Source: Curtobacterium sp. A7_M15 (GTDB taxonomy: Bacteria; Actinomycetota; Actinomycetes; Actinomycetales; Microbacteriaceae). From it: a DNA stretch of 57,151 bases. How positions within the stretch are numbered: the first letter of the stretch is position 1; every line of letters starts with the position of its first letter. The DNA lies in contig NZ_JAUZED010000009.1 in assembly GCF_030705415.1 (NCBI RefSeq), positions 1 through 57,151 of the forward strand, given 5' to 3'. The notes beneath the pieces are model-generated. The model made no database searches. It was given only the letters and a program-made list of their open reading frames with translations, and was not told the origin of the DNA. This document shows, in pieces, positions 1 through 57,151 of the stretch. The translations under genes were made by a program, and so were the position numbers.

Positions 1-31
1 GGCGCCGCGCCGCGCGCGCCGCGCCCCCGCG

Positions 32-1390
32 TCAGCGCGCCGGCAGGTCCCGCTCGGGGTACCCCACGTAGAGCTGCTGCGGGCGCCCGATCTTGTTCAG
101 CGGGTCGTTGTTGAGCTCGCGCCACTGCGCGATCCACCCCGGCAGACGCCCGATGGCGAACAGGACCGTGAACATCCGCGGCGGGAAGCCCATCGCCTTG
201 TAGATGATCCCCGTGTAGAAGTCGACGTTCGGGTAGAGCTTCCGGCTGACGAAGTACTCGTCCTCGAGCGCGATCCCCTCGAGCTCCATGGCGATGTCGA
301 GCAGGTCGTCCTGCACGCCCAGGGCCTCGAGCACCTCGTGTGCGGACTCCTTCACGAGCTTGGCGCGCGGGTCGTAGTTCTTGTAGACGCGGTGCCCGAA
401 GCCCATGAGCTTCACCCCGCGCTCCTTGTTCTTCACCCGCTCGACGAAGCGTGTCACCGGCTCGCCGGAGTCCTTGATCTGCTGGAGCATCTCGAGCACG
501 GCTTCGTTCGCACCGCCGTGCAGCGGGCCGTACAGCGCGTTGATGCCGGCGGAGATCGACGCGAACATGTTCGCCTTCGTCGAGCCGACGAGCCGCACGG
601 TCGCAGTGGAGGCGTTCTGCTCGTGGTCCTCGTGCAGGATGAGCAGCCGCTCGAGGGCCTTCGAGAGCACCGGGTTCGGCTCGTACGTCTCGGCCATGGT
701 GCCGAAGTTGAGCCGGAGGAAGTTGTCGACGAACGAGAGCGAGTTGTCCGGGTACAGGAACGCCTGCCCGATCGACTTCTTGTGCGCGTACGCCGCGATC
801 ACCGGCAGCTTCGCGAGGAGCCGGACGGTCTGGAGCTCGACCTTCTCGGGGTCGTCGACGTCCATGTCGTCTTCGTAGTAGGTCGACAGTGCGCTGACGG
901 CGCTCGAGAGGACGGACATCGGGTGCGCCGAGTGCGGCAGCGCGTCGAACAGCCGACGCAGGTCCTCGTGCAGCAGGGTGTGCCGGCGGATGCGGGCGTC
1001 GAAGTCCGCCAGCTCGGACTCAGTCGGCAGCTCGCCGTAGATGAGGAGCCACGCGACCTCGAGGAAGGTCAGCTCCGACGCGACCTGGTCGATCGGGTAG
1101 CCGCGGTACCGCAGGATCCCCTGGTCGCCGTCGATGTAGGTGATCGCGCTCTTCGTCGACCCGGTGTTCACGAACCCGTAGTCGAGCGTGTTCATCCCGG
1201 TCTGCTTCTTGAAGGTCGAGATGTCGATGGTGGACGCACCGTCGACGCTCGGCAGGATCGGGAACTCCGCCGTGCCACCCGGGTACGTCAGCGTCGCGGT
1301 CGCCGCGGCCTGCTCGGCAGCGGGACTCACGGGGACGGGCGTGGTGGGCGGTGTGGCCGTCTTCTGAGCGTCATTGGCAGTGTCAGTCAC
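32..1390 (-). CDS. gltA: Citrate synthase
   Basis: Condenses oxaloacetate and acetyl-CoA to citrate, the entry step of the TCA cycle, in the cytoplasm. The 452-residue protein carries the citrate synthase signatures GPLHGGANEAV (catalytic His near residue 290) and GFGHRVYKNYDPRA (second His near 333), with the late Asp in NVDFYTG. The first 30 or so residues are a Pro/Ala/Thr-rich extension before the conserved fold. The start is GTG at 1390. No Shine-Dalgarno is visible just upstream, and a weak -10-like TTAGGCT lies a few bases away, so a leaderless transcript is possible. It lies at the distal end of the typA-to-gltA minus-strand block. Family assignment is very secure; the exact start is less so. 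Confidence 0.96.
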   Translation of the reverse strand: MTDTANDAQKTATPPTTPVPVSPAAEQAAATATLTYPGGTAEFPILPSVDGASTIDISTFKKQTGMNTLDYGFVNTGSTKSAITYIDGDQGILRYRGYPIDQVASELTFLEVAWLLIYGELPTESELADFDARIRRHTLLHEDLRRLFDALPHSAHPMSVLSSAVSALSTYYEDDMDVDDPEKVELQTVRLLAKLPVIAAYAHKKSIGQAFLYPDNSLSFVDNFLRLNFGTMAETYEPNPVLSKALERLLILHEDHEQNASTATVRLVGSTKANMFASISAGINALYGPLHGGANEAVLEMLQQIKDSGEPVTRFVERVKNKERGVKLMGFGHRVYKNYDPRAKLVKESAHEVLEALGVQDDLLDIAMELEGIALEDEYFVSRKLYPNVDFYTGIIYKAMGFPPRMFTVLFAIGRLPGWIAQWRELNNDPLNKIGRPQQLYVGYPERDLPAR

Positions 1391-1506
1391 GGTGACAGCC
1401 TAATCGCGCCCGCTGTCGGTCGTGCACACACGAAGGCTCCGGATGTGGTGGGAAGCACGGATTGCGCGGCGAGCGGAATGCTGCCTGGAGGCGCGGTGCC
1501 GCCCCG

Positions 1507-2625
1507 TCAGGCGCCGTTCAGTCGGCGTCCACTCGCCAGACGCTGCGCGGCCGCGGCGATCCGCTCGTCGGTCGCGGTGAGCGCGACCCGCACGTGCTCG
1601 GCCCCCGCGGCACCGTAGAACGTGCCCGGTGCCACGAGGATCCCGCGTTCCGCCAGCCAGGCGACGGTGTCGAGTGCGGGCTCGCCGCGGGTGGCCCAGA
1701 GGTACAGGCCCGCCTCGCTGTGGTCGATCCGGAAGCCAGCGCCGTCGAGTGCCCGACGGAGCATGTTCCGCCGTGCGCGGTAGAGCGCTTTCTGCGCCTG
1801 CACGTGGGTCTCGTCGGCGAGGGCGACGATCATCGCCTCCTGCACCGGCAGGGGCGGCATCATGCCCGTGTGCTTGCGGACCGCGAGCACCTCGGCGAGC
1901 ACCCGTGCGTCGCCGGCGACGAAGGCCGCCCGGTAGCCGGCGAGGTTCGACTGCTTCGACAGCGAGTACACGCTGAGCACCCCGTCCACCGAGTCGCCCA
2001 CGACCCGGGGGTCGAGGATCGTCGGGGTCGGGCTCGTGTCGTACGGCGGCTCCCACCCGAGTTCGGCGTAGCACTCGTCGCCGACGATGACGGCGCCGAG
2101 CTCCCGCGCGCGCTCGACGGCGACGCGCAGCTCGTCGATCGACAGCACACGGCCGTCGGGGTTGCCCGGCGAGTTCAGCCAGACGAGCTTCGTGGTGGAC
2201 GGCCACGCGGCCGGGTCGTCGGACGCGAGGGCATCGGCGCCGACCAGGGCCGCACCGAGCTCGTACGTCGGGTACGCAGCGGCCGGGAACACCACCGTGT
2301 CGCCGCGGCCGATGCCGAGCCAGAGCGCGAGCCCGGCGATGAACTCCTTCGACCCGATGGTCGGGAGCACCTGGTCCGGCGTGAGCGTCACGCCCTGGCG
2401 CCGGCCGTACCAGTCCGCGATCGCCTCGCGCAGGGCCGGGGTGCCGGCGACCTGCGGGTAGGCGTGTGCGTCGGTCGCCTCGGCCAGTGCCGTGCGGACG
2501 ACCGCGGGCGTCGGGTCGACGGGCGAGCCGACGCTGAGGTCGACGATGCAGCCCTCGTACGACGCGGCCTGCTGCTTGAACGGGACGAGCTGGTCCCAGG
2601 GAAAGTCGGGGAGGTCGAGCGCCAC
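1507..2625 (-). CDS. dapC: Succinyldiaminopimelate transaminase (class I/II aminotransferase)
   Basis: A PLP-dependent fold-type I aminotransferase of 372 residues. In lysine/peptidoglycan synthesis, DapC converts N-succinyl-2-amino-6-ketopimelate to N-succinyl-LL-diaminopimelate. The PLP lysine is in SLSKQSNLAGYR, and the conserved Asn-Pro-Gly substrate motif is in NSPGNPDGR. A longer in-frame reading runs back through fdxA, but conservation begins at the GTG at 2625 (VALDLPDFPWDQL), 14 bp after the ferredoxin stop, so I chose that start. Adjacency to fdxA is the known arrangement in actinobacteria (fdxC next to dapC in Mycobacterium), which favours DapC over other aminotransferases. Confidence 0.9.
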   Translation of the reverse strand: MALDLPDFPWDQLVPFKQQAASYEGCIVDLSVGSPVDPTPAVVRTALAEATDAHAYPQVAGTPALREAIADWYGRRQGVTLTPDQVLPTIGSKEFIAGLALWLGIGRGDTVVFPAAAYPTYELGAALVGADALASDDPAAWPSTTKLVWLNSPGNPDGRVLSIDELRVAVERARELGAVIVGDECYAELGWEPPYDTSPTPTILDPRVVGDSVDGVLSVYSLSKQSNLAGYRAAFVAGDARVLAEVLAVRKHTGMMPPLPVQEAMIVALADETHVQAQKALYRARRNMLRRALDGAGFRIDHSEAGLYLWATRGEPALDTVAWLAERGILVAPGTFYGAAGAEHVRVALTATDERIAAAAQRLASGRRLNGA

Positions 2626-2639
2626 GGGTCGGGTCCGGT

Positions 2640-2957
2640 TCAGCCGCGCGGCGGTTCGGCCATCACGACCGGGTGGTCCTTGTGGATCACGCCGACCTTC
2701 GCGGCACCGCCGGGGGAACCGACCTCCTCGAAGAACTCGACGTTGGCCTTGTAGTAGTCCGCCCACTCGTCCGGGAGGTCGTCCTCGTAGTAGATCGCCT
2801 CGACCGGGCACACCGGCTCGCACGCGCCGCAGTCGACGCACTCGTCGGGGTGGATGTACAGCGACCGGTCACCCTCGTAGATGCAGTCGACCGGGCATTC
2901 GTCGATGCAGGCGCGGTCCTTGACGTCGACACAGGGCTGGGCGATCACGTACGTCAC
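2640..2957 (-). CDS. fdxA: 7Fe-8S type ferredoxin
   Basis: Small acidic electron carrier of 105 residues. Two cysteine clusters are visible: an N-terminal one with Cys9 and the ACIDECPVDC stretch, and CVDCGACEPVCP. This is the pattern of bacterial ferredoxins with one [3Fe-4S] and one [4Fe-4S] cluster (FdxA/FdxC). The start is GTG at 2957, with a GGGAG-like site about 9 bases upstream. It is followed by dapC after 14 bp and is probably cotranscribed with it. The redox partner cannot be told from the sequence. Confidence 0.95.
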   Translation of the reverse strand: MTYVIAQPCVDVKDRACIDECPVDCIYEGDRSLYIHPDECVDCGACEPVCPVEAIYYEDDLPDEWADYYKANVEFFEEVGSPGGAAKVGVIHKDHPVVMAEPPRG

Positions 2958-3035
2958 GGTTGGGGTGCTCCCTTCGGACTGAGCAGATCGAGTCTACCCG
3001 CGCGGCCCGGCTGCACCTGACCGCCCGCGCGACCG

Positions 3036-4235
3036 TCACGCCCGGTCGGATGCACCTGACCGCCCGGCGGCCGACGCCCGGATGCCGGACAGGTCCGGCC
3101 AGGCGAGCACGAGCGCCGTGACGACCGCCGGCCCGAACGTCCACACGTAGCCCGCGACGTTGGCGAGCACGAGCGGGGAGCTCTGCCCGCCCACCGACGA
3201 CAGCACCTGGGTCGCGGCGATGATCCCGATCCCGACCGCGGCGACCATCGCCCGCGACCGGTACAGCAGCCGGATGCCGACCGTGAGCCCGATCACGATG
3301 AGCGAGGTGAGCACGATGCCGATCGGGAACGACCCGAGGGCCTGCTGGTGCGTGACCGTCCCGAGTCCCCCGGCGACGAGTCCGAGCACGAGGGCGACCA
3401 CGACCGCGGTGACCTTCCCCTGGCGCGAGAACTCGGCGAAGGTCTGCGGCGCCTGCGGGACACGGTCGGCGTCGTGGCGGAAGGCCTCGACCGCCGGGGC
3501 CTCGTGCCGGACGCCGTGCGGCATCACCCACGACAGCGCGGTCGGGTCACGGGGATCGGCAGGGTCGACGGTCACCTGGGACCGGTACTGCTCGACGGCC
3601 GCCCGCACCTTCGCCCGCACGGGCACGACGTCGACGGTCAGGTCGGCCTGCCCGGAGTCGGGGTCGACGATCATCGAGAACGGGACTTCCTCGGCGCGGG
3701 CGGCGTACCGCGCGGCGTGGTGGACCCGCACGTGGTCGGGGTGACCGTACCCGCCGTCATCGGCGTAGCTCACCACGGCGTCCGCGCCCGTGGACCGGAT
3801 CGCGGCGCGGATGTCGTCGACGACCTCGCCGAGGTCCGCCGCGGTCAGCGAGTCCGCCGGGGCGTCCCCGGCGGCGACGGCCCGACCGTCGTCGCCCCAC
3901 TGCATGCCGGAGTCGGTGTAACGGCGCTCGGGCAGGTCCGTCGGACGCGCACCCGGGCCACCGAGCCAGAGGTGCCGCGGTCCGCCGAGCGCGCCGAGTG
4001 CCGCGGCGATCTCGGTCTCGCGGTGCGCGGCGATCCGCGGACCGTCGCCGAAGAGCGGCGCGAGCTCGGCCGTCAGCATCTCCCCGCGCTCACCCCGGGT
4101 GGCGGTGAGGACGGTCACCTCGGCGCCGAGCTCGAGCAGGGTGGCGATCGTCCCTCCCGACGCGAGCGTCTCGTCGTCGGGGTGGGCGTGCACGAACAGG
4201 ACGCGCTCGGGGCGGGTTGCTGGGGCCTTCGACAT
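3036..4235 (-). CDS. mshB: PIG-L family deacetylase, MshB-like, with C-terminal membrane region
   Basis: The N-terminal half is a PIG-L/LmbE zinc deacetylase. HAHPDDETLASGG gives the His-Pro-Asp-Asp metal motif near residue 17, and GHPDHVRVHHA supplies further metal ligands. MshB removes acetate from GlcNAc-inositol in mycothiol synthesis. Length is 399 residues. After about residue 270 it carries three or four hydrophobic segments (for example VTAVVVALVLGLVAGGLG and IGIVLTSLIVIGLTVGIRL), which classical MshB lacks, so this copy is probably membrane-anchored. The fdxA/dapC neighbourhood matches mycobacterial mshB context. The exact substrate is inference. Confidence 0.85.
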   Translation of the reverse strand: MSKAPATRPERVLFVHAHPDDETLASGGTIATLLELGAEVTVLTATRGERGEMLTAELAPLFGDGPRIAAHRETEIAAALGALGGPRHLWLGGPGARPTDLPERRYTDSGMQWGDDGRAVAAGDAPADSLTAADLGEVVDDIRAAIRSTGADAVVSYADDGGYGHPDHVRVHHAARYAARAEEVPFSMIVDPDSGQADLTVDVVPVRAKVRAAVEQYRSQVTVDPADPRDPTALSWVMPHGVRHEAPAVEAFRHDADRVPQAPQTFAEFSRQGKVTAVVVALVLGLVAGGLGTVTHQQALGSFPIGIVLTSLIVIGLTVGIRLLYRSRAMVAAVGIGIIAATQVLSSVGGQSSPLVLANVAGYVWTFGPAVVTALVLAWPDLSGIRASAAGRSGASDRA

Positions 4236-4259
4236 CGGGTCCAGCGTACCGAGCGGCGA

Positions 4260-4802
4260 CTAGCGGGACGTCACGATGTAGGTCGCCGTGACGCCCTCAC
4301 CGCCGTCGGAGAAGGTCAGGACCACGCGGTGGGCGTCGCTGCGGAACATCCCGAAGGCACTGGTCGAGTCCGCCCGCTTGGCCGACTCGGTGAACCCGGC
4401 GTCCGTCAGCTGCTGGGCGGCTGTCTGGAAGTCGTCGACCGAGGCGGCCCGGACCTGCACGACCCAGCCGGATCCGTTCGGTCCGGTGCCGCCGCCGAGC
4501 ACCGTGCCGTCGACGAGCGGGACGTCCTTCGTCGGGAAGCCGTCCGGGACCTTGCCGTCGGAGGTCACGTTCGCGCCCTTGAGCGCGGTGTCGAGAGCGC
4601 CGTCGATGCCACCGGCGACAGAGGCCATGCCGTCCTGGATCGCCTTGCCGTCGATGCCCTGCACACCCTCGGCCACGCTCGACGCGACCGACGAACCGAG
4701 ATCGGTCGCCTGCTGCACGGCGTCGGACGAGCAGCCGGAGAGGCCGGCGAGTGCGATGCCGGCGGCGACGGCGGCGATCAGGGTGCGGGTCGGGGTGCGC
4801 AT
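4260..4802 (-). CDS. Putative lipoprotein of unknown function
   Basis: A 180-residue secreted lipoprotein. The signal peptide has an arginine n-region, an Ala/Gly/Leu-rich h-region and a lipobox LSGC with the lipidated Cys at residue 24. The mature part has a Ser/Val-rich segment, then a predicted alpha/beta domain ending TFSDGGEGVTATYIVTSR. I chose the ATG at 4802 because an AGGG lies about 10 bases upstream; a GTG at 4811 is an alternative. It lies 24 bp after the MshB-like gene in the opposite sense of reading order, inside the minus-strand block. I do not recognise a specific family. Confidence 0.85.
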   Translation of the reverse strand: MRTPTRTLIAAVAAGIALAGLSGCSSDAVQQATDLGSSVASSVAEGVQGIDGKAIQDGMASVAGGIDGALDTALKGANVTSDGKVPDGFPTKDVPLVDGTVLGGGTGPNGSGWVVQVRAASVDDFQTAAQQLTDAGFTESAKRADSTSAFGMFRSDAHRVVLTFSDGGEGVTATYIVTSR

Positions 4803-4914
4803 GCCCAGCACCCTAGGGGGCGAGACGGGAGGCGCGGCGTGAGTCCCCTGGGAACGTCACGTGCGTGGCGGGGTCGCGCCGCGCCTCCTGGTCGGTCCTG
4901 CGGGGCCGCCCGCG

Positions 4915-6117
4915 TCAGGCGACGTAGGCGCGCGTCGCCGCCACGAGGGCGTCGACGCCCACCGGGATCGCCGTCTCTGCCTGCGGTGCGTAGAACGGCG
5001 AGTGGTTGCTCGGGATGTCCTCGCCGCGACGGAACAGCTCCGGGTCGGTGATGCCGGTGAACCAGTAGACGAGCGGCGCCCCCGCAGCGGTGGCGAGCTG
5101 ACCGACGTCCTCGGACGCCATCGCCAGGCCGATCTCGAGGTCACGCGCACCGGGGACCTCGGCGCGGATCGCGTCGAGCACGGTCTGGGCGGCCTCGGCG
5201 TCGTTCACGGTGACCTCGGCGCCCGGCGACCGCACGATGGTCGGCTCGGGCAGCCCGCCGGCCTCGCTCTCGGCGCGGACGATGCGCTCGATCGACGCGA
5301 TGATGCGCTCGCGGGTCTCCTCGTTGCGTGCCCGCGTGGAGATCTCGATGACGGCCTGGTCGGGGATGATGTTCGCGCGGGTGCCGGCGTGGAAGCTGCC
5401 CACCGTGACGACCCCGGCGTCGCTCGGCGAGACCTCGCGCGAGACGACCGTCTGCAGGCGGACGACGGCCGACGCTGCGGTGACGACCGGATCGAGGGAC
5501 GCCTGCGGCGCGGAACCGTGCGCACCGCGGCCGTTGAACGTGACGGTCAGCCGGTCGCTCGACGCCATCACCGGGCCGCTGCCGACCGCGACGATGCCGA
5601 CCGGCGCCGGCGCCGAGTGCTGCCCGAGCACGACGTCGGGCTTCGGGAAGCGCTCGACGAGGCCGTCCTCGACCATCGCCCGCGCGCCCGAGATGACCTC
5701 TTCCGCCGGCTGGAAGACGGCAACGACGGTACCGTGCCAGTCGCCCGTGGTGGCCGCGAGACGCTCGAGGGTGCCGAGCAGCCACGTCACGTGGATGTCG
5801 TGGCCGCACGCGTGCATCGTCGGGACGTCGTTGCCGTCCTCGTCGGTGCTGTGGTGCTCGCTGGCGTAGGGCAGGCCGGTGCGCTCCTGGACCGGCAGCC
5901 CGTCCATGTCGGCTCGGAGCCAGACGACGGGCCCCTCGCCGTTCGACAGGACGCCGACGACACCCGTGCCGCCGACGCCCGTCGTGACCTCGATCCCGCC
6001 GATCTCGGCGAGCCGGTCGGCGACGATGCCCGCCGTGCGGTGCTCCTGGAAGCCGAGCTCGGGGTGGGCGTGGAGGTCCTGGTACAGCGAGAGGAGGTCG
6101 AGAGTCACGCGCACCAC
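4915..6117 (-). CDS. M20 family amidohydrolase/peptidase
   Basis: A metal-dependent amidohydrolase of 400 residues in the M20D group (N-acyl amino acid, hippurate or IAA-conjugate hydrolases). Visible motifs are HPELGFQEHRTAG at residues 15-27, LRADMDGLPVQE, the metal-binding HACGHDIHVTWLLG, and the catalytic Glu in FQPAEEV. The dimerisation/lid domain (around GRGAHGSAPQ) is intact. It probably acts in the cytoplasm on N-acylated amino acids; the substrate cannot be assigned. Start is ambiguous between two adjacent GTG codons at 6117 and 6114, or GTG at 6108. It is separated from typA by a strong hairpin. Confidence 0.9.
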   Translation of the reverse strand: MVRVTLDLLSLYQDLHAHPELGFQEHRTAGIVADRLAEIGGIEVTTGVGGTGVVGVLSNGEGPVVWLRADMDGLPVQERTGLPYASEHHSTDEDGNDVPTMHACGHDIHVTWLLGTLERLAATTGDWHGTVVAVFQPAEEVISGARAMVEDGLVERFPKPDVVLGQHSAPAPVGIVAVGSGPVMASSDRLTVTFNGRGAHGSAPQASLDPVVTAASAVVRLQTVVSREVSPSDAGVVTVGSFHAGTRANIIPDQAVIEISTRARNEETRERIIASIERIVRAESEAGGLPEPTIVRSPGAEVTVNDAEAAQTVLDAIRAEVPGARDLEIGLAMASEDVGQLATAAGAPLVYWFTGITDPELFRRGEDIPSNHSPFYAPQAETAIPVGVDALVAATRAYVA

Positions 6118-6128
6118 GGTACATCCGA

Positions 6129-6168
6129 CGACGGCCCGGCCACCTCGGACGAGGTGACCGGGCCGTCG
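6129..6168 (-). terminator. Intrinsic-type terminator after typA
   Basis: An 18-bp stem with one mismatch: left arm 6129-6146, 4-base loop 6147-6150, right arm 6151-6168. It starts 31 bases downstream of the typA stop. There is no U-tract, as is common in high-GC actinobacteria. It should separate typA from the amidohydrolase gene. Confidence 0.75.
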
Positions 6169-6198
6169 GAGGGAGGACGCGCCTCCTGGGTGGACCGC

Positions 6199-8121
6199 TT
6201 ACGCGTCCTGACGCTTCAGACGGGCGTAGGCACGCTGGCGGGCCTGTGCGTCGAGCTCGACCTTGCGGATGCGGACGGCGTCGGGGGTGACCTCGACGCA
6301 CTCGTCCTCGCGCGCGAACTCGAGGCACTCCTCGAGCGACAGCTGGCGCGACGGCGTCATCGACTCGAAGGAGTCAGCGTTCGCCGAACGCATGTTGGTG
6401 AGCTTCTTCTCCTTCGTGATGTTGACGTCCATGTCGTCGGCGCGCGAGTTCTCGCCGATGACCATGCCCTCGTAGACCTCTTCGGTGGGGTTGACGAAGA
6501 ACGTCATCCGCTCCTGGAGGTTCGTGATGGCGAACGGCGTGACGACACCCGAGCGGTCCGAGACGATCGAGCCGTTGACGCGGGTCTGGATCGGGCCGGC
6601 CCACTCGGCGTACCCGTGCGAGATCGCGTTGGCGATGCCGGTGCCGCGGGTCTCGGTGAGGAACGCGGTGCGGAAGCCGATGAGACCACGCGACGGCACG
6701 ATGAACTCCATGCGGATCCAGCCGGTGCCGTGGTTCGTCATGTTCTCCATGCGACCCTTGCGCGCGGCCATGAGCTGCGTGATCGCGCCGAGGTGCTCCT
6801 CCGGCGTGTCGATCGTCATGTGCTCGTAGGGCTCCTGGAGCTTGCCGTTCTCGTCACGCTTCGTGACCACCTGCGGCTTGCCGACGGTGAGCTCGAAGCC
6901 CTCGCGGCGCATCTGCTCGACGAGGATCGCCAGCGCGAGCTCGCCGCGGCCCTGGACCTCCCACGCGTCGGGACGGCCGATGTCGAGGACCTTGAGCGAC
7001 ACGTTGCCGATGAGCTCGCGGTCGAGGCGGTCCTTGACCATGCGGGCGGTGAGCTTGTGGCCCTTGACCTTGCCGACGAGCGGGCTCGTGTTGGTCCCGA
7101 TGGTCATCGAGATCGCCGGGTCGTCGACCGTGATGGTCGGCAGCGGACGGACGTCGTCCGGGTCGGTCAGGGTCTCACCGATGGTGATGTCCTCGAAGCC
7201 GGCGACGGCGACGATGTCACCGGGGCCCGCAGACTCGGCCGGGTAGCGGTCGAGCGCCTTGGTGATGAGCAGCTCGGTGATGCGAGCGTTCTGGACGGTG
7301 CCGTCGTGCTTGACCCACGCGACCGTCTGGCCCTTCTTCATGGTGCCGTGGAAGATGCGGAGCAGCGCGAGGCGGCCGAGGAACGGCGAGGCGTCGAGGT
7401 TCGTGACGTGCGCCTGCAGCGGGTGCTCGTCGTCGTACTTCGGGGCGGGGACGTGCTGCAGGATCGCCTCGAACAGCGGCTCGAGGTCGTCGTTGTCCGG
7501 CAGCGTGCCGTCCTCGGGCTTGTTGCGCGACGCAGCACCGGCACGGCCGGAGGCGTAGACCACCGGGACGTCGAGGATGGCGTCGAGGTCGAGGTCGTCG
7601 ACCTCGTCCGACAGGTCGGAGGCCAGGCCGAGCAGGAGGTCCTGCGACTCGGACACGACCTCGTCGATGCGGGAGTCCGGGCGGTCCGTCTTGTTGACGA
7701 GCAGGATCACCGGGAGCTTCGCGGCGAGCGCCTTGCGGAGCACGAACCGGGTCTGGGGCAGCGGGCCCTCGGACGCGTCGACGAGCAGCACGACACCGTC
7801 GACCATGGAGAGGCCGCGCTCGACCTCGCCACCGAAGTCGGCGTGGCCGGGGGTGTCGATCACGTTGATCGTGATGCGACCGCCCGGGTTGAACTCCTCG
7901 GCGTGCTTCCCGTTGTAGAGCACCGAGGTGTTCTTCGCGAGGATGGTGATGCCCTTCTCGCGCTCGAGGTCGTTCGAGTCCATCATCCGGTCTTCGCCCT
8001 CGAAGTGGGCGTCGAACGAGTTGGTCTGCGTGAGCATCGCGTCGACGAGGGTGGTCTTGCCGTGGTCGACGTGTGCCACGATGGCGACGTTGCGCAGGTC
8101 GGACCGGGTGGCGAGCGCCAT
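6199..8121 (-). CDS. typA: Translational GTPase TypA/BipA
   Basis: Ribosome-binding GTPase of 640 residues, full length for the family. The G1 motif AHVDHGKTTL is at residues 16-25, followed by DTPGHADFGGEV (G3) and NKTDRPDSR (G4). After the EF-G-like domains comes the TypA-specific C-terminal region (ATRGTGIANAISHGYAEWAG). Start is the ATG at 8121, giving MALATRSDLRNVAI, because an AAAGGA lies 8-9 bases upstream. An ATG three codons earlier sits directly on that site and would be too close. TypA aids ribosome assembly and stress or low-temperature growth in characterised bacteria. Confidence 0.97.
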   Translation of the reverse strand: MALATRSDLRNVAIVAHVDHGKTTLVDAMLTQTNSFDAHFEGEDRMMDSNDLEREKGITILAKNTSVLYNGKHAEEFNPGGRITINVIDTPGHADFGGEVERGLSMVDGVVLLVDASEGPLPQTRFVLRKALAAKLPVILLVNKTDRPDSRIDEVVSESQDLLLGLASDLSDEVDDLDLDAILDVPVVYASGRAGAASRNKPEDGTLPDNDDLEPLFEAILQHVPAPKYDDEHPLQAHVTNLDASPFLGRLALLRIFHGTMKKGQTVAWVKHDGTVQNARITELLITKALDRYPAESAGPGDIVAVAGFEDITIGETLTDPDDVRPLPTITVDDPAISMTIGTNTSPLVGKVKGHKLTARMVKDRLDRELIGNVSLKVLDIGRPDAWEVQGRGELALAILVEQMRREGFELTVGKPQVVTKRDENGKLQEPYEHMTIDTPEEHLGAITQLMAARKGRMENMTNHGTGWIRMEFIVPSRGLIGFRTAFLTETRGTGIANAISHGYAEWAGPIQTRVNGSIVSDRSGVVTPFAITNLQERMTFFVNPTEEVYEGMVIGENSRADDMDVNITKEKKLTNMRSANADSFESMTPSRQLSLEECLEFAREDECVEVTPDAVRIRKVELDAQARQRAYARLKRQDA

Positions 8122-8246
8122 ACAGGACATCCTTTGGTGTTCGGAAGAAGATCGGGCGGCCGGTCGTCGTGGACACATGGCACCCTCGGGCAGAACGCCC
8201 GACACGCCAGTCTACCGGTAGTTCGCAAGCATGAGGAGTACAGCGC

Positions 8247-8996
8247 ATGAGCCGTCGGCGAACGTGGATCGAGATCACGATCGTGCTGATGCTCTCGCTG
8301 GGCGGCAGCGCGCTCTACTCGATCCTGCAGATCATCGACGACCTGTCCCAGACGACGCCCCTCGGACAGCAGTCCACGGCGCTCAACACCTCGACCACGA
8401 CCGTGCAGTACGTCGACCTCGCCCGCCAGCTCGTGGGCATCGCGGTCGACCTCGCACCGGTCGCGCTCGTCTGCTACCTGCTCTGGAGCACCACGCGCCC
8501 GCACCTCGGGCGCCTCGGCATCGACCGGTTCCGTGTGGGACCCGACCTCGGCGGCGCGGCGCTCATCGCCCTCGGCATCGGGATCCCCGGGCTGGCGCTG
8601 TACTTCACCGGGCGGGCACTCGGGTTCACCGTCAACGTGAACCCCGCGGCGCTCGACTCGTACTGGTGGACGATCCCGGTGCTGCTGCTCTCGGCGATCC
8701 GCTCCGGGCTGCAGGAGGAGGTCATCGTCGTCGGGTACCTCTACGAACGACTGGGCTCGCTCGGCTGGGGGCGCTGGCAGGTCGTCCTCTCCACCGCGGT
8801 CCTCCGCGGGAGCTACCACCTGTACCAGGGCTTCGGCGCGTTCGTCGGGAACGCCGTGATGGGCATCGTGTTCGGCTGGATCTACACGAAGTGGGGACGG
8901 CTCCTCCCCCTCGTCATCACCCACTGCCTGCTCGACGCCGCCGTGTTCGTCGGGTACCCCTGGGTCGCGCACGCGTTCCCGCAGCTGTTCCGCTGA
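8247..8996 (+). CDS. CPBP family intramembrane metalloprotease
   Basis: Polytopic membrane protein of 249 residues with about seven hydrophobic segments, of the CAAX-processing/bacteriocin-processing (CPBP, ABI) family. Motif 1 reads QEEVIVVGYLYERLG. The paired glutamates are present, but the usual Arg of EExxxR is Gly. Motif 2 is around GSYHLYQGF and motif 3 is ITHCLLDA (HxxxD). Start ATG at 8247 has GAGGAG 8 bases upstream. It is divergent from typA. The substrate is unknown. Confidence 0.9.
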   Translation: MSRRRTWIEITIVLMLSLGGSALYSILQIIDDLSQTTPLGQQSTALNTSTTTVQYVDLARQLVGIAVDLAPVALVCYLLWSTTRPHLGRLGIDRFRVGPDLGGAALIALGIGIPGLALYFTGRALGFTVNVNPAALDSYWWTIPVLLLSAIRSGLQEEVIVVGYLYERLGSLGWGRWQVVLSTAVLRGSYHLYQGFGAFVGNAVMGIVFGWIYTKWGRLLPLVITHCLLDAAVFVGYPWVAHAFPQLFR

Positions 8997-9117
8997 GACG
9001 ACCCCCGTTCGGGCGTCGGCGATGCGGCGGACCGACCAGACCCCGGTCCGGCGATCCCACAGTGAACCCACAGCGCGGCGCCGCGCCGGACCGAGGACCC
9101 GCCCCTACCGTGGCCGC

Positions 9118-9597
9118 ATGAGCATCCCCGAGGTCGGCGACCCCGCACCCGGATTCACCCTGCCCGGCATGATCGTGCGGGACGGCATCCGCACCGACGA
9201 CGAGTACACCCTGTCCGCCGAGATCGGCCGGACGGTCGTGCTCGCGTTCTACCCGGGCGACGCCACACCGGTCTGCACGGCACAGCTCTGCAGCTACCAA
9301 GAGGAGCTCGACGACTTCGGCGCCCTCGGCGCCGTCGTGTGGGGGGTCAGCCCGCAGGCCCTCGACTCCCACGAGGCGTTCGCCCGCGGGTCCTCGCTCA
9401 GCTTCCCGCTGCTGAGCGACACCGCCGGGGACGTCATCCGTGCCTACGGCGTGCAGGCGCCGGGGATCGGGCTCCGGCGGTCCGTGTTCGTGATCGGGCC
9501 GGACGGGGTGGTCCGTTGGCGGCACGTGGGCCTCGTGGGGCTCCGGTTCCCCAAGGCGGCCGCGATCCGGGCACAGATCGAGATGCTCGTGGCCTGA
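9118..9597 (+). CDS. Peroxiredoxin, BCP/PrxQ type
   Basis: Thiol peroxidase of 159 residues with a thioredoxin-like fold. It reduces hydrogen peroxide or organic hydroperoxides. The peroxidatic Cys is in ATPVCTAQLCSYQEEL. The second Cys follows after four residues (C-x4-C), the arrangement typical of PrxQ/BCP enzymes that form an intramolecular disulfide. Start ATG at 9118 gives the natural N-terminus MSIPEVGDPAPGF; an upstream in-frame ATG at 9022 would add a low-complexity arginine-rich leader and is rejected. The protein lacks a signal peptide and is cytoplasmic. Confidence 0.93.
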   Translation: MSIPEVGDPAPGFTLPGMIVRDGIRTDDEYTLSAEIGRTVVLAFYPGDATPVCTAQLCSYQEELDDFGALGAVVWGVSPQALDSHEAFARGSSLSFPLLSDTAGDVIRAYGVQAPGIGLRRSVFVIGPDGVVRWRHVGLVGLRFPKAAAIRAQIEMLVA

Positions 9598-9816
9598 GTC
9601 GGCACGTCTCGGCGTGTCGGTCCCCCGAAGATGCGACAACCTGGGGTATTGACACCCGAACGGGGGTCGATCACGATTGACGACACGAGAGGTCCGCAAG
9701 GATCCGCCTCCCCGGGGAATCGGGTCGTCCGGAGATACGCGCTGGTGTGTCACACCCGCTCCCCGGGCGTCCCCGGGGAGGCATCTCGTCACCACTCGCC
9801 TTGTAGCCTCGTCGGC

Positions 9817-10365
9817 GTGACCACGATCCTCGCCCCCGGCATGCGCCTGCTCGCCGTCGTCCTGTGGGTCGCGGCCGCCGCGCTCGTCCCGCTCGCGCTC
9901 CTCACCGGCGGCGCCGCCTGGCTCGCCCCCGTCCCCAGCCTGTTCATCGCCTTCGTCGCGTGGGCGGTCCTCTGGCGTCCGCGCTTCGAGCTGACCGACG
10001 AGCACCTCCGCATCGTCGACGTCCGCCGCACGAGCACCTACGCCTGGCGCCGCGTCACCGAGGTGCGCACCAAGTACGGCATCGAGATCGTCACGAGCGA
10101 GGGCGTCCGTCGGACGTGGCTCGCCACCCGCAGGTCGGCGCGACTGGCCGCTGTGGTCGACGGTCGTCCAGGAGGCGCGGATCGCCTCGACGTGGAAGCC
10201 GCGGCCGAGCGCATGCGCGCGTTCGTCCCCGAACCGCCCGCCCAGGACGGCCCGCCCCCGGCGACCGTGACGGCTGCGCCGATCACGCACCGTGCGCACG
10301 GGTGGTCGGTCCTCGCGATGATCGTCCTCGGCTTCGTCGCGACCCTGGCGGCCGCGCAGCTCTGA
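9817..10365 (+). CDS. PH domain-containing membrane protein
   Basis: A 182-residue protein with two N-terminal transmembrane helices, then a small beta-rich domain beginning RPRFELTDEHLRIVD that resembles bacterial PH (bPH) domains. A final hydrophobic helix closes it (VLAMIVLGFVATLAAAQL). Start is GTG at 9817. Upstream in-frame sequence is unlike protein and is left out. A paralogue with the same layout lies at 16659-17216, on the other side of the first ABC transporter cluster. Function is unknown. A perfect bidirectional hairpin follows its stop. Confidence 0.8.
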   Translation: MTTILAPGMRLLAVVLWVAAAALVPLALLTGGAAWLAPVPSLFIAFVAWAVLWRPRFELTDEHLRIVDVRRTSTYAWRRVTEVRTKYGIEIVTSEGVRRTWLATRRSARLAAVVDGRPGGADRLDVEAAAERMRAFVPEPPAQDGPPPATVTAAPITHRAHGWSVLAMIVLGFVATLAAAQL

Positions 10366-10388
10366 CCCGAACGCCGAGGCCCGACGAA

Positions 10389-10430
10389 GAACGACATCCC
10401 CGACGTCGTGCGACGTCGGGGATGTCGTTC
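10389..10430. terminator. Bidirectional terminator hairpin
   Basis: A perfect inverted repeat with arms 10389-10408 and 10411-10430; the innermost bases form the loop, leaving about an 18-bp stem. It lies between two convergent genes (PH protein, plus; binding protein, minus), so it can serve both. Confidence 0.85.
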
Positions 10431-10449
10431 GTTCAGCGACTGCTGCGGA

Positions 10450-12168
10450 CTACTTCTTGTAGCCCACGTCCTGCCACTTGACGGAGGACTGCTGGAACTG
10501 CGCCGGACCGTAGTTCACGAGGTCCTTGCGCACGCCCCAGGCGTAGGGCTCCGGGAACAGCGGGATGGTGCCCGCGACCTTGACGATCTTCTTGTCGATC
10601 GCGTCCGCGTCCTCGATGCGCTTGTCGGCGTCGAGTTCGGCGTTCGCCTTGTCCCATGCCGCGCCGAGCGAGTCGTCGGTCACGCCGGTGTAGTTCTGGC
10701 CGGCGTCGGCGGGGTAGTAGATCGACTTCAGCGACGACACCGGGAAGGGCGTGCCCTGCCAGGCGAAGTACGTCGCGTCGAAGTCACGGCCGTCGGTGGT
10801 GATGTACTTCGTGAAGAAGTCGTCGGTCGGGACGGTGTCGATCGTCACCTTGAAGCCGGCGAGCTTCGTCTGCTGCTGCACGAGCTGCGCGACGTTCGCC
10901 GAGTTCTGGTTGTCCGACGGGATGACGAAGCGGACGTCGAGCGTCTTGCCGTCCTTCGTCGCGTAGCCGTCCGAGCCGATCGTGTAGCCGGCGTCCTCGA
11001 GCTTCTTCTTCGCCTTGTCGGTGCTGTAGCCGTAGACCGACGAGACGTTGTCCTGGTAGCCCTTCTGACCGGGCAGGTAGACGAGGTTGTTGAGGACCTG
11101 CACCGGGCTCTTCACCGGCGAGAGGATCGCCTGCGCGACGACCTGGCGGTTGATCGCCTGCGCGAACGCCTGGCGGACCGTCTGGTCCTTGAAGACGTCC
11201 GACGTGCCGTTCAGGGTGATCTGACGCTGGGTCGTGCCGAGCGAGCGCTCGATCTTCGAGTCCGAGCGGGTGTTCGCGGTCTTGAAGTTGTCCGCGCTGC
11301 CGTTCAGGTTGAAGGCGTCGAACTCCTTGTTCGCGTACGCCTGGGCGACACCGTCGCGGGACACCGTCTTGAAGACGATCGTGTCGAGCTTCGGTGCGTC
11401 ACCCCACCACTTCGAGTTCTTCTCGAACGTCACGACGCCGCCGTTCGCGTCGAAGGACTTGAGGATGTACGGACCACCGGAGACGTAGGTCTTGCCGTCG
11501 GCCGCGTACGGGCCCGTTGCCCACGACTTGTTGAAGTGGTCGGGGGTGTCAACGGCCCAGTACGGGTAGATCGCGGTGAAGACGCTCGGCCAGTCGGCGT
11601 TCGTCTTCGAGAACGTCACGATGACGTCGCGCTCGTCCGAACCCTGCTTGACCGAGTCGACGTCCTCCCAGACGTTGGTGGCGAGCGGTGCGAACGCCTT
11701 GTTCGTCCCGTTCAGCGCCTTCCAGTTCGCCTCGACGTCCTTCTCGGTGATCGGGGTGCCGTCGGACCAGACCGCCTTGGGGTTGATCTTGATCTCGACG
11801 GTCTGGGGCGAGTCCTTCGTCAGCTCGATCGAGTCGACGTAGTCCTTGTTCGCCTCCCACTCGCCGTTCGCCTTGAACTGGATGAACCCGGGCAGGTAGG
11901 TGCCTGCGATCGTGTTGTCGTCGACCGTCCCGGAGTCGAGGTTCGACAGCTGCCAGTTCGCCGGTGCGGAGTCGATCGGCAGGGTGAGCGAGCCGCCGTC
12001 CTTGATCGAGTCGCGGTCGGCGACCGTCCAGCCCGTCGACTTCAGCGACGACGTGGCGACGGCCGAGCTGCTCTGTCCGGCGGACCCGCCGCCGGAGCAG
12101 CCCGCGAGCACGAGTGCCGCGGCGGCTGCTGTGGCGAGCACGGCCGTCGTCTTGATCCTCATTCGCAT
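10450..12168 (-). CDS. Peptide ABC transporter substrate-binding lipoprotein (family 5), system 1
   Basis: An extracellular solute-binding protein of 572 residues, family 5 (DppA/OppA type). The lipoprotein signal ends at the lipobox LAGC with Cys24, followed by a Gly/Ser-rich linker. Family features include the SDGTPITEKDVEANW segment and a late KKIVKVAGTIPLFPEPYAWGV. It is divergent from the two permeases and the fused ATPase at 12425-16484, with which it should form one importer. Dipeptides or oligopeptides are the likely ligands, but family 5 also binds nickel, heme or sugars in some members. Confidence 0.93.
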   Translation of the reverse strand: MRMRIKTTAVLATAAAAALVLAGCSGGGSAGQSSSAVATSSLKSTGWTVADRDSIKDGGSLTLPIDSAPANWQLSNLDSGTVDDNTIAGTYLPGFIQFKANGEWEANKDYVDSIELTKDSPQTVEIKINPKAVWSDGTPITEKDVEANWKALNGTNKAFAPLATNVWEDVDSVKQGSDERDVIVTFSKTNADWPSVFTAIYPYWAVDTPDHFNKSWATGPYAADGKTYVSGGPYILKSFDANGGVVTFEKNSKWWGDAPKLDTIVFKTVSRDGVAQAYANKEFDAFNLNGSADNFKTANTRSDSKIERSLGTTQRQITLNGTSDVFKDQTVRQAFAQAINRQVVAQAILSPVKSPVQVLNNLVYLPGQKGYQDNVSSVYGYSTDKAKKKLEDAGYTIGSDGYATKDGKTLDVRFVIPSDNQNSANVAQLVQQQTKLAGFKVTIDTVPTDDFFTKYITTDGRDFDATYFAWQGTPFPVSSLKSIYYPADAGQNYTGVTDDSLGAAWDKANAELDADKRIEDADAIDKKIVKVAGTIPLFPEPYAWGVRKDLVNYGPAQFQQSSVKWQDVGYKK

Positions 12169-12424
12169 GGCGAGGATTCCCTTTCGTTGTGGTTCGCGCC
12201 GGAGCGCCGGGACGCGTCGACCCCCGTCGCCGCGCCTGTTGGTTGAGAACCCTAGTCACATCCGAAGGTCGCACAAGGGCTGCTGTACCGAATCGAAACA
12301 TGCTCGTAACGAATGTTGCATAGCGTCAACAGGGATCACCCACCCCGGCTCGGGAGCGGCTAACCTGTCGCCACCGAATAACGCCGTCCGGACGGACGGC
12401 CGCACCCCACTGAGGTCCCAGTAC
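12169..12424. promoter_or_regulatory. Divergent intergenic region of peptide ABC system 1
   Basis: 256 bp between the minus-strand binding protein and the plus-strand permease. A GAAAGGGAATC ribosome site precedes the binding protein gene. The AT-richer middle (about 12240-12330) should hold both promoters, but I cannot fix convincing -35/-10 pairs. No ORF or strong operator dyad was seen. Confidence 0.4.
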
Positions 12425-13405
12425 ATGCTTGCTTTCCTCGCGAAGCGGATCGTCAACTACGTGATCCTGACGATCGTCGCGACGACGCTCGGCTACATCC
12501 TCGCCAGCGCGACGCTCAACCCGATGGCCCGGTACCTCGGCAAGAACCCACCGGTTCCGCAGAGCTCGATCGACGCCGCGCTGCAGAAGCTCGGCGCCGA
12601 CCCGAACACGCCGCTCCTGGTTCGTACCTGGAACTGGTGGGTCAACCTGGTCACGCACGGCTCGCTGGGCATCAGCGCCCGCGGCACCGAGGTCACCGCG
12701 GACATCTTCGCCCGCTCCGGGACGAGCCTGCGGCTGCTCGTGATCGGCACCCTGCTCGGTGCGGTCCTCGGTGTGCTGCTCGGCGTGTGGAACGCGGTCC
12801 GGCAGTACCGGACGTCCGACCAGGTGTCGACGTACGCGTCGTTCACGGTGCTGGCGACCCCGCCGTTCGTCATCGCAGTGGTCCTGATGATCCTCGCCAC
12901 GAACCTGAACAACCTCGTCGGCACGCAGGTGATCAGCTTCACCGGTGAGTACACGCCCGGGGTCAGCGGGTTCTTCCCCGTCCTCGGCGACCGGTTGGTG
13001 CACCTGCTGTTACCGACGATCTCGCTGACGGTCGGCGCGGTCGCGTCGTACTCGCGGTACCAGCGCTCCGCGATGCTCGACGTGCTCTCGAACGACTTCA
13101 TCCGCACGGCCCGTTCGAAGGGCCGGACGCGTGGATCGGCCATCATGCGCCACGGTGTGCGCGTCGCCCTCATCCCGATGTCGACGTTCTTCGCGTACTC
13201 GTTCGGCCTCATCCTGACGGGTGCGAGCATCACCGAACTGGTCTTCAGCTGGCACGGCATGGGTGAGTACTTCATCCAGAGCATCACGAACAACGACATC
13301 AACGCGGCAGCGGGCACGATCCTCTTCACGGCGATCCTCGTGCTCATCGCAGGCACCCTCGCGGACCTGCTCTACGCCGCGCTCGACCCGCGAGTGAGGG
13401 TGTGA
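12425..13405 (+). CDS. Peptide ABC transporter permease (DppB type), system 1
   Basis: Inner-membrane permease of 326 residues. The N-terminus MLAFLAKRIVNYVIL is typical of DppB/OppB, with about six transmembrane segments and the EAA-type cytoplasmic loop around NDFIRTARSKGRTRGSAIMRH that contacts the ATPase. The start ATG at 12425 fits the family N-terminus; the frame is open further upstream, but through sequence antisense to the binding protein. It is followed after 3 bp by the DppC-type permease, so the pair is translationally linked. Confidence 0.95.
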   Translation: MLAFLAKRIVNYVILTIVATTLGYILASATLNPMARYLGKNPPVPQSSIDAALQKLGADPNTPLLVRTWNWWVNLVTHGSLGISARGTEVTADIFARSGTSLRLLVIGTLLGAVLGVLLGVWNAVRQYRTSDQVSTYASFTVLATPPFVIAVVLMILATNLNNLVGTQVISFTGEYTPGVSGFFPVLGDRLVHLLLPTISLTVGAVASYSRYQRSAMLDVLSNDFIRTARSKGRTRGSAIMRHGVRVALIPMSTFFAYSFGLILTGASITELVFSWHGMGEYFIQSITNNDINAAAGTILFTAILVLIAGTLADLLYAALDPRVRV

Positions 13406-13408
13406 CCC

Positions 13409-14339
13409 GTGTCTGTTCTCGACCCCACGACCACGACCACCGCCGGTGACCCCGGCGACGGCAACGCCGGGCAGCCGGCGCACGTCGTCGAGGTGAAGGG
13501 CGGGCGCACCCCGCTGTGGCGCAAGGTGTTCGGCACCTGGCGTGCCCGCATCGGCGGCGGCGCACTGCTCCTCATCCTGCTGTGGGCCTTCGTCGGCCCC
13601 TACCTCTACCACTGGAACGCCGTCGACTCCGACGGGCTCGCCTTCGGCATGCCGCCGAGCGCGTCCCACTGGTTCGGGACGAACGACATCGGCCAGGACA
13701 TCTACGCGCAGACGCTCGTCGGCCTGCAGAAGTCGCTGTTGATCGGGCTCATCGCCGGTCCCGCCGCGACCCTCATCGCCGGCATCGTCGGTGCGATCGC
13801 CGGGTACTTCGGCGGGTTCGTCGACCGGGCGCTGGTGTGGGGCATCGACCTGCTCCTGGTCATCCCGTCGTTCTACGCGCTCGTCCTCCTCAGCCCGCTG
13901 TTCAAGAACCTCAGCTGGCTGGCGCTCATCGTGGGTCTGGCGATCTTCGGGTGGATGATCATGGCCCGCGTGATCCGCGGTCAGACGATGTCCCTCCGGG
14001 AGCGCGACTACGTCAAGGCCGCCCGCTTCATGGGTGTGCCGTCGTTCACGATCATCCGCCGGCACATCCTGCCGAACGTCGCCTCGCTGCTCATCATCGA
14101 CGCCACGCTCGGGGTCGGCGCAATGATCCTGTCCGAGAGCGCCCTGAGCTACTTCGGCTTCGGCATCCAGGTGCCGGACGTGTCGCTCGGCACGCTGCTC
14201 GCCGCCGGCAGCCAGTCCGCGGTCACACGGCCGTGGCTGTTCGTCCTGCCGGCCGCGACGCTCGTGGCCACCGTCCTCTCCACCAGCCTGCTCGGCGACG
14301 CCCTGCGCGACGCCATCGACCCCACCTCGGGAGCCAACC

Positions 14340-14347
<8 letters not shown>
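13409..14347 (+). CDS. Peptide ABC transporter permease (DppC type), system 1
   Basis: Second permease, 312 residues. It has a Thr/Asp/Gly-rich cytoplasmic N-terminus, then six transmembrane segments. DppC hallmarks are [19 protein letters not shown] and the EAA loop [17 protein letters not shown]. Start is GTG at 13409, three bases after the upstream stop. The 3' end overlaps the ATPase gene by 8 bp (14340-14347), which supports a single plus-strand operon of two permeases and the ATPase. Confidence 0.95.
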
Positions 14348-16484
<2,137 letters not shown>

Positions 16485-16500
16485 CAGGACGCCACCACCT

Positions 16501-16548
16501 GACGGACGGGAGGCGCGGTGCCAGCTGGCACCGCGCCTCCCGTCCGTC
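16501..16548. terminator. 48-bp perfect palindrome at the end of ABC operon 1
   Basis: Arms 16501-16524 and 16525-16548 are exactly complementary, 17 bases after the ATPase stop. The central 44 bp (16503-16546) recur identically at 43565-43608 after the inositol operon. It probably acts as a transcription terminator. Its core GGAGGCGCGG is shared by many other intergenic sites in this window. Confidence 0.8.
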
Positions 16549-16560
16549 CGCTCCCCACGT

Positions 16561-16638
16561 CCACAGCGTGCGAGGTTCCGCTCGCTGTGGGGGCGCGATG
16601 ACCCGGCACGGTGCACGGAACCTCGCACGCTGCTGTGG
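16561..16638. repeat. Long inverted repeat between convergent genes
   Basis: Left arm 16561-16580 (ccacagcgtgcgaggttccg) is matched by the right arm 16616-16638 with one inserted base, enclosing about 35 bases. The position is the gap between the fused ATPase gene and the convergent PH-domain gene. It could be a second terminator, a processed RNA hairpin or a REP-like unit. Confidence 0.6.
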
Positions 16639-16658
16639 CAGCCGTGGGTGCGCTCGCG

Positions 16659-17216
16659 TCAGACGAGCACGGCGAGCACGCAGCACGCCAGCACGACGAT
16701 GCCGGACGCGAGGGCGGGTGCGTCCCAGCCCCGGACGACGGGGGCGTCGGGCGTGACCCCGTGTCGCTCGGACCAGCGGTTGCGGACCGCGACGAACTCG
16801 TCGGGCTGCCGCAGCACGCGCGGCTCCCCGCGTCGGGCCGGCTTCGGCCGCGGCAACGACGGTCCGCCCCAGCAGGTGAGCCGACGGCCGTCGGAGAGGT
16901 CGAGCACGATCTGCCAGCGCATCCTGACGTCCTCGACGGCGCCCCACGGGACGGTCGTGGACCGGAGCGGGTTCACGACCGTGACCGCGTCGTCGGCGAG
17001 CCGCACGTGCGGGCGGAAGGTCAGCACCCAGAGCACCCAGACGAGCGCGGCGAGGGGGCCGACCGCGTGGAGGACGACGTCCCAGCTCCCCCGCACCGCG
17101 GCGTCGCCGAGCATGAACAGCGCCAGGAACGCGACGAGGCCGGACGCGACCGCCCCTCCGCGGCCCGCGCGGAGGACGACGGTGCGTCCGGCCTCGTTCG
17201 TGTCCAGCGGGATCAG
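16659..17216 (-). CDS. PH domain-containing membrane protein, probable CTG start
   Basis: Small membrane protein ending in a PH-like domain (RPHVRLADDAVTVVNPLRS onward) and a last hydrophobic helix. The first conventional start is ATG at 17114 (151 residues), but that cuts into a hydrophobic helix. The reading stays open and protein-like back to 17216 and supplies a complete first helix (AVASGLVAFLALF). The only start-like codon there is CTG at 17216, overlapping the TGA of the upstream ATPase gene. With it the protein is 185 residues and matches the two-helix layout of its paralogue at 9817. Function is unknown; the start is an inference. Confidence 0.6.
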   Translation of the reverse strand: MIPLDTNEAGRTVVLRAGRGGAVASGLVAFLALFMLGDAAVRGSWDVVLHAVGPLAALVWVLWVLTFRPHVRLADDAVTVVNPLRSTTVPWGAVEDVRMRWQIVLDLSDGRRLTCWGGPSLPRPKPARRGEPRVLRQPDEFVAVRNRWSERHGVTPDAPVVRGWDAPALASGIVVLACCVLAVLV

Positions 17217-18955
17217 CGTCCGAACTCGAACCCGGCGCCCGGGATGGCGTCGAGCAGGTCCTTCGTGTACTGCTCGCGCGGGTTGGCGAAGACCTCGTCG
17301 GTGGTCGCCTTCTCGACGATCTGCCCCTTGCGCATGACGCAGACGTTGTCCGCCACCAGGCGGACGACTGCCAGGTCGTGCGTGATGAACAGGTAGGTCA
17401 GTCCCAGCTCGGACTGCAGCTCGGTGAGCAGGTCGAGGATCTGGCCCTGCACGAGCACGTCGAGCGCGGAGACCGCCTCGTCGAGCACGATGACCTCGGG
17501 CTTGAGCGCGAGCGCCCGTGCGACGGCGATGCGCTGCCGCTGCCCGCCCGAGAGCTCGTTCGGGTAGCGGTTGACCATCGACTTCGGCAGTGCGACCTGG
17601 TCGAGCAGCTCGAGCACACGCGCACGGCGCGAGTCCTTGTCGCCGACCTTGTGCGTCTTCAGCGGCTCGGCGATCGTGTTCCCGACGTTGTACATCGGGT
17701 CGAGCGAACCGTACGGGTCCTGGAAGACCGGCTGCACCCGGCGACGGAAGTCGAAGAGGTCCTTGCCCTTCAGCGCGCCGATGTCAATGCCGTCGAACTG
17801 GACCGTGCCGCGGGTGATGTCCTCGAGCTGCAGGACGAGCTTCGCGACGGTCGACTTGCCCGAGCCGGACTCGCCGACGAGTGCCGTGGTGGTGCCCTTC
17901 GGGATCGAGAACGAGACGTCGTCGACGGCCTTCAGCTCGCGGGTGGCGAGGTTCTTGCCGCGCAGCTTGTAGACCTTCTCGAGGTTCTTCACCACGATGA
18001 GGTCCTCCGCCGGTGCGTGCTCGCGCTCCTGCGCACGGGCGAGGAGCTCGGCGTCGTCGCTGCCGACGTCCGCGATGTCGACGCGCTGGTGCTGCACCTT
18101 CGACTGGATGCGACGGCTCGCGAGTGAGGGGGCGGCGGCGACGAGGCGCTGCGTGTACGGGTGCCGCGGGTTCGCCAGGATCTCCTTCGAGGGCCCGGCC
18201 TCCACCACCTGGCCCTTGTACATCACGACGAGCTTCTCGGCGCGCTCGGCGGCGAGGCCGAGGTCGTGCGTGATGAACAGGACGGAGGTGCCGAAGTCCC
18301 GGGTGAGGGTCTCGAGGTGGTCGAGGATGACGCGCTGCACGGTGACGTCGAGCGCACTCGTCGGCTCGTCGGCGATGAGCAGCTTCGGGCGGCTCGACAG
18401 ACCGATGCCGATGAGCACGCGCTGCCGCATGCCGCCGGAGAACTCGTGCGGGAACTGCTTGAGGCGGGTCGACGCGTCGCCGAGGCCGGCCTCCTGCAGG
18501 ACCTCGATCGCGCGGGCGCGGATGTCGTGCTTGCCGGTCGCGATGCCGTTGGCCTTGATGGCTTCTTCCACCTGGAAGCCGACCGACCACAGCGGGTTGA
18601 GGTTCGACATCGGGTCCTGCGGGACGTAGCCGATCTCCTTCCCGCGGATCTCCGACATCTCCTTGTCGCTCAGCCCGACGAGCTCACGCCCGTTGAACTT
18701 GATCGAACCGCCGGTGACCTGACCGGTGCCGGGCAGCAGCTTGATGATCGACTGGGCGCTCGTCGACTTGCCGGAGCCGGACTCACCGACGATCGCGAGC
18801 CGTTCGCCCTGCTCGAGGGTGAAGCTCGCGCCGCGGACCGCCTGGACGAAGCCGTTCTGGGTCTTGAAGCCGACCTCGAGATCGGTGATCTCGAGCAGGG
18901 GCGCGCCGGTGCCGCCGGTGCGGCTGGCGTTCGGCTGGGTCAGAGTCTCGCTCAT
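17213..18955 (-). CDS. Fused double ABC ATPase (DppD-DppF type), system 2
   Basis: A 580-residue fused ATPase for the second peptide importer. Walker A sites are GESGSGKS at residues 57-64 and a second copy near residue 360. Signatures are [11 protein letters not shown] and [11 protein letters not shown], and Walker B motifs LLIADEPTSALD and VIVLDEAVSALD (Ala where Pro is usual). It is shorter than the fused ATPase of system 1: the first half lacks the long Cys-rich tail. It overlaps the upstream permease gene by ATGA at 18952-18955. The PH-domain gene appears to start on its stop codon. Confidence 0.95.
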   Translation of the reverse strand: MSETLTQPNASRTGGTGAPLLEITDLEVGFKTQNGFVQAVRGASFTLEQGERLAIVGESGSGKSTSAQSIIKLLPGTGQVTGGSIKFNGRELVGLSDKEMSEIRGKEIGYVPQDPMSNLNPLWSVGFQVEEAIKANGIATGKHDIRARAIEVLQEAGLGDASTRLKQFPHEFSGGMRQRVLIGIGLSSRPKLLIADEPTSALDVTVQRVILDHLETLTRDFGTSVLFITHDLGLAAERAEKLVVMYKGQVVEAGPSKEILANPRHPYTQRLVAAAPSLASRRIQSKVQHQRVDIADVGSDDAELLARAQEREHAPAEDLIVVKNLEKVYKLRGKNLATRELKAVDDVSFSIPKGTTTALVGESGSGKSTVAKLVLQLEDITRGTVQFDGIDIGALKGKDLFDFRRRVQPVFQDPYGSLDPMYNVGNTIAEPLKTHKVGDKDSRRARVLELLDQVALPKSMVNRYPNELSGGQRQRIAVARALALKPEVIVLDEAVSALDVLVQGQILDLLTELQSELGLTYLFITHDLAVVRLVADNVCVMRKGQIVEKATTDEVFANPREQYTKDLLDAIPGAGFEFGR

Positions 18956-19902
18956 CGGCGGGCCCTCGCCTTCGGGTCGAGTGCGTCGCGGACCACGTCA
19001 CCGAGGAGGAGGAACGAGAGCACGGTGATGGACAGTGCGGCCGACGGCCAGAAGATCGTCGAGGGCGCGGTGCGGATCGACGCCTGGGCGTTGCCGATGT
19101 CCTGACCCCAGCTGAGCGCCGAGTCGGGCAGACCGATGCCGAGGAAGGACAGCGTCGCCTCGGCGACGATGAACGTGCCGAGCGACACCGTGGCCACGAC
19201 GATGACCGGCGCGAGCGAGTTCGGCACCACGTGCCGGACCAGCGTCGTGAACCGGCTCACGCCGAGCGCCGCCGAGGCGGTCACGTAGTCGGACTGCTTC
19301 GCGCTGAGCACCGCGCCGCGCATGATGCGGGCGATCTGCGGCCAGGCGAACGCCGCGAGGACGAGCGACACCGTCAGGGCGTTCCGCGCGGGGAGCACCG
19401 ACATGATCACGATCGCGCCGAGGACGGTCGGGATCGAGAAGAAGATGTCACCGATGCGGGACACGATGGTGTCGAGCCATCCGCCGAAGAAACCGGCCAG
19501 GGCGCCGATGACGATGCCGACGATCGACACCAGGACCGTCGCGACGACGCCGACGATGAGCGAGTTGCGCGTACCCCAGATGGTGCGGGCGTACACGTCG
19601 TTGCCCTGGCGGTTGAACCCGAGGATGTGGCCGGGCTCGGACCCCTCGTTGCTCTTCGCCAGGTTCGCGGCACGCGGGTCGACGTGGGCGAAAAGACCCG
19701 GGAAGAGCGCCACGAGGATGATCAGCAGGATCAGGACGGAGGACACCCAGAACATCGGGCGGACCCGCATCGCGTCCCAGGCGTCGCTCCAGGTCGAACG
19801 GGTCTTCTCGTCCTCGTTGACCTGGTCGACCGCCTGGAGCGGGGTCTCCTCGATCGGGGCGACGTAGTGCGTCGCCGAGCGGGGTTCGGTGTTACTTGGC
19901 AT
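18952..19902 (-). CDS. Peptide ABC transporter permease (DppC type), system 2
   Basis: Permease of 316 residues with a long charged N-terminal segment, then six transmembrane helices. ILGFNRQGNDVYARTIWG is the DppC-type periplasmic motif and KQSDYVTASAALGVSRF the EAA-like loop. It overlaps the DppB-type gene by 11 bp and the ATPase gene by 4 bp, so these three minus-strand genes form a tightly coupled unit. Confidence 0.95.
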   Translation of the reverse strand: MPSNTEPRSATHYVAPIEETPLQAVDQVNEDEKTRSTWSDAWDAMRVRPMFWVSSVLILLIILVALFPGLFAHVDPRAANLAKSNEGSEPGHILGFNRQGNDVYARTIWGTRNSLIVGVVATVLVSIVGIVIGALAGFFGGWLDTIVSRIGDIFFSIPTVLGAIVIMSVLPARNALTVSLVLAAFAWPQIARIMRGAVLSAKQSDYVTASAALGVSRFTTLVRHVVPNSLAPVIVVATVSLGTFIVAEATLSFLGIGLPDSALSWGQDIGNAQASIRTAPSTIFWPSAALSITVLSFLLLGDVVRDALDPKARARR

Positions 19903-20821
19903 AGCGGATCCTCGGGTCCAGGACGGCGTAGAGCAGGTCGACCAGGAGGTTGGCGAGCATGAAGATGATGACCATCACGGCGACGAACGACACGACGGTC
20001 GGGCCCTCGCCGAGCTTGACGGCCTGGAACACCGTGCCACCCACACCGTGGATGTTGAAGATGCCCTCGGTGACGACCGCGCCGACCATCAGGTTGCCGA
20101 TGTCGACGCCCAGGTAGGTCACCACGGGGATGAGCGAGTTGCGGAAGATGTGCACGCCGACGACGCGGCGGCGCGGGAGTCCCTTCGCCGTGGCGGTGCG
20201 GACGAAGTCGGCCGACACGTTCTCGGCGACGCTCGCACGGGTGAGTCGGACGATGTACGCGAACGAGACCGTCGCGAGCACGATCGCCGGCAGCACCAGC
20301 TCGGACCACGGCGCATCGCTCGACACCGTCACGCGGAACAACCCGAGGTTGATGCCGAAGACGTACTGCAGCAGGAAGCCGACCACGAAGGTGGGCACCG
20401 AGATGAGCAGGAGGCTCACGACCAGGGCGGTCGCGTCGAAGATCTTGCCCTTGCGGAGCCCGGCGACGACACCGACGACGATGCCGGCGATCGACTCGAA
20501 CAGCAGGGCGAGGATCGCGAGGCGGGCCGTGATCGGGAAGGCCTGCGCGAGCTGCGAGCTGACCGGCAGACCCGAGTAGGTCAGACCGAGGTCGCCGCGG
20601 AACACGCCGCCGATCCAGAGGAGGTACTGGATGATGAACGGCTTGTCGAGGTTGTACTGCTGGCGCAGCTGCTCGATGACCTGCGGGGACGGCTGACGGT
20701 CGCCGAACAGTGCGGCGATCGGGTCACCCGGCAGGGAGAACACCATGAAGTAGATGAGGAACGTGGCCCCGAAGAACACGGGGATGAGTTGCAGGAGGCG
20801 CTTGCCGAGGTACCAGGCCAT
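19892..20821 (-). CDS. Peptide ABC transporter permease (DppB type), system 2
   Basis: Permease of 309 residues starting MAWYLGKRLLQLIPVFFGATFLIYF, the usual DppB/OppB N-terminus. It includes SLPGDPIAALFGDRQPSP and the ATPase-contact loop FVRTATAKGLPRRRVVG. It is first of the three coupled genes of system 2. It is separated from its binding-protein gene by 231 bp containing a strong hairpin. Confidence 0.95.
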   Translation of the reverse strand: MAWYLGKRLLQLIPVFFGATFLIYFMVFSLPGDPIAALFGDRQPSPQVIEQLRQQYNLDKPFIIQYLLWIGGVFRGDLGLTYSGLPVSSQLAQAFPITARLAILALLFESIAGIVVGVVAGLRKGKIFDATALVVSLLLISVPTFVVGFLLQYVFGINLGLFRVTVSSDAPWSELVLPAIVLATVSFAYIVRLTRASVAENVSADFVRTATAKGLPRRRVVGVHIFRNSLIPVVTYLGVDIGNLMVGAVVTEGIFNIHGVGGTVFQAVKLGEGPTVVSFVAVMVIIFMLANLLVDLLYAVLDPRIRYAK

Positions 20822-20957
20822 CAGATCCCTGCCTGGTTCGGGACGCGCATGTCGTTCAGGTTCATGTCGTGAGGGGTGGACGGTCCGCGGGTCGGCACGG
20901 GAGTCCGGTGCGGGCGGCGGCGCCCGCTGTGGTGGGGGAAGGTGTTGCCGCCGTGGT

Positions 20958-20996
20958 ACGGGGGCTCGGGAGCCTGGTGGGCTCCCGAACCCCCGT
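20958..20996 (-). terminator. Hairpin between binding protein and permease genes, system 2
   Basis: Stem of 17 bp with one mismatch: arms 20958-20974 and 20980-20996, loop 20975-20979. It lies about 57 bases after the binding-protein stop (minus strand). It probably terminates part of the transcripts so that binding protein is made in excess over permease, as in many ABC operons. Confidence 0.7.
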
Positions 20997-21052
20997 CCGG
21001 TGGTCGCGGAGCAGGATACCCGTCCGCGATGTGTCTCACGAGGAGACTGTGG

Positions 21053-22681
21053 TTACTTCTTGACCTCGACGTCGTAGTACAGCGGCACCGAGTTCCACCC
21101 GAACTTCACGTTCGAGACGTTGTCCGCGTTCCAGACACCGGTGACGTTGGAGTACCACAGCGGGATCTCCGGCAGGTCCTTGAAGAGGAGTTCCTGCGCC
21201 TGGTCGAAGTACTTGTTGCCCTCTTCGACGGTCGCGGCCGAACGGCCCTTCTGGAGGAGCTCGTTGTACTCGGCCGAGTCGTAGCGCGAGTAGTTGCTCG
21301 ACGAGCCGTCGCCCATGGTCGGGCCGAGGAAGTTGTACAGCGACGGGTAGTCGGCCTGCCAACCGGTGCGGCTCGCACCGGTGAGCTTGTTGTCCGTCTG
21401 GACCGCGAGCGCCTCGGCGAAGGTCGGGTAGGCCTTGCCCTCGGCCTTGATGCCGAGCGTGCTCGAGATCGAGTTCGTGACCGCCGTCACCCAGGCCTGG
21501 TGGCCACCGTCAGCGTTGTACGCGACGGTCAGGGTGTCGTTGTAGGGCGAGATCTTATCGGCCTCGGCCCACAGCTCCTTGGCCTTCGACTTGTCGTAGG
21601 TCAGGACGTCCGAGCCCTCGAGGTCGTCGTTCCAGCCGGCGATCACCGGGGAGGTGAAGTCCTTGGCCGGGGTGCGGGTGCCGTCGAAGATCTTGTCGGT
21701 GATCTGCTTGCGGTTGATCGCCATCGAGATCGCCTCGCGGCGGAGCTTGCCCTCTTCACCCTTCCAGTGGTCGAGGTAGTAGGGCAGGTAGATCGCCTGG
21801 AAGATCGCGGCGGCCTGGTTGACGTTCGAGTCCGGGAAGTCGGACTTGTAGGTCGCGAAGGCGCTGTCCGGCACGGCGTCGAGGACGTCGAGGTTGCCGC
21901 CCTGGGCGTCGGAGTACGCGGTGTCCTGCGAGGTGTAGAACGTGATCGTCAGACCACCGTTCTTCGGCTTGCGCTTGCCCTCGTAGTCCTTGTTGGTGAC
22001 GAGCTTGATCGACTGGTTGTGCGTCCACGCACCCTTGCCGTCGAGCTTGTACGGGCCGTTGCCGATCGGGTTCTCGCCGAAGGCCTTGGTGTCCTTGTAG
22101 AACTCCGAGGGCAGCGGCACGAACGCCGAGTAGCCGAGGGACAGCGGGAAGTCCGACTGCGCCGACTTGAGCGTCACGGTGAACTCGTCGTCGCTGACGA
22201 CCTTGAGGCCGGTGAGGTCGGAGTCCTTCGTGGCGTCGTAGCCCTCGATGTTCTCGAAGAAGTAGCTCGCGCTCTGCTTGTTCGAGTACTTGGCCGCCCA
22301 GTCCCACGCCTTGGTGAACGACTCGGCCGTGACCTTCTCGCCGTTGGTGAAGGTGTAGTTCGTGTTGAGCTTGATGTCGAACGTCTTCGAGTCATCGGTG
22401 TCGATGCTCTTCGCGACCTCGTTCACCGGCTTGCCCTTGGCGTCGTACGACACCAGGCCTTCGAAGATCGAGTCGATGATCTTGCCGCCGCCGACCTCGG
22501 TGGTGTTCGAGGGGATGAGCGGGTTCTGGGGCTCGTTGCCGTTGGTGGTGACGATGCCGGACGCGTTCGTCGAGCCCGACTTGTCACCTCCGCTGCTGCT
22601 GTTGCTCGAGCAGCCGGCCAGGGCGATTGCTGTGGCCCCGACCACGGCGAGGGCTGCGAGCCCAGCGCGCTTCTTGATCAA
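21053..22681 (-). CDS. Peptide ABC transporter substrate-binding lipoprotein (family 5), system 2
   Basis: Family 5 solute-binding lipoprotein of 542 residues. The start is TTG at 22681, read from AGGAGG four bases upstream and the KK-containing n-region that follows. It gives a normal signal peptide with lipobox LAGC at Cys24 and a Ser-rich linker. An upstream in-frame reading adds 15 residues without a ribosome site. The domain includes TNGEKVTAESFTKAWDWAAKY and the C-terminal ELLFKDLPEIPLWYSN, both typical of oligopeptide-binding proteins. It is less than clearly similar to the system 1 protein, so the ligands may differ. Confidence 0.93.
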   Translation of the reverse strand: MIKKRAGLAALAVVGATAIALAGCSSNSSSGGDKSGSTNASGIVTTNGNEPQNPLIPSNTTEVGGGKIIDSIFEGLVSYDAKGKPVNEVAKSIDTDDSKTFDIKLNTNYTFTNGEKVTAESFTKAWDWAAKYSNKQSASYFFENIEGYDATKDSDLTGLKVVSDDEFTVTLKSAQSDFPLSLGYSAFVPLPSEFYKDTKAFGENPIGNGPYKLDGKGAWTHNQSIKLVTNKDYEGKRKPKNGGLTITFYTSQDTAYSDAQGGNLDVLDAVPDSAFATYKSDFPDSNVNQAAAIFQAIYLPYYLDHWKGEEGKLRREAISMAINRKQITDKIFDGTRTPAKDFTSPVIAGWNDDLEGSDVLTYDKSKAKELWAEADKISPYNDTLTVAYNADGGHQAWVTAVTNSISSTLGIKAEGKAYPTFAEALAVQTDNKLTGASRTGWQADYPSLYNFLGPTMGDGSSSNYSRYDSAEYNELLQKGRSAATVEEGNKYFDQAQELLFKDLPEIPLWYSNVTGVWNADNVSNVKFGWNSVPLYYDVEVKK

Positions 22682-22995
22682 GATTCCTCCTGGTGCATGG
22701 GACGCGGCGGGCGCACGGGTGCCCACTCGCCACGTTTGACCTTTGCACTGTAGGCAGTGCGGGGAGCGCTCACCAAGCCCAGGGGAGATCGGTTACAAAT
22801 CGGAAACCAAGTTGCACGATCCTTGCGAGAGGATGCAAGATTCGGGCGGATCTCAGAGGCGCGGGCGAGATTGTTGCAACTGCATCGAATTGCTTGCATC
22901 GACGCACAACTCTGTGCAAGCCGCCTGCCCGCTACCGCACAGCACGGTGCCCCGCCCGGATCACCGGACGGGGCACACGCTACTCGGGTCGGGAC
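22682..22995. other. Intergenic region between gcvP and binding protein 2
   Basis: 314 bp without a gene. It holds a candidate promoter for the binding protein on the minus strand (-35 TTGGTG at 22771-22776, -10 TACAGT at 22747-22752, spacer 18). A cluster of TTGCA/TGCAA words lies at 22811-22920, including an inverted pair reading CGAAT(TG)CTTGCATC. The gcvP terminator is at 22947-22976. The middle is AT-richer than the flanks. Confidence 0.55.
22947..22976 (-). terminator. Terminator of the glycine cleavage operon
   Basis: Stem with arms 22947-22959 and 22964-22976, one mismatch and a 4-base loop, 20 bases downstream of the gcvP stop on the minus strand. Confidence 0.75.
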
Positions 22996-25919
<2,924 letters not shown>

Positions 25920-25923
<4 letters not shown>

Positions 25924-26297
25924 GCGATGGACGCCCGGTACGCGTCGTGGTCCATGAGGTCCTCGGGGAAGGAGGTGCCGTCCACCTTGATCTTGACGAG
26001 CCAGCCGGCGCCGAACGGGTCCTGGTTGACGGTGTCGGGGGCGTCGACGACGGCGTCGTTGATCGCCACGACCTCGCCCTCGATCGGGGCGAAGAGCTCG
26101 CCGACGCTCTTGGTCGACTCGATCTCCCCGATCTGCTCGCCCGCGGTGGTGGCCGTGCCGACGGTGGGGAGCTCGACGTAGACGACGTCGCCGAGCTGTT
26201 CGGCGGCGTGGTCGGTGATGCCGACGGTGACGGTGTCGCCCTCGACGAGCAGCCACTCGTGGTCGGCCGTGTACTGGAGTGCGGTCTGGTCGGTCAT
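25920..26297 (-). CDS. gcvH: Glycine cleavage system H protein
   Basis: Lipoyl carrier protein of 125 residues. The lipoylated lysine is in [21 protein letters not shown], the standard GcvH motif. It shuttles the aminomethyl intermediate between P- and T-proteins and dihydrolipoamide dehydrogenase (the L-protein, not in this window). It lies 4 bp after gcvT and overlaps gcvP by 4 bp. Confidence 0.97.
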
Positions 26298-26301
26298 TGC
26301 A

Positions 26302-27420
26302 TCAGCCTTTCGAGGCGCGGCGGTAGAAGGGGAACGCGGTCACGGTGCTGGGGATGGCCGTTCCGCGGACGTCGATGTGGAGGAGCTGTCCCTCGGTGGC
26401 GAGCGTCGGGTCGACGAACGCCATCGCGACGGGGTGGCCGAGGGTCGGCGAGAGCGCTCCGGACGTGACGGTGCCGACGACGACGCCGTCGTGCACCACG
26501 TCGTACCCGGCACGCGGAGCTCGGCGGCCCTCCGTGACGAGCCCGACGAGCACACGGGCGCCCTCGGCGGGCTGGACGCCGGCGTCGCCGACGAACGAGC
26601 CCGAGGTCGCCACGACCCGGCCGAGACCGGCCTGTGCGGGACGGACGTCGGTACCGAGCTCGTGCCCGTACAACGGCATGCCGGCCTCGAGTCGGAGGGT
26701 GTCGCGGGCGGCGAGGCCGGCGGGGACCACCCCGCGGTCGGCGCCGGCCTCGAGCAGGGCGTCCCAGAGCGCTCCGGCGACCGACGGGTCGGTGTACACC
26801 TCGAAGCCGTCCTCGCCGGTGTAGCCGGTGCGGGCGACGAGGACCTCGGCGCCGTCGAACACCGCGTGCAGCGCCCGGTAGTACCCGAGTTCGTCGAGGG
26901 GGCTCTCCGGCTGCAGGCGGTCGGCCACGACGAGCGCGTCGAGGGTGCCTGCGGCGGCCGGCCCCTGGATCGCGACGAGTGCGGTGGTGTCCGAGTCGTC
27001 CGACACCCGGACGTCGAAGCCGTCGGCACGTGCCGTCAGGGCGTCCACGGCGGTCTGCCGGTTCGACGCGTTCGCGACGACGAGGAAGACGTCCTCGCCG
27101 GTGCGGTAGACCACGAGGTCGTCGAGGATCCCGCCGTCCTCGGCGAGGAGCAGCGAGTACTTCGCGCGTCCGACCGTCATCGCTCCGAACGCTCCCGCGA
27201 GGGCGTGGTCCAGGAAGGCGACGGCCCCGGGACCGGTGACGCCGATCTCGGCCATGTGCGAGAGGTCGAAGACGCCGGCGGCCCGGCGCACGGCGTGGTG
27301 CTCGGCGAGGTCGGACGAGTACCGGACGGGCATCCGGTACCCGGCGAAGTCGGTGAAGGTGGCGCCCGCGGCCTCGTGGGCGGGCTCGAGCGGCGACGAG
27401 CGCAGTGGGGACGTTGGCAT
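26302..27420 (-). CDS. gcvT: Glycine cleavage system T protein (aminomethyltransferase)
   Basis: Transfers the methylene group from lipoyl-GcvH to tetrahydrofolate and releases ammonia. It has 372 residues, full length. Conserved N-terminal features are [15 protein letters not shown] and [17 protein letters not shown] (folate and catalytic region). [13 protein letters not shown] is in the middle and [17 protein letters not shown] near the end. Start ATG at 27420 has AGGAG about 10 bases upstream, which a riboswitch tail can partly mask. It is the first gene of gcvTHP. Confidence 0.97.
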
Positions 27421-27469
27421 GGGCGGAGTTCTCCTGGCGTCGGCAGGACCCGACGACCGTCGTCGGGCG

Positions 27470-27690
27470 GAACTCCCCCTCTGTCATGGGCCTGAGAGTT
27501 TCACCGCGGCCCGTGAGGTCCGGCGGCTTTCACCGTGGGCGAGCCGCGGACCGACCCGGTTGGGGGCATCGTGGCTGCTTTTCAGAGTGGCCTGTCCGCT
27601 GCGGTGTGGGACCTGAGAGATTGTCGGGGGGATTGCTCCTTCGGTGCCGTACGAGGTGCCCTGGGCACCGCACGACGTCTCCCGCGACGG
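27470..27690 (-). ncRNA. Tandem glycine riboswitch
   Basis: On the minus strand the leader contains the two glycine-aptamer cores. In the first aptamer CACCGAAGGAGCAA (just 5' of about 27640) is followed by AATCTCTCAGG and then the ACTCTGAAAAGCAG linker. The second aptamer has the CACGGTGAAA core and GTGAAACTCTCAGGC, ending in ATGACAGAGGGGGAG at 27474-27490. Conserved words, order and position directly before gcvT are diagnostic. Glycine binding should raise gcvTHP expression. A perfect hairpin (27449-27467) and a helix pairing 27470-27476 with 27425-27431 next to the gcvT ribosome site form the likely expression platform. Confidence 0.95.
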
Positions 27691-27721
27691 ATGAACGGCC
27701 GGTCTTCAGTTGTCCGGGCCG

Positions 27722-27727
27722 ATCATA
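27722..27727 (-). promoter_or_regulatory. -10 box of the gcv riboswitch promoter
   Basis: TATGAT on the minus strand, about 30 bases upstream of the first aptamer. No good -35 box is visible. Confidence 0.55.
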
Positions 27728-27776
27728 CCGACCCCGCGTTTCCGGCATGTGTCGGGCGCGGCCGTTCGACGTCTCG

Positions 27777-27782
27777 TAGAAT
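27777..27782 (+). promoter_or_regulatory. -10 box of the BlaI-like gene; leaderless start likely
   Basis: TAGAAT ends 6 bases before the ATG at 27789, so transcription would start at or next to the start codon. There is no Shine-Dalgarno in the gap. Confidence 0.55.
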
Positions 27783-27788
27783 GCCCGG

Positions 27789-28163
27789 ATGGCAGGTCAG
27801 CGATCACGCCCCCGTGGGCAGCTCGAGCAGGCGGTGCTCGACACGCTCTGGTCGGCGGACGGCGGGCTCAGTGCACGCCAGGTGCTCGACGCCTTCCCCG
27901 AGCCCCGACCCGCGCTGACGACCGTGCTCACCGTGCTCGACCGCCTCGGCCGCAAGGGCCGGGTGGAGCGACAGCAGCACGACGACGCCCCGCTCACGTT
28001 CCGCGCGACGAACAGCAGGGAGGAGCAGACCGCCTCGCTCATGTCGAACGCCCTCGCCGCCGCGACCGACCGCGAAGCCGCGCTGCTGCAGTTCACCGGG
28101 TCCCTCGCCTCCGACGACCTCGACGTCATCCGCCGCGCCCTCGACGCCCGAGCCCGTTCCTGA
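27789..28163 (+). CDS. BlaI/MecI family transcriptional repressor
   Basis: Winged-helix repressor of 124 residues. The N-terminal region LEQAVLDTLWSADGGLSARQVLDAF and LTTVLTVLDRLGRKGRVERQQ is the BlaI/MecI/CopY DNA-binding fold. The C-terminal helices serve dimerisation and, in BlaI, proteolytic cleavage. It is followed after 13 bp by a BlaR/M56-like membrane protease gene, the usual sensor partner. There is no beta-lactamase or other obvious target gene next to it, so the regulated stimulus is unknown. Confidence 0.9.
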   Translation: MAGQRSRPRGQLEQAVLDTLWSADGGLSARQVLDAFPEPRPALTTVLTVLDRLGRKGRVERQQHDDAPLTFRATNSREEQTASLMSNALAAATDREAALLQFTGSLASDDLDVIRRALDARARS

Positions 28164-28176
28164 CCGGTCCGCTGCC

Positions 28177-28917
28177 GTGGTCGTCACCGGAGTCGTCCTC
28201 ATCGCGCTCGCCCTGGCGGTCGTGGTCGTCGCACCCCGGGTCCTGACCCGCTCCGCGTGGACGATCGACCGGCCCCGCACCGCGCTGGTGTGCTGGTCGG
28301 TGGCGGTGCTCCTCGGCGTCGTCGGCTTCGTCGCCGGCATCACGCTCCTCGTCGTGGCGAACCGCCCGATCAACGACCCGATGGGCTTCGGCGGCTCCCC
28401 CACCCGCGGGCTCAACGTCGGGGTCGCCCTGCTCGCGGTGCTCGCGTTCGTCATCGCGGTCCGGGTCCGACCCGGCCCCGAGCACGACGCCGTGCGAGAG
28501 GCGATGCGCTCCGGCGCGGCACCGCACCGTGAGATCGACGGCACGCCGGTGTCCGTCGTCGAGGCGGACCACGCGCTCGCCTGCGCCGTCCCCGGCCGGT
28601 CCGGCGGGGTGCTCGTCAGCACCGGGCTCGCGGACCTGTTGCGGGTCGACGAACTGGAGGCGGTGGTCGCCCACGAACGCGCCCACCTGACCCAGCGCCA
28701 CGCGGTCGCGGTCGGGATCGCCGAGTCGATCGAGCGTGCGGTCCCGTGGGTCCCCGGTGCGCGCGCCATGGCGCGCTCGACGCGCGTCCTCGTGGAGTTC
28801 GCCGCCGACGACGCGGCCGCCAGGCGCGTCGGACGTGACGCGCTGCGGCGAGCCGTCCTGGTGGCCGACGGGACGAGTGCGCTCGGGGCGATCCGCGCCT
28901 CCAGGCTGGGGTCCTGA
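28177..28917 (+). CDS. M56 (BlaR1-like) membrane metallopeptidase
   Basis: Membrane protein of 246 residues with three or more N-terminal hydrophobic segments and a zinc peptidase motif VVAHERAHLTQRH (HExxH, HERAH), then a helix with EFAADDAAARR that supplies the third ligand. It lacks the extracellular penicillin-binding sensor domain of BlaR1, as is common in actinobacterial copies. Start is GTG at 28177. It probably cleaves the upstream BlaI-like repressor on an envelope signal; that role is inferred from gene pairing. Confidence 0.88.
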   Translation: MVVTGVVLIALALAVVVVAPRVLTRSAWTIDRPRTALVCWSVAVLLGVVGFVAGITLLVVANRPINDPMGFGGSPTRGLNVGVALLAVLAFVIAVRVRPGPEHDAVREAMRSGAAPHREIDGTPVSVVEADHALACAVPGRSGGVLVSTGLADLLRVDELEAVVAHERAHLTQRHAVAVGIAESIERAVPWVPGARAMARSTRVLVEFAADDAAARRVGRDALRRAVLVADGTSALGAIRASRLGS

Positions 28918-28952
28918 CGCGTGTCGGTGGCGGGGCATATGGTGATGGCACC

Positions 28953-29435
28953 GTGAAGCCACTGACCGAAGCAGACATCCGTTCGTCGTTCGTCAACGCC
29001 ACCCCGGACGAACTCGCCCAGCTCCCCGTCCCCGGCCTGCACGAGACGCTGTGGGACGAGCGCGAGTTCCTCGGTTGGCGCGACCCGCAGGCCGCCCGCC
29101 GCGGCTACATCGTCTCGTGGATCGATGACCGCCCCGTCGGGATCGTCGTGCGCTCCGCCGGCGGGTCCCTCCGACCCGGTATCGCCGCGATGTGCTCGTT
29201 CTGCCACTCCCCGCAGCCGGCGACGCAGGTCCGCCTGTTCTCGGCTGCCCGTGCCGGCGAGTCAGGACGCAACGGCAACACCATCGGCTCGTACATCTGC
29301 GAGGACCTCGGGTGTCCGATGCTGATCCGCACGGCGCCGCCGCACCTCAATCCGCCGGCGACGATCGCGATGCGCGGTGAGGCGCTCCTGCAGCGGGTGC
29401 GGAACTTCACCGAGGACGTGGCGAAGACCGCGTGA
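28953..29435 (+). CDS. FBP domain zinc-finger protein (EF-G-binding type)
   Basis: A 160-residue protein with a C-terminal treble-clef zinc finger: CSFC near residue 81 and CEDLGC near residue 116 give four cysteines. This is the layout of the FBP C-terminal domain found in FusB/FBP proteins that bind elongation factor G. Actinobacterial members are usually chromosomal and uncharacterised; a role at the ribosome is inferred from family only. The following small gene begins on its stop codon (GTGA). Confidence 0.85.
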   Translation: MKPLTEADIRSSFVNATPDELAQLPVPGLHETLWDEREFLGWRDPQAARRGYIVSWIDDRPVGIVVRSAGGSLRPGIAAMCSFCHSPQPATQVRLFSAARAGESGRNGNTIGSYICEDLGCPMLIRTAPPHLNPPATIAMRGEALLQRVRNFTEDVAKTA

Positions 29436-29686
29436 GCCGGTTCAGCACCGCGCGCTGGGCCGTGGTCGAGGAACTCGGGGACGGTCGCTGGCGGCTGACA
29501 CTGCGCGACGAGGCCGATGACGAACTCGGCGCGTTCAGACTCGGTGTCGAGGGGCCGTGGGACCCGGACGTCGAGCCGCACGTGGACTTCGTGCTCGCGC
29601 AACTCGGCGTGACGCTCCGCGGCGCGCGCCCCTGGCGAGTGGACGAGCTCGGCGACCAGCGGGCACCGGTGCTGCCGACGGCGTGA
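29432..29686 (+). CDS. Small conserved-looking protein, unknown
   Basis: An 84-residue acidic protein (MSRFSTARWAVVEELGDGRWRLTLRDEADDELG and on) with alternating beta-strand pattern. Its GTG start overlaps the stop of the FBP gene, so it is probably translated by coupling with it. No family is recognised. It may function with the FBP protein, by position only. Confidence 0.65.
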   Translation: MSRFSTARWAVVEELGDGRWRLTLRDEADDELGAFRLGVEGPWDPDVEPHVDFVLAQLGVTLRGARPWRVDELGDQRAPVLPTA

Positions 29687-29705
29687 TCGTCGCCGCGCCG
29701 CGACG

Positions 29706-30593
29706 TCACTCCGTCGCGGCGACGAAGTTCCGCAGAATCTCGCGGTCGTCGTCGGCGCGGGCTGCCCACACGAGCTCGCTCCGGTGTTCGTCCGCGTCGA
29801 GCGGGAGCAGCACGACGGTGTCCGGCGCGGCGAGTGTGGCGCTCTCCGGTGCGACGGTGACCCCGAGGCCAGCACCCACCAGGTGCAGCACCGTGGCCCA
29901 GGTCGTCGCCTCCTGCACGATCACGGGCCGACGTGCGCCGGACACCACCGGGGCGAGGTTGCGTTCGGTCGCGATCGCGCCGGCCTCCGGCGGGAAGAAC
30001 ACGAATGGGTCGTCGAGCAGTTCCGGTCCCCGGATCGAGGCCCGCGCCGCGAGCCGGTGCTCCCGAGGGACCGCCGCCACGAACCGCTCGCTGCGGAACG
30101 GCAGGAAGCGCACGGCCGGGTCGGGGTCGGGGTCCCGCACGATCGCCAGGTCGAGCTCCCCCCGGACGATCCGCGCGAGCAGTGTCGACGAGTACCCCTC
30201 GGTGAGCTCCACGCGGACCAACGGGTAGCGCTCCCGGAACACCTGGACGCGTTCGATCGGCCCGAGCGGCAGCGCCGAGACGACGAACCCGACGTCGAGC
30301 CGACCGGCCTCGCCGCGTCCGACCCGGACGGTCTCGTCGAGGTCCCGGCGTGCCTGCTGCAGGAGTGACCTCGCGCGGCCCTGCAGGACACGGCCGGCCG
30401 GCGTCAGCGCGACGCTGCGACTCGTCCGGACGAAGAGGTCCACCCCGAGCTCACGCTCCGTCCGACGGATCTGCTGGGAGAGCGCCGGCTGGGCGATCCG
30501 GAGCACCTCGGCAGCGCGACCGAAGTGCAGCTCGTCCGCCACGGCGAGGAACGCACGGAGGTGCCGGAGGTCGACGTCGTACTCGCGATCCAT
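29706..30593 (-). CDS. LysR family transcriptional regulator
   Basis: LTTR of 295 residues. The N-terminal helix-turn-helix reads RHLRAFLAVADELHFGRAAEVLRIAQPALSQQIRRTE, followed by the coinducer-binding domain with GFVVSALPLGPIERV. Start ATG at 30593 (MDREYDVDLRHL) fits the family; the open frame upstream is low-complexity. It is divergent from a GNAT gene at 30663, and the 69-bp gap probably contains the operator for both. LTTRs of this type often respond to aromatic or organic acids; the ligand cannot be told. Confidence 0.93.
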   Translation of the reverse strand: MDREYDVDLRHLRAFLAVADELHFGRAAEVLRIAQPALSQQIRRTERELGVDLFVRTSRSVALTPAGRVLQGRARSLLQQARRDLDETVRVGRGEAGRLDVGFVVSALPLGPIERVQVFRERYPLVRVELTEGYSSTLLARIVRGELDLAIVRDPDPDPAVRFLPFRSERFVAAVPREHRLAARASIRGPELLDDPFVFFPPEAGAIATERNLAPVVSGARRPVIVQEATTWATVLHLVGAGLGVTVAPESATLAAPDTVVLLPLDADEHRSELVWAARADDDREILRNFVAATE

Positions 30594-30662
30594 GCATCCA
30601 GCGTATCGATCCGCGCGAACGAGTATTGGACGCCACTCGGCACCGGGTCCGAGGATGGACCC

Positions 30663-31160
30663 ATGCCCGATGCGACCACCACTGACACCGTCCTCATCAC
30701 CGACATCGCCTCCGCCGCCGACGCCGAGGCGTTCCGCGTCCTCAACGAGGCGTGGATCAGCCGGTTCTTCACGCTCGAGGACGAGGACCGCAAGCTCCTC
30801 GGCGATCCGTTCGGCCAGATCGTCGAACCCGGCGGCGCTGCCTTCGTCGCGCGGCTCGGCTCGGACGGGCCGGTGATCGGCTGTGTCGGCATCGCGCCCG
30901 TCGAACCAGGCGTGTTCGAGCTGGTCAAGATGGCTGTCTCGCCCGAGCACCAGGGGCACGGTACCGGCCGGAAGCTCATCGCCGTGGCCCTTGAGCGTGC
31001 CCGGAGCCTCGGCGCCCACCGCGTGGTGCTCGAGAGCAACGCACAGTTGACGAGCGCAGTGCACCTGTACGAGGCGTTCGGCTTCCGGCACCTCGGCCAC
31101 GACGAGATCGCCCCGAGTCCCTACGCGCGCGCTGACGTGCACATGACGCTCGACCTCTGA
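30663..31160 (+). CDS. GNAT family N-acetyltransferase
   Basis: A 165-residue acetyl-CoA-dependent acetyltransferase. The acetyl-CoA loop is in VSPEHQGHGTGRKLIAVAL (Q/RxxGxG/A), and ESNAQLTSAVHLYEAFGFRHLG is the usual C-terminal signature. Start ATG at 30663 gives MPDATTTDTVLITDI; an upstream in-frame start at 30525 would lie inside the divergent LysR gene. The substrate is unknown. Divergence from the LysR gene suggests it is that regulator's target. Confidence 0.9.
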   Translation: MPDATTTDTVLITDIASAADAEAFRVLNEAWISRFFTLEDEDRKLLGDPFGQIVEPGGAAFVARLGSDGPVIGCVGIAPVEPGVFELVKMAVSPEHQGHGTGRKLIAVALERARSLGAHRVVLESNAQLTSAVHLYEAFGFRHLGHDEIAPSPYARADVHMTLDL

Positions 31161-31237
31161 CCCGCCGACGGGCCCGACGTGCCCGACGGGCATGACCGGG
31201 CCGACCGGCGCGACCGGGCAGCCGGTACGCTCACGGC

Positions 31238-31438
31238 ATGGCGACACACGAGGTGCAGGCCGTCCGCGAACGCGGCGCGTGGCAGGTGTTCATCGACGGG
31301 TTCCTGGTGACCGAGGTCACGCGGTGGCCGTCCGTCGCGTTCGTCGCCCGCGAGTGGATCGCGCTCACCGAAGAAGTGCCCGCGCGCGAGGTCGACCTGA
31401 CCATCCGCGTGGTCGGACGCAACCAGTACGTGGCCTGA
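31238..31438 (+). CDS. Small protein, unknown
   Basis: A 66-residue protein (MATHEVQAVRERGAWQVFIDGFLVTEVTRW...) with a beta-beta-alpha-beta pattern and no membrane segment. It is preceded by GGTACGCTCACGGC without a strong ribosome site. It resembles the short conserved proteins common in Microbacteriaceae, but no named family is recognised. Confidence 0.6.
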   Translation: MATHEVQAVRERGAWQVFIDGFLVTEVTRWPSVAFVAREWIALTEEVPAREVDLTIRVVGRNQYVA

Positions 31439-31482
31439 CGCCCGCCTCTTGGAGCCGACCCGCGCCTCCCGGGCCGCCCCCT

Positions 31483-32670
31483 TCACGCGACGTGCCAGAC
31501 CAACCCTTCCTGCGCACTCGACGGGTAGGCCGCAGCGATCCGCAGCACCGCCTCGCGCAGGGTGTCCGGCGAACAGGCCAGGTTGAGTCGGGCGAACCCT
31601 CGCCCCTGCGAACCGAACCCGAGGCCGGAGTTCAAGGCCACGTAGGCGTGCTCCCGGAGCGGCACGGCCGGGTCGTCCCCGAGCCCGATGCCGCGGAAGT
31701 CGAGCCATGCCAGGTAGCCGGCACGCGGCCGGGTGTACACGACGCCGGGCAGGTGCTCGGCGAGCAGGGACCCCAGCAGCCGTTCGTTCGCGACGATCCG
31801 GGCGACGACGTCGTCGAGCCAGTCCGTCGCCAGGCTGAACGCCGCGAGGTTCGCGTGCAACCCGAGGATGCTCGTGCGGCAGGCGACCTCCTCCCAGAGG
31901 GTGTCGAGCAGCGCTGCCGTCCGTGCGTCCCCCGCGACGATGATCGAGCACTTCACCCCGGCGAGGTTCCACCCCTTGCTGGCGCTCGTGACGCAGATGC
32001 TGCGCGCACCGGCGGGTTCCGCGACCGCGGCGAACGGGGTGAAGCGGACGCCCGGGTGCGTCAGCGGTGCGTGGATCTCGTCGCTGATGACGAGGACGTC
32101 GTACCGGGCGGCCAGTTCGGCGAGCGCCACGAGGTCGTCGTGGTCGTGCACGAGGCCGACCGGGTTGTGCGGGTTGCACAGCAGGAAGACGCGGACACCG
32201 TCGGCGAAGGCACGCTCGAGGCCCTCGATGTCGAGCCGGTACACGCCCCACTGCTCCAGCAGGGGGACCTCCTCGACCTGACATCGGGCCTCTTCGACGA
32301 GCTCGAAGAACGGCGGGTACACGGGCGGGGTGATCGCCACGCGGCCGCCGTCCGGCAGCGCGAGCCGGAGCGACTCGACGATTCCGACGCTCACGTCCGT
32401 GGCGAGGTACACCCGGGCGGGGTCGACGTGCCACCCCCAGCGATCCGCCGCGAACTGCGCGAAGGCCGGTGCGAGCGGGCCCGGCCCGTCGAGGTACCCG
32501 AGGTCGGACTGCTGCACCCGCTCGATGAGCGCCTGCCGGATCTCGGGAGCGACCTCGTGGTCCATCTCGGCGACGAACAGGGGCAGCACGTCGGGCGCGT
32601 ACCGCGTCCACTTGATGCTCGTGCGGACCCCACGCAGCGTGCCGACCGGGTCCTCCTCGTCGTGCGCCAT
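31483..32670 (-). CDS. MalY/PatB family aminotransferase (cystathionine beta-lyase type)
   Basis: Fold-type I PLP enzyme of 395 residues. The PLP lysine lies in SASKGWNLAGVKCS, and other family features are LPLFVAEMDHEVAPEI, CNPHNPVGLVHD and VISDEIHAPLTHPG. These are MalY/PatB markers; members cleave cystathionine or other cysteine S-conjugates, or act as aminotransferases. Start ATG at 32670 is preferred over one four codons upstream. It stands alone, followed toward the right by the divergent PEP-mutase-family gene. Confidence 0.9.
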   Translation of the reverse strand: MAHDEEDPVGTLRGVRTSIKWTRYAPDVLPLFVAEMDHEVAPEIRQALIERVQQSDLGYLDGPGPLAPAFAQFAADRWGWHVDPARVYLATDVSVGIVESLRLALPDGGRVAITPPVYPPFFELVEEARCQVEEVPLLEQWGVYRLDIEGLERAFADGVRVFLLCNPHNPVGLVHDHDDLVALAELAARYDVLVISDEIHAPLTHPGVRFTPFAAVAEPAGARSICVTSASKGWNLAGVKCSIIVAGDARTAALLDTLWEEVACRTSILGLHANLAAFSLATDWLDDVVARIVANERLLGSLLAEHLPGVVYTRPRAGYLAWLDFRGIGLGDDPAVPLREHAYVALNSGLGFGSQGRGFARLNLACSPDTLREAVLRIAAAYPSSAQEGLVWHVA

Positions 32671-32780
32671 GCCTCCCAGCATGCATCGGACTGGAGGCGC
32701 GGCGCGAGTCCGGCCGTCATCCCGCGTCGTGTTGCGGTCACCCTGGGACGCGGGGCGTCACCCCGCCTACTGTCAGTCGC

Positions 32781-33557
32781 ATGAGCACGAGCACCGCCGA
32801 CAAGGCGACCACCCTCAAGCAGCTGCACGAAGCACCGGAGATCCTCCGCGTCGTGAACGTCTGGGACGCGATCACCGCGAAGGTCGTCAGCGACCTGCCC
32901 GAGACGAAGGCGATCGCCACCGCCGGGCACTCCATCGCCGCCTCCCACGGGTACGAGGACGGCGGGATGCCGCTCGACCTCGCACTGGCGGGTGCCGCGA
33001 CCGTCGCCGCCGCCACGGACCTGCCCGTCACGGCGGACCTCGACGACGGCTACGAGGACCCCGCCGAGACCGTCCGCCGCGCGATCGCTGCAGGGATCGT
33101 GGGCGCGAACGTCGAGGACCGCCTCCGCCCGTTCGACGAGGCCGTCGCCCGTGTCGCCGCCATCACCGCCGCCGCCCGCGCCGAGGGCATCGACTTCCAG
33201 CTCAACGCCCGCACCGACGCCATCGCCCGCGGTGGGGACCGCCCGATCGAGGAGAGCATCGCCGACGCGATCGCCCGTGGCAAGGCGTTCCTCGACAACG
33301 GCGCCGCGCTGGTGTTCGTGCCGGGAGCGATCCAGCGCGACGTCGTGGAGCAGCTCGTGGACGGGCTCGGCCGCGGCAAGCTCTCGGTGATCGGACTGCC
33401 GGGCGCGCTGCCCGCCGCCGAGTACGAGGCCCTCGGGGTCGCCCGCATCTCGTACGGGCCGCTCACGCAACGCGTCGCGCTGCGCGCGCTCCGCGACCTG
33501 GCGACCGACCTGTACGGCGGTGGCGTCGTGCCGGAGGACACCCCGGCCCTGAACTGA
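32781..33557 (+). CDS. Isocitrate lyase/PEP mutase family protein
   Basis: A (beta/alpha)8 barrel of 258 residues in the isocitrate lyase/PEP mutase superfamily. ADLDDGYEDPAETVRR and GANVEDRLRP give the Mg-binding aspartates and glutamate, and NARTDAIARG is the later conserved segment. The catalytic KKCGH-type loop of true isocitrate and methylisocitrate lyases is not present, so it is more likely an oxaloacetate decarboxylase/PEP phosphonomutase-like C-C or P-C enzyme. Substrate unknown. A terminator-like hairpin follows. Confidence 0.88.
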   Translation: MSTSTADKATTLKQLHEAPEILRVVNVWDAITAKVVSDLPETKAIATAGHSIAASHGYEDGGMPLDLALAGAATVAAATDLPVTADLDDGYEDPAETVRRAIAAGIVGANVEDRLRPFDEAVARVAAITAAARAEGIDFQLNARTDAIARGGDRPIEESIADAIARGKAFLDNGAALVFVPGAIQRDVVEQLVDGLGRGKLSVIGLPGALPAAEYEALGVARISYGPLTQRVALRALRDLATDLYGGGVVPEDTPALN

Positions 33558-33566
33558 CGGCGGTGC

Positions 33567-33610
33567 GGGCCTGGAGGCGCGGTGTCAGCCGGCACCGCGC
33601 CTCCAGGCCC
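33567..33610. terminator. Hairpin of the GGAGGCGCGG family
   Basis: Arms 33567-33584 and 33593-33610 pair perfectly over 18 bp around an 8-base loop, 10 bases after the PEP-mutase-family stop and 30 bases before the HD-domain gene. The same core occurs in the palindromes at 16501 and 43565. Confidence 0.75.
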
Positions 33611-33639
33611 GGAGCGGTCACCTCCGGTAGCGTCGTGCC

Positions 33640-34266
33640 GTGACCCTGGACGTCGACGCGCTGCTCGCACCGCCCTCCCCCGTGGCCGCAAGGGCGCTCG
33701 ACGTCGTCCGTGCCTGGTCCTCGCCGGCGCTGGTCAACCACTGCCTGCGCTCGTGGGCCTGGGCGTCCCTGCTCGCGCCGACGATCGACCTCGCCCCGGA
33801 CCGCGAGCTGCTGTTCGTCGCGACGATGCTGCACGACCTCGGTGTGACGCCGTCCTTCGACGCCCACGCCGTGCCGTTCGAGGACGCCGGCGGTGCGGTC
33901 GGGAGCGTGTTCGCCCTCGGGGCCGGGTGGGACGGCGCTCGTGCCCGCCGGGTCGGTGAGGTGATCGAGCGCCACATGTGGACGTCGGTCGACCCCGCGC
34001 TCGACGCCGAGGGGCACCTGCTCGAGGTCGCGACCTCGCTCGATGTGTCCGGCGTCGGCTTCTCGCGGTGGGACCCGGCCGCTCTCCGTACCGTCACCGA
34101 GGCGGTCCCCCGCCTCGACTTCTCCGAGGCGTTCGACGGGCTCATCCACGAGCAGGCCGGTCGCAAGCCCTCCTCGTCCGCAGCCAGGCTCGACGGCTCG
34201 GGCAACGTCGCCGCCGGTGGGGCGCGATGGACATCGTTCCTGGACAATCGGACACTGGGCGAGTAG
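33640..34266 (+). CDS. HD domain-containing protein
   Basis: A 208-residue metal-dependent phosphohydrolase-fold protein. The HD pair is His65-Asp66 in VATMLHDLGVTPSF, with an earlier His34 (LVNHCLRSWAW) and a later VIERHMW, as in cyanamide hydratase/HD phosphohydrolases. Start GTG at 33640. The C-terminal 30 residues are Ser/Gly/Ala-rich. The substrate is unknown. A candidate promoter for the next gene overlaps its last codons. Confidence 0.85.
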   Translation: MTLDVDALLAPPSPVAARALDVVRAWSSPALVNHCLRSWAWASLLAPTIDLAPDRELLFVATMLHDLGVTPSFDAHAVPFEDAGGAVGSVFALGAGWDGARARRVGEVIERHMWTSVDPALDAEGHLLEVATSLDVSGVGFSRWDPAALRTVTEAVPRLDFSEAFDGLIHEQAGRKPSSSAARLDGSGNVAAGGARWTSFLDNRTLGE

Positions 34267-34269
34267 AGT
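34241..34269 (+). promoter_or_regulatory. Candidate promoter for the 95-aa gene
   Basis: TGGACA at 34241-34246 and TAGAGT at 34264-34269 are spaced 17 bases apart. Transcription from here would give a leader of about 220 bases before the ATG at 34499. I see no known riboswitch in that leader. Confidence 0.5.
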
Positions 34270-34498
34270 ACCCATTTGGTGCACTGCTGCGAACCCATCT
34301 GACTCGCGCACACCGAACCGTCTCGAAGCCGACTCACCCGAGTCGCATTCCCACGGGACCACCGCTCGATCCGAACGGACGAGCTGCACGTCGAAGCTCG
34401 ACGTGCGCGCCCCGCACTCGATGCGTCGCGCCGGACTCAGCCGTCCGCCGACACCGGGTCGCCCTGGGCGCCGAACGACCAGGAAGTACCGCAACACC

Positions 34499-34786
34499 AT
34501 GACCAGCAACGAACGAATCACCATCACCGGCACCGCCCTCGCGGCGCCGACCGTCTCCCCCGACCGCATCGCCGAGTTCGGTGTGCGCGACGAGCGCTCG
34601 CAGCGCGAGTACCTCGTCCGCATCCCGGCCGACGACCTCGGTCTCTTCATCACCCGTGGCGCCCGCGTCGACGTCGACGGCGAGGCCGGCTGGACCGTGC
34701 CCGGTCGCTCGTGGCGCGGCGAGGCGAGCCGCACGCTCGTGCAGGCACGGTCCGTCCGTGCCGGCGAGCTGGCACTCGCCGCCTGA
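34499..34786 (+). CDS. Small protein, unknown
   Basis: A 95-residue protein (MTSNERITITGTALAAPTV...) with a beta-rich first half that looks like a small OB- or SH3-like domain, followed by a basic C-terminal segment (GRSWRGEASRTLVQARSVRAGELALAA). AGGAAG lies about 12 bases before the chosen ATG. The frame is open to an ATG at 34421, but that extension is basic and low-complexity. No family recognised. It is followed by a strong hairpin. Confidence 0.65.
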   Translation: MTSNERITITGTALAAPTVSPDRIAEFGVRDERSQREYLVRIPADDLGLFITRGARVDVDGEAGWTVPGRSWRGEASRTLVQARSVRAGELALAA

Positions 34787-34803
34787 CACCCGGGCACCAC
34801 ACA

Positions 34804-34836
34804 CGAAGGCCGTCGAGCAGTGCTCGGCGGCCTTCG
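34804..34836. terminator. Terminator between convergent small genes
   Basis: Arms CGAAGGCCG (34804-34812) and CGGCCTTCG (34828-34836), with an inner CGAGCA/TGCTCG helix. It lies 17 bases after the 95-aa gene and 42 before the end of the convergent 112-aa gene. Confidence 0.8.
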
Positions 34837-34878
34837 TCGTGTTGCCGTCGACGTCGGCTCTCGGCCGGTCCTGCCGAG

Positions 34879-35217
34879 TCAGTCGGTCTCGTCGAGGTCG
34901 GCGCCGACGAAGCGGTTCCCGCCGTCGACGTCGACGGGCCGTTCCGTTCCCGCACGCTCAGCGGCATCGCGGAGGCGTCGGATGAACCCGTGGTCCTCCG
35001 GTTCGAGTTCGTCGTCCGGCGCGGCACTCACCGTCAGCTCGCTCGCGGGGCCGATGAGCACCGTCGTCTTGGTCACCGCCCCGTCGTCGGCGACCGCCGG
35101 GATCGCCACGGTGTCGGTCCTGCTGTTGGCGCCGAGGACCGCCGCGTAGTCCACGACCGCATCGGCGATCGCGTCCCCCGTGAGGATCTGGCTGCCGTCG
35201 TAGTGGATGTACTTCAC
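34879..35217 (-). CDS. Small acidic protein, unknown
   Basis: A 112-residue protein starting VKYIHYDGSQILTGDAIADAVVDYA. Start is GTG at 35217, clearly set by AGGAGGAATC immediately upstream. The first 70 residues look like an alpha/beta domain; the end is acidic and charged. No membrane segment and no recognised family. It is divergent from the HTH-MNT antitoxin-like gene. Confidence 0.7.
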   Translation of the reverse strand: MKYIHYDGSQILTGDAIADAVVDYAAVLGANSRTDTVAIPAVADDGAVTKTTVLIGPASELTVSAAPDDELEPEDHGFIRRLRDAAERAGTERPVDVDGGNRFVGADLDETD

Positions 35218-35297
35218 GATTCCTCCTCGTCTGTCGACGGTAGGAGGGCACCTTGCGCGTGGGCACAACGAACGCGTTCTGTGGCCAGTAGCGACTG

Positions 35298-35314
35298 TAT
35301 AGTCGTGAACTATA
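35298..35314 (+). promoter_or_regulatory. Promoter and operator of the MNT/HEPN pair
   Basis: An inverted repeat TATAGT-cgtga-ACTATA (35298-35303 and 35309-35314). The left half is a good -10 hexamer, and the right half abuts AGGAGGA, 5 bases before the ATG at 35325. A dyad over the -10 and ribosome site is what an autorepressing HTH antitoxin would bind. Confidence 0.65.
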
Positions 35315-35324
35315 GGAGGACATC

Positions 35325-35789
35325 ATGCGAGTCGAACGCGCTGCAGAGCTCATCCGCGCCGCGCGAGAGGACGTGGGTCTGTCACAGACGGACCTCGCCG
35401 TGGCGGCCCAGATGCAGCAGCCGACGATCTCGGCATACGAGAGCGGCAAGAAGCGGCCACGGCCCGAGTCGCTCGAGCGGATCATGGCAGCGGCGCACAC
35501 TCGTCCGAGCATCCCGCTCGCGGTCTACGCCGACGACATCCTCGTCGAGGCCGCACGCTTCCACCTCGAGAACGTGCGCGTGTTCGGGTCGGCGGTCAGA
35601 GGCCAGGACACTGAAGAAAGCGACATCGACCTCCTGATCTCCCTCGGCCCCGAGGCGTCCCTGTTCGACCTCGGCGGCTTCGCCGATGCCGTCGAGAACA
35701 TCACCGGTTTCTCGGTCGACCTCCTCACGGACGATCTGGAAGACGACGACCACTTCCGACACGTACTCGATGAGGCAATACCGCTGTGA
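35325..35789 (+). CDS. HTH-fused MNT-type nucleotidyltransferase (antitoxin)
   Basis: A 154-residue two-domain protein. Residues 1-60 are an XRE-type helix-turn-helix (AAREDVGLSQTDLAVAAQMQQPTISAYESGKKRP). Residues 75-150 are a minimal nucleotidyltransferase with FGSAVRGQDTEESDIDLLISL, the GSxxRG...SDxD motif of MntA. In characterised MNT/HEPN pairs, MntA AMPylates and silences the HEPN ribonuclease. Here the antitoxin also carries its own DNA-binding domain, suggesting autoregulation at the upstream TATAGT dyad. It overlaps the HEPN gene by 4 bp. Confidence 0.88.
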   Translation: MRVERAAELIRAAREDVGLSQTDLAVAAQMQQPTISAYESGKKRPRPESLERIMAAAHTRPSIPLAVYADDILVEAARFHLENVRVFGSAVRGQDTEESDIDLLISLGPEASLFDLGGFADAVENITGFSVDLLTDDLEDDDHFRHVLDEAIPL

Positions 35790-36169
35790 CATCGCTGGAT
35801 CGCTTCGCTCCGCTACCGCGCCGCCCGACGTCTCCGGAGCCGGGGGGTGAACGGTGGGCGTCTCTCGAAGCCGCTCTGCTCGACTTGCTCGCAGAGTGCT
35901 CGATGATCGTCGAGCACGGCCGCGAGGAGTTCGAAGCGCAGCGCAGCCTCACGTACCGAGCAGCAGAAGCGGTGATCATCCACTTCGACGATCTGCTGGG
36001 TCGCCTGCCGGGGGCACGCTCGGACAGGCTCCCCGCCGGGCTGTCCCTCGCCGCCGTGCGCCGAACGCGGAACATCCTCTCGCACGACTACCGCAAGGCG
36101 CGGAAGGACATCGTGTGGGATGTCATCGAGCAGCGGATCCCGTCGGTGATCCTCGCGCTCGTCGACTGA
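35786..36169 (+). CDS. HEPN/HepT-like ribonuclease toxin
   Basis: A 127-residue all-helical protein. The HEPN catalytic motif Rx4H is in RRTRNILSHDYRKA (Arg and His of RNILSH), with the nearby Tyr of HDY that is AMPylated in characterised HepT toxins. The N-terminal 25 residues are Pro-rich. Start GTG at 35786 overlaps the antitoxin stop. Predicted RNase toxin of a type VII (HepT-MntA) toxin-antitoxin system; activity is inferred from motif and pairing. Confidence 0.85.
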   Translation: MTSLDRFAPLPRRPTSPEPGGERWASLEAALLDLLAECSMIVEHGREEFEAQRSLTYRAAEAVIIHFDDLLGRLPGARSDRLPAGLSLAAVRRTRNILSHDYRKARKDIVWDVIEQRIPSVILALVD

Positions 36170-36201
36170 CCACCCGTTGCCCCCGGATGGGCGCACCGGC
36201 C

Positions 36202-36666
36202 TCAGTACTCGCCCTTGACGACGAAGTACGACCCGCGGATCGTCCCCGCCAGCTTGGACTTCTGCCGGGCGAACTTGAACTTGTCCGCCAGCTCCTCCGG
36301 CACCTCCATGCCGTCGGACAGCTTCAACCCGACCGCACGCTTGCCGCCCGGCTCCAGTGTGTAGAGGACGTTCACCGCGAGCCCCGACTCGTAGAACACG
36401 TGCGTCCAGCGGATGCCGTCGACGAAGGCCTCGGTGGCCTCGAGTGGCTTCGAGGCGATGACCAGCCCGCGCTCGTCCTGCAAAACCTTCGCGACGTAGT
36501 CGACCAGGTCCGGCACGTCCGCGGCGGGGTGGGTGGTGAAGACGTGGTCGTACTTGTTCTTGAAGTATCGGGCCTCGTTCGCTCGGAGCCCTGCGAGGGC
36601 GTCGGCGACCGGCGAGGACTCCAGACCGACGGTGGACACGTGCTCGAAGTCGACGACGTACGACAT
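36202..36666 (-). CDS. Unknown alpha/beta protein
   Basis: A 154-residue protein (MSYVVDFEHVSTVGLESSPVADALAGLRANEARYFKNKYDHVF...) rich in Lys and aromatic residues, with no membrane segment. The C-terminus ends in a strand-like FVVKGEY. Start ATG at 36666 has GGAGCAAGC upstream. Base composition matches the core genome. It is convergent with the HEPN gene at 32 bp distance. I do not recognise a family. Confidence 0.75.
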   Translation of the reverse strand: MSYVVDFEHVSTVGLESSPVADALAGLRANEARYFKNKYDHVFTTHPAADVPDLVDYVAKVLQDERGLVIASKPLEATEAFVDGIRWTHVFYESGLAVNVLYTLEPGGKRAVGLKLSDGMEVPEELADKFKFARQKSKLAGTIRGSYFVVKGEY

Positions 36667-36682
36667 TGCTTGCTCCTCAGTA

Positions 36683-36694
36683 CTGACCGGTCAG
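36683..36694. promoter_or_regulatory. Palindrome upstream of the 154-aa gene
   Basis: CTGACCGGTCAG, a perfect 12-bp dyad 17 bases before the ATG at 36666, overlapping the expected ribosome-site/promoter region. It could be an operator for a TetR-like regulator; no such gene is adjacent. Confidence 0.4.
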
Positions 36695-36798
36695 CGCCAA
36701 CCTAGCGTGGCTACGCGAGCAGACGAAGTGCCAACTCCGCATCTCAGAGACAATCGTCGTTCGCATCCGTTCACCACCGACAAACCCGCGCTCCCCGA

Positions 36799-37063
36799 CT
36801 ACAACGTGGTGATCGTGTGCAGTCGGTAGCTGAGCGCCGCTTGGGCGTTGATCGCGCGCGCGAGCTCCGTGGGGTTGCCGGGACCGGTCGCCGGCGCGAC
36901 TGCCTCAGTAGTTGGGGCAGAGCTCCGCCACGGACCGCGATATCGGCGGGAGAGTCGCGCCCAACTGGAGCAGCAATAGTCCTACAACCGCGCATGTCAC
37001 GAAACAGCGATCCGTCTGCGAGAAATCAGGTAACAGTTTTTCAATTGTGCAACCCGATCGCAT
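36799..37063 (-). pseudogene. Small membrane/secreted protein gene, apparently frameshifted
   Basis: An ATG at 37063 shares its A with the stop of the upstream gene (TGATG). The unbroken frame encodes 52 residues with one hydrophobic helix (TCAVVGLLLLQLGATL), stopping at 36905. A neighbouring frame then continues protein-like (TTEAVAPATGPGNPTELARA...) to a stop at 36799. Removing one C from the CCCC run near 36915 joins them into about 87 residues. I read this as one gene with a 1-base insertion, either real or a sequencing error. The product would be a membrane-anchored or exported protein; family unknown. Confidence 0.5.
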
Positions 37064-37911
37064 CAGGAAGGTTTCTTCTTAGCGCCGCGTGCTGAATTTA
37101 GAAACTCGCTGATTCGGTGCAGAAGCCTGCCACCCAAAGGACTAACCACAGGCGCCGCGAGACTTAGTATCAGTGCAGCGAAGAAGGCACGAATCGATTC
37201 ATCATGACGTGAATAGGGATCTGCAACGATGGCCTGCGGGTGATGCAACGAAGCAACCGCCCGCCAGTGAAGCTCATCATCGGTCAACGTGTCGGGCGAC
37301 GCCGCCTCGATATATCCAGTACCAATGTCGTGACCGACTGTCAGGTCAATAGAGGTCGTTCGGATCGGTGTTATATACTTGCAACTCCTCGCCAAGACAA
37401 ACTTGTACTCCGGATCCTCGGCGGAACACCTATTGGAAACACGATCTCCTTGCGCCCACTGTGTGAGCGAGTCGAATCCGATCGTAGGTAGACTAATGCG
37501 TCGATCGTCACCAACCGAGGCGATGGGGATGCGCGCCACCGGCAGGAACACCTCGATTTGGCCGTGTCCTGCACGATCGACCGTTGGATTTGACCCTCGC
37601 ACGACAGTCACAGATCGTGAATCATACCCGTCGAGGTTCCGCACACCATAAAGCGAACCATCCCGCGTGTAGGCATTCGTCAAGGCCTCATCAAACGAGA
37701 ACGACATTCTTTGATTGTCCAACACGGCGGGGCAGGAAACGCCGTGCAATTCACGCCTACCTTGTCCATATTTACAGTAAAGCGGGAGGTCGAGTCCAGG
37801 CGCTACAGCGAAGTCCCCTGACGCTATGACGTACCATTCCCCGCTGGGGTCTGGTGATCGAACTCGAGCACAATTGACAGCATTGTGATCCCCGGCGCGC
37901 CAGCATCCCAT
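37063..37911 (-). CDS. C-terminal part of a membrane protein with extracytoplasmic domain (frameshifted)
   Basis: A 282-residue reading that starts at a dubious ATG inside the upstream gene. From SGEWYVIASGDFAV on it looks like an extracytoplasmic beta-rich domain with several cysteines. It ends with a transmembrane helix (AFFAALILSLAAPVVSPL) and a basic tail (ARGAKKKPS). It overlaps 37824-38234 in another frame for 88 bp. Adding one C to the CCCC run near 37845 would fuse the two into one protein of roughly 390 residues. Base composition is clearly AT-richer than the flanking genome. Function unknown. Confidence 0.55.
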   Translation of the reverse strand: MGCWRAGDHNAVNCARVRSPDPSGEWYVIASGDFAVAPGLDLPLYCKYGQGRRELHGVSCPAVLDNQRMSFSFDEALTNAYTRDGSLYGVRNLDGYDSRSVTVVRGSNPTVDRAGHGQIEVFLPVARIPIASVGDDRRISLPTIGFDSLTQWAQGDRVSNRCSAEDPEYKFVLARSCKYITPIRTTSIDLTVGHDIGTGYIEAASPDTLTDDELHWRAVASLHHPQAIVADPYSRHDESIRAFFAALILSLAAPVVSPLGGRLLHRISEFLNSARGAKKKPS

Positions 37912-38234
37912 GTTTGTATGTCTACGCTTGCGGTCGGCGCTTGTATGCCAGCCGCCTCCCCTGTCGCCGATCGAGCGAACAGAAGTCCGCCAGAAGGGTC
38001 ATGCTGCGGTAAGAAGCTGCCAAATCCAGGCCAAAGAGCTAGCCCGCCAATGATCGCAATCACTGCGAAGATGACACGCAACCCTGTGAACGTGCCTGCA
38101 GACCCTCCGGGCCGAACGGCGTTCGGGATGTCCTGAGGCACCTTGTCTCGGGAACGTCTAAAAACGGGTTTCCCGCTGAGCCAGACCCCTAGGACCGCGA
38201 CCGCACCGGCTACGAGCAATACCCGCTTCAACAC
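37824..38234 (-). CDS. N-terminal part of the same membrane protein (frameshifted)
   Basis: A 136-residue reading from GTG at 38234 with two hydrophobic helices (VLLVAGAVAVLGVWLSG and LRVIFAVIAIIGGLALWPGF), then the start of a beta-rich domain (ASVDIQTWDAGAPGITMLSIVLEFDHQ). It stops soon after entering the region shared with the next reading. Helix-helix-domain here plus domain-helix there make a sensible whole, so I regard it as the 5' part of one broken gene. Two separate overlapping genes are less likely. Confidence 0.55.
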   Translation of the reverse strand: MLKRVLLVAGAVAVLGVWLSGKPVFRRSRDKVPQDIPNAVRPGGSAGTFTGLRVIFAVIAIIGGLALWPGFGSFLPQHDPSGGLLFARSATGEAAGIQAPTASVDIQTWDAGAPGITMLSIVLEFDHQTPAGNGTS

Positions 38235-38389
38235 ACAGTGACCCTACCTCGTCCGCGAAGCGCTTCGAGATCGAACCCGCACGCTCACCCCTGGGTCCAC
38301 AGAGGCGCTTTCGTCAGACACTGGCGGCAAAGCAAAGCACTATGACACCTCAAATCCCACGGACATTGAACAAGATTCCGCCGGGCGCG

Positions 38390-39097
38390 TCACGGCTCGA
38401 GGGATCCTTCCTCGAGATCGGCTCGTTCGATCCATCGAGAAAGGAGGCTGAAGCCCGCCAGAGCCTCCATTGACTCTGTCTCCCCAAAACCGTGGACCTC
38501 TGCGCCCACGTGATTGATCGTGTTCCGGACTGCCGAGTACAGGCCGCGTCCGAGCAGCGACGCACCAACGTGGACGTCCTTAAAGAGGTCCGGGTTCGAT
38601 TGATCGACGAGTCGGAGGCGGGGCCGGCCAGGCACGGGATCCTCAGTGCTGAATGATTCGGCGAGGAGCTTCGCTTCACCGAGGTCTTTGCGCCCCGTCT
38701 TCTTCTGCAGTCTGCTGTTCACGTTGACCCCTGCGGCCCAGACCGCCGCGTCAAAGTTCCCGCTAGACCAATGTGGGCTCGCGGCGTCCCACACCCACGG
38801 ATGCATGCTCTCGCCCGAGTAAGCAGGCGGCGGACCATCCAGGCCAAGGCGTCGCCGAACCTCATCGCCCTGCGTAAGTTCCCATCGCAGACGCATCACC
38901 AGGTCGCGGCTGACCCACCGTGGTGGTTCGGCGTACACAGCCTGCCCGATGGCGGAAACAACGTGCTCCGCTTCCTTGATCTCGCGCTCTGTCCCCCGGG
39001 TCCTGGACTTCTTGTTGCTGCGTCGCTCCTCGGGAGGCAACGGCACGCGCTCCATCAATGTCAGGTAGTTCTCCAGTTGTTCGAGCGCCCAGTTCAC
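38390..39097 (-). CDS. TIGR02391 (Ymh)-like protein
   Basis: A 235-residue protein whose C-terminal half (from MHPWVWDAASPHWSSGNFDAAVWAAG) matches the TIGR02391/Ymh pattern: a Hxx(V/I)...A(V)..A..(V)N..L start, a middle with LLGRGLYSAVRNTINH, and a closing all-helical segment. Such domains are found in mobile and defence-associated contexts and resemble HEPN-like all-alpha proteins. Start GTG at 39097 is preferred because GAGGTG precedes it at normal spacing; the frame upstream is not protein-like. It lies 17 bp after a broken small gene. The N-terminal half is Arg/Glu-rich and unidentified. Confidence 0.7.
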   Translation of the reverse strand: MNWALEQLENYLTLMERVPLPPEERRSNKKSRTRGTEREIKEAEHVVSAIGQAVYAEPPRWVSRDLVMRLRWELTQGDEVRRRLGLDGPPPAYSGESMHPWVWDAASPHWSSGNFDAAVWAAGVNVNSRLQKKTGRKDLGEAKLLAESFSTEDPVPGRPRLRLVDQSNPDLFKDVHVGASLLGRGLYSAVRNTINHVGAEVHGFGETESMEALAGFSLLSRWIERADLEEGSLEP

Positions 39098-39113
39098 GTC
39101 CACACCTCGCAGG

Positions 39114-39375
39114 CTACTGCGATCGACCGACTCCCCTATGCCTGGCCACCGCACACCCGCGAGTACGGTCCTCGAGTATCGTCGCGTCTCCGGCCAGCGC
39201 CGTGACCAAACGCACGAGCGCGCCTGTTTGTTCTCGGACGCTTTCCCACCGACCCTGCTCGATCGCTGATCACGATGTTTCGGAGCGCGTCGCCGAAGAT
39301 CGTCCACTGATCGATGTAACGCACGTCGAACCTGACTTGAAGAGACGTCGCGTGGTCGTTCTCGATTTCGTGCAT
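39114..39375 (-). pseudogene. Small gene upstream of the Ymh-like gene, apparently frameshifted
   Basis: ATG at 39375, preceded by GGGGAGGGA, opens a protein-like frame (MHEIENDHATSLQVRFDVRYIDQ...) that turns basic and meaningless after about 42 residues. In the +1 frame a protein-like stretch (RWESVREQTGALVRLVTALAG...) continues to a TAG at 39114-39116, 17 bases before the Ymh-like start. Dropping one G from the GGG run near 39256 joins them into about 86 residues. It reads as one small helical protein gene with a 1-base insertion, in operon with the Ymh-like gene. Confidence 0.4.
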
Positions 39376-39515
39376 CGCGACGCCCAATCCCTCCCCAGCG
39401 GCCTAAACCGCTTCCGACGAACAGGAACACGCGTACAGCGAGCTAATGATGGGGTCGAGAGCCCGGCCCATCGGCAGACGCCGATCTATTTGTCAGTAGC
39501 CGAGCTCAGTTGTTG

Positions 39516-39534
39516 AAGCGGAACTCCACCACGT
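39516..39534. repeat. Distal copy of the ychF 3' end (possible att site)
   Basis: AAGCGGAACTCCACCACGT, identical to 39832-39850 inside the ychF 3' end. On the minus strand this copy still reads VVEFRFNN followed by TGA (39506-39508), a second ychF-like C-terminus 316 bp downstream of the real one. Confidence 0.65.
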
Positions 39535-39551
39535 TCCGTCGCGTCTCGACC

Positions 39552-39785
39552 TCAGCGCGAAGGGAGCCCGAACAGCGCGGTCACGATCGTGATCACACCT
39601 CCGATGCCGAGCATCGCCCCCAAGAGCCGCACCCAAGCAGTGCCCCATCGAGCTTGCGGATTCCACGCAAGGCCCGCCTTCTCGGCCGCCAACGCGAGTT
39701 TGATCACAACTCGCGGGAAGGCGACCACGAAAGCACCCCAGAGCAGAAGGATCGCTCCGACAACGAGCTGGAATAAAGTGTCCAC
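39552..39785 (-). CDS. Small membrane protein
   Basis: A 77-residue protein with two transmembrane helices (LFQLVVGAILLLWGAFVVAF and LLGAMLGIGGVITIVTALFG) joined by a short loop (KAGLAWNPQARWGTAW). It lies within the 316-bp segment bounded by the two ychF 3'-end copies. The pattern resembles short actinobacterial two-helix membrane proteins of unknown role. Confidence 0.65.
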   Translation of the reverse strand: MDTLFQLVVGAILLLWGAFVVAFPRVVIKLALAAEKAGLAWNPQARWGTAWVRLLGAMLGIGGVITIVTALFGLPSR

Positions 39786-39821
39786 GGGGGCGACGCTACC
39801 CGACCTCGGGATGTCGGGCGG

Positions 39822-40895
39822 CTAGTTCGAAAAGCGGAACTCCACCACGTCGCCGTCCTGCATGACGTAGTCCTTGCCCTCGATCCGGGCCTTGCCGTGC
39901 GCACGTGCCTCGGCGATGGAGCCGGCCTCCATGAGGTCCTCGAACGAGATGACCTCGGCCTTGATGAAGCCCTTCTCGAAGTCGGTGTGGATCACGCCGG
40001 CAGCCTGGGGAGCCTTCCACCCCTTGCCGATCGTCCACGCGCGGGCTTCCTTGGGACCGGCCGTCAGGTAGGTCTGCAGGCCGAGGGTGTCGAAGCCGAT
40101 GCGGGCGAGCTGGTCGAGGCCGGACTCGGTCTGCCCGGTCGACTCGAGCAGCTCCGCGGCGTCGGCAGGGTCGAGCTCGATGAGCTCGGACTCGACCTGG
40201 GCGTCGAGGAAGACGGCCTGGGCGGGAGCGACGAGCGCTGCGAGCTCGGCCTTGCGCGACTCGTCGGTGAGGATCGCCTCGTCGACGTTGAAGACGAAGA
40301 TGAACGGCTTGGCCGACAGGAGCCCGAGCTCCTTGATCGGGTCGAGGTCGACCGAGGTGGCGGAGAGCAGCACGCCCTTCTCGAGCTCGGCCTTGGCCTC
40401 CTGCGCAGCGGCGAGCACGGCGGGCTCGGCCTGCTTGAGCTTCACGGTCTTCTCGTACCGCGGCAGCGCCTTCTCGATGGTCTCGAGGTCGGCGAGGATC
40501 AGCTCGGTGTTGATGACCTCGAGGTCGTCCTTCGGGGACACCTTGTTCGCGACGTGCACGACGTCGTCGTCGGTGAAGCCGCGGACGACCTGCGCGATGG
40601 CATCGGCCTCGCGGATGTTGGCGAGGAACTTGTTGCCGAGCCCCTCGCCCTCGCTCGCACCCTTGACGATGCCGGCGATGTCGACGAACGACACCGGGGC
40701 CGGCACGGTCTTCTCCGAGTTGAAGAGCGTCGCGAGCTGGTCCAGTCGCGGGTCGGGCAGGTTCACCACGCCGACGTTCGGCTCGATCGTCGCGAACGGG
40801 TAGTTCGCGGCGAGGACCTGGTTCTTGGTCAGGGCGTTGAACAGGGTCGACTTGCCGACGTTCGGGAGACCGACGATTCCGATGGTGAGTGCCAC
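39822..40895 (-). CDS. ychF: Redox-regulated ATPase YchF (Obg-related, OLA1 family)
   Basis: Ribosome-associated ATPase of 357 residues, full length. The P-loop GLPNVGKSTLFNALTK is at residues 8-23, then FVDIAGIVKGASEGEGLGNKFL and FVFNVDEA (the NxxE nucleotide-base motif of YchF). The TGS domain at the end has AWTIGKGWKAPQAAGVIHTDFEKGFIKAE. The gene is intact, but its last codons sit in a 19-bp sequence repeated 316 bp downstream, as if something had integrated at the 3' end and restored it. Confidence 0.97.
   Translation of the reverse strand: MALTIGIVGLPNVGKSTLFNALTKNQVLAANYPFATIEPNVGVVNLPDPRLDQLATLFNSEKTVPAPVSFVDIAGIVKGASEGEGLGNKFLANIREADAIAQVVRGFTDDDVVHVANKVSPKDDLEVINTELILADLETIEKALPRYEKTVKLKQAEPAVLAAAQEAKAELEKGVLLSATSVDLDPIKELGLLSAKPFIFVFNVDEAILTDESRKAELAALVAPAQAVFLDAQVESELIELDPADAAELLESTGQTESGLDQLARIGFDTLGLQTYLTAGPKEARAWTIGKGWKAPQAAGVIHTDFEKGFIKAEVISFEDLMEAGSIAEARAHGKARIEGKDYVMQDGDVVEFRFSN
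39832..39850. repeat. 19-bp direct repeat within the ychF 3' end
   Basis: Second copy of AAGCGGAACTCCACCACGT. It encodes the VVEFRF codons of the functional ychF. See 39516-39534. Confidence 0.65.
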
Positions 40896-40906
40896 GGGAG
40901 GACAGC

Positions 40907-41494
40907 CTACCGGCGGCCGCCTGCCGGGGCCGACCCGCGCCTCCAGTCCGACAGCCCGACCACGCGCGTGATCTCGCGCTCCACGATGTCGAGGACGTCG
41001 GCCTGCAGCCGTTGCGAGCGCCGCCAGTCGCCGCGCACCTGCAGCGAGTGGTCAGCACCGTCGACGGTCTGGAGGCGCGCAGCCGTCCCCGACGCACGCT
41101 CGGGCCGCCACATGGCGTCTGCTCCACCCCCGATCGCGACGTGCGCGTCGCTCGCGTCGGCGAGGGACCGCGCGACCTCGTCGTGGGTGAGCACCGGCGT
41201 GAGCCAGGTGCCGGCGACCCCGTTCCGGATCGCCCAGGGCAGGGCGAAGCACCCGAACGACTTCGCGACGACGAGGTCGGGCCGCCGGTCACCCAGCGCG
41301 TCCTCGATCGCGGCCTCGACGAACCCGACGGGGTCGGCCGCGGCACCGTCGTCGACGAGCCAGCCGGGCGCGACGACCTCACATCCCGCCGCCGCGGCGA
41401 TCTCGCGGGACCACCACAGCAGCGGTGCCTGCTGCCCGTAGCCGGAGCCGGCGAGCACCAGGACGAGCGGCGGTCGGTCAGCGTGGTTCCCCAT
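40907..41494 (-). CDS. Small alpha/beta hydrolase-like protein
   Basis: A 195-residue protein with an alpha/beta hydrolase pattern: N-terminal strand PLVLVLAGSGYGQQ, nucleophile elbow-like VVAKSFGCFAL (GxSxG replaced by KSFG), and a late DGADHSLQ holding the catalytic His (DH). It lacks a lid domain and is short for the family, like YdeN/RBBP9-type hydrolases. Start ATG at 41494. Lies 11 bp after ychF in the minus-strand sense, upstream of it. Substrate unknown. Confidence 0.8.
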   Translation of the reverse strand: MGNHADRPPLVLVLAGSGYGQQAPLLWWSREIAAAAGCEVVAPGWLVDDGAAADPVGFVEAAIEDALGDRRPDLVVAKSFGCFALPWAIRNGVAGTWLTPVLTHDEVARSLADASDAHVAIGGGADAMWRPERASGTAARLQTVDGADHSLQVRGDWRRSQRLQADVLDIVEREITRVVGLSDWRRGSAPAGGRR

Positions 41495-41584
41495 GCGCCC
41501 ACCGTACGACGGACACCGCCGACCCGGCCGCAACGCCGGGGCGGCTCGGCGGCGATGTCGGCGCCGCGTGCGACGATCGGGACC

Positions 41585-42220
41585 GTGCCGTTGAACTTCA
41601 CCGCGATCGACTTCGAGACCGCGAACAGCTCGCCCGCGAGCGCGTGCTCGGTCGGACTCGTCAAGGTCCGCGCGGGCCGGGTCGTCGACCGGGCGTCGTG
41701 GTTGATCCGGCCGCCGGTCGGGCACGACGCCTTCCTCGAGTGGAACACCCGCATCCACGGCATCGTGGCGTCGGACGTCGTCGGGGCGAAGTCGTGGGAG
41801 CTGCAGTACCCGGACATCGTGGCGTTCGCCGAGGGGGACGTCCTCGTGGCCCACAACGCACGGTTCGACATGGGCGTGATCGCGGGCGGGTGCTCGGCGA
41901 CGGGGATCGCCCTGGCGGAACACCACTCGCTCTGCTCGCTGCAGGTCGCCCGCAAGACCTACACGCTCGACTCCTACCGTCTGCCGATGGCTGCCCGTGC
42001 CGCCGGGTACGAGGGCTTCCAGCACCACGACGCCGCCGCCGATGCCGAGGCGTGCGCGGCGATCGTCGTGCACGCGGCGGGGCGCCACGGGACGGACACG
42101 GTCGAGGCGCTCGGAGCGGCCGTCCGGGTCGCCATCGCTCCCGTCCGGGCACGTGCCGAGAAGCCGCGATCGACCCCGCAGCCCCGGCTGTCGAACCGCC
42201 CGATGATCTTCGCCGACTGA
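41585..42220 (+). CDS. DnaQ-like 3'-5' exonuclease
   Basis: A 211-residue DEDDh exonuclease. Exo I is TAIDFETANSS, Exo II is VLVAHNARFDMGVI, and Exo III is FQHHDAAADAEACA (the H...D of DEDDh). The last 40 residues are a basic Pro/Arg-rich tail. Start GTG at 41585 puts the Exo I Asp at residue 9, as in family members. Such stand-alone proteins work in DNA repair or RNA trimming; the specific substrate cannot be told. Confidence 0.9.
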   Translation: MPLNFTAIDFETANSSPASACSVGLVKVRAGRVVDRASWLIRPPVGHDAFLEWNTRIHGIVASDVVGAKSWELQYPDIVAFAEGDVLVAHNARFDMGVIAGGCSATGIALAEHHSLCSLQVARKTYTLDSYRLPMAARAAGYEGFQHHDAAADAEACAAIVVHAAGRHGTDTVEALGAAVRVAIAPVRARAEKPRSTPQPRLSNRPMIFAD

Positions 42221-42270
42221 CGACGCCGGCCGCACTGCGGCGCTGCCCGGTCCGGTCGAGCCCCGGTGGT

Positions 42271-42284
42271 ATTGTCACGACAAT
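42271..42284. promoter_or_regulatory. Candidate operator of the GntR (IolR-like) regulator
   Basis: ATTGTCACGACAAT, a perfect 6-2-6 dyad 21 bases before the ATG at 42306 and overlapping a TATTGT -10-like box. Its core TGTCACGACA is nearly identical to TGTCATGACA in the iolC promoter at 55646-55655. Confidence 0.75.
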
Positions 42285-42305
42285 CCCTACTGCTGAAGGA
42301 CCGCG

Positions 42306-43064
42306 ATGACCAACGAAGGCCAGCTGCCGTCCGACCTGTTCCTGGACCTGGACCGGTCGGGTCCGATGCCCCTGTACTTCCAGGTCGCCTCGCGCATCGA
42401 GGAGTCGATCCGCTCCGGCGCGATGCCCCCTGGTGCCCGGCTCGAGAACGAGATCGCGCTCGGCGAGCGCCTCGGGCTGTCACGGCCGACGATCCGTCGA
42501 GCGATCCAGGACCTCGTCGACAAGGGGCTGCTCGTCCGTCGCCGCGGGATCGGGACCCAGGTCGTGCACGGTCCGGTGACCCGCAAGGTGGAGCTGACGA
42601 GCCTGTACGACGACCTCGCGCAGGGGTCGCAGGCTCCGGCGACGAAGCTCCTGGAGCGCAACGACGTCCCCGCTCCGGACGCTGTCGCCGACGCGCTCGG
42701 CATCGCCCCGGGCACCACCGTCGCCCACATCCGCCGCGTGCGCTTCGCCGAGGACGTGCCGATGGCGATCCTCGAGAACTACCTGCCGCCGGAGTTCCTC
42801 GAGATCACCGACGAGGACCTGCAGACCCATGGCCTGTACCAGCTGCTCCGTGGCCGCGGGGTGACGATGCGGGTCGCGAAGCAGCGGATCGGCGCCCGCT
42901 CGGTCACCGACGAGGAGGCCTCGCTGCTCGAGATCGAGGACGGCGACCCGGTGCTGACGATGAGCCGCACGGCGTACGACGCGTCCGGTCGAGCGGTCGA
43001 GTACGGCGTGCACTGCTACCGGCCCGACCGCTACTCGTTCGAGGTCACCCTCGTCGACAAGTAG
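42306..43064 (+). CDS. iolR: GntR family regulator with UTRA domain, probable IolR
   Basis: A 252-residue repressor. The N-terminal GntR winged helix (YFQVASRIEESIRSGAMPPGARLENEIALGERLGLSRPTIRRAIQDLVDKGLLVRRR) is joined to a UTRA effector domain of the HutC subgroup. Two facts tie it to inositol: a TGTCNNGACA dyad precedes both this gene and iolC, and corynebacterial iol operons are controlled by a GntR-type IolR. The dyad at its own promoter implies autoregulation. The effector is unknown, perhaps an inositol breakdown intermediate. The start ATG has GAAGGA upstream. Confidence 0.85.
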   Translation: MTNEGQLPSDLFLDLDRSGPMPLYFQVASRIEESIRSGAMPPGARLENEIALGERLGLSRPTIRRAIQDLVDKGLLVRRRGIGTQVVHGPVTRKVELTSLYDDLAQGSQAPATKLLERNDVPAPDAVADALGIAPGTTVAHIRRVRFAEDVPMAILENYLPPEFLEITDEDLQTHGLYQLLRGRGVTMRVAKQRIGARSVTDEEASLLEIEDGDPVLTMSRTAYDASGRAVEYGVHCYRPDRYSFEVTLVDK

Positions 43065-43086
43065 GCCGGACCGACGCCGCTCGGGA

Positions 43087-43494
43087 TCACGCCAGCGCCG
43101 GTACCCCCAGCTCGCCCGTCACGTACTGCGCGCGTCCGAACCCGAACGACCAGTCCTGCGGGCCGTTCTCGACGTACCCGATGAAGACGTCCTCGGACGC
43201 CACGCCGATCGCGGCGAGCGCGTCGTGGATCGCCGCGTAGAGCGTGGTCTTCGCCTCGTCCGAGCGTCCGCGCTGCGTGAAGACCTGGATCACGATGACA
43301 CCTTCGGTGCGCTCGAAGCCGAGGCCGGCATCCTCGGCGATGATCTGCTGCGCCGGGTGCTCGGTGATGACCTGGAATCGGTCGCGGACGGGGATCCCGT
43401 ACACGTCGACGATGGCGGTGTGGATCGCGTCGGCGATGGCACGGACCGCCTCGGGCGTGCGGCCGGTGGCGAGGTCGATACGGACGAGCGGCAT
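43087..43494 (-). CDS. Tautomerase family protein
   Basis: A 135-residue protein beginning MPLVRIDL after removal of an unneeded upstream extension. The N-terminal Pro becomes the catalytic residue of tautomerases after Met cleavage. It is twice the length of 4-oxalocrotonate tautomerase, fitting the fused malonate-semialdehyde decarboxylase/cis-CaaD-like or Tautomerase_2 group. AGGAGG is placed 4 bases before the ATG. Malonate semialdehyde is an inositol-pathway intermediate, so a link to the neighbouring operon is possible but unproven. Confidence 0.85.
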   Translation of the reverse strand: MPLVRIDLATGRTPEAVRAIADAIHTAIVDVYGIPVRDRFQVITEHPAQQIIAEDAGLGFERTEGVIVIQVFTQRGRSDEAKTTLYAAIHDALAAIGVASEDVFIGYVENGPQDWSFGFGRAQYVTGELGVPALA

Positions 43495-43564
43495 GGTTCC
43501 TCCTGCTGGTGTGGGAATTTGTAAGGACATATTAACAAGCGGCGTCCCAGAAGTCACCATATGA

Positions 43565-43608
43565 CGGACGGGAGGCGCGGTGCCAGCTGGCACCGCGCCT
43601 CCCGTCCG
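43565..43608. terminator. 44-bp perfect palindrome at the end of the iol operon
   Basis: Arms 43565-43586 and 43587-43608 are exactly complementary. The sequence is identical to 16503-16546. It lies 14 bases beyond the stop of the last operon gene and before the tautomerase gene. Terminator function is likely. Confidence 0.8.
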
Positions 43609-43621
43609 AACCGGTGAGCGT

Positions 43622-44815
43622 CTAGATCACGGGGGTCGCCGCGTCGTAGGTGAGCGTCCCGTCGACGCGCGCGACGTCGTGCCACGCCCCGTCGGCGAGG
43701 GAGGCCTCCGCCGCTTCCACGATCGACGCGGTCGCCAGCCCGTCCGCCACGGAGGGTGCGAGCTGCTCCCCGCGACGGACGCTCGCGACGAACTGCGCCG
43801 CTTCGATCGTCTTGAGGTCGTCGTAGCCCATGGCGGTGCCGGCCCCCGGCTGGAAGCGGGCGAACTCGCCGTCCCCGGGTGCGACGAAGTGGGTGGCGTA
43901 GCCGTCGACCTCCTGGCCGTCGAGGTACACCTCGAGCTCGTTCAGCCGCTGGAAGTCCCACCGGACCGAACCCTTCGTGCCGTAGACCTCGAGCGCGTAC
44001 TCGGCGTGCGGGCCGCGCATCACCCGACTGGAGTCCATCGTGCCGACCGCCCCGCCCTCGAACCGGAAGAGCAGCGCCGCGTAGTCCTCGTTCTCGACGG
44101 GCTTCCGCTCCCCCGTCGCGGCCGCACTGCGGTCGACGATGCCGGCGCCCGGCAGCGGACGGTCGGTGATGAAGGTCTCGGCGAGCGCCGTCACACTCGC
44201 GATCCGACCGACGACGTACTGGGCGAGGTCGAGGCCGTGCGAGAGCAGGTCGCCGAGGACCCCGGAGCCGGCGCGCTCGCGTTCGAAGCGCCAGGTCAGC
44301 GGAGCGGCGGGGTCGGACGAGTAGTCGGCGAGCAGTGCACCGCGGACGTTCGTGATCCGGCCGAGCCGACCGGTGCGCACGAGTTCGCGTGCCCGTTCGA
44401 TGGCCGGCGCGTGCCGGTAGTTGAACCCGACGCTGGTGATGACGCCCGTGCGCTGAACGGCCTCGTGGATCTGTCGGGAGTCGCTGGCGTAGCGCCCCAT
44501 CGGCTTCTCGATCCAGAACGGCTTGCCTGCCTCGGCTGCGGCGACGGCCATCTCGCGGTGCAGGAAGTTCGGCGAGCAGATGGAGACGACGTCGACGGAC
44601 GGGTCGGCGAGGACCTCGTGGTGGTCGGCGACCGCGCGCTCGTACCCGAGCCGGGTGGTGGCCTGCTCGCGTGCCGCGCCGATCGGGTCGGCGGCGACGA
44701 CGAGGCGCGGTTGGATGCCGAGCTCCGGGAAGTGGTCGGGCAGGGCACGGTAGGCGCGTGAGTGCAGCCTGCCCATCCAGCCGACCGAGATCAGGCCGAC
44801 GCCGATGCTGTCCAT
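43622..44815 (-). CDS. Gfo/Idh/MocA family NAD(P)-dependent dehydrogenase
   Basis: A 397-residue oxidoreductase. It has an N-terminal Rossmann fold (GLISVGWMGRLHSRAY) and IEKPMGRY carrying the conserved Lys, then the C-terminal alpha/beta domain with the active-site HGLDLAQYVVG. It is the last gene of the iol operon and is much longer than the IolG at 47091. A role on scyllo-inositol, a methyl-inositol or another sugar acid is likely by context. GAAGGAG precedes the ATG. A long inverted repeat separates it from the transaldolase gene, so its expression may be uncoupled. Confidence 0.9.
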   Translation of the reverse strand: MDSIGVGLISVGWMGRLHSRAYRALPDHFPELGIQPRLVVAADPIGAAREQATTRLGYERAVADHHEVLADPSVDVVSICSPNFLHREMAVAAAEAGKPFWIEKPMGRYASDSRQIHEAVQRTGVITSVGFNYRHAPAIERARELVRTGRLGRITNVRGALLADYSSDPAAPLTWRFERERAGSGVLGDLLSHGLDLAQYVVGRIASVTALAETFITDRPLPGAGIVDRSAAATGERKPVENEDYAALLFRFEGGAVGTMDSSRVMRGPHAEYALEVYGTKGSVRWDFQRLNELEVYLDGQEVDGYATHFVAPGDGEFARFQPGAGTAMGYDDLKTIEAAQFVASVRRGEQLAPSVADGLATASIVEAAEASLADGAWHDVARVDGTLTYDAATPVI

Positions 44816-44904
44816 GGGAACTCCTTCGTTCGCGTGGCGCCCTGGTTGGAGCGCGCCAACGAGTCTATCGCGGCGCCGCTCGTTTGTCAGCACATGCACC
44901 TGGA

Positions 44905-44976
44905 GCGACTTCACGCGCTGAACGACAGTTCGTGGGCGACGTGCCCCGTGAACTGTCGCCCAGCGCGTGAGGTCGC
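44905..44976. repeat. Long imperfect inverted repeat inside the iol operon
   Basis: Left arm 44905-44937 pairs with right arm 44943-44976 over about 33 bp with a few mismatches that are mostly G-U compatible. It lies 12 bases after the transaldolase stop. It resembles the inverted repeat at 16561-16638 in size and placement but not in sequence. Confidence 0.65.
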
Positions 44977-44988
44977 AGGGCTTGCGCG

Positions 44989-46101
44989 CTACACGGCGGG
45001 GACGATGATGTCCCGCACGAGGGCGTCGAGCTTCGCGTCCGCGTCGAGGAACTGGCGCAGGGTCGTCACCGTCGCACCGAAGCGGTCGAACTCGTCGATC
45101 GTCATGCCGTCGACGTCGTAGCCGCGCGCGAACTCGGGTGTCGCCGCACGGAGCGCCGCGATGACCTCGGCCGGCACCTCGTCGTCGATCGCGTCCGGAC
45201 GCCACGGGAACGCGTTGTCGTTGATGTCCTTCGACCACTGGAACGGCGGCGAGACCACGAGGTCCCCGCCCTGGAACTCCGACCACTGCAGCGGGTTCCG
45301 GAAGGCTGCGACGAGCACACGAGACCGGAAGCCGCGCTCCTGGAAGACCCGGTAGGCGTTCTTCACCGCGGCGACGCCGGCCCACTCGAGGATGCCCGGG
45401 TCCACCATGACGTGGTCGCGCTTCACGACGGTCTTGAGCCAGTCGTCGAACCGGCCGGCCATGAGCGTGACGACGTGGCCGAACTCCTGCTCCGGCAGCC
45501 CCTCCGCAGCGCGGCGGTCGAGGGCACGCTCGATGGCCTCGCCGACGGCGATGACCTGCGGCACGGTGAACGACACGGTGGCGTTGATCGAGACGCCGCG
45601 GTAGGCGGCCTCCTCGATCGCGGCGATGCCGACCTTCGTGGCGGGGATCTTCACGATGATGTTCGGGGCGAGCTCGGAGAACCGGACGGCCTGCTCGACG
45701 AGCGCGTCCTGGTCACGGTGGAAGCGCGGGTCGGTCTGCATCGACAGGCGACCGTTGCGGCCGCCCGACGCCTCGAACGCCGGCAGCAGCTGCTCGGCGG
45801 CGGCGATGGAGAGCTCCTCGACCGCCTTCCAGCCGATCCAGGACTCCCCCGCGGTCGGGTTCTCGGCCGCGATCTCGCGGATGCGCGGCTCCCAGGTCTC
45901 GGGGTCCTGCTTGATGCAGGTGTAGGCGATCACGGGGTTGCAGGTCGCGCCGACGGCACCGTACTCGTGGATGGCGGTGGACAGCTCGCGCGGGTCCGCT
46001 GAGTCGTTCCAGAGCGCGGTCACGGTCTGTTCCGCCGCCTGCAGGGTGACGGGGCGGGTGTCGACGCCGGTGGACGTCGGGGTCTCCAACGTGGTCGTCA
46101 T
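44989..46101 (-). CDS. Transaldolase family protein
   Basis: A 370-residue class I aldolase of the transaldolase family. The Schiff-base lysine is in NIIVKIPATKVGIAAIEEA, and TCNPVI (residue about 53) and SINATVSFT are other barrel-strand motifs. Length and divergence set it apart from housekeeping Tal. Inositol catabolic operons of the textbook type do not include a transaldolase. Here it lies directly behind iolH, so it may replace or supplement the aldol-cleavage step, or shunt products to the pentose phosphate pool. Substrate unproven. Start ATG at 46101. Confidence 0.88.
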   Translation of the reverse strand: MTTTLETPTSTGVDTRPVTLQAAEQTVTALWNDSADPRELSTAIHEYGAVGATCNPVIAYTCIKQDPETWEPRIREIAAENPTAGESWIGWKAVEELSIAAAEQLLPAFEASGGRNGRLSMQTDPRFHRDQDALVEQAVRFSELAPNIIVKIPATKVGIAAIEEAAYRGVSINATVSFTVPQVIAVGEAIERALDRRAAEGLPEQEFGHVVTLMAGRFDDWLKTVVKRDHVMVDPGILEWAGVAAVKNAYRVFQERGFRSRVLVAAFRNPLQWSEFQGGDLVVSPPFQWSKDINDNAFPWRPDAIDDEVPAEVIAALRAATPEFARGYDVDGMTIDEFDRFGATVTTLRQFLDADAKLDALVRDIIVPAV

Positions 46102-46176
46102 GGGTTCTCCGATCTCTCGCGTCCGCCGTGGTGTGGGTCGGACTGCCGCGTTTCGCTGGTGGTGCGGGGGAAGTGC

Positions 46177-46208
46177 ACCGGGCCGGTGCGGGAACACACC
46201 GGCCCGGT
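46177..46208 (-). terminator. Intra-operon hairpin after iolH
   Basis: ACCGGGCCGGTG (46177-46188) pairs perfectly with CACCGGCCCGGT (46197-46208) around an 8-base loop. It lies 7 bases after the iolH-like stop. It is probably an attenuator or RNA-stabilising hairpin, separating the conserved iol genes from the transaldolase. Confidence 0.6.
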
Positions 46209-46214
46209 CGGGTC

Positions 46215-47087
46215 CTACTGCCGGCCGAGGCCCTTGGTGATCTCGGCGAGCTGGTACTTGGAGACCTCGTCGGCGTTCTCGTCCTCGGCGAACACGCTCG
46301 AGACGGCGACGGTGTCCTCGCGGGCGCTGAAGCCGACGCGGTCGAGCGCGGCCCAGAACGCGTCGAAGTCGACGTCGGCGGCGCCGACCGGCAGGTGCTG
46401 GTGCACGCGGGCCGTGTTGCCGGGCGGGTTCGAGATGTACCGGAGGCCGTGCGACCGCTTGTGGTCGTAGGCGTCCGCGACGTGGATCAACTGCAGCGAG
46501 TCGCCCGCGGCGTCGATGATCTCGTCCATGTTCCCGCCGTAGTGGAACGTGTGGCAGGCGACGTACACGAAGCCGACGTGCTTCGAGTTGAGCCCGCGGA
46601 TCACCCGGAGCGCCTCGAGGCCGTCCTCGACGAAGTCGTCGGGGTGCGGGTCGATGAGCACGCGGATGTCCGACGCCTCGATGATCGGCAGGAGCTCCTC
46701 CATGGCCCAGTAGAACTGGTCCTCGGACTCCTCGGCGCGCTCGGGACGGCCGGAGAACTCCGTGTTGATCGTGTCGACGCCGAGGCGCTTCGCGATCTCG
46801 ATGACGCGCTTCCACTTCTTGACCGCGGCCTCGCGGGTCTCCCTGTCGGGACCCGACCAGCGGAGGACCGGCAGGATGCTCGCCACCTGGACGCCGGCGT
46901 CCCTCGACGCCGCGGCGAAGGCGTCGACGAGGTCGTCGTCGGCCTTGGGGTGTGTGTAGAAGGGGATGAAGTCCTTGTGCGGGGTCAGCTGCAGGTACTC
47001 GTACCCGAGGTCGGCGACCTTCCGCGGGAACTCGAGCAGCGACAGGTCGTGGTGGAACGGCGTCGGGTCGAGTGCGATCTTCGGCAC
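46215..47087 (-). CDS. iolH: Sugar phosphate isomerase/epimerase family protein (IolH type)
   Basis: A 290-residue TIM barrel of the AP-endonuclease-2/xylose isomerase-like superfamily. Metal-ligand segments are NTEFSGRP, LIDPHPDDF, FVYVACHTFHYGG and QLIHVADAYD. Start GTG at 47087, three bases after the iolG stop. In corynebacterial iol clusters a gene of this kind (iolH) follows iolG at the same place. The reaction it catalyses in inositol breakdown is not established; inosose isomerase (IolI-like) is one possibility. Confidence 0.85.
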   Translation of the reverse strand: MPKIALDPTPFHHDLSLLEFPRKVADLGYEYLQLTPHKDFIPFYTHPKADDDLVDAFAAASRDAGVQVASILPVLRWSGPDRETREAAVKKWKRVIEIAKRLGVDTINTEFSGRPERAEESEDQFYWAMEELLPIIEASDIRVLIDPHPDDFVEDGLEALRVIRGLNSKHVGFVYVACHTFHYGGNMDEIIDAAGDSLQLIHVADAYDHKRSHGLRYISNPPGNTARVHQHLPVGAADVDFDAFWAALDRVGFSAREDTVAVSSVFAEDENADEVSKYQLAEITKGLGRQ

Positions 47088-47090
47088 CGG

Positions 47091-48146
47091 TCACGCCCCC
47101 GCGAGCTCGTCGACGGCGGTGATGTCGTAGAACGCGGGCTTCTCGAGCGCGTACTCGACGGCCTCGTCCGCGCCGGACTGCTGCGCACGGACCGCGACCT
47201 CGGCGACGACGGACGCCGTGTAGCCGTCCCAGGCGCTCGGCCCGTCGATCCCACCGAGGCGAGCGGCGTCGACCCAGCGCTGGACCTCTTCGTCGTAGGC
47301 GGCAGCGAAGCGCTCCGTGAACGACGGGGTGACGCCCTGGCCGGAGACACCGGCCGACACGATGGTCTGCGAGGTCTCGCGGCCGATGTACGCGACACCG
47401 GACTCGAACACCGCGTCGGTCGTGACCTGGTAGCCGAACTGGGCGTTCACGTTGATCTCGACGATCGCGAGGATCCCCGACTCGGTGGTGAACAGCACGA
47501 ACTGCGGCTCCGGCAGGTCCGCCGGCGCCAGGGAGTTCTTCCGCGGCTTCTTGACCTCGACGTTCGTGATCTTCTCGCCCGTGAGGAACGGGATGATGTC
47601 GATCTCGTGGATCACCGAGTCGTGGATGAGCATCGACTCGCTGAAGTTCGGCGGGGTGGTCGGGTTGCGGTGCGCGTGGTGCAGGGCAAGCAGCGCGCCG
47701 TTGTCGCCGGACTCCCGGAGCGCCTTGAGCTCCTGGTAGCCGGCGTCGAAGCGGCGCATGAAACCGACCTGGATCGTCGGGCGGTCGGCCTTCTCCTGCT
47801 CGAGCTCGACGATGCGCAGGCTGTCCTCGGCGCTCGTCGTGAGGGGCTTCTCGCAGAGCACGGCGAGACCGTGCTCGAGCGCCGTCACCAGGATGGGCTC
47901 GTGCAGGAAGCCCGGGGTGGCGATGATGACGCCGTCGATCTCGGTCTGCTCGAGGGCCTCGTCGAACGACGCGGCGGTGATCGCACCCGGGGCGAGGGCG
48001 GCCGCCGCCTGGGCGCGCGCCTGGTCCGGCTCGACGACCGCGACGACGTCGGCGTTCGAGATCTTGGCGGTGATGCGGCGGACGTGGTCGGCGCCCATCA
48101 TGCCGGCGCCGACGACGGCGACGCGGAGGTTTCCGGTGGTGCTCAT
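47091..48146 (-). CDS. iolG: Inositol 2-dehydrogenase
   Basis: A 351-residue Gfo/Idh/MocA dehydrogenase, which would oxidise myo-inositol to scyllo-inosose with NAD. The Rossmann motif is AVVGAGMMGADHVRR, the conserved EKP is CEKPLTTS, and the catalytic region has SVIHEIDIIPFLTG (Asp-Ile..., His). Position between iolE and iolH matches corynebacterial operons. Start ATG at 48146 has AGGAGAAGC upstream. The frame is open beyond, but only through sequence antisense or out of frame to iolE. Confidence 0.92.
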   Translation of the reverse strand: MSTTGNLRVAVVGAGMMGADHVRRITAKISNADVVAVVEPDQARAQAAAALAPGAITAASFDEALEQTEIDGVIIATPGFLHEPILVTALEHGLAVLCEKPLTTSAEDSLRIVELEQEKADRPTIQVGFMRRFDAGYQELKALRESGDNGALLALHHAHRNPTTPPNFSESMLIHDSVIHEIDIIPFLTGEKITNVEVKKPRKNSLAPADLPEPQFVLFTTESGILAIVEINVNAQFGYQVTTDAVFESGVAYIGRETSQTIVSAGVSGQGVTPSFTERFAAAYDEEVQRWVDAARLGGIDGPSAWDGYTASVVAEVAVRAQQSGADEAVEYALEKPAFYDITAVDELAGA

Positions 48147-48187
48147 GTGCTTCTCCTGTGGTGGGTGGCGCTGCGTGGACGGCGACG

Positions 48188-49141
48188 TCAGGACGCGCGG
48201 GCTGCGGAGGTGGAACCGAAGATGTGCTTGAAGGTACGGTCCGCGATGGGGCCGGGAGTGTCGACCGAGCAGCCGTACATGTCCTGCTCGACGATGCCGA
48301 AGATGTCCGGGTTGATCCGCGCGACGGCCTCGATGATCGGTGCGAGGTCGGGCGTGCCGAACGGCGGCTCGACCATGATCCCCTGCGACACGGCGGTGGC
48401 GAACGGCACGTCGTTCTTCAGCACGTCGAACAGCAGGTCGGTGTTGACCTGCTTGAGGTGCAGGTAGCCGACGCGCTCCGGGTGCTCGGCGATGAGCTTG
48501 AGGTTGTCGCCGCCGTAGTACGCGAAGTGCCCGGTGTCGAGGCAGAGGTTCGTGTACTCGGGGTTCGTCACCTCGAGGAACCGCACGGTCTCCTTGTAGG
48601 TGCCGACGTGGCTGTCCGCGTGGGTGTGGAACTGCTGGTGGACGCCGAACTCCTCGAGCAGCGCCTTGCCGAGCTGGTCGTGCCCCTTGCCGAGGCGCTC
48701 CCACTGCTCGTCCGTGAGCGTGCGCGGCTCGAGGACCTCTTCGGTGGCGTCCGAACGCCACAGGTCCGGGATCGTGACGAGGTGCTCGGCGCCGAGCTTC
48801 GAGGCGAGCCCCGCCACCGCGACGGCCTGGTCCCAGGCGCGCTGGAACTGGTCGTCGCCCTTGTGGAACCCGGTGAACACGGTGCCGGCGGACAGCTTGA
48901 GGCCGCGCGACTCGAGTTCGTCGGAGAGTTGCGAAGGGTCCGTCGGCAGGTACCCGTACGGCCCGAGCTCGATCCACGTGTAGCCGGCCGCGACGACCTC
49001 GTCGAGGAAGCGCTGCCACGGCACCTGCTTCGGGTCGTCCGGGAACCAGACGCCCCACGAGTCGGGGGCCGTGCCGATACGGATCTGGGCGGTCTGCGTG
49101 TCCGCTGCGGAGCTACCGGTCGGGGTGGCGGTGTCGGTCAT
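48188..49141 (-). CDS. iolE: Inosose dehydratase
   Basis: A 317-residue TIM barrel. IolE dehydrates scyllo-inosose to a diketo-cyclohexane derivative. The family hallmark GTAPDSWGVWFPDDP is at residues 24-38, followed by GYTWIELGPYGYLP. Metal and active-site segments are FHTHADSHVG, LCLDTGHFAYYGG and YLHLKQVN. The first 20 residues are an unstructured Thr/Ala/Ser-rich leader. A gap of 39 bp separates it from iolD. Confidence 0.93.
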   Translation of the reverse strand: MTDTATPTGSSAADTQTAQIRIGTAPDSWGVWFPDDPKQVPWQRFLDEVVAAGYTWIELGPYGYLPTDPSQLSDELESRGLKLSAGTVFTGFHKGDDQFQRAWDQAVAVAGLASKLGAEHLVTIPDLWRSDATEEVLEPRTLTDEQWERLGKGHDQLGKALLEEFGVHQQFHTHADSHVGTYKETVRFLEVTNPEYTNLCLDTGHFAYYGGDNLKLIAEHPERVGYLHLKQVNTDLLFDVLKNDVPFATAVSQGIMVEPPFGTPDLAPIIEAVARINPDIFGIVEQDMYGCSVDTPGPIADRTFKHIFGSTSAARAS

Positions 49142-49180
49142 GACGTCGCTGTCGCTTTCTGCTGTGGTGGACGGATCGGA

Positions 49181-51082
49181 TCAGCCGAGCAGCGGTCGCT
49201 GCGATGCGACCTGCTGCTCGTACTCGGCACGGGCCTGCTGGGTGCTCTCCAGCGTCGAGGTCTGGGCGACGGGGACGTCCCACCAGCCCTCGCCGTCGGG
49301 TGCGTAGACCAGCGGGTCGGAGTGGACGTGGACGAGCGTGGTGTGGTCGTTCGCCTTCGCCTGGCGGACCGCTGCCGTGAGTTCCTCGATGGCGTTCGGC
49401 CCGGGCTGCACCTCGATGACGTCCACGCCGTAGGACCGGGCGTTCGCGGCGAGGTCGACGGGGAGCACGTCGTCGCCCTCGAACGAACCGGTCTCGTCGA
49501 GGTAGCGGTACTTCGTGCCGTACCGCTCGGACCCGACGGTCTCGGACAGGTGGCCGATCGACGCGTAGCCGTTGTTCTGGATGAGGACGACGACGATCTT
49601 GATGCCCTCGGCCACCGCGGTCACGAGCTCGGTGTGGAGCATGAGGTACGAGCCGTCGCCGACCATGACGATCGCGTCGCGGTCCGGGGCGCCCCGGCGG
49701 ACGCCGATGCCGCCCGCGATCTCGTAGCCCATGCACGAGAACGCGTACTCGACGTGGTACCCGAGGGCGTCGCGCACACGCCACAGCTTGTGCAGGTCGC
49801 CAGGCAGCGAGCCCGCAGCCTGGATGACGACGTCCCGCGGGTCGGTCGCGGCCTGCACCGCACCGATGATCTCCGGCTGGCCGGGCAGCGCGAGCCCGGA
49901 CGGCGCGAACGCGGCGTCGACCGTCTCGTCCCAGGAACGCTTGCGGTCCGCGATCTCCGACGCGTAGTGGTCCGGCACCGAGTACGACGTGAGCTGCTCC
50001 GTGAGGGCGACCAGCGCCTCCCGGGCGTCCGCGACCAGCGGCAGCTGCGAGCCGTGCTTGTAGGCGTCGAAGGCCGCGACGTTGACGTTGACGAACGTCA
50101 CGTCCGGATCCTGGAAGGCCGTGCGCGACGCCGTGGTGAAGTCGCTGTACCGCGTCCCGATCCCGATCACGACGTCCGCCCGCGCGGCGATGGCGTTCGC
50201 GGCCGCGGTGCCCGTCGCGCCGATGCCACCGAGGTACTGCGGGTGGTCCCAGACGAGGGAGCCGCCGCCGGCCTGCGAGGTGCCGACGGGGATGCCGGTC
50301 GCCTCGACGAAGGCGGCGAGCTCGTCCTCGGCACCGGAGTAGAGCACGCCACCGCCGGCGACGATGACCGGACGCTTCGCGGCGCGGATCGCCGACACCG
50401 CGCGGGCCAGGGGGCCGTGCTCGGGGAGCGGTCGGCGGATGTGCCACTCGCGCGGCTGGAGGAACGCGACGGGGACGTCGAACTCCTCGGCCTGCACGTC
50501 CTCCGGCAGGGCGATCGTCACGGCGCCGGTCTCGGCCGGGTCGGTGAGGACGCGCATGGCCGCGAGGGCGATCGAGAACAGCTGCTCCGGACGCTCGACG
50601 CGGTCGAAGTAGCGCGAGAGCGGACGGAACGCGTCGGTGACCTGCAGCGACGTGTCGTGCGGCAGCTCGATCTGCTGGAGCACCGGGTCCGTGGTGCGCG
50701 TCGCGAAGGTGTCCGACGGGAGCAGGAGCGCGGGCAGGCGGTTCGTCGTCGCGAGGGCGGCGGCGGTCAACATGTTCGCGGCACCCGGGCCCACCGAGGC
50801 CGTGCTGGCGAAGGTGGCACGGCGACGGTGCATGCGGGCGAAGCCGACGGCCTCGTGCACCATCGCCTGCTCGTTGCGGGCCTGGTGGTACGGCAGCAGG
50901 CCGGGCTGCTCGACGTGGAGCTGCTTGATGGCCTGGCCGACGCCGGCGACGTTGCCGTGCCCGAAGATGCCGAAGATCCCCGGGATGGTGCGCTCGCGGA
51001 CGTCGCCGTCGACGGTCCACTGGTTGGCCAGGAACTCGACGAGGGCCTGGCCGACGGTCATCCTCCGCGTGTTGGTGGTCAC
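49181..51082 (-). CDS. iolD: 3D-(3,5/4)-trihydroxycyclohexane-1,2-dione hydrolase
   Basis: Thiamine-diphosphate enzyme of 633 residues that opens the inosose-derived ring to 5-deoxyglucuronate. It has the three-domain ThDP layout. The N-terminal domain carries the catalytic Glu region near residue 67 (LPYHQARNEQAMVHEA), and the C-terminal domain holds the ThDP/Mg motif VMVGDGSYLMLHTEL...QNNGYASI. Start is GTG at 51082, overlapping the iolB stop (GTGA). A longer reading running through iolB is an artefact. Confidence 0.95.
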   Translation of the reverse strand: MTTNTRRMTVGQALVEFLANQWTVDGDVRERTIPGIFGIFGHGNVAGVGQAIKQLHVEQPGLLPYHQARNEQAMVHEAVGFARMHRRRATFASTASVGPGAANMLTAAALATTNRLPALLLPSDTFATRTTDPVLQQIELPHDTSLQVTDAFRPLSRYFDRVERPEQLFSIALAAMRVLTDPAETGAVTIALPEDVQAEEFDVPVAFLQPREWHIRRPLPEHGPLARAVSAIRAAKRPVIVAGGGVLYSGAEDELAAFVEATGIPVGTSQAGGGSLVWDHPQYLGGIGATGTAAANAIAARADVVIGIGTRYSDFTTASRTAFQDPDVTFVNVNVAAFDAYKHGSQLPLVADAREALVALTEQLTSYSVPDHYASEIADRKRSWDETVDAAFAPSGLALPGQPEIIGAVQAATDPRDVVIQAAGSLPGDLHKLWRVRDALGYHVEYAFSCMGYEIAGGIGVRRGAPDRDAIVMVGDGSYLMLHTELVTAVAEGIKIVVVLIQNNGYASIGHLSETVGSERYGTKYRYLDETGSFEGDDVLPVDLAANARSYGVDVIEVQPGPNAIEELTAAVRQAKANDHTTLVHVHSDPLVYAPDGEGWWDVPVAQTSTLESTQQARAEYEQQVASQRPLLG

Positions 51083-51984
51083 GCGAGCTTCCTTTCGTAG
51101 GGCAGGCGCGGGTCGAGCTGCTCGCTCTCCCAGGCCTGGCGGACCCAGCCGTGTGCCGGGTCGTCGGTGATGTTCCAGACGCGCTCCGGGTCGGGCCCGG
51201 CCATCACGTTCAGGTAGTACATGTCGTAGCCGGGTGCGGCGACGGCGGGGCCGTGCCAGCCGTGCGGGACGAGGGCGATGTCGCCGGTCCGGACCTCGCG
51301 GAACTCGTCGATCTCGCGCTCGTCCGAGGCGTAGGTGCGATGCAGCGCGAACGGGTCCACCTCGGCCGGGACCGGGATCCCGCGCGACACGACGTCGCGG
51401 GCGACAGCCGCCTCGTAGTAGTAGATCTCCTCGAGGTTCGACTCCTCGCCGGGGACGTTCGTGTCGTGCTTGTGCGGCGGGTACGACGACCAGTTGCCGG
51501 CCGGCGTGATCACCTCGCACACGATGAACTTCGCCGCGTCGAGCGCTGCCGGGGTGCCGAAGTTGTGCACCTGACGGCTCGACCGGCCGGCGCCGCGGAG
51601 CTCCACCGGGACGTCCTGCCGCGCGATGTACGTCGTCGGCTCGACGGTCTCGGTGGGTGCTTCGGCCACCGCGACACGGCCGCTTCCGGTGATCGTCGCT
51701 GCGGTCCCGGACCCGAGGTACAGGACGTCGGTCGGACCCTCGAAGACGCTGGCGCGTCCGTCGAGGGCCTGCGTGGTGCCGTCGTACGCCACCGTGAAGC
51801 TGCCGGCGAGCGGGACGACGATGCGTTCCACCGCATCGGACGGGAGGCGCAGCTCGCCTCCGTCGCGGAGGGCGCCGGTCCGCAGACCGGTGTGCGCCCA
51901 CCCCGGGACCCGCCCGTCCACCACGTCCGTCCAGCCCGCCTCGGGGCGGGAGCCCGCGGGGATGAACCAGTTGTCGTTCGTCAT
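51079..51984 (-). CDS. iolB: 5-deoxy-glucuronate isomerase
   Basis: A bicupin of 301 residues that converts 5-deoxyglucuronate to 2-deoxy-5-keto-gluconate. The metal-binding cupin motif is PPHKHDTNVPGEESNLEEIYYYE, and the C-terminal cupin has LVPHGWHGPAVAAPGYDMYYLN. It overlaps iolD by 4 bp and follows iolA after 8 bp. Confidence 0.95.
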   Translation of the reverse strand: MTNDNWFIPAGSRPEAGWTDVVDGRVPGWAHTGLRTGALRDGGELRLPSDAVERIVVPLAGSFTVAYDGTTQALDGRASVFEGPTDVLYLGSGTAATITGSGRVAVAEAPTETVEPTTYIARQDVPVELRGAGRSSRQVHNFGTPAALDAAKFIVCEVITPAGNWSSYPPHKHDTNVPGEESNLEEIYYYEAAVARDVVSRGIPVPAEVDPFALHRTYASDEREIDEFREVRTGDIALVPHGWHGPAVAAPGYDMYYLNVMAGPDPERVWNITDDPAHGWVRQAWESEQLDPRLPYERKLA

Positions 51985-51992
51985 CGGGTGCG

Positions 51993-53504
51993 TCAGCCGT
52001 TCGACGGGAAGCCGAGGTTGATGCCGCCGTGCGACGGGTCGAGCCAGCGGCTCGTGATCGCCTTCTGCCGCGTGAAGAAGCTCACGCCGTCGGCGCCGTA
52101 CGCCTTGTGGTCGCCAAACAGCGAGTTCTTCCAGCCGCCGAACGAGTAGTAGGCCACCGGCACCGGGATCGGGACGTTGATGCCGATCATGCCGACCTGC
52201 ACGTCGCGCTGGAAACGACGGGCGGCGCCGCCGTCGTTCGTGAAGATGGCCGTGCCGTTGCCGAACGCGCCGGAGTTGATGAGCTCCAGGCCCTCCTCGT
52301 AGGACTGCACCCGGACGACGGACAGCACCGGGCCGAAGATCTCCTCGGTGTACACGCGGCTCGTGGTGGGGACCCGGTCGATCAGCGTCGGGCCCAGCCA
52401 GAAGCCGTTCTCGTCGCCGTCGGGTCGGACGGTGCGGCCGTCCACCACAACCACCGCACCGTCCTGCTCTGCGACCTCGATGTACGAGGCGACCTTGTCA
52501 CGGTGCTGCTTCGTGACGAGCGGACCCATGTCGCACCCGCGACGGCCGTCGCCGATGCGCAGGGTCGCTGCGCGGTCCTTGATCTTCTCGATGAGCTCGT
52601 CCGCCACCGGCTCGACCGCGACGACGACCGAGATCGCCATGCAGCGCTCGCCAGCCGAGCCGAAGCCCGCGTTGATCGCGTTGTCCGCGACGAGGTCGAG
52701 GTCGGCGTCCGGCAGGACGAGCATGTGGTTCTTCGCGCCGCCGAGGGCCTGCACGCGCTTGCCGTGCTTCGTGCCCGTCTCGTAGACGTACTGCGCGATC
52801 GGCGTCGACCCGACGAACGAGATCGACTCGACGTCCGGGCTGGTGAGGAGCCCGTCGACGCTCAGCTTGTCGCCGTTGAGGACGTTGAACACGCCGTCGG
52901 GCAGGCCGGCCTCCGTGAACTTCTCGGCCAGCCAGATCGCCGCCGACGGGTCCTTCTCGCTCGGCTTCAGCACGACGGTGTTGCCGGCCGCGATCGCGAT
53001 CGGGAGGAACCAGAGCGGCACCATCGCCGGGAAGTTGAAGGGACTGATGAGGCCCACGACGCCGAGCGGCTGGCGGATCGAGTACACGTCGATGCCGGTC
53101 GACACCTGGTCCGAGAACTCGCCCTTGAGCAGGCTCGGGATGTTCGTGGCCAGCTCGACGACCTCCTGTCCGCGGGCGATCTCGCCGAGGGCGTCGTCGA
53201 TGACCTTGCCGTGCTCGCTCGTGATGATCTCGGCGAGCTCCGCCTTGTCGCGGTTCAGGATCTCGCGGAAGGAGAACAGGATCGCCTGGCGCTTCGCGAG
53301 GGACATGTTCGCCCACTTCGGGAACGCCGCCTTGGCGCTGGCGATCGCCGCCTGGATCTCGTCCTCGTTCGCGAGGGCGACCTGCTTCGTCGCGACGCCG
53401 AGGGCCGGGTCGAACACGGGAGCGGTGTTGCCGGACGCGGACTCGACGCGCGCGCCGTCGATCCAGTGGCCGACCGTTGTGGTGGACGTCTCCGTGATGG
53501 TCAT
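51993..53504 (-). CDS. iolA: CoA-acylating methylmalonate/malonate-semialdehyde dehydrogenase
   Basis: An aldehyde dehydrogenase of 503 residues (MmsA/IolA family) that turns malonate semialdehyde into acetyl-CoA and CO2 at the end of the pathway. The catalytic Cys is in GFGSAGERCMAISV, and the substrate/CoA region is FPAMVPLWFLPIAIAAGN. No signal peptide. A 58-bp gap lies before it. Its place between the Cgl0158-like gene and iolB follows the corynebacterial order. Confidence 0.95.
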   Translation of the reverse strand: MTITETSTTTVGHWIDGARVESASGNTAPVFDPALGVATKQVALANEDEIQAAIASAKAAFPKWANMSLAKRQAILFSFREILNRDKAELAEIITSEHGKVIDDALGEIARGQEVVELATNIPSLLKGEFSDQVSTGIDVYSIRQPLGVVGLISPFNFPAMVPLWFLPIAIAAGNTVVLKPSEKDPSAAIWLAEKFTEAGLPDGVFNVLNGDKLSVDGLLTSPDVESISFVGSTPIAQYVYETGTKHGKRVQALGGAKNHMLVLPDADLDLVADNAINAGFGSAGERCMAISVVVAVEPVADELIEKIKDRAATLRIGDGRRGCDMGPLVTKQHRDKVASYIEVAEQDGAVVVVDGRTVRPDGDENGFWLGPTLIDRVPTTSRVYTEEIFGPVLSVVRVQSYEEGLELINSGAFGNGTAIFTNDGGAARRFQRDVQVGMIGINVPIPVPVAYYSFGGWKNSLFGDHKAYGADGVSFFTRQKAITSRWLDPSHGGINLGFPSNG

Positions 53505-53562
53505 GCGTGCTTCCTTCGGTGTGGTGGAGGTCTTCGTTGCTGGTCGTCGGGCGCGCTGGGTC

Positions 53563-54537
53563 TCAGGCGCTGACGGGCTGTTCGCTGTCGAGGGCGGGCT
53601 GTTCGCCGTCGAGGGCGGGCTGTTCGCTGTCGATCGCGGGCAGTTCGCTGCCGGAGTGGACGAGACGCGCGGCCACGTCCACCGCTGCGGCGACGTCGCC
53701 GTCCGGTGGGTAGAGCAGCGTGCGGCCCACGACGAGACCGCGGACTCCCGGCAGGGCGAGGGCGTCGGCCCACTTCGCGTACGTCTCGAGCGGGCGGCTC
53801 GACGGGTCGCCGCCGAGGAGGAGCGTCGGGAGCGTCGTCGCCGCCATCACCCGCTCCATGTCGTCGACGACGGGCACCTTCAGCCAGCTGTAGGCGCTCG
53901 ACTCACCGAGGCCGGCGGCGATGGCCATCGAGGTGATCACCGCGTCGGCCGTCAGGTCGTTGACGATCTTGTCGTCCTTCCACCGGGACATGAACGGCTC
54001 GAGCATGATCGGCAGCTGGTGCTCGGCGGCCTCGGTGACGGCGCGCGCCGTGGCCTCGAGCGTCGGGGCGGTGCCGGCGTCGGCGAGGTTCACCCGGACG
54101 AGGAGCTTGGCGAAGTCGAGCCCGGCCTGCTTGATCGACGCGGCCGAGTACGCGGTGTAACGGTCGTCCATCTCGAACGTCGCGCCGCGCAGCCCGCCGC
54201 GGTTCATCGACCCGACGACGACCTTGCCGTCGAGGGCGCCGAGGAGAGCGAGGTCCTCGAGGATGTCCGGCGTGCCGAGCACCCCGTCGACGCCGGGGCG
54301 ACCGAGGGCGACGACGAGCCGCTCGAGCAGGTCGTAGCGGTTCGCCATGGCCGACTCGTCGTCGCGGACCGCGAGGGCACCTCGGGCGGGGTGGTCGGCC
54401 GCGACGATGAACAGCTTGCCGTCGTCGGCGAGCAGGCTCCGCCTCGTGCGGGCGGCCAGGGTGCTCGCGACGAGCTCCGGCTGCGCGGCACGGACGTCTC
54501 GGAGGCGCTGGAAGTCAGCGGCGCTGAGCTCAGGCAT
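53563..54537 (-). CDS. Cgl0158 family (beta/alpha)8 barrel protein, probable aldolase
   Basis: A 324-residue class I aldolase-like barrel. KLFIVAADHPARG gives an N-terminal Asp/His strand, KLLVRVNLADAG probably carries the Schiff-base Lys region, and PTLLLGGDPSSRPLE is a phosphate-binding-like loop. The same gene lies between iolC and iolA in Corynebacterium, where no IolJ is present, so it probably cleaves 2-deoxy-5-keto-gluconate-6-phosphate. That assignment is inference. Its C-terminus carries three heptad repeats of SEQPALD type. It overlaps iolC by 8 bp. Confidence 0.85.
   Translation of the reverse strand: MPELSAADFQRLRDVRAAQPELVASTLAARTRRSLLADDGKLFIVAADHPARGALAVRDDESAMANRYDLLERLVVALGRPGVDGVLGTPDILEDLALLGALDGKVVVGSMNRGGLRGATFEMDDRYTAYSAASIKQAGLDFAKLLVRVNLADAGTAPTLEATARAVTEAAEHQLPIMLEPFMSRWKDDKIVNDLTADAVITSMAIAAGLGESSAYSWLKVPVVDDMERVMAATTLPTLLLGGDPSSRPLETYAKWADALALPGVRGLVVGRTLLYPPDGDVAAAVDVAARLVHSGSELPAIDSEQPALDGEQPALDSEQPVSA
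53575..53637 (-). repeat. Three 21-bp tandem repeats in the barrel-protein 3' end
   Basis: Units 53575-53595, 53596-53616 and 53617-53637 differ by only a few bases and encode the heptads SEQPALD, GEQPALD and a variant with AID. They add an acidic, unstructured tail to the barrel protein. Confidence 0.85.
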
Positions 54538-55576
54538 CGACCTTCTCCTCGGTGCTGTCGTTGGTGGCGGTGCTGTCGTCGGTGGCGGTGTGGCTGAGCC
54601 CCTCGGCGGGGTTCGACTGGATGAACTGCTCGATCTCGTCGCTCGTCGGCATCGCCGTGGAGCACTCGAAACGGGTGGCGACGATCGCGCCGGCTGCGTT
54701 GCAGAACGCGAGGATGCGCTCGAGACTCCAGCCCTGCAGCAGACCGTGGGTGAGCGCACCGCCGAACCCGTCGCCCGAGCCGAGGCCGTTCACGACGTCG
54801 ATGTGGTGCGGACGGAACTCGACGAACTCGTCGCGGGTCTTCGCCAGGACGCCCTTGGGGCCCTGCTTCACGATCGCGATCTCGACGCCGCGCTCGAGCA
54901 GGGCGTCGGCGGCGCGGACGGGGTCGGTCTCACCGACGGCGACCTCGCACTCCTCGCGGTTGCCGACGGCGACGGTCGCGTGCTCGAGGGCGACGGCGAC
55001 CTCGCGGGTCGCGGCCTCGGGCGACGACCAGAACATGGACCGGTAGTCGAGGTCGAGCACGGTGTGGAGCTTCGTGCTGCTGGTGGACGCGCTCCGCGCC
55101 TCGAAGGCGGTGTGGTGGGCGCTGCGGCTCGGCTCCTCGCTGAGGCCGGTCACCGTCGTCCAGAAGACCTTCGCGCGCTCGATCTCGTGCAGCGGCAGGG
55201 ACTTCGCCGTGATCATGAGGTCCGGCGCCTTCGGGGCCCGGTAGAAGTACAGCGGGAAGTCGTCCGGCGGGAAGATCTCGCAGAACGCGACCGGGGTGTT
55301 CAGCCCCTCGACGGTCTCGACGAAGTCGTTGGCGACGCCGAACTCGGGCAGGGTGCGGGCGATGTAGCGACCGAACGGGTCGTTGCCCGTACGGGTGATG
55401 ACGGCCGCGTCGGCACCGTGGCGTGCAGCAGCGATCGCGACGTTCGTCGCGCTGCCGCCGACGGACTTCGAGAACGTGGGGACGTCCTCGAGCGGACCCG
55501 TCTGCTGCGGGTAGATGTCGACGCTCACACGACCCATGGTGATCACGTCGTAGGCGTGGGGAACTCGGTGCGTCAT
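54530..55576 (-). CDS. iolC: 5-dehydro-2-deoxygluconokinase
   Basis: PfkB-family kinase of 348 residues that phosphorylates 2-deoxy-5-keto-gluconate. The N-terminal sugar-binding motif is SVGGSATNVAIAAARHG, and the C-terminal ATP motif NGLGSGDGFGGALTHG carries the catalytic Asp (GSGD for the usual GAGD). The last 25 residues are a Thr/Asp/Ser-rich tail. First gene of the operon: a -35/-10 promoter with an operator dyad lies about 50-80 bases upstream. Start ATG at 55576 (MTHRVPHAYDVITMGR). Confidence 0.95.
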   Translation of the reverse strand: MTHRVPHAYDVITMGRVSVDIYPQQTGPLEDVPTFSKSVGGSATNVAIAAARHGADAAVITRTGNDPFGRYIARTLPEFGVANDFVETVEGLNTPVAFCEIFPPDDFPLYFYRAPKAPDLMITAKSLPLHEIERAKVFWTTVTGLSEEPSRSAHHTAFEARSASTSSTKLHTVLDLDYRSMFWSSPEAATREVAVALEHATVAVGNREECEVAVGETDPVRAADALLERGVEIAIVKQGPKGVLAKTRDEFVEFRPHHIDVVNGLGSGDGFGGALTHGLLQGWSLERILAFCNAAGAIVATRFECSTAMPTSDEIEQFIQSNPAEGLSHTATDDSTATNDSTEEKVDA

Positions 55577-55622
55577 GCGACGTGGTGGACCTTCCGTGCG
55601 GCTTCATCGGCGGACGATCACG

Positions 55623-55656
55623 ACTGTACACCCACTTTGCCCTAATGTCATGACAT
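55623..55656 (-). promoter_or_regulatory. iol operon promoter with IolR-type operator
   Basis: On the minus strand, -35 ATGACA (55646-55651) and -10 TACAGT (55623-55628) are separated by exactly 17 bases. The -35 box sits inside the perfect 12-bp dyad ATGTCATGACAT (55645-55656). Repressor bound there would block RNA polymerase. The core TGTCATGACA fits the IolR consensus I recall from C. glutamicum (KGWCHTRACA). Confidence 0.8.
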
Positions 55657-55724
55657 GGATTGGCGGACTGGTGCCCACCGGTCCCAGGAGGCGCGGTGTC
55701 GGTGGGTCCTGCCAAGGTCGCGTC

Positions 55725-56987
55725 ATGCAGATCCTCGCCCTGGTCATCGGTCTCGTGATCGGCGTCGCCGTCGGGGCGGTCGTCGCCTGGTCGCTCGCCC
55801 GGTCCCGCGCCGGCGCCTCATCAGCAGCCGATCGAGCGACCGCGGACGCACTCCGCTCGCAGCTCACGTCGGTGCAGGCCGCCGCCGAGGAACGCCTCGA
55901 CGCGCAGGACGCGCAGTACCGGCGGCAGGTCGACTCGCTCGAACGCCGCGCCGCCGAGCTCGAGCACCTCGTCCAGCGCATGCACGGCGCCGACGCCGCC
56001 CGGACCCAGGGCGAATCGAAGGTGCTCTCCGCGCTCAGCCCGGTCGCCCAGACGCTCGACGTCATGCGCGCCAAGATCGCCGAGCTCGAGCAGTCCCGCA
56101 GCGAGCAGTACGGGGCCCTCTCCGCACAGCTGCGCTCCGCTGCCGAGTCCGAGGAACGCCTGCGCGCCACCGCCGACACGCTCGCGAGCGCCCTGTCGTC
56201 GAACAGCACGCGGGGTGTGTGGGGCGAGACGCAGCTGCGCAACGTGGTCGAGGCGGCCGGACTCCTCGAGCGCGTCGACTTCGACGTGCAGTCCTCCGTC
56301 AGCACGACCGCCGGCACCGCACGCCCCGACATGGTCGTGCACCTGCCGGGCGGCAAGACCATCGCCGTCGACGCCAAGGTCCCCTTCAGCGCCTACTTGC
56401 AGGCTGCCGAGATCCCCGCGACCGCGACCGGCGCCGAGGGGGCCCGGCGCGATGCGCTCATGGCGCAGCACGTCAAGGCACTGCGGGCGCACGTCGACGC
56501 CCTCGCGGCACGCGAGTACTGGACCGGGTACGACGCCTCACCCGAGCTCACCGTGGCGTTCATCCCGTCCGAGTCGCTCGTGTCGAGTGCCCTCGCCGCC
56601 GATCCCGGGCTGCTCGACCACGCGTTCCGCAAGCGCATCGCACTCGCCTCGCCGGTGACGCTGTGGTCCGTGCTGAAGACCGTGGCGTTCTCGTGGCAGC
56701 AGGACGTCGTCACGACCGAGGCGCGGGAGCTCTTCCGGGTGTCGCGCGAGCTGTACGGGCGCCTGTCGACGATGGCCGGGCACGTCGACAAGCTCGGTCG
56801 GTCGATCCGGGGCTCCGTGGTCGACTACAACCGGTTCGTGGGCTCGCTCGAACGGCAGGTGCTGCCGAGCGCCCGACGGCTGTCACTGCTCGACGAGTCG
56901 AAGGTCATCGCCGACCCGGCGACCGTGACCGACGAGCCGCGGTTGCTCACCGCGCCGGAGCTCGTCGGCGCCCTCGACGACGACTGA
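55725..56987 (+). CDS. rmuC: DNA recombination protein RmuC
   Basis: A 420-residue RmuC-family protein. An N-terminal transmembrane helix (ILALVIGLVIGVAVGAVVAW) is followed by a long coiled coil (about residues 40-160). The nuclease-like core comes next: RGVWGETQLRNVVEAAGLLERVDFDVQ, GKTIAVDAKVPFSAYLQA and LVSSALAADPGLLDHAFRKRIALASPVTLW. RmuC limits DNA inversions at repeats; its biochemistry is little known. Start ATG at 55725 gives the helix at the N-terminus. It is divergent from iolC. Confidence 0.95.
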   Translation: MQILALVIGLVIGVAVGAVVAWSLARSRAGASSAADRATADALRSQLTSVQAAAEERLDAQDAQYRRQVDSLERRAAELEHLVQRMHGADAARTQGESKVLSALSPVAQTLDVMRAKIAELEQSRSEQYGALSAQLRSAAESEERLRATADTLASALSSNSTRGVWGETQLRNVVEAAGLLERVDFDVQSSVSTTAGTARPDMVVHLPGGKTIAVDAKVPFSAYLQAAEIPATATGAEGARRDALMAQHVKALRAHVDALAAREYWTGYDASPELTVAFIPSESLVSSALAADPGLLDHAFRKRIALASPVTLWSVLKTVAFSWQQDVVTTEARELFRVSRELYGRLSTMAGHVDKLGRSIRGSVVDYNRFVGSLERQVLPSARRLSLLDESKVIADPATVTDEPRLLTAPELVGALDDD

Positions 56988-57010
56988 CGCGCCGGTGTGG
57001 CGCGGGCGGC

Positions 57011-57055
57011 CGCGCCCCCGTGGGATCCGCGCCCCCGTGGGATCCGCGCCCCCGT
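57011..57055. repeat. 17-bp tandem repeat, 2.6 copies
   Basis: Units cgcgcccccgtgggatc at 57011-57027 and 57028-57044, with a partial third unit 57045-57055. It lies just after rmuC and before a strong hairpin. Confidence 0.85.
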
Positions 57056-57058
57056 AAC

Positions 57059-57092
57059 GTCATTGCGCCCCGGAGAGCCGGGGCGCAATGAC
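57059..57092 (+). terminator. Terminator-like hairpin after rmuC
   Basis: A perfect 15-bp stem (57059-57073 with 57078-57092) and a 4-base loop, extended outward by a CCCCGT/ACGGGG helix with a small internal loop (about 57050-57100). It lies about 70 bases beyond the rmuC stop. Confidence 0.7.
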
Positions 57093-57151
57093 CGTCACGG
57101 GGCGCGAATCCGCGACCGGCCCGCGCGCCACCCGCGGCCCGCGACCGGCCC

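Follow-up and report, generated by a model that had tools for sequence, protein, structure and literature searches.

Does the GntR/UTRA regulator gene beside the inositol genes of Curtobacterium sp. A7_M15 encode their repressor, and does it share an operator with them, as a preliminary description of this locus predicted? The window, i.e., the whole stretch of DNA analyzed here, comprises 57,151 nt (assembly GCF_030705415.1, contig NZ_JAUZED010000009.1, positions 1 to 57,151, forward strand) of the 3.83-Mb genome of this member of the Microbacteriaceae (Actinomycetota). An apparent iol operon led by iolC ends close to the regulator gene (Table 1). The operon had been called distant; its promoter indeed lies 13 kb away, but the operon itself is not really distant, as its 3' end is near the regulator gene. 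Pfam finds both the winged helix-turn-helix (GntR) and the UTRA effector domain in the 252-aa regulator, and the HTH_DeoR match (19.3 bits) falls below the cut-off of 21, which places the protein with GntR/UTRA regulators instead of the DeoR family. Aligned to the C. glutamicum GntR-family protein 2p19, it gives an E-value of 8.4e-44 and an identity of 48% over 146 aa.

Table 1. Predicted genes, operators and promoter elements of the inositol region (counts refer to Curtobacterium loci).
Feature	Position	Strand	Basis or remark
gntR operator ATTGTCACGACAAT (14-mer)	42271..42284		Matrix 20.5; matching site in 38/39 loci
gntR/UTRA regulator gene, predicted IolR, 252 aa	42306..43064	+	Pfam GntR 7.1e-15, UTRA 5.5e-44
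Tautomerase_2 family gene	43087..43494	-	Pfam PF14552 5.6e-30
Tautomerase operator, TATGTCCTTACAAA on -	43518..43531		Matrix 22.7, top of window; 28/34 loci
Gfo/Idh/MocA dehydrogenase gene (gfo)	43622..44815	-	Pfam
gfo operator, CATGTGCTGACAAA on -	44883..44896		Matrix 17.7; 7/29 relatives only
Transaldolase-like (TAL_FSA) gene, end of apparent iol operon	44989..46134	-	Pfam PF00923 1.1e-35
Sugar isomerase/epimerase gene, iolH-like	46215..47087	-	Weak NCBIfam IolO 1.4e-9, below cut-off
iolG-like inositol dehydrogenase gene, start approximate	47091..48104	-	NCBIfam IolG 4.3e-80, below cut-off
iolE-like gene	48188..49141	-	NCBIfam iolE 1.8e-37, below cut-off
iolD	49181..51079	-	NCBIfam iolD 5.9e-252, above cut-off
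iolB	51079..51984	-	NCBIfam iolB 1.7e-74, above cut-off
iolA/mmsA methylmalonate-semialdehyde dehydrogenase gene	51993..53504	-	NCBIfam MMSDH 2.7e-206, above cut-off
Cgl0159-like gene	53563..54528	-	Pfam PF22649 Cgl0159 2.6e-128
iolC, leading gene of operon	54530..55576	-	NCBIfam iolC 7.2e-107, above cut-off
iolC core promoter	55623..55651	-	-35 ATGACA (55646-55651), 17-base spacer, -10 TACAGT (55623-55628); read from sequence
iolC operator AATGTCATGACATG	55644..55657		Matrix 21.0; site in 31/31 loci; overlaps -35 ATGACA
MFS sugar porter gene, predicted inositol transporter	C170:26745-28199		Elsewhere in own genome; variant TTGACAGGACAT 5' of gene

The dyad described upstream of the regulator gene is present as TGTCACGACA at 42273-42282. 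Its 14-mer lies 21 bases 5' of the ATG at 42306, and its left arm overlaps, by reading, an extended -10 element (TGG-TATTGT, 42270-42275). The second dyad, TGTCATGACA at 55646-55655, is found 69 bases 5' of the iolC ATG and sits, also by reading, on the -35 of a well-spaced promoter, as had been described; this promoter block is conserved across relatives. Both dyads are exact palindromes at eight positions and have TGTCNNGACA as their common core. The IolR motif of C. glutamicum, KGWCHTRACA, which the preliminary description also used, fits the iolC site at 10 of 10 positions and the gntR site at 9 of 10, in agreement with the single mismatch noted before; a word search for KGWCHTRACA gave no match within the literature searched. 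Two cluster sites had been overlooked, at 43518-43531 and 44883-44896. The former overlaps the -10 (TAATAT, 43529-43534 on the minus strand) of the tautomerase gene, and the latter covers the -35 (CTGACA, 44885-44890) of a gfo promoter with a 17-base spacer and a -10 TAGACT (44862-44867). By eye, gfo follows closely 3' of the transaldolase gene in many relatives that have no gfo site.

Both dyads could be coincidental, i.e., a palindrome of ten bases, eight of them fixed, that arose by chance in two promoters, and the bare counts are in line with such a view: the dyad occurs twice in the window where 1.17 copies are expected (a count of two is reached in 34 of 100 shuffles, which is not above chance) and 18 times in the genome, against seven for the reversed pattern. 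We dropped the bare-dyad count as a measure of significance, the window count being within chance; the dyads stand above chance because of their position and conservation. In the Microbacteriaceae outside the genus (36 of 37 genomes for each gene, G081 being lost for gntR and G171 for iolC as the upstream stretch is missing; rows of the own genus do not enter), TGTN4ACA is found at most 200 bases from gntR in 29 of 36 genomes and from iolC in 30 of 36, where shuffling gives about 1.0 and 1.1, respectively. The strict pattern is thus absent upstream of gntR in seven and of iolC in six of these genomes, and it precedes both genes in only 23 of 33. Of the six iolC exceptions, two carry TTGACAGGACAT in front of an MFS gene that lies directly 5' of iolC, two more show a complete site some 3 kb upstream, and the last two have near variants. 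For gntR, no credible site was found in G092, G166, G126 and G118, and only a weak one (9.1) in G131.

Within Curtobacterium, whose genomes belong to one genus and are not independent samples, the site is kept at nearly all gntR loci and all iolC loci, is absent from the tautomerase gene in six of 34 relatives and is sparse at gfo (Table 1), while nine further genes in the region have no matching site before them (each between 0 of 27 and 0 of 42 loci). These counts cover alignments that start by residue 15 with at least 60% identity and gene starts at least 150 bases from the locus end; seven loci of other genera (L054-L060) are omitted, and L065 and L066 are unused. A matrix trained on other genera, whose positions 3-5 and 10-12 cannot vary because of how the training set was built, recovers four strong sites in the window (17.7-22.7; next best 8.8), all within the inositol cluster, before gntR, iolC, the tautomerase gene and gfo. 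The survey of other genera and the Curtobacterium counts already contradict chance: the sites are conserved across species and genera while their flanks diverge, the nine control genes have none, and a matrix from other genera finds them again. Coincidence is therefore extremely improbable.

The preliminary description also proposed a genome scan, which the dyad would fail if it were as frequent in unrelated promoters. With the bare core it passes only weakly; the outcome is clearer with A/T flanks, where four of 17 genomic WTGTN4ACAW sites fall inside the 13.4-kb stretch of the inositol cluster (Poisson about 2e-7, for a pattern picked after the family survey). The other 13 matches lie outside the cluster, one of them with a matrix score of 20.8. 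The idea that every genomic TGTCNNGACA is an IolR site was dropped: the copies located at or next to acn, icd and sucC have a different 16-base operator in common, and another copy sits in the interval that separates a MarR-type gene from an SDR gene. Because of these copies, the core is not a specific marker. Nine WTGTN4ACAW sites outside the window are left. Scans of ORFs next to three of them gave a PTA gene, a thioesterase together with a membrane-transport gene, and an ORF that has no Pfam match; five further sites (L224-L228) were given matrix scores. The copy on C30 seems, by eye, to lie inside a coding stretch.

A variant of the operator, TTGACAGGACAT, in which the -35 hexamer stands for part of the left half-site, precedes an MFS sugar porter gene elsewhere in the genome. 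This element is found in 34 of 37 gntR-positive Curtobacterium genomes (three are without it) and in none of six gntR-negative ones; the partial match in G026 was left out, and the transporter gene has no match in four of 40 genomes and in two of 10 of a second set, including G052, the seventh gntR-negative genome. From 49 PF00083 matches in the own genome, some of them fragments belonging to a single gene, 15 were taken as loci of MFS porters; no matrix match of at least 8 occurs at 14 of these, and the remaining one is this same gene. We predict that it encodes the likely inositol transporter.

Another regulator, such as a GntR/HutC paralogue or a global regulator, might bind these sites, leaving the adjacent GntR gene a bystander. 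Relatives do carry distant GntR paralogues (31-34% identity), and some core copies in the own genome belong to other operators, as described above. The gene and the sites co-vary, however. With iolC as a marker for the iol catabolic genes, 120 family genomes divide into 38 with gntR and iolC, two with gntR only, two with iolC only (gntR being divergent or truncated by the contig end in both) and 78 with neither; among 60 genomes of the genus, 52 have both, one gntR only and seven neither. The predicted IolR gene goes with the iol catabolic genes, as expected of an IolR of the C. glutamicum type. All seven gntR-negative Curtobacterium genomes, which may form a single clade, lack iolC, and six of them have the transporter gene without its element. 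Furthermore, G062 and G083 retain the site at both gntR and iolC although the two genes lie far apart, and the GT-N4-AC spacing is that of the HutC subfamily (PMC4494728). L053 has lost the operon here together with the site next to rmuC, but gntR with its own site and the transporter element persist. We consider a bystander role very improbable.

The GntR/UTRA protein is thus very probably an autoregulated IolR-type repressor of the inositol genes, in keeping with the earlier prediction of a shared operator, which footprinting in Curtobacterium and other genera, gene co-occurrence and matrix recovery support; binding, repression, the effector and the substrate of the transporter are inferred. 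An IolR-type dimer would bind a 10-14 bp palindrome, W-TGT-N4-ACA-W, with TGTCATGACA as its best form. The operators would cover the -10 (gntR, tautomerase) or the -35 (iolC operon, gfo), so that bound repressor would exclude RNA polymerase, and the operator over the own -10, present in 38 of 39 loci, would account for the predicted autoregulation. Myo-inositol or a catabolic intermediate may bind the UTRA domain and release the repressor, and the weaker variant TTGACAGGACAT may control the MFS sugar porter. The protein could instead activate, or both activate and repress, given that the iolC and gfo sites lie on the -35, a position used by some activators; this is quite improbable, as the -10 overlap at gntR and tautomerase and the exact -35 overlap elsewhere suit steric repression, and as repression is the role given for C. 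glutamicum IolR (PMC8634428 and PMC9603128).

An extension of the repressor model, which we regard as possible yet doubtful, is a graded Microbacteriaceae-wide regulon under one IolR-type regulator, with operator design setting the order of induction. Full palindromes would shut off the genes for the regulator and the tautomerase as well as the catabolic operon, while the weak transporter hybrid, with -35 TTGACA for half the operator, would let a little uptake continue before induction. The tautomerase would then be an unrecognized step or a detoxification enzyme of inositol breakdown. In any case, what began as a guess from two sites is now a regulon that can be tested in a bacterial family common on plants and in soil, with a likely inositol transporter named and the tautomerase as a candidate pathway member. 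According to one survey, inositol gene clusters occur in 41% of 789 Microbacteriaceae species (PMC9430895), and within the literature searched this survey alone contains the words IolR and Curtobacterium together. Among the matches listed for 2P19/2RA5 none was related, and no paper of the literature searched brings together inositol, GntR, Streptomyces, the iol operon and a repressor.

The IolR of Bacillus subtilis belongs to the DeoR family. That of Sinorhizobium is RpiR-like according to a reference title. Both share the name and the role of inositol repressor predicted for the Curtobacterium GntR/UTRA protein and belong to different protein families. The HutC subfamily (YvoA/NagR, DasR, HutC) has the UTRA domain and the GT-N4-AC operator spacing found in Curtobacterium, although its exact consensus GTMTAKAC with a TA center (PMC4494728) does not occur here: the central TA is missing from the four sites of the window, whose centers vary. 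Among the closest known systems is IolR of C. glutamicum. The gene clusters look similar, down to a Cgl0159-type gene, and the iolC and gntR operators agree with KGWCHTRACA at ten and nine of its ten positions, respectively. C. glutamicum IolR (Cg0196) also has a UTRA domain. It is a GntR-type repressor of inositol genes with iolT1 as a target and suggested negative autoregulation (PMC8634428 and PMC9603128). Unlike in C. glutamicum, the Curtobacterium regulator gene is found at the operon's 3' end, the gntR and iolC sites form exact palindromes across eight positions, the transporter carries a -35 hybrid as its site, and the tautomerase and Gfo/Idh genes are further predicted targets. The system is best read as an expected, and now much better supported, relative of C. 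glutamicum IolR with added targets.

The assembly analyzed here measures 3.83 Mb in 231 contigs. Beyond the tautomerase gene that faces gntR lie a Gfo/Idh gene (gfo) and then the tail of a long minus-strand run headed by iolC. Four proteins (IolC, MMSDH/IolA, IolB and IolD) pass their NCBIfam cut-offs; the matches of the IolE- and IolG-like proteins fall short of theirs. An intergenic inverted repeat of the GGAGGCGCGGTGCC type also lies in the window and recurs in this genome and in relatives.

Features of the window and of related loci (L, loci of relatives or of the same genome; C, contigs of the same genome)
Feature	Location	Strand	Remark
Dyad before gntR	42273-42282
GntR/UTRA gene (gntR)	42306-43064	+	convergent with tautomerase gene
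Tautomerase gene	43087-43494	-	faces gntR
GGAGGCGCGGTGCC-type repeat	43564-43604; L016, near 5060-5098
iolC	54530-55576	-	first gene of long minus-strand run
iolC 5' leader	55577-55623		-10 to ATG
Dyad before iolC	55646-55655
MFS sugar porter	C170:26745-28199		ATTGACAGGACATG at -74
TCTCGAYRTCRAGAYA copy	L202:1500-1522		contig C167
TCTCGAYRTCRAGAYA copy	L199:1500-1520		contig C146
TCTCGAYRTCRAGAYA copy	L201:1496-1512		contig C163
GTTGTCATGACAAC palindrome	L203:537-550		perfect
Deletion site in L053	L053:6927-7330

The preliminary description placed one dyad on the likely -10 of gntR and another on the -35 of a well-spaced iolC promoter. Both dyads are present; the former overlaps an extended -10 (TGG-TATTGT) and the latter a -35 (ATGACA) that is 17 bases from TACAGT. 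Counting by itself gives the two dyads no special standing: their number in the window is not above chance (two, where 1.17 are expected; 34 of 100 shuffles give at least two), and the whole genome holds 18 against seven for the reversed pattern.

In genomes of other genera of the family, TGTN4ACA occurs within 200 bases of gntR in 29/36 and of iolC in 30/36, against about 1.0 and 1.1, respectively, in shuffled upstream controls and 0.009 per 209 bases in the remainder of the same loci. Both genes are preceded by it in 23 of 33 genomes, a common site in divergent gntR-iolC arrangements being counted for each gene. Among the iolC exceptions, an MFS gene stands immediately before iolC in G093 and G167 and is itself preceded by the element ATTGACAGGACAT; in G103 and G132 a full site lies some 3 kb upstream of iolC (common to gntR in G103); and the sites of G111 and G115 are near variants (15.5 and 15.4). 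For gntR, near variants occur in G115 (15.4) and G132 (13.8) and a weak one in G131 (9.1), and inspection of G092, G166, G126 and G118 revealed no credible site.

A matrix built from 62 sites of 36 non-Curtobacterium genomes, with TGT and ACA cores invariant by construction, identifies four strong sites within the window, before the tautomerase gene (22.7), iolC (21.0), gntR (20.5) and gfo (17.7); the next best score is 8.8. The genome contains 17 copies of WTGTN4ACAW, four of them within this 13.4-kb stretch. Of the 13 elsewhere, three belong to a separate acn/icd/sucC operator, one lies between MarR-type and SDR genes, and one of the remaining nine scores 20.8. A second shared palindrome, TCTCGAYRTCRAGAYA, occurs at only three places genome-wide with at most one mismatch (upstream of an aconitase gene, at an isocitrate dehydrogenase gene start and shortly before a succinyl-CoA ligase-type gene) and is a candidate TCA-cycle operator. 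The GTTGTCATGACAAC palindrome at the SDR gene start, with the MarR-type gene divergent, is probably the operator of another regulator.

Relatives of the regulator occur in 49 collected loci; among the named ones in which it is at least 88% identical, Curtobacterium is the label of all except one, a 'Microbacteriaceae bacterium'. The sequences of 47 loci, taken from the start codon, were inspected visually side by side. By this comparison, the block TGGTATTGTCACGACA before gntR is, in Curtobacterium, nearly fixed amid freely variable sequence; it is slightly altered in six loci (L018, L029, L046, L049, L061 and L064), and L051 has no site before gntR. The block ATGTCATGACATTAGGGCAAA..GTGTACAGT before iolC is similarly fixed in 30 loci. 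The iolC leader is also almost invariant across these 30 Curtobacterium loci. With the same matrix (score of at least 11 within 200 bases of the gene), Curtobacterium sites precede gntR in 38/39, iolC in 31/31, the tautomerase gene in 28/34 and gfo in 7/29 loci. None was found before ychF (0/39), exo (0/38), tal (0/27), iolG (0/36), iolE (0/34), iolD (0/36), iolB (0/35), mmsA (0/42) or Cgl0159 (0/35). For rmuC the count is 30/31, since its upstream region is also that of iolC; the sole exception is L053, where the iol operon beside rmuC has been lost. In two of the six tautomerase loci lacking a site (L048 and L062), the gene appears by eye to follow the transaldolase gene directly. In L053, the stretch from the tautomerase gene to iolC is deleted and gntR is kept with its site; apparent short remnants of both deleted end genes, seen by eye, lie between gntR and rmuC. 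In L063 (a C. flaccumfaciens chromosome), gntR, iolG, iolE and ychF match in two pieces, which suggests sequencing errors.

Across 120 Microbacteriaceae genomes (E ≤1e-70 for both genes), 38 encode gntR and iolC, two gntR alone, two iolC alone and 78 neither (Fisher 2e-26, kinship ignored). Of the two iolC-only genomes, G120 has a gntR of lower similarity (E 1e-67), and in G096 a contig end truncates gntR (74% identity over 78 residues). Among 60 genus genomes, 52 have both genes, one (G027) only gntR and seven neither.

The element before the MFS sugar porter, a predicted inositol transporter, was examined in 43 Curtobacterium genomes and is present in 34/37 gntR-positive (absent from G032, G051 and G056) and 0/6 gntR-negative genomes. 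In these six, which may form one clade, the MFS proteins show only 76-84% identity. L053 comes from G027, a genome that is without iolC yet keeps gntR, its site and the transporter element. Outside Curtobacterium, the element also precedes MFS-iolC genes in two genomes that belong to a single genus; the MFS proteins there share 53% identity with the C170 porter against 36% with the C158 porter. We take the element to be a weak IolR operator fused with a -35 hexamer.

Beside the observed sites, their conservation, the promoter-hexamer overlap and the co-occurrence, the predicted regulator would bind as a dimer and repress sterically, and inositol or an intermediate would release it. The proposal of an autoregulated IolR acting through a shared operator is, in our judgment, correct. 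The regulon probably extends beyond what was first described: four promoters of the window would belong to it, and likely a fifth outside the window. Published work describes C. glutamicum IolR as a repressor that is of the GntR type and acts on inositol genes, and suggests that it regulates itself negatively (PMC8634428, PMC9603128). The Curtobacterium regulon is a further case of an already known kind of system.
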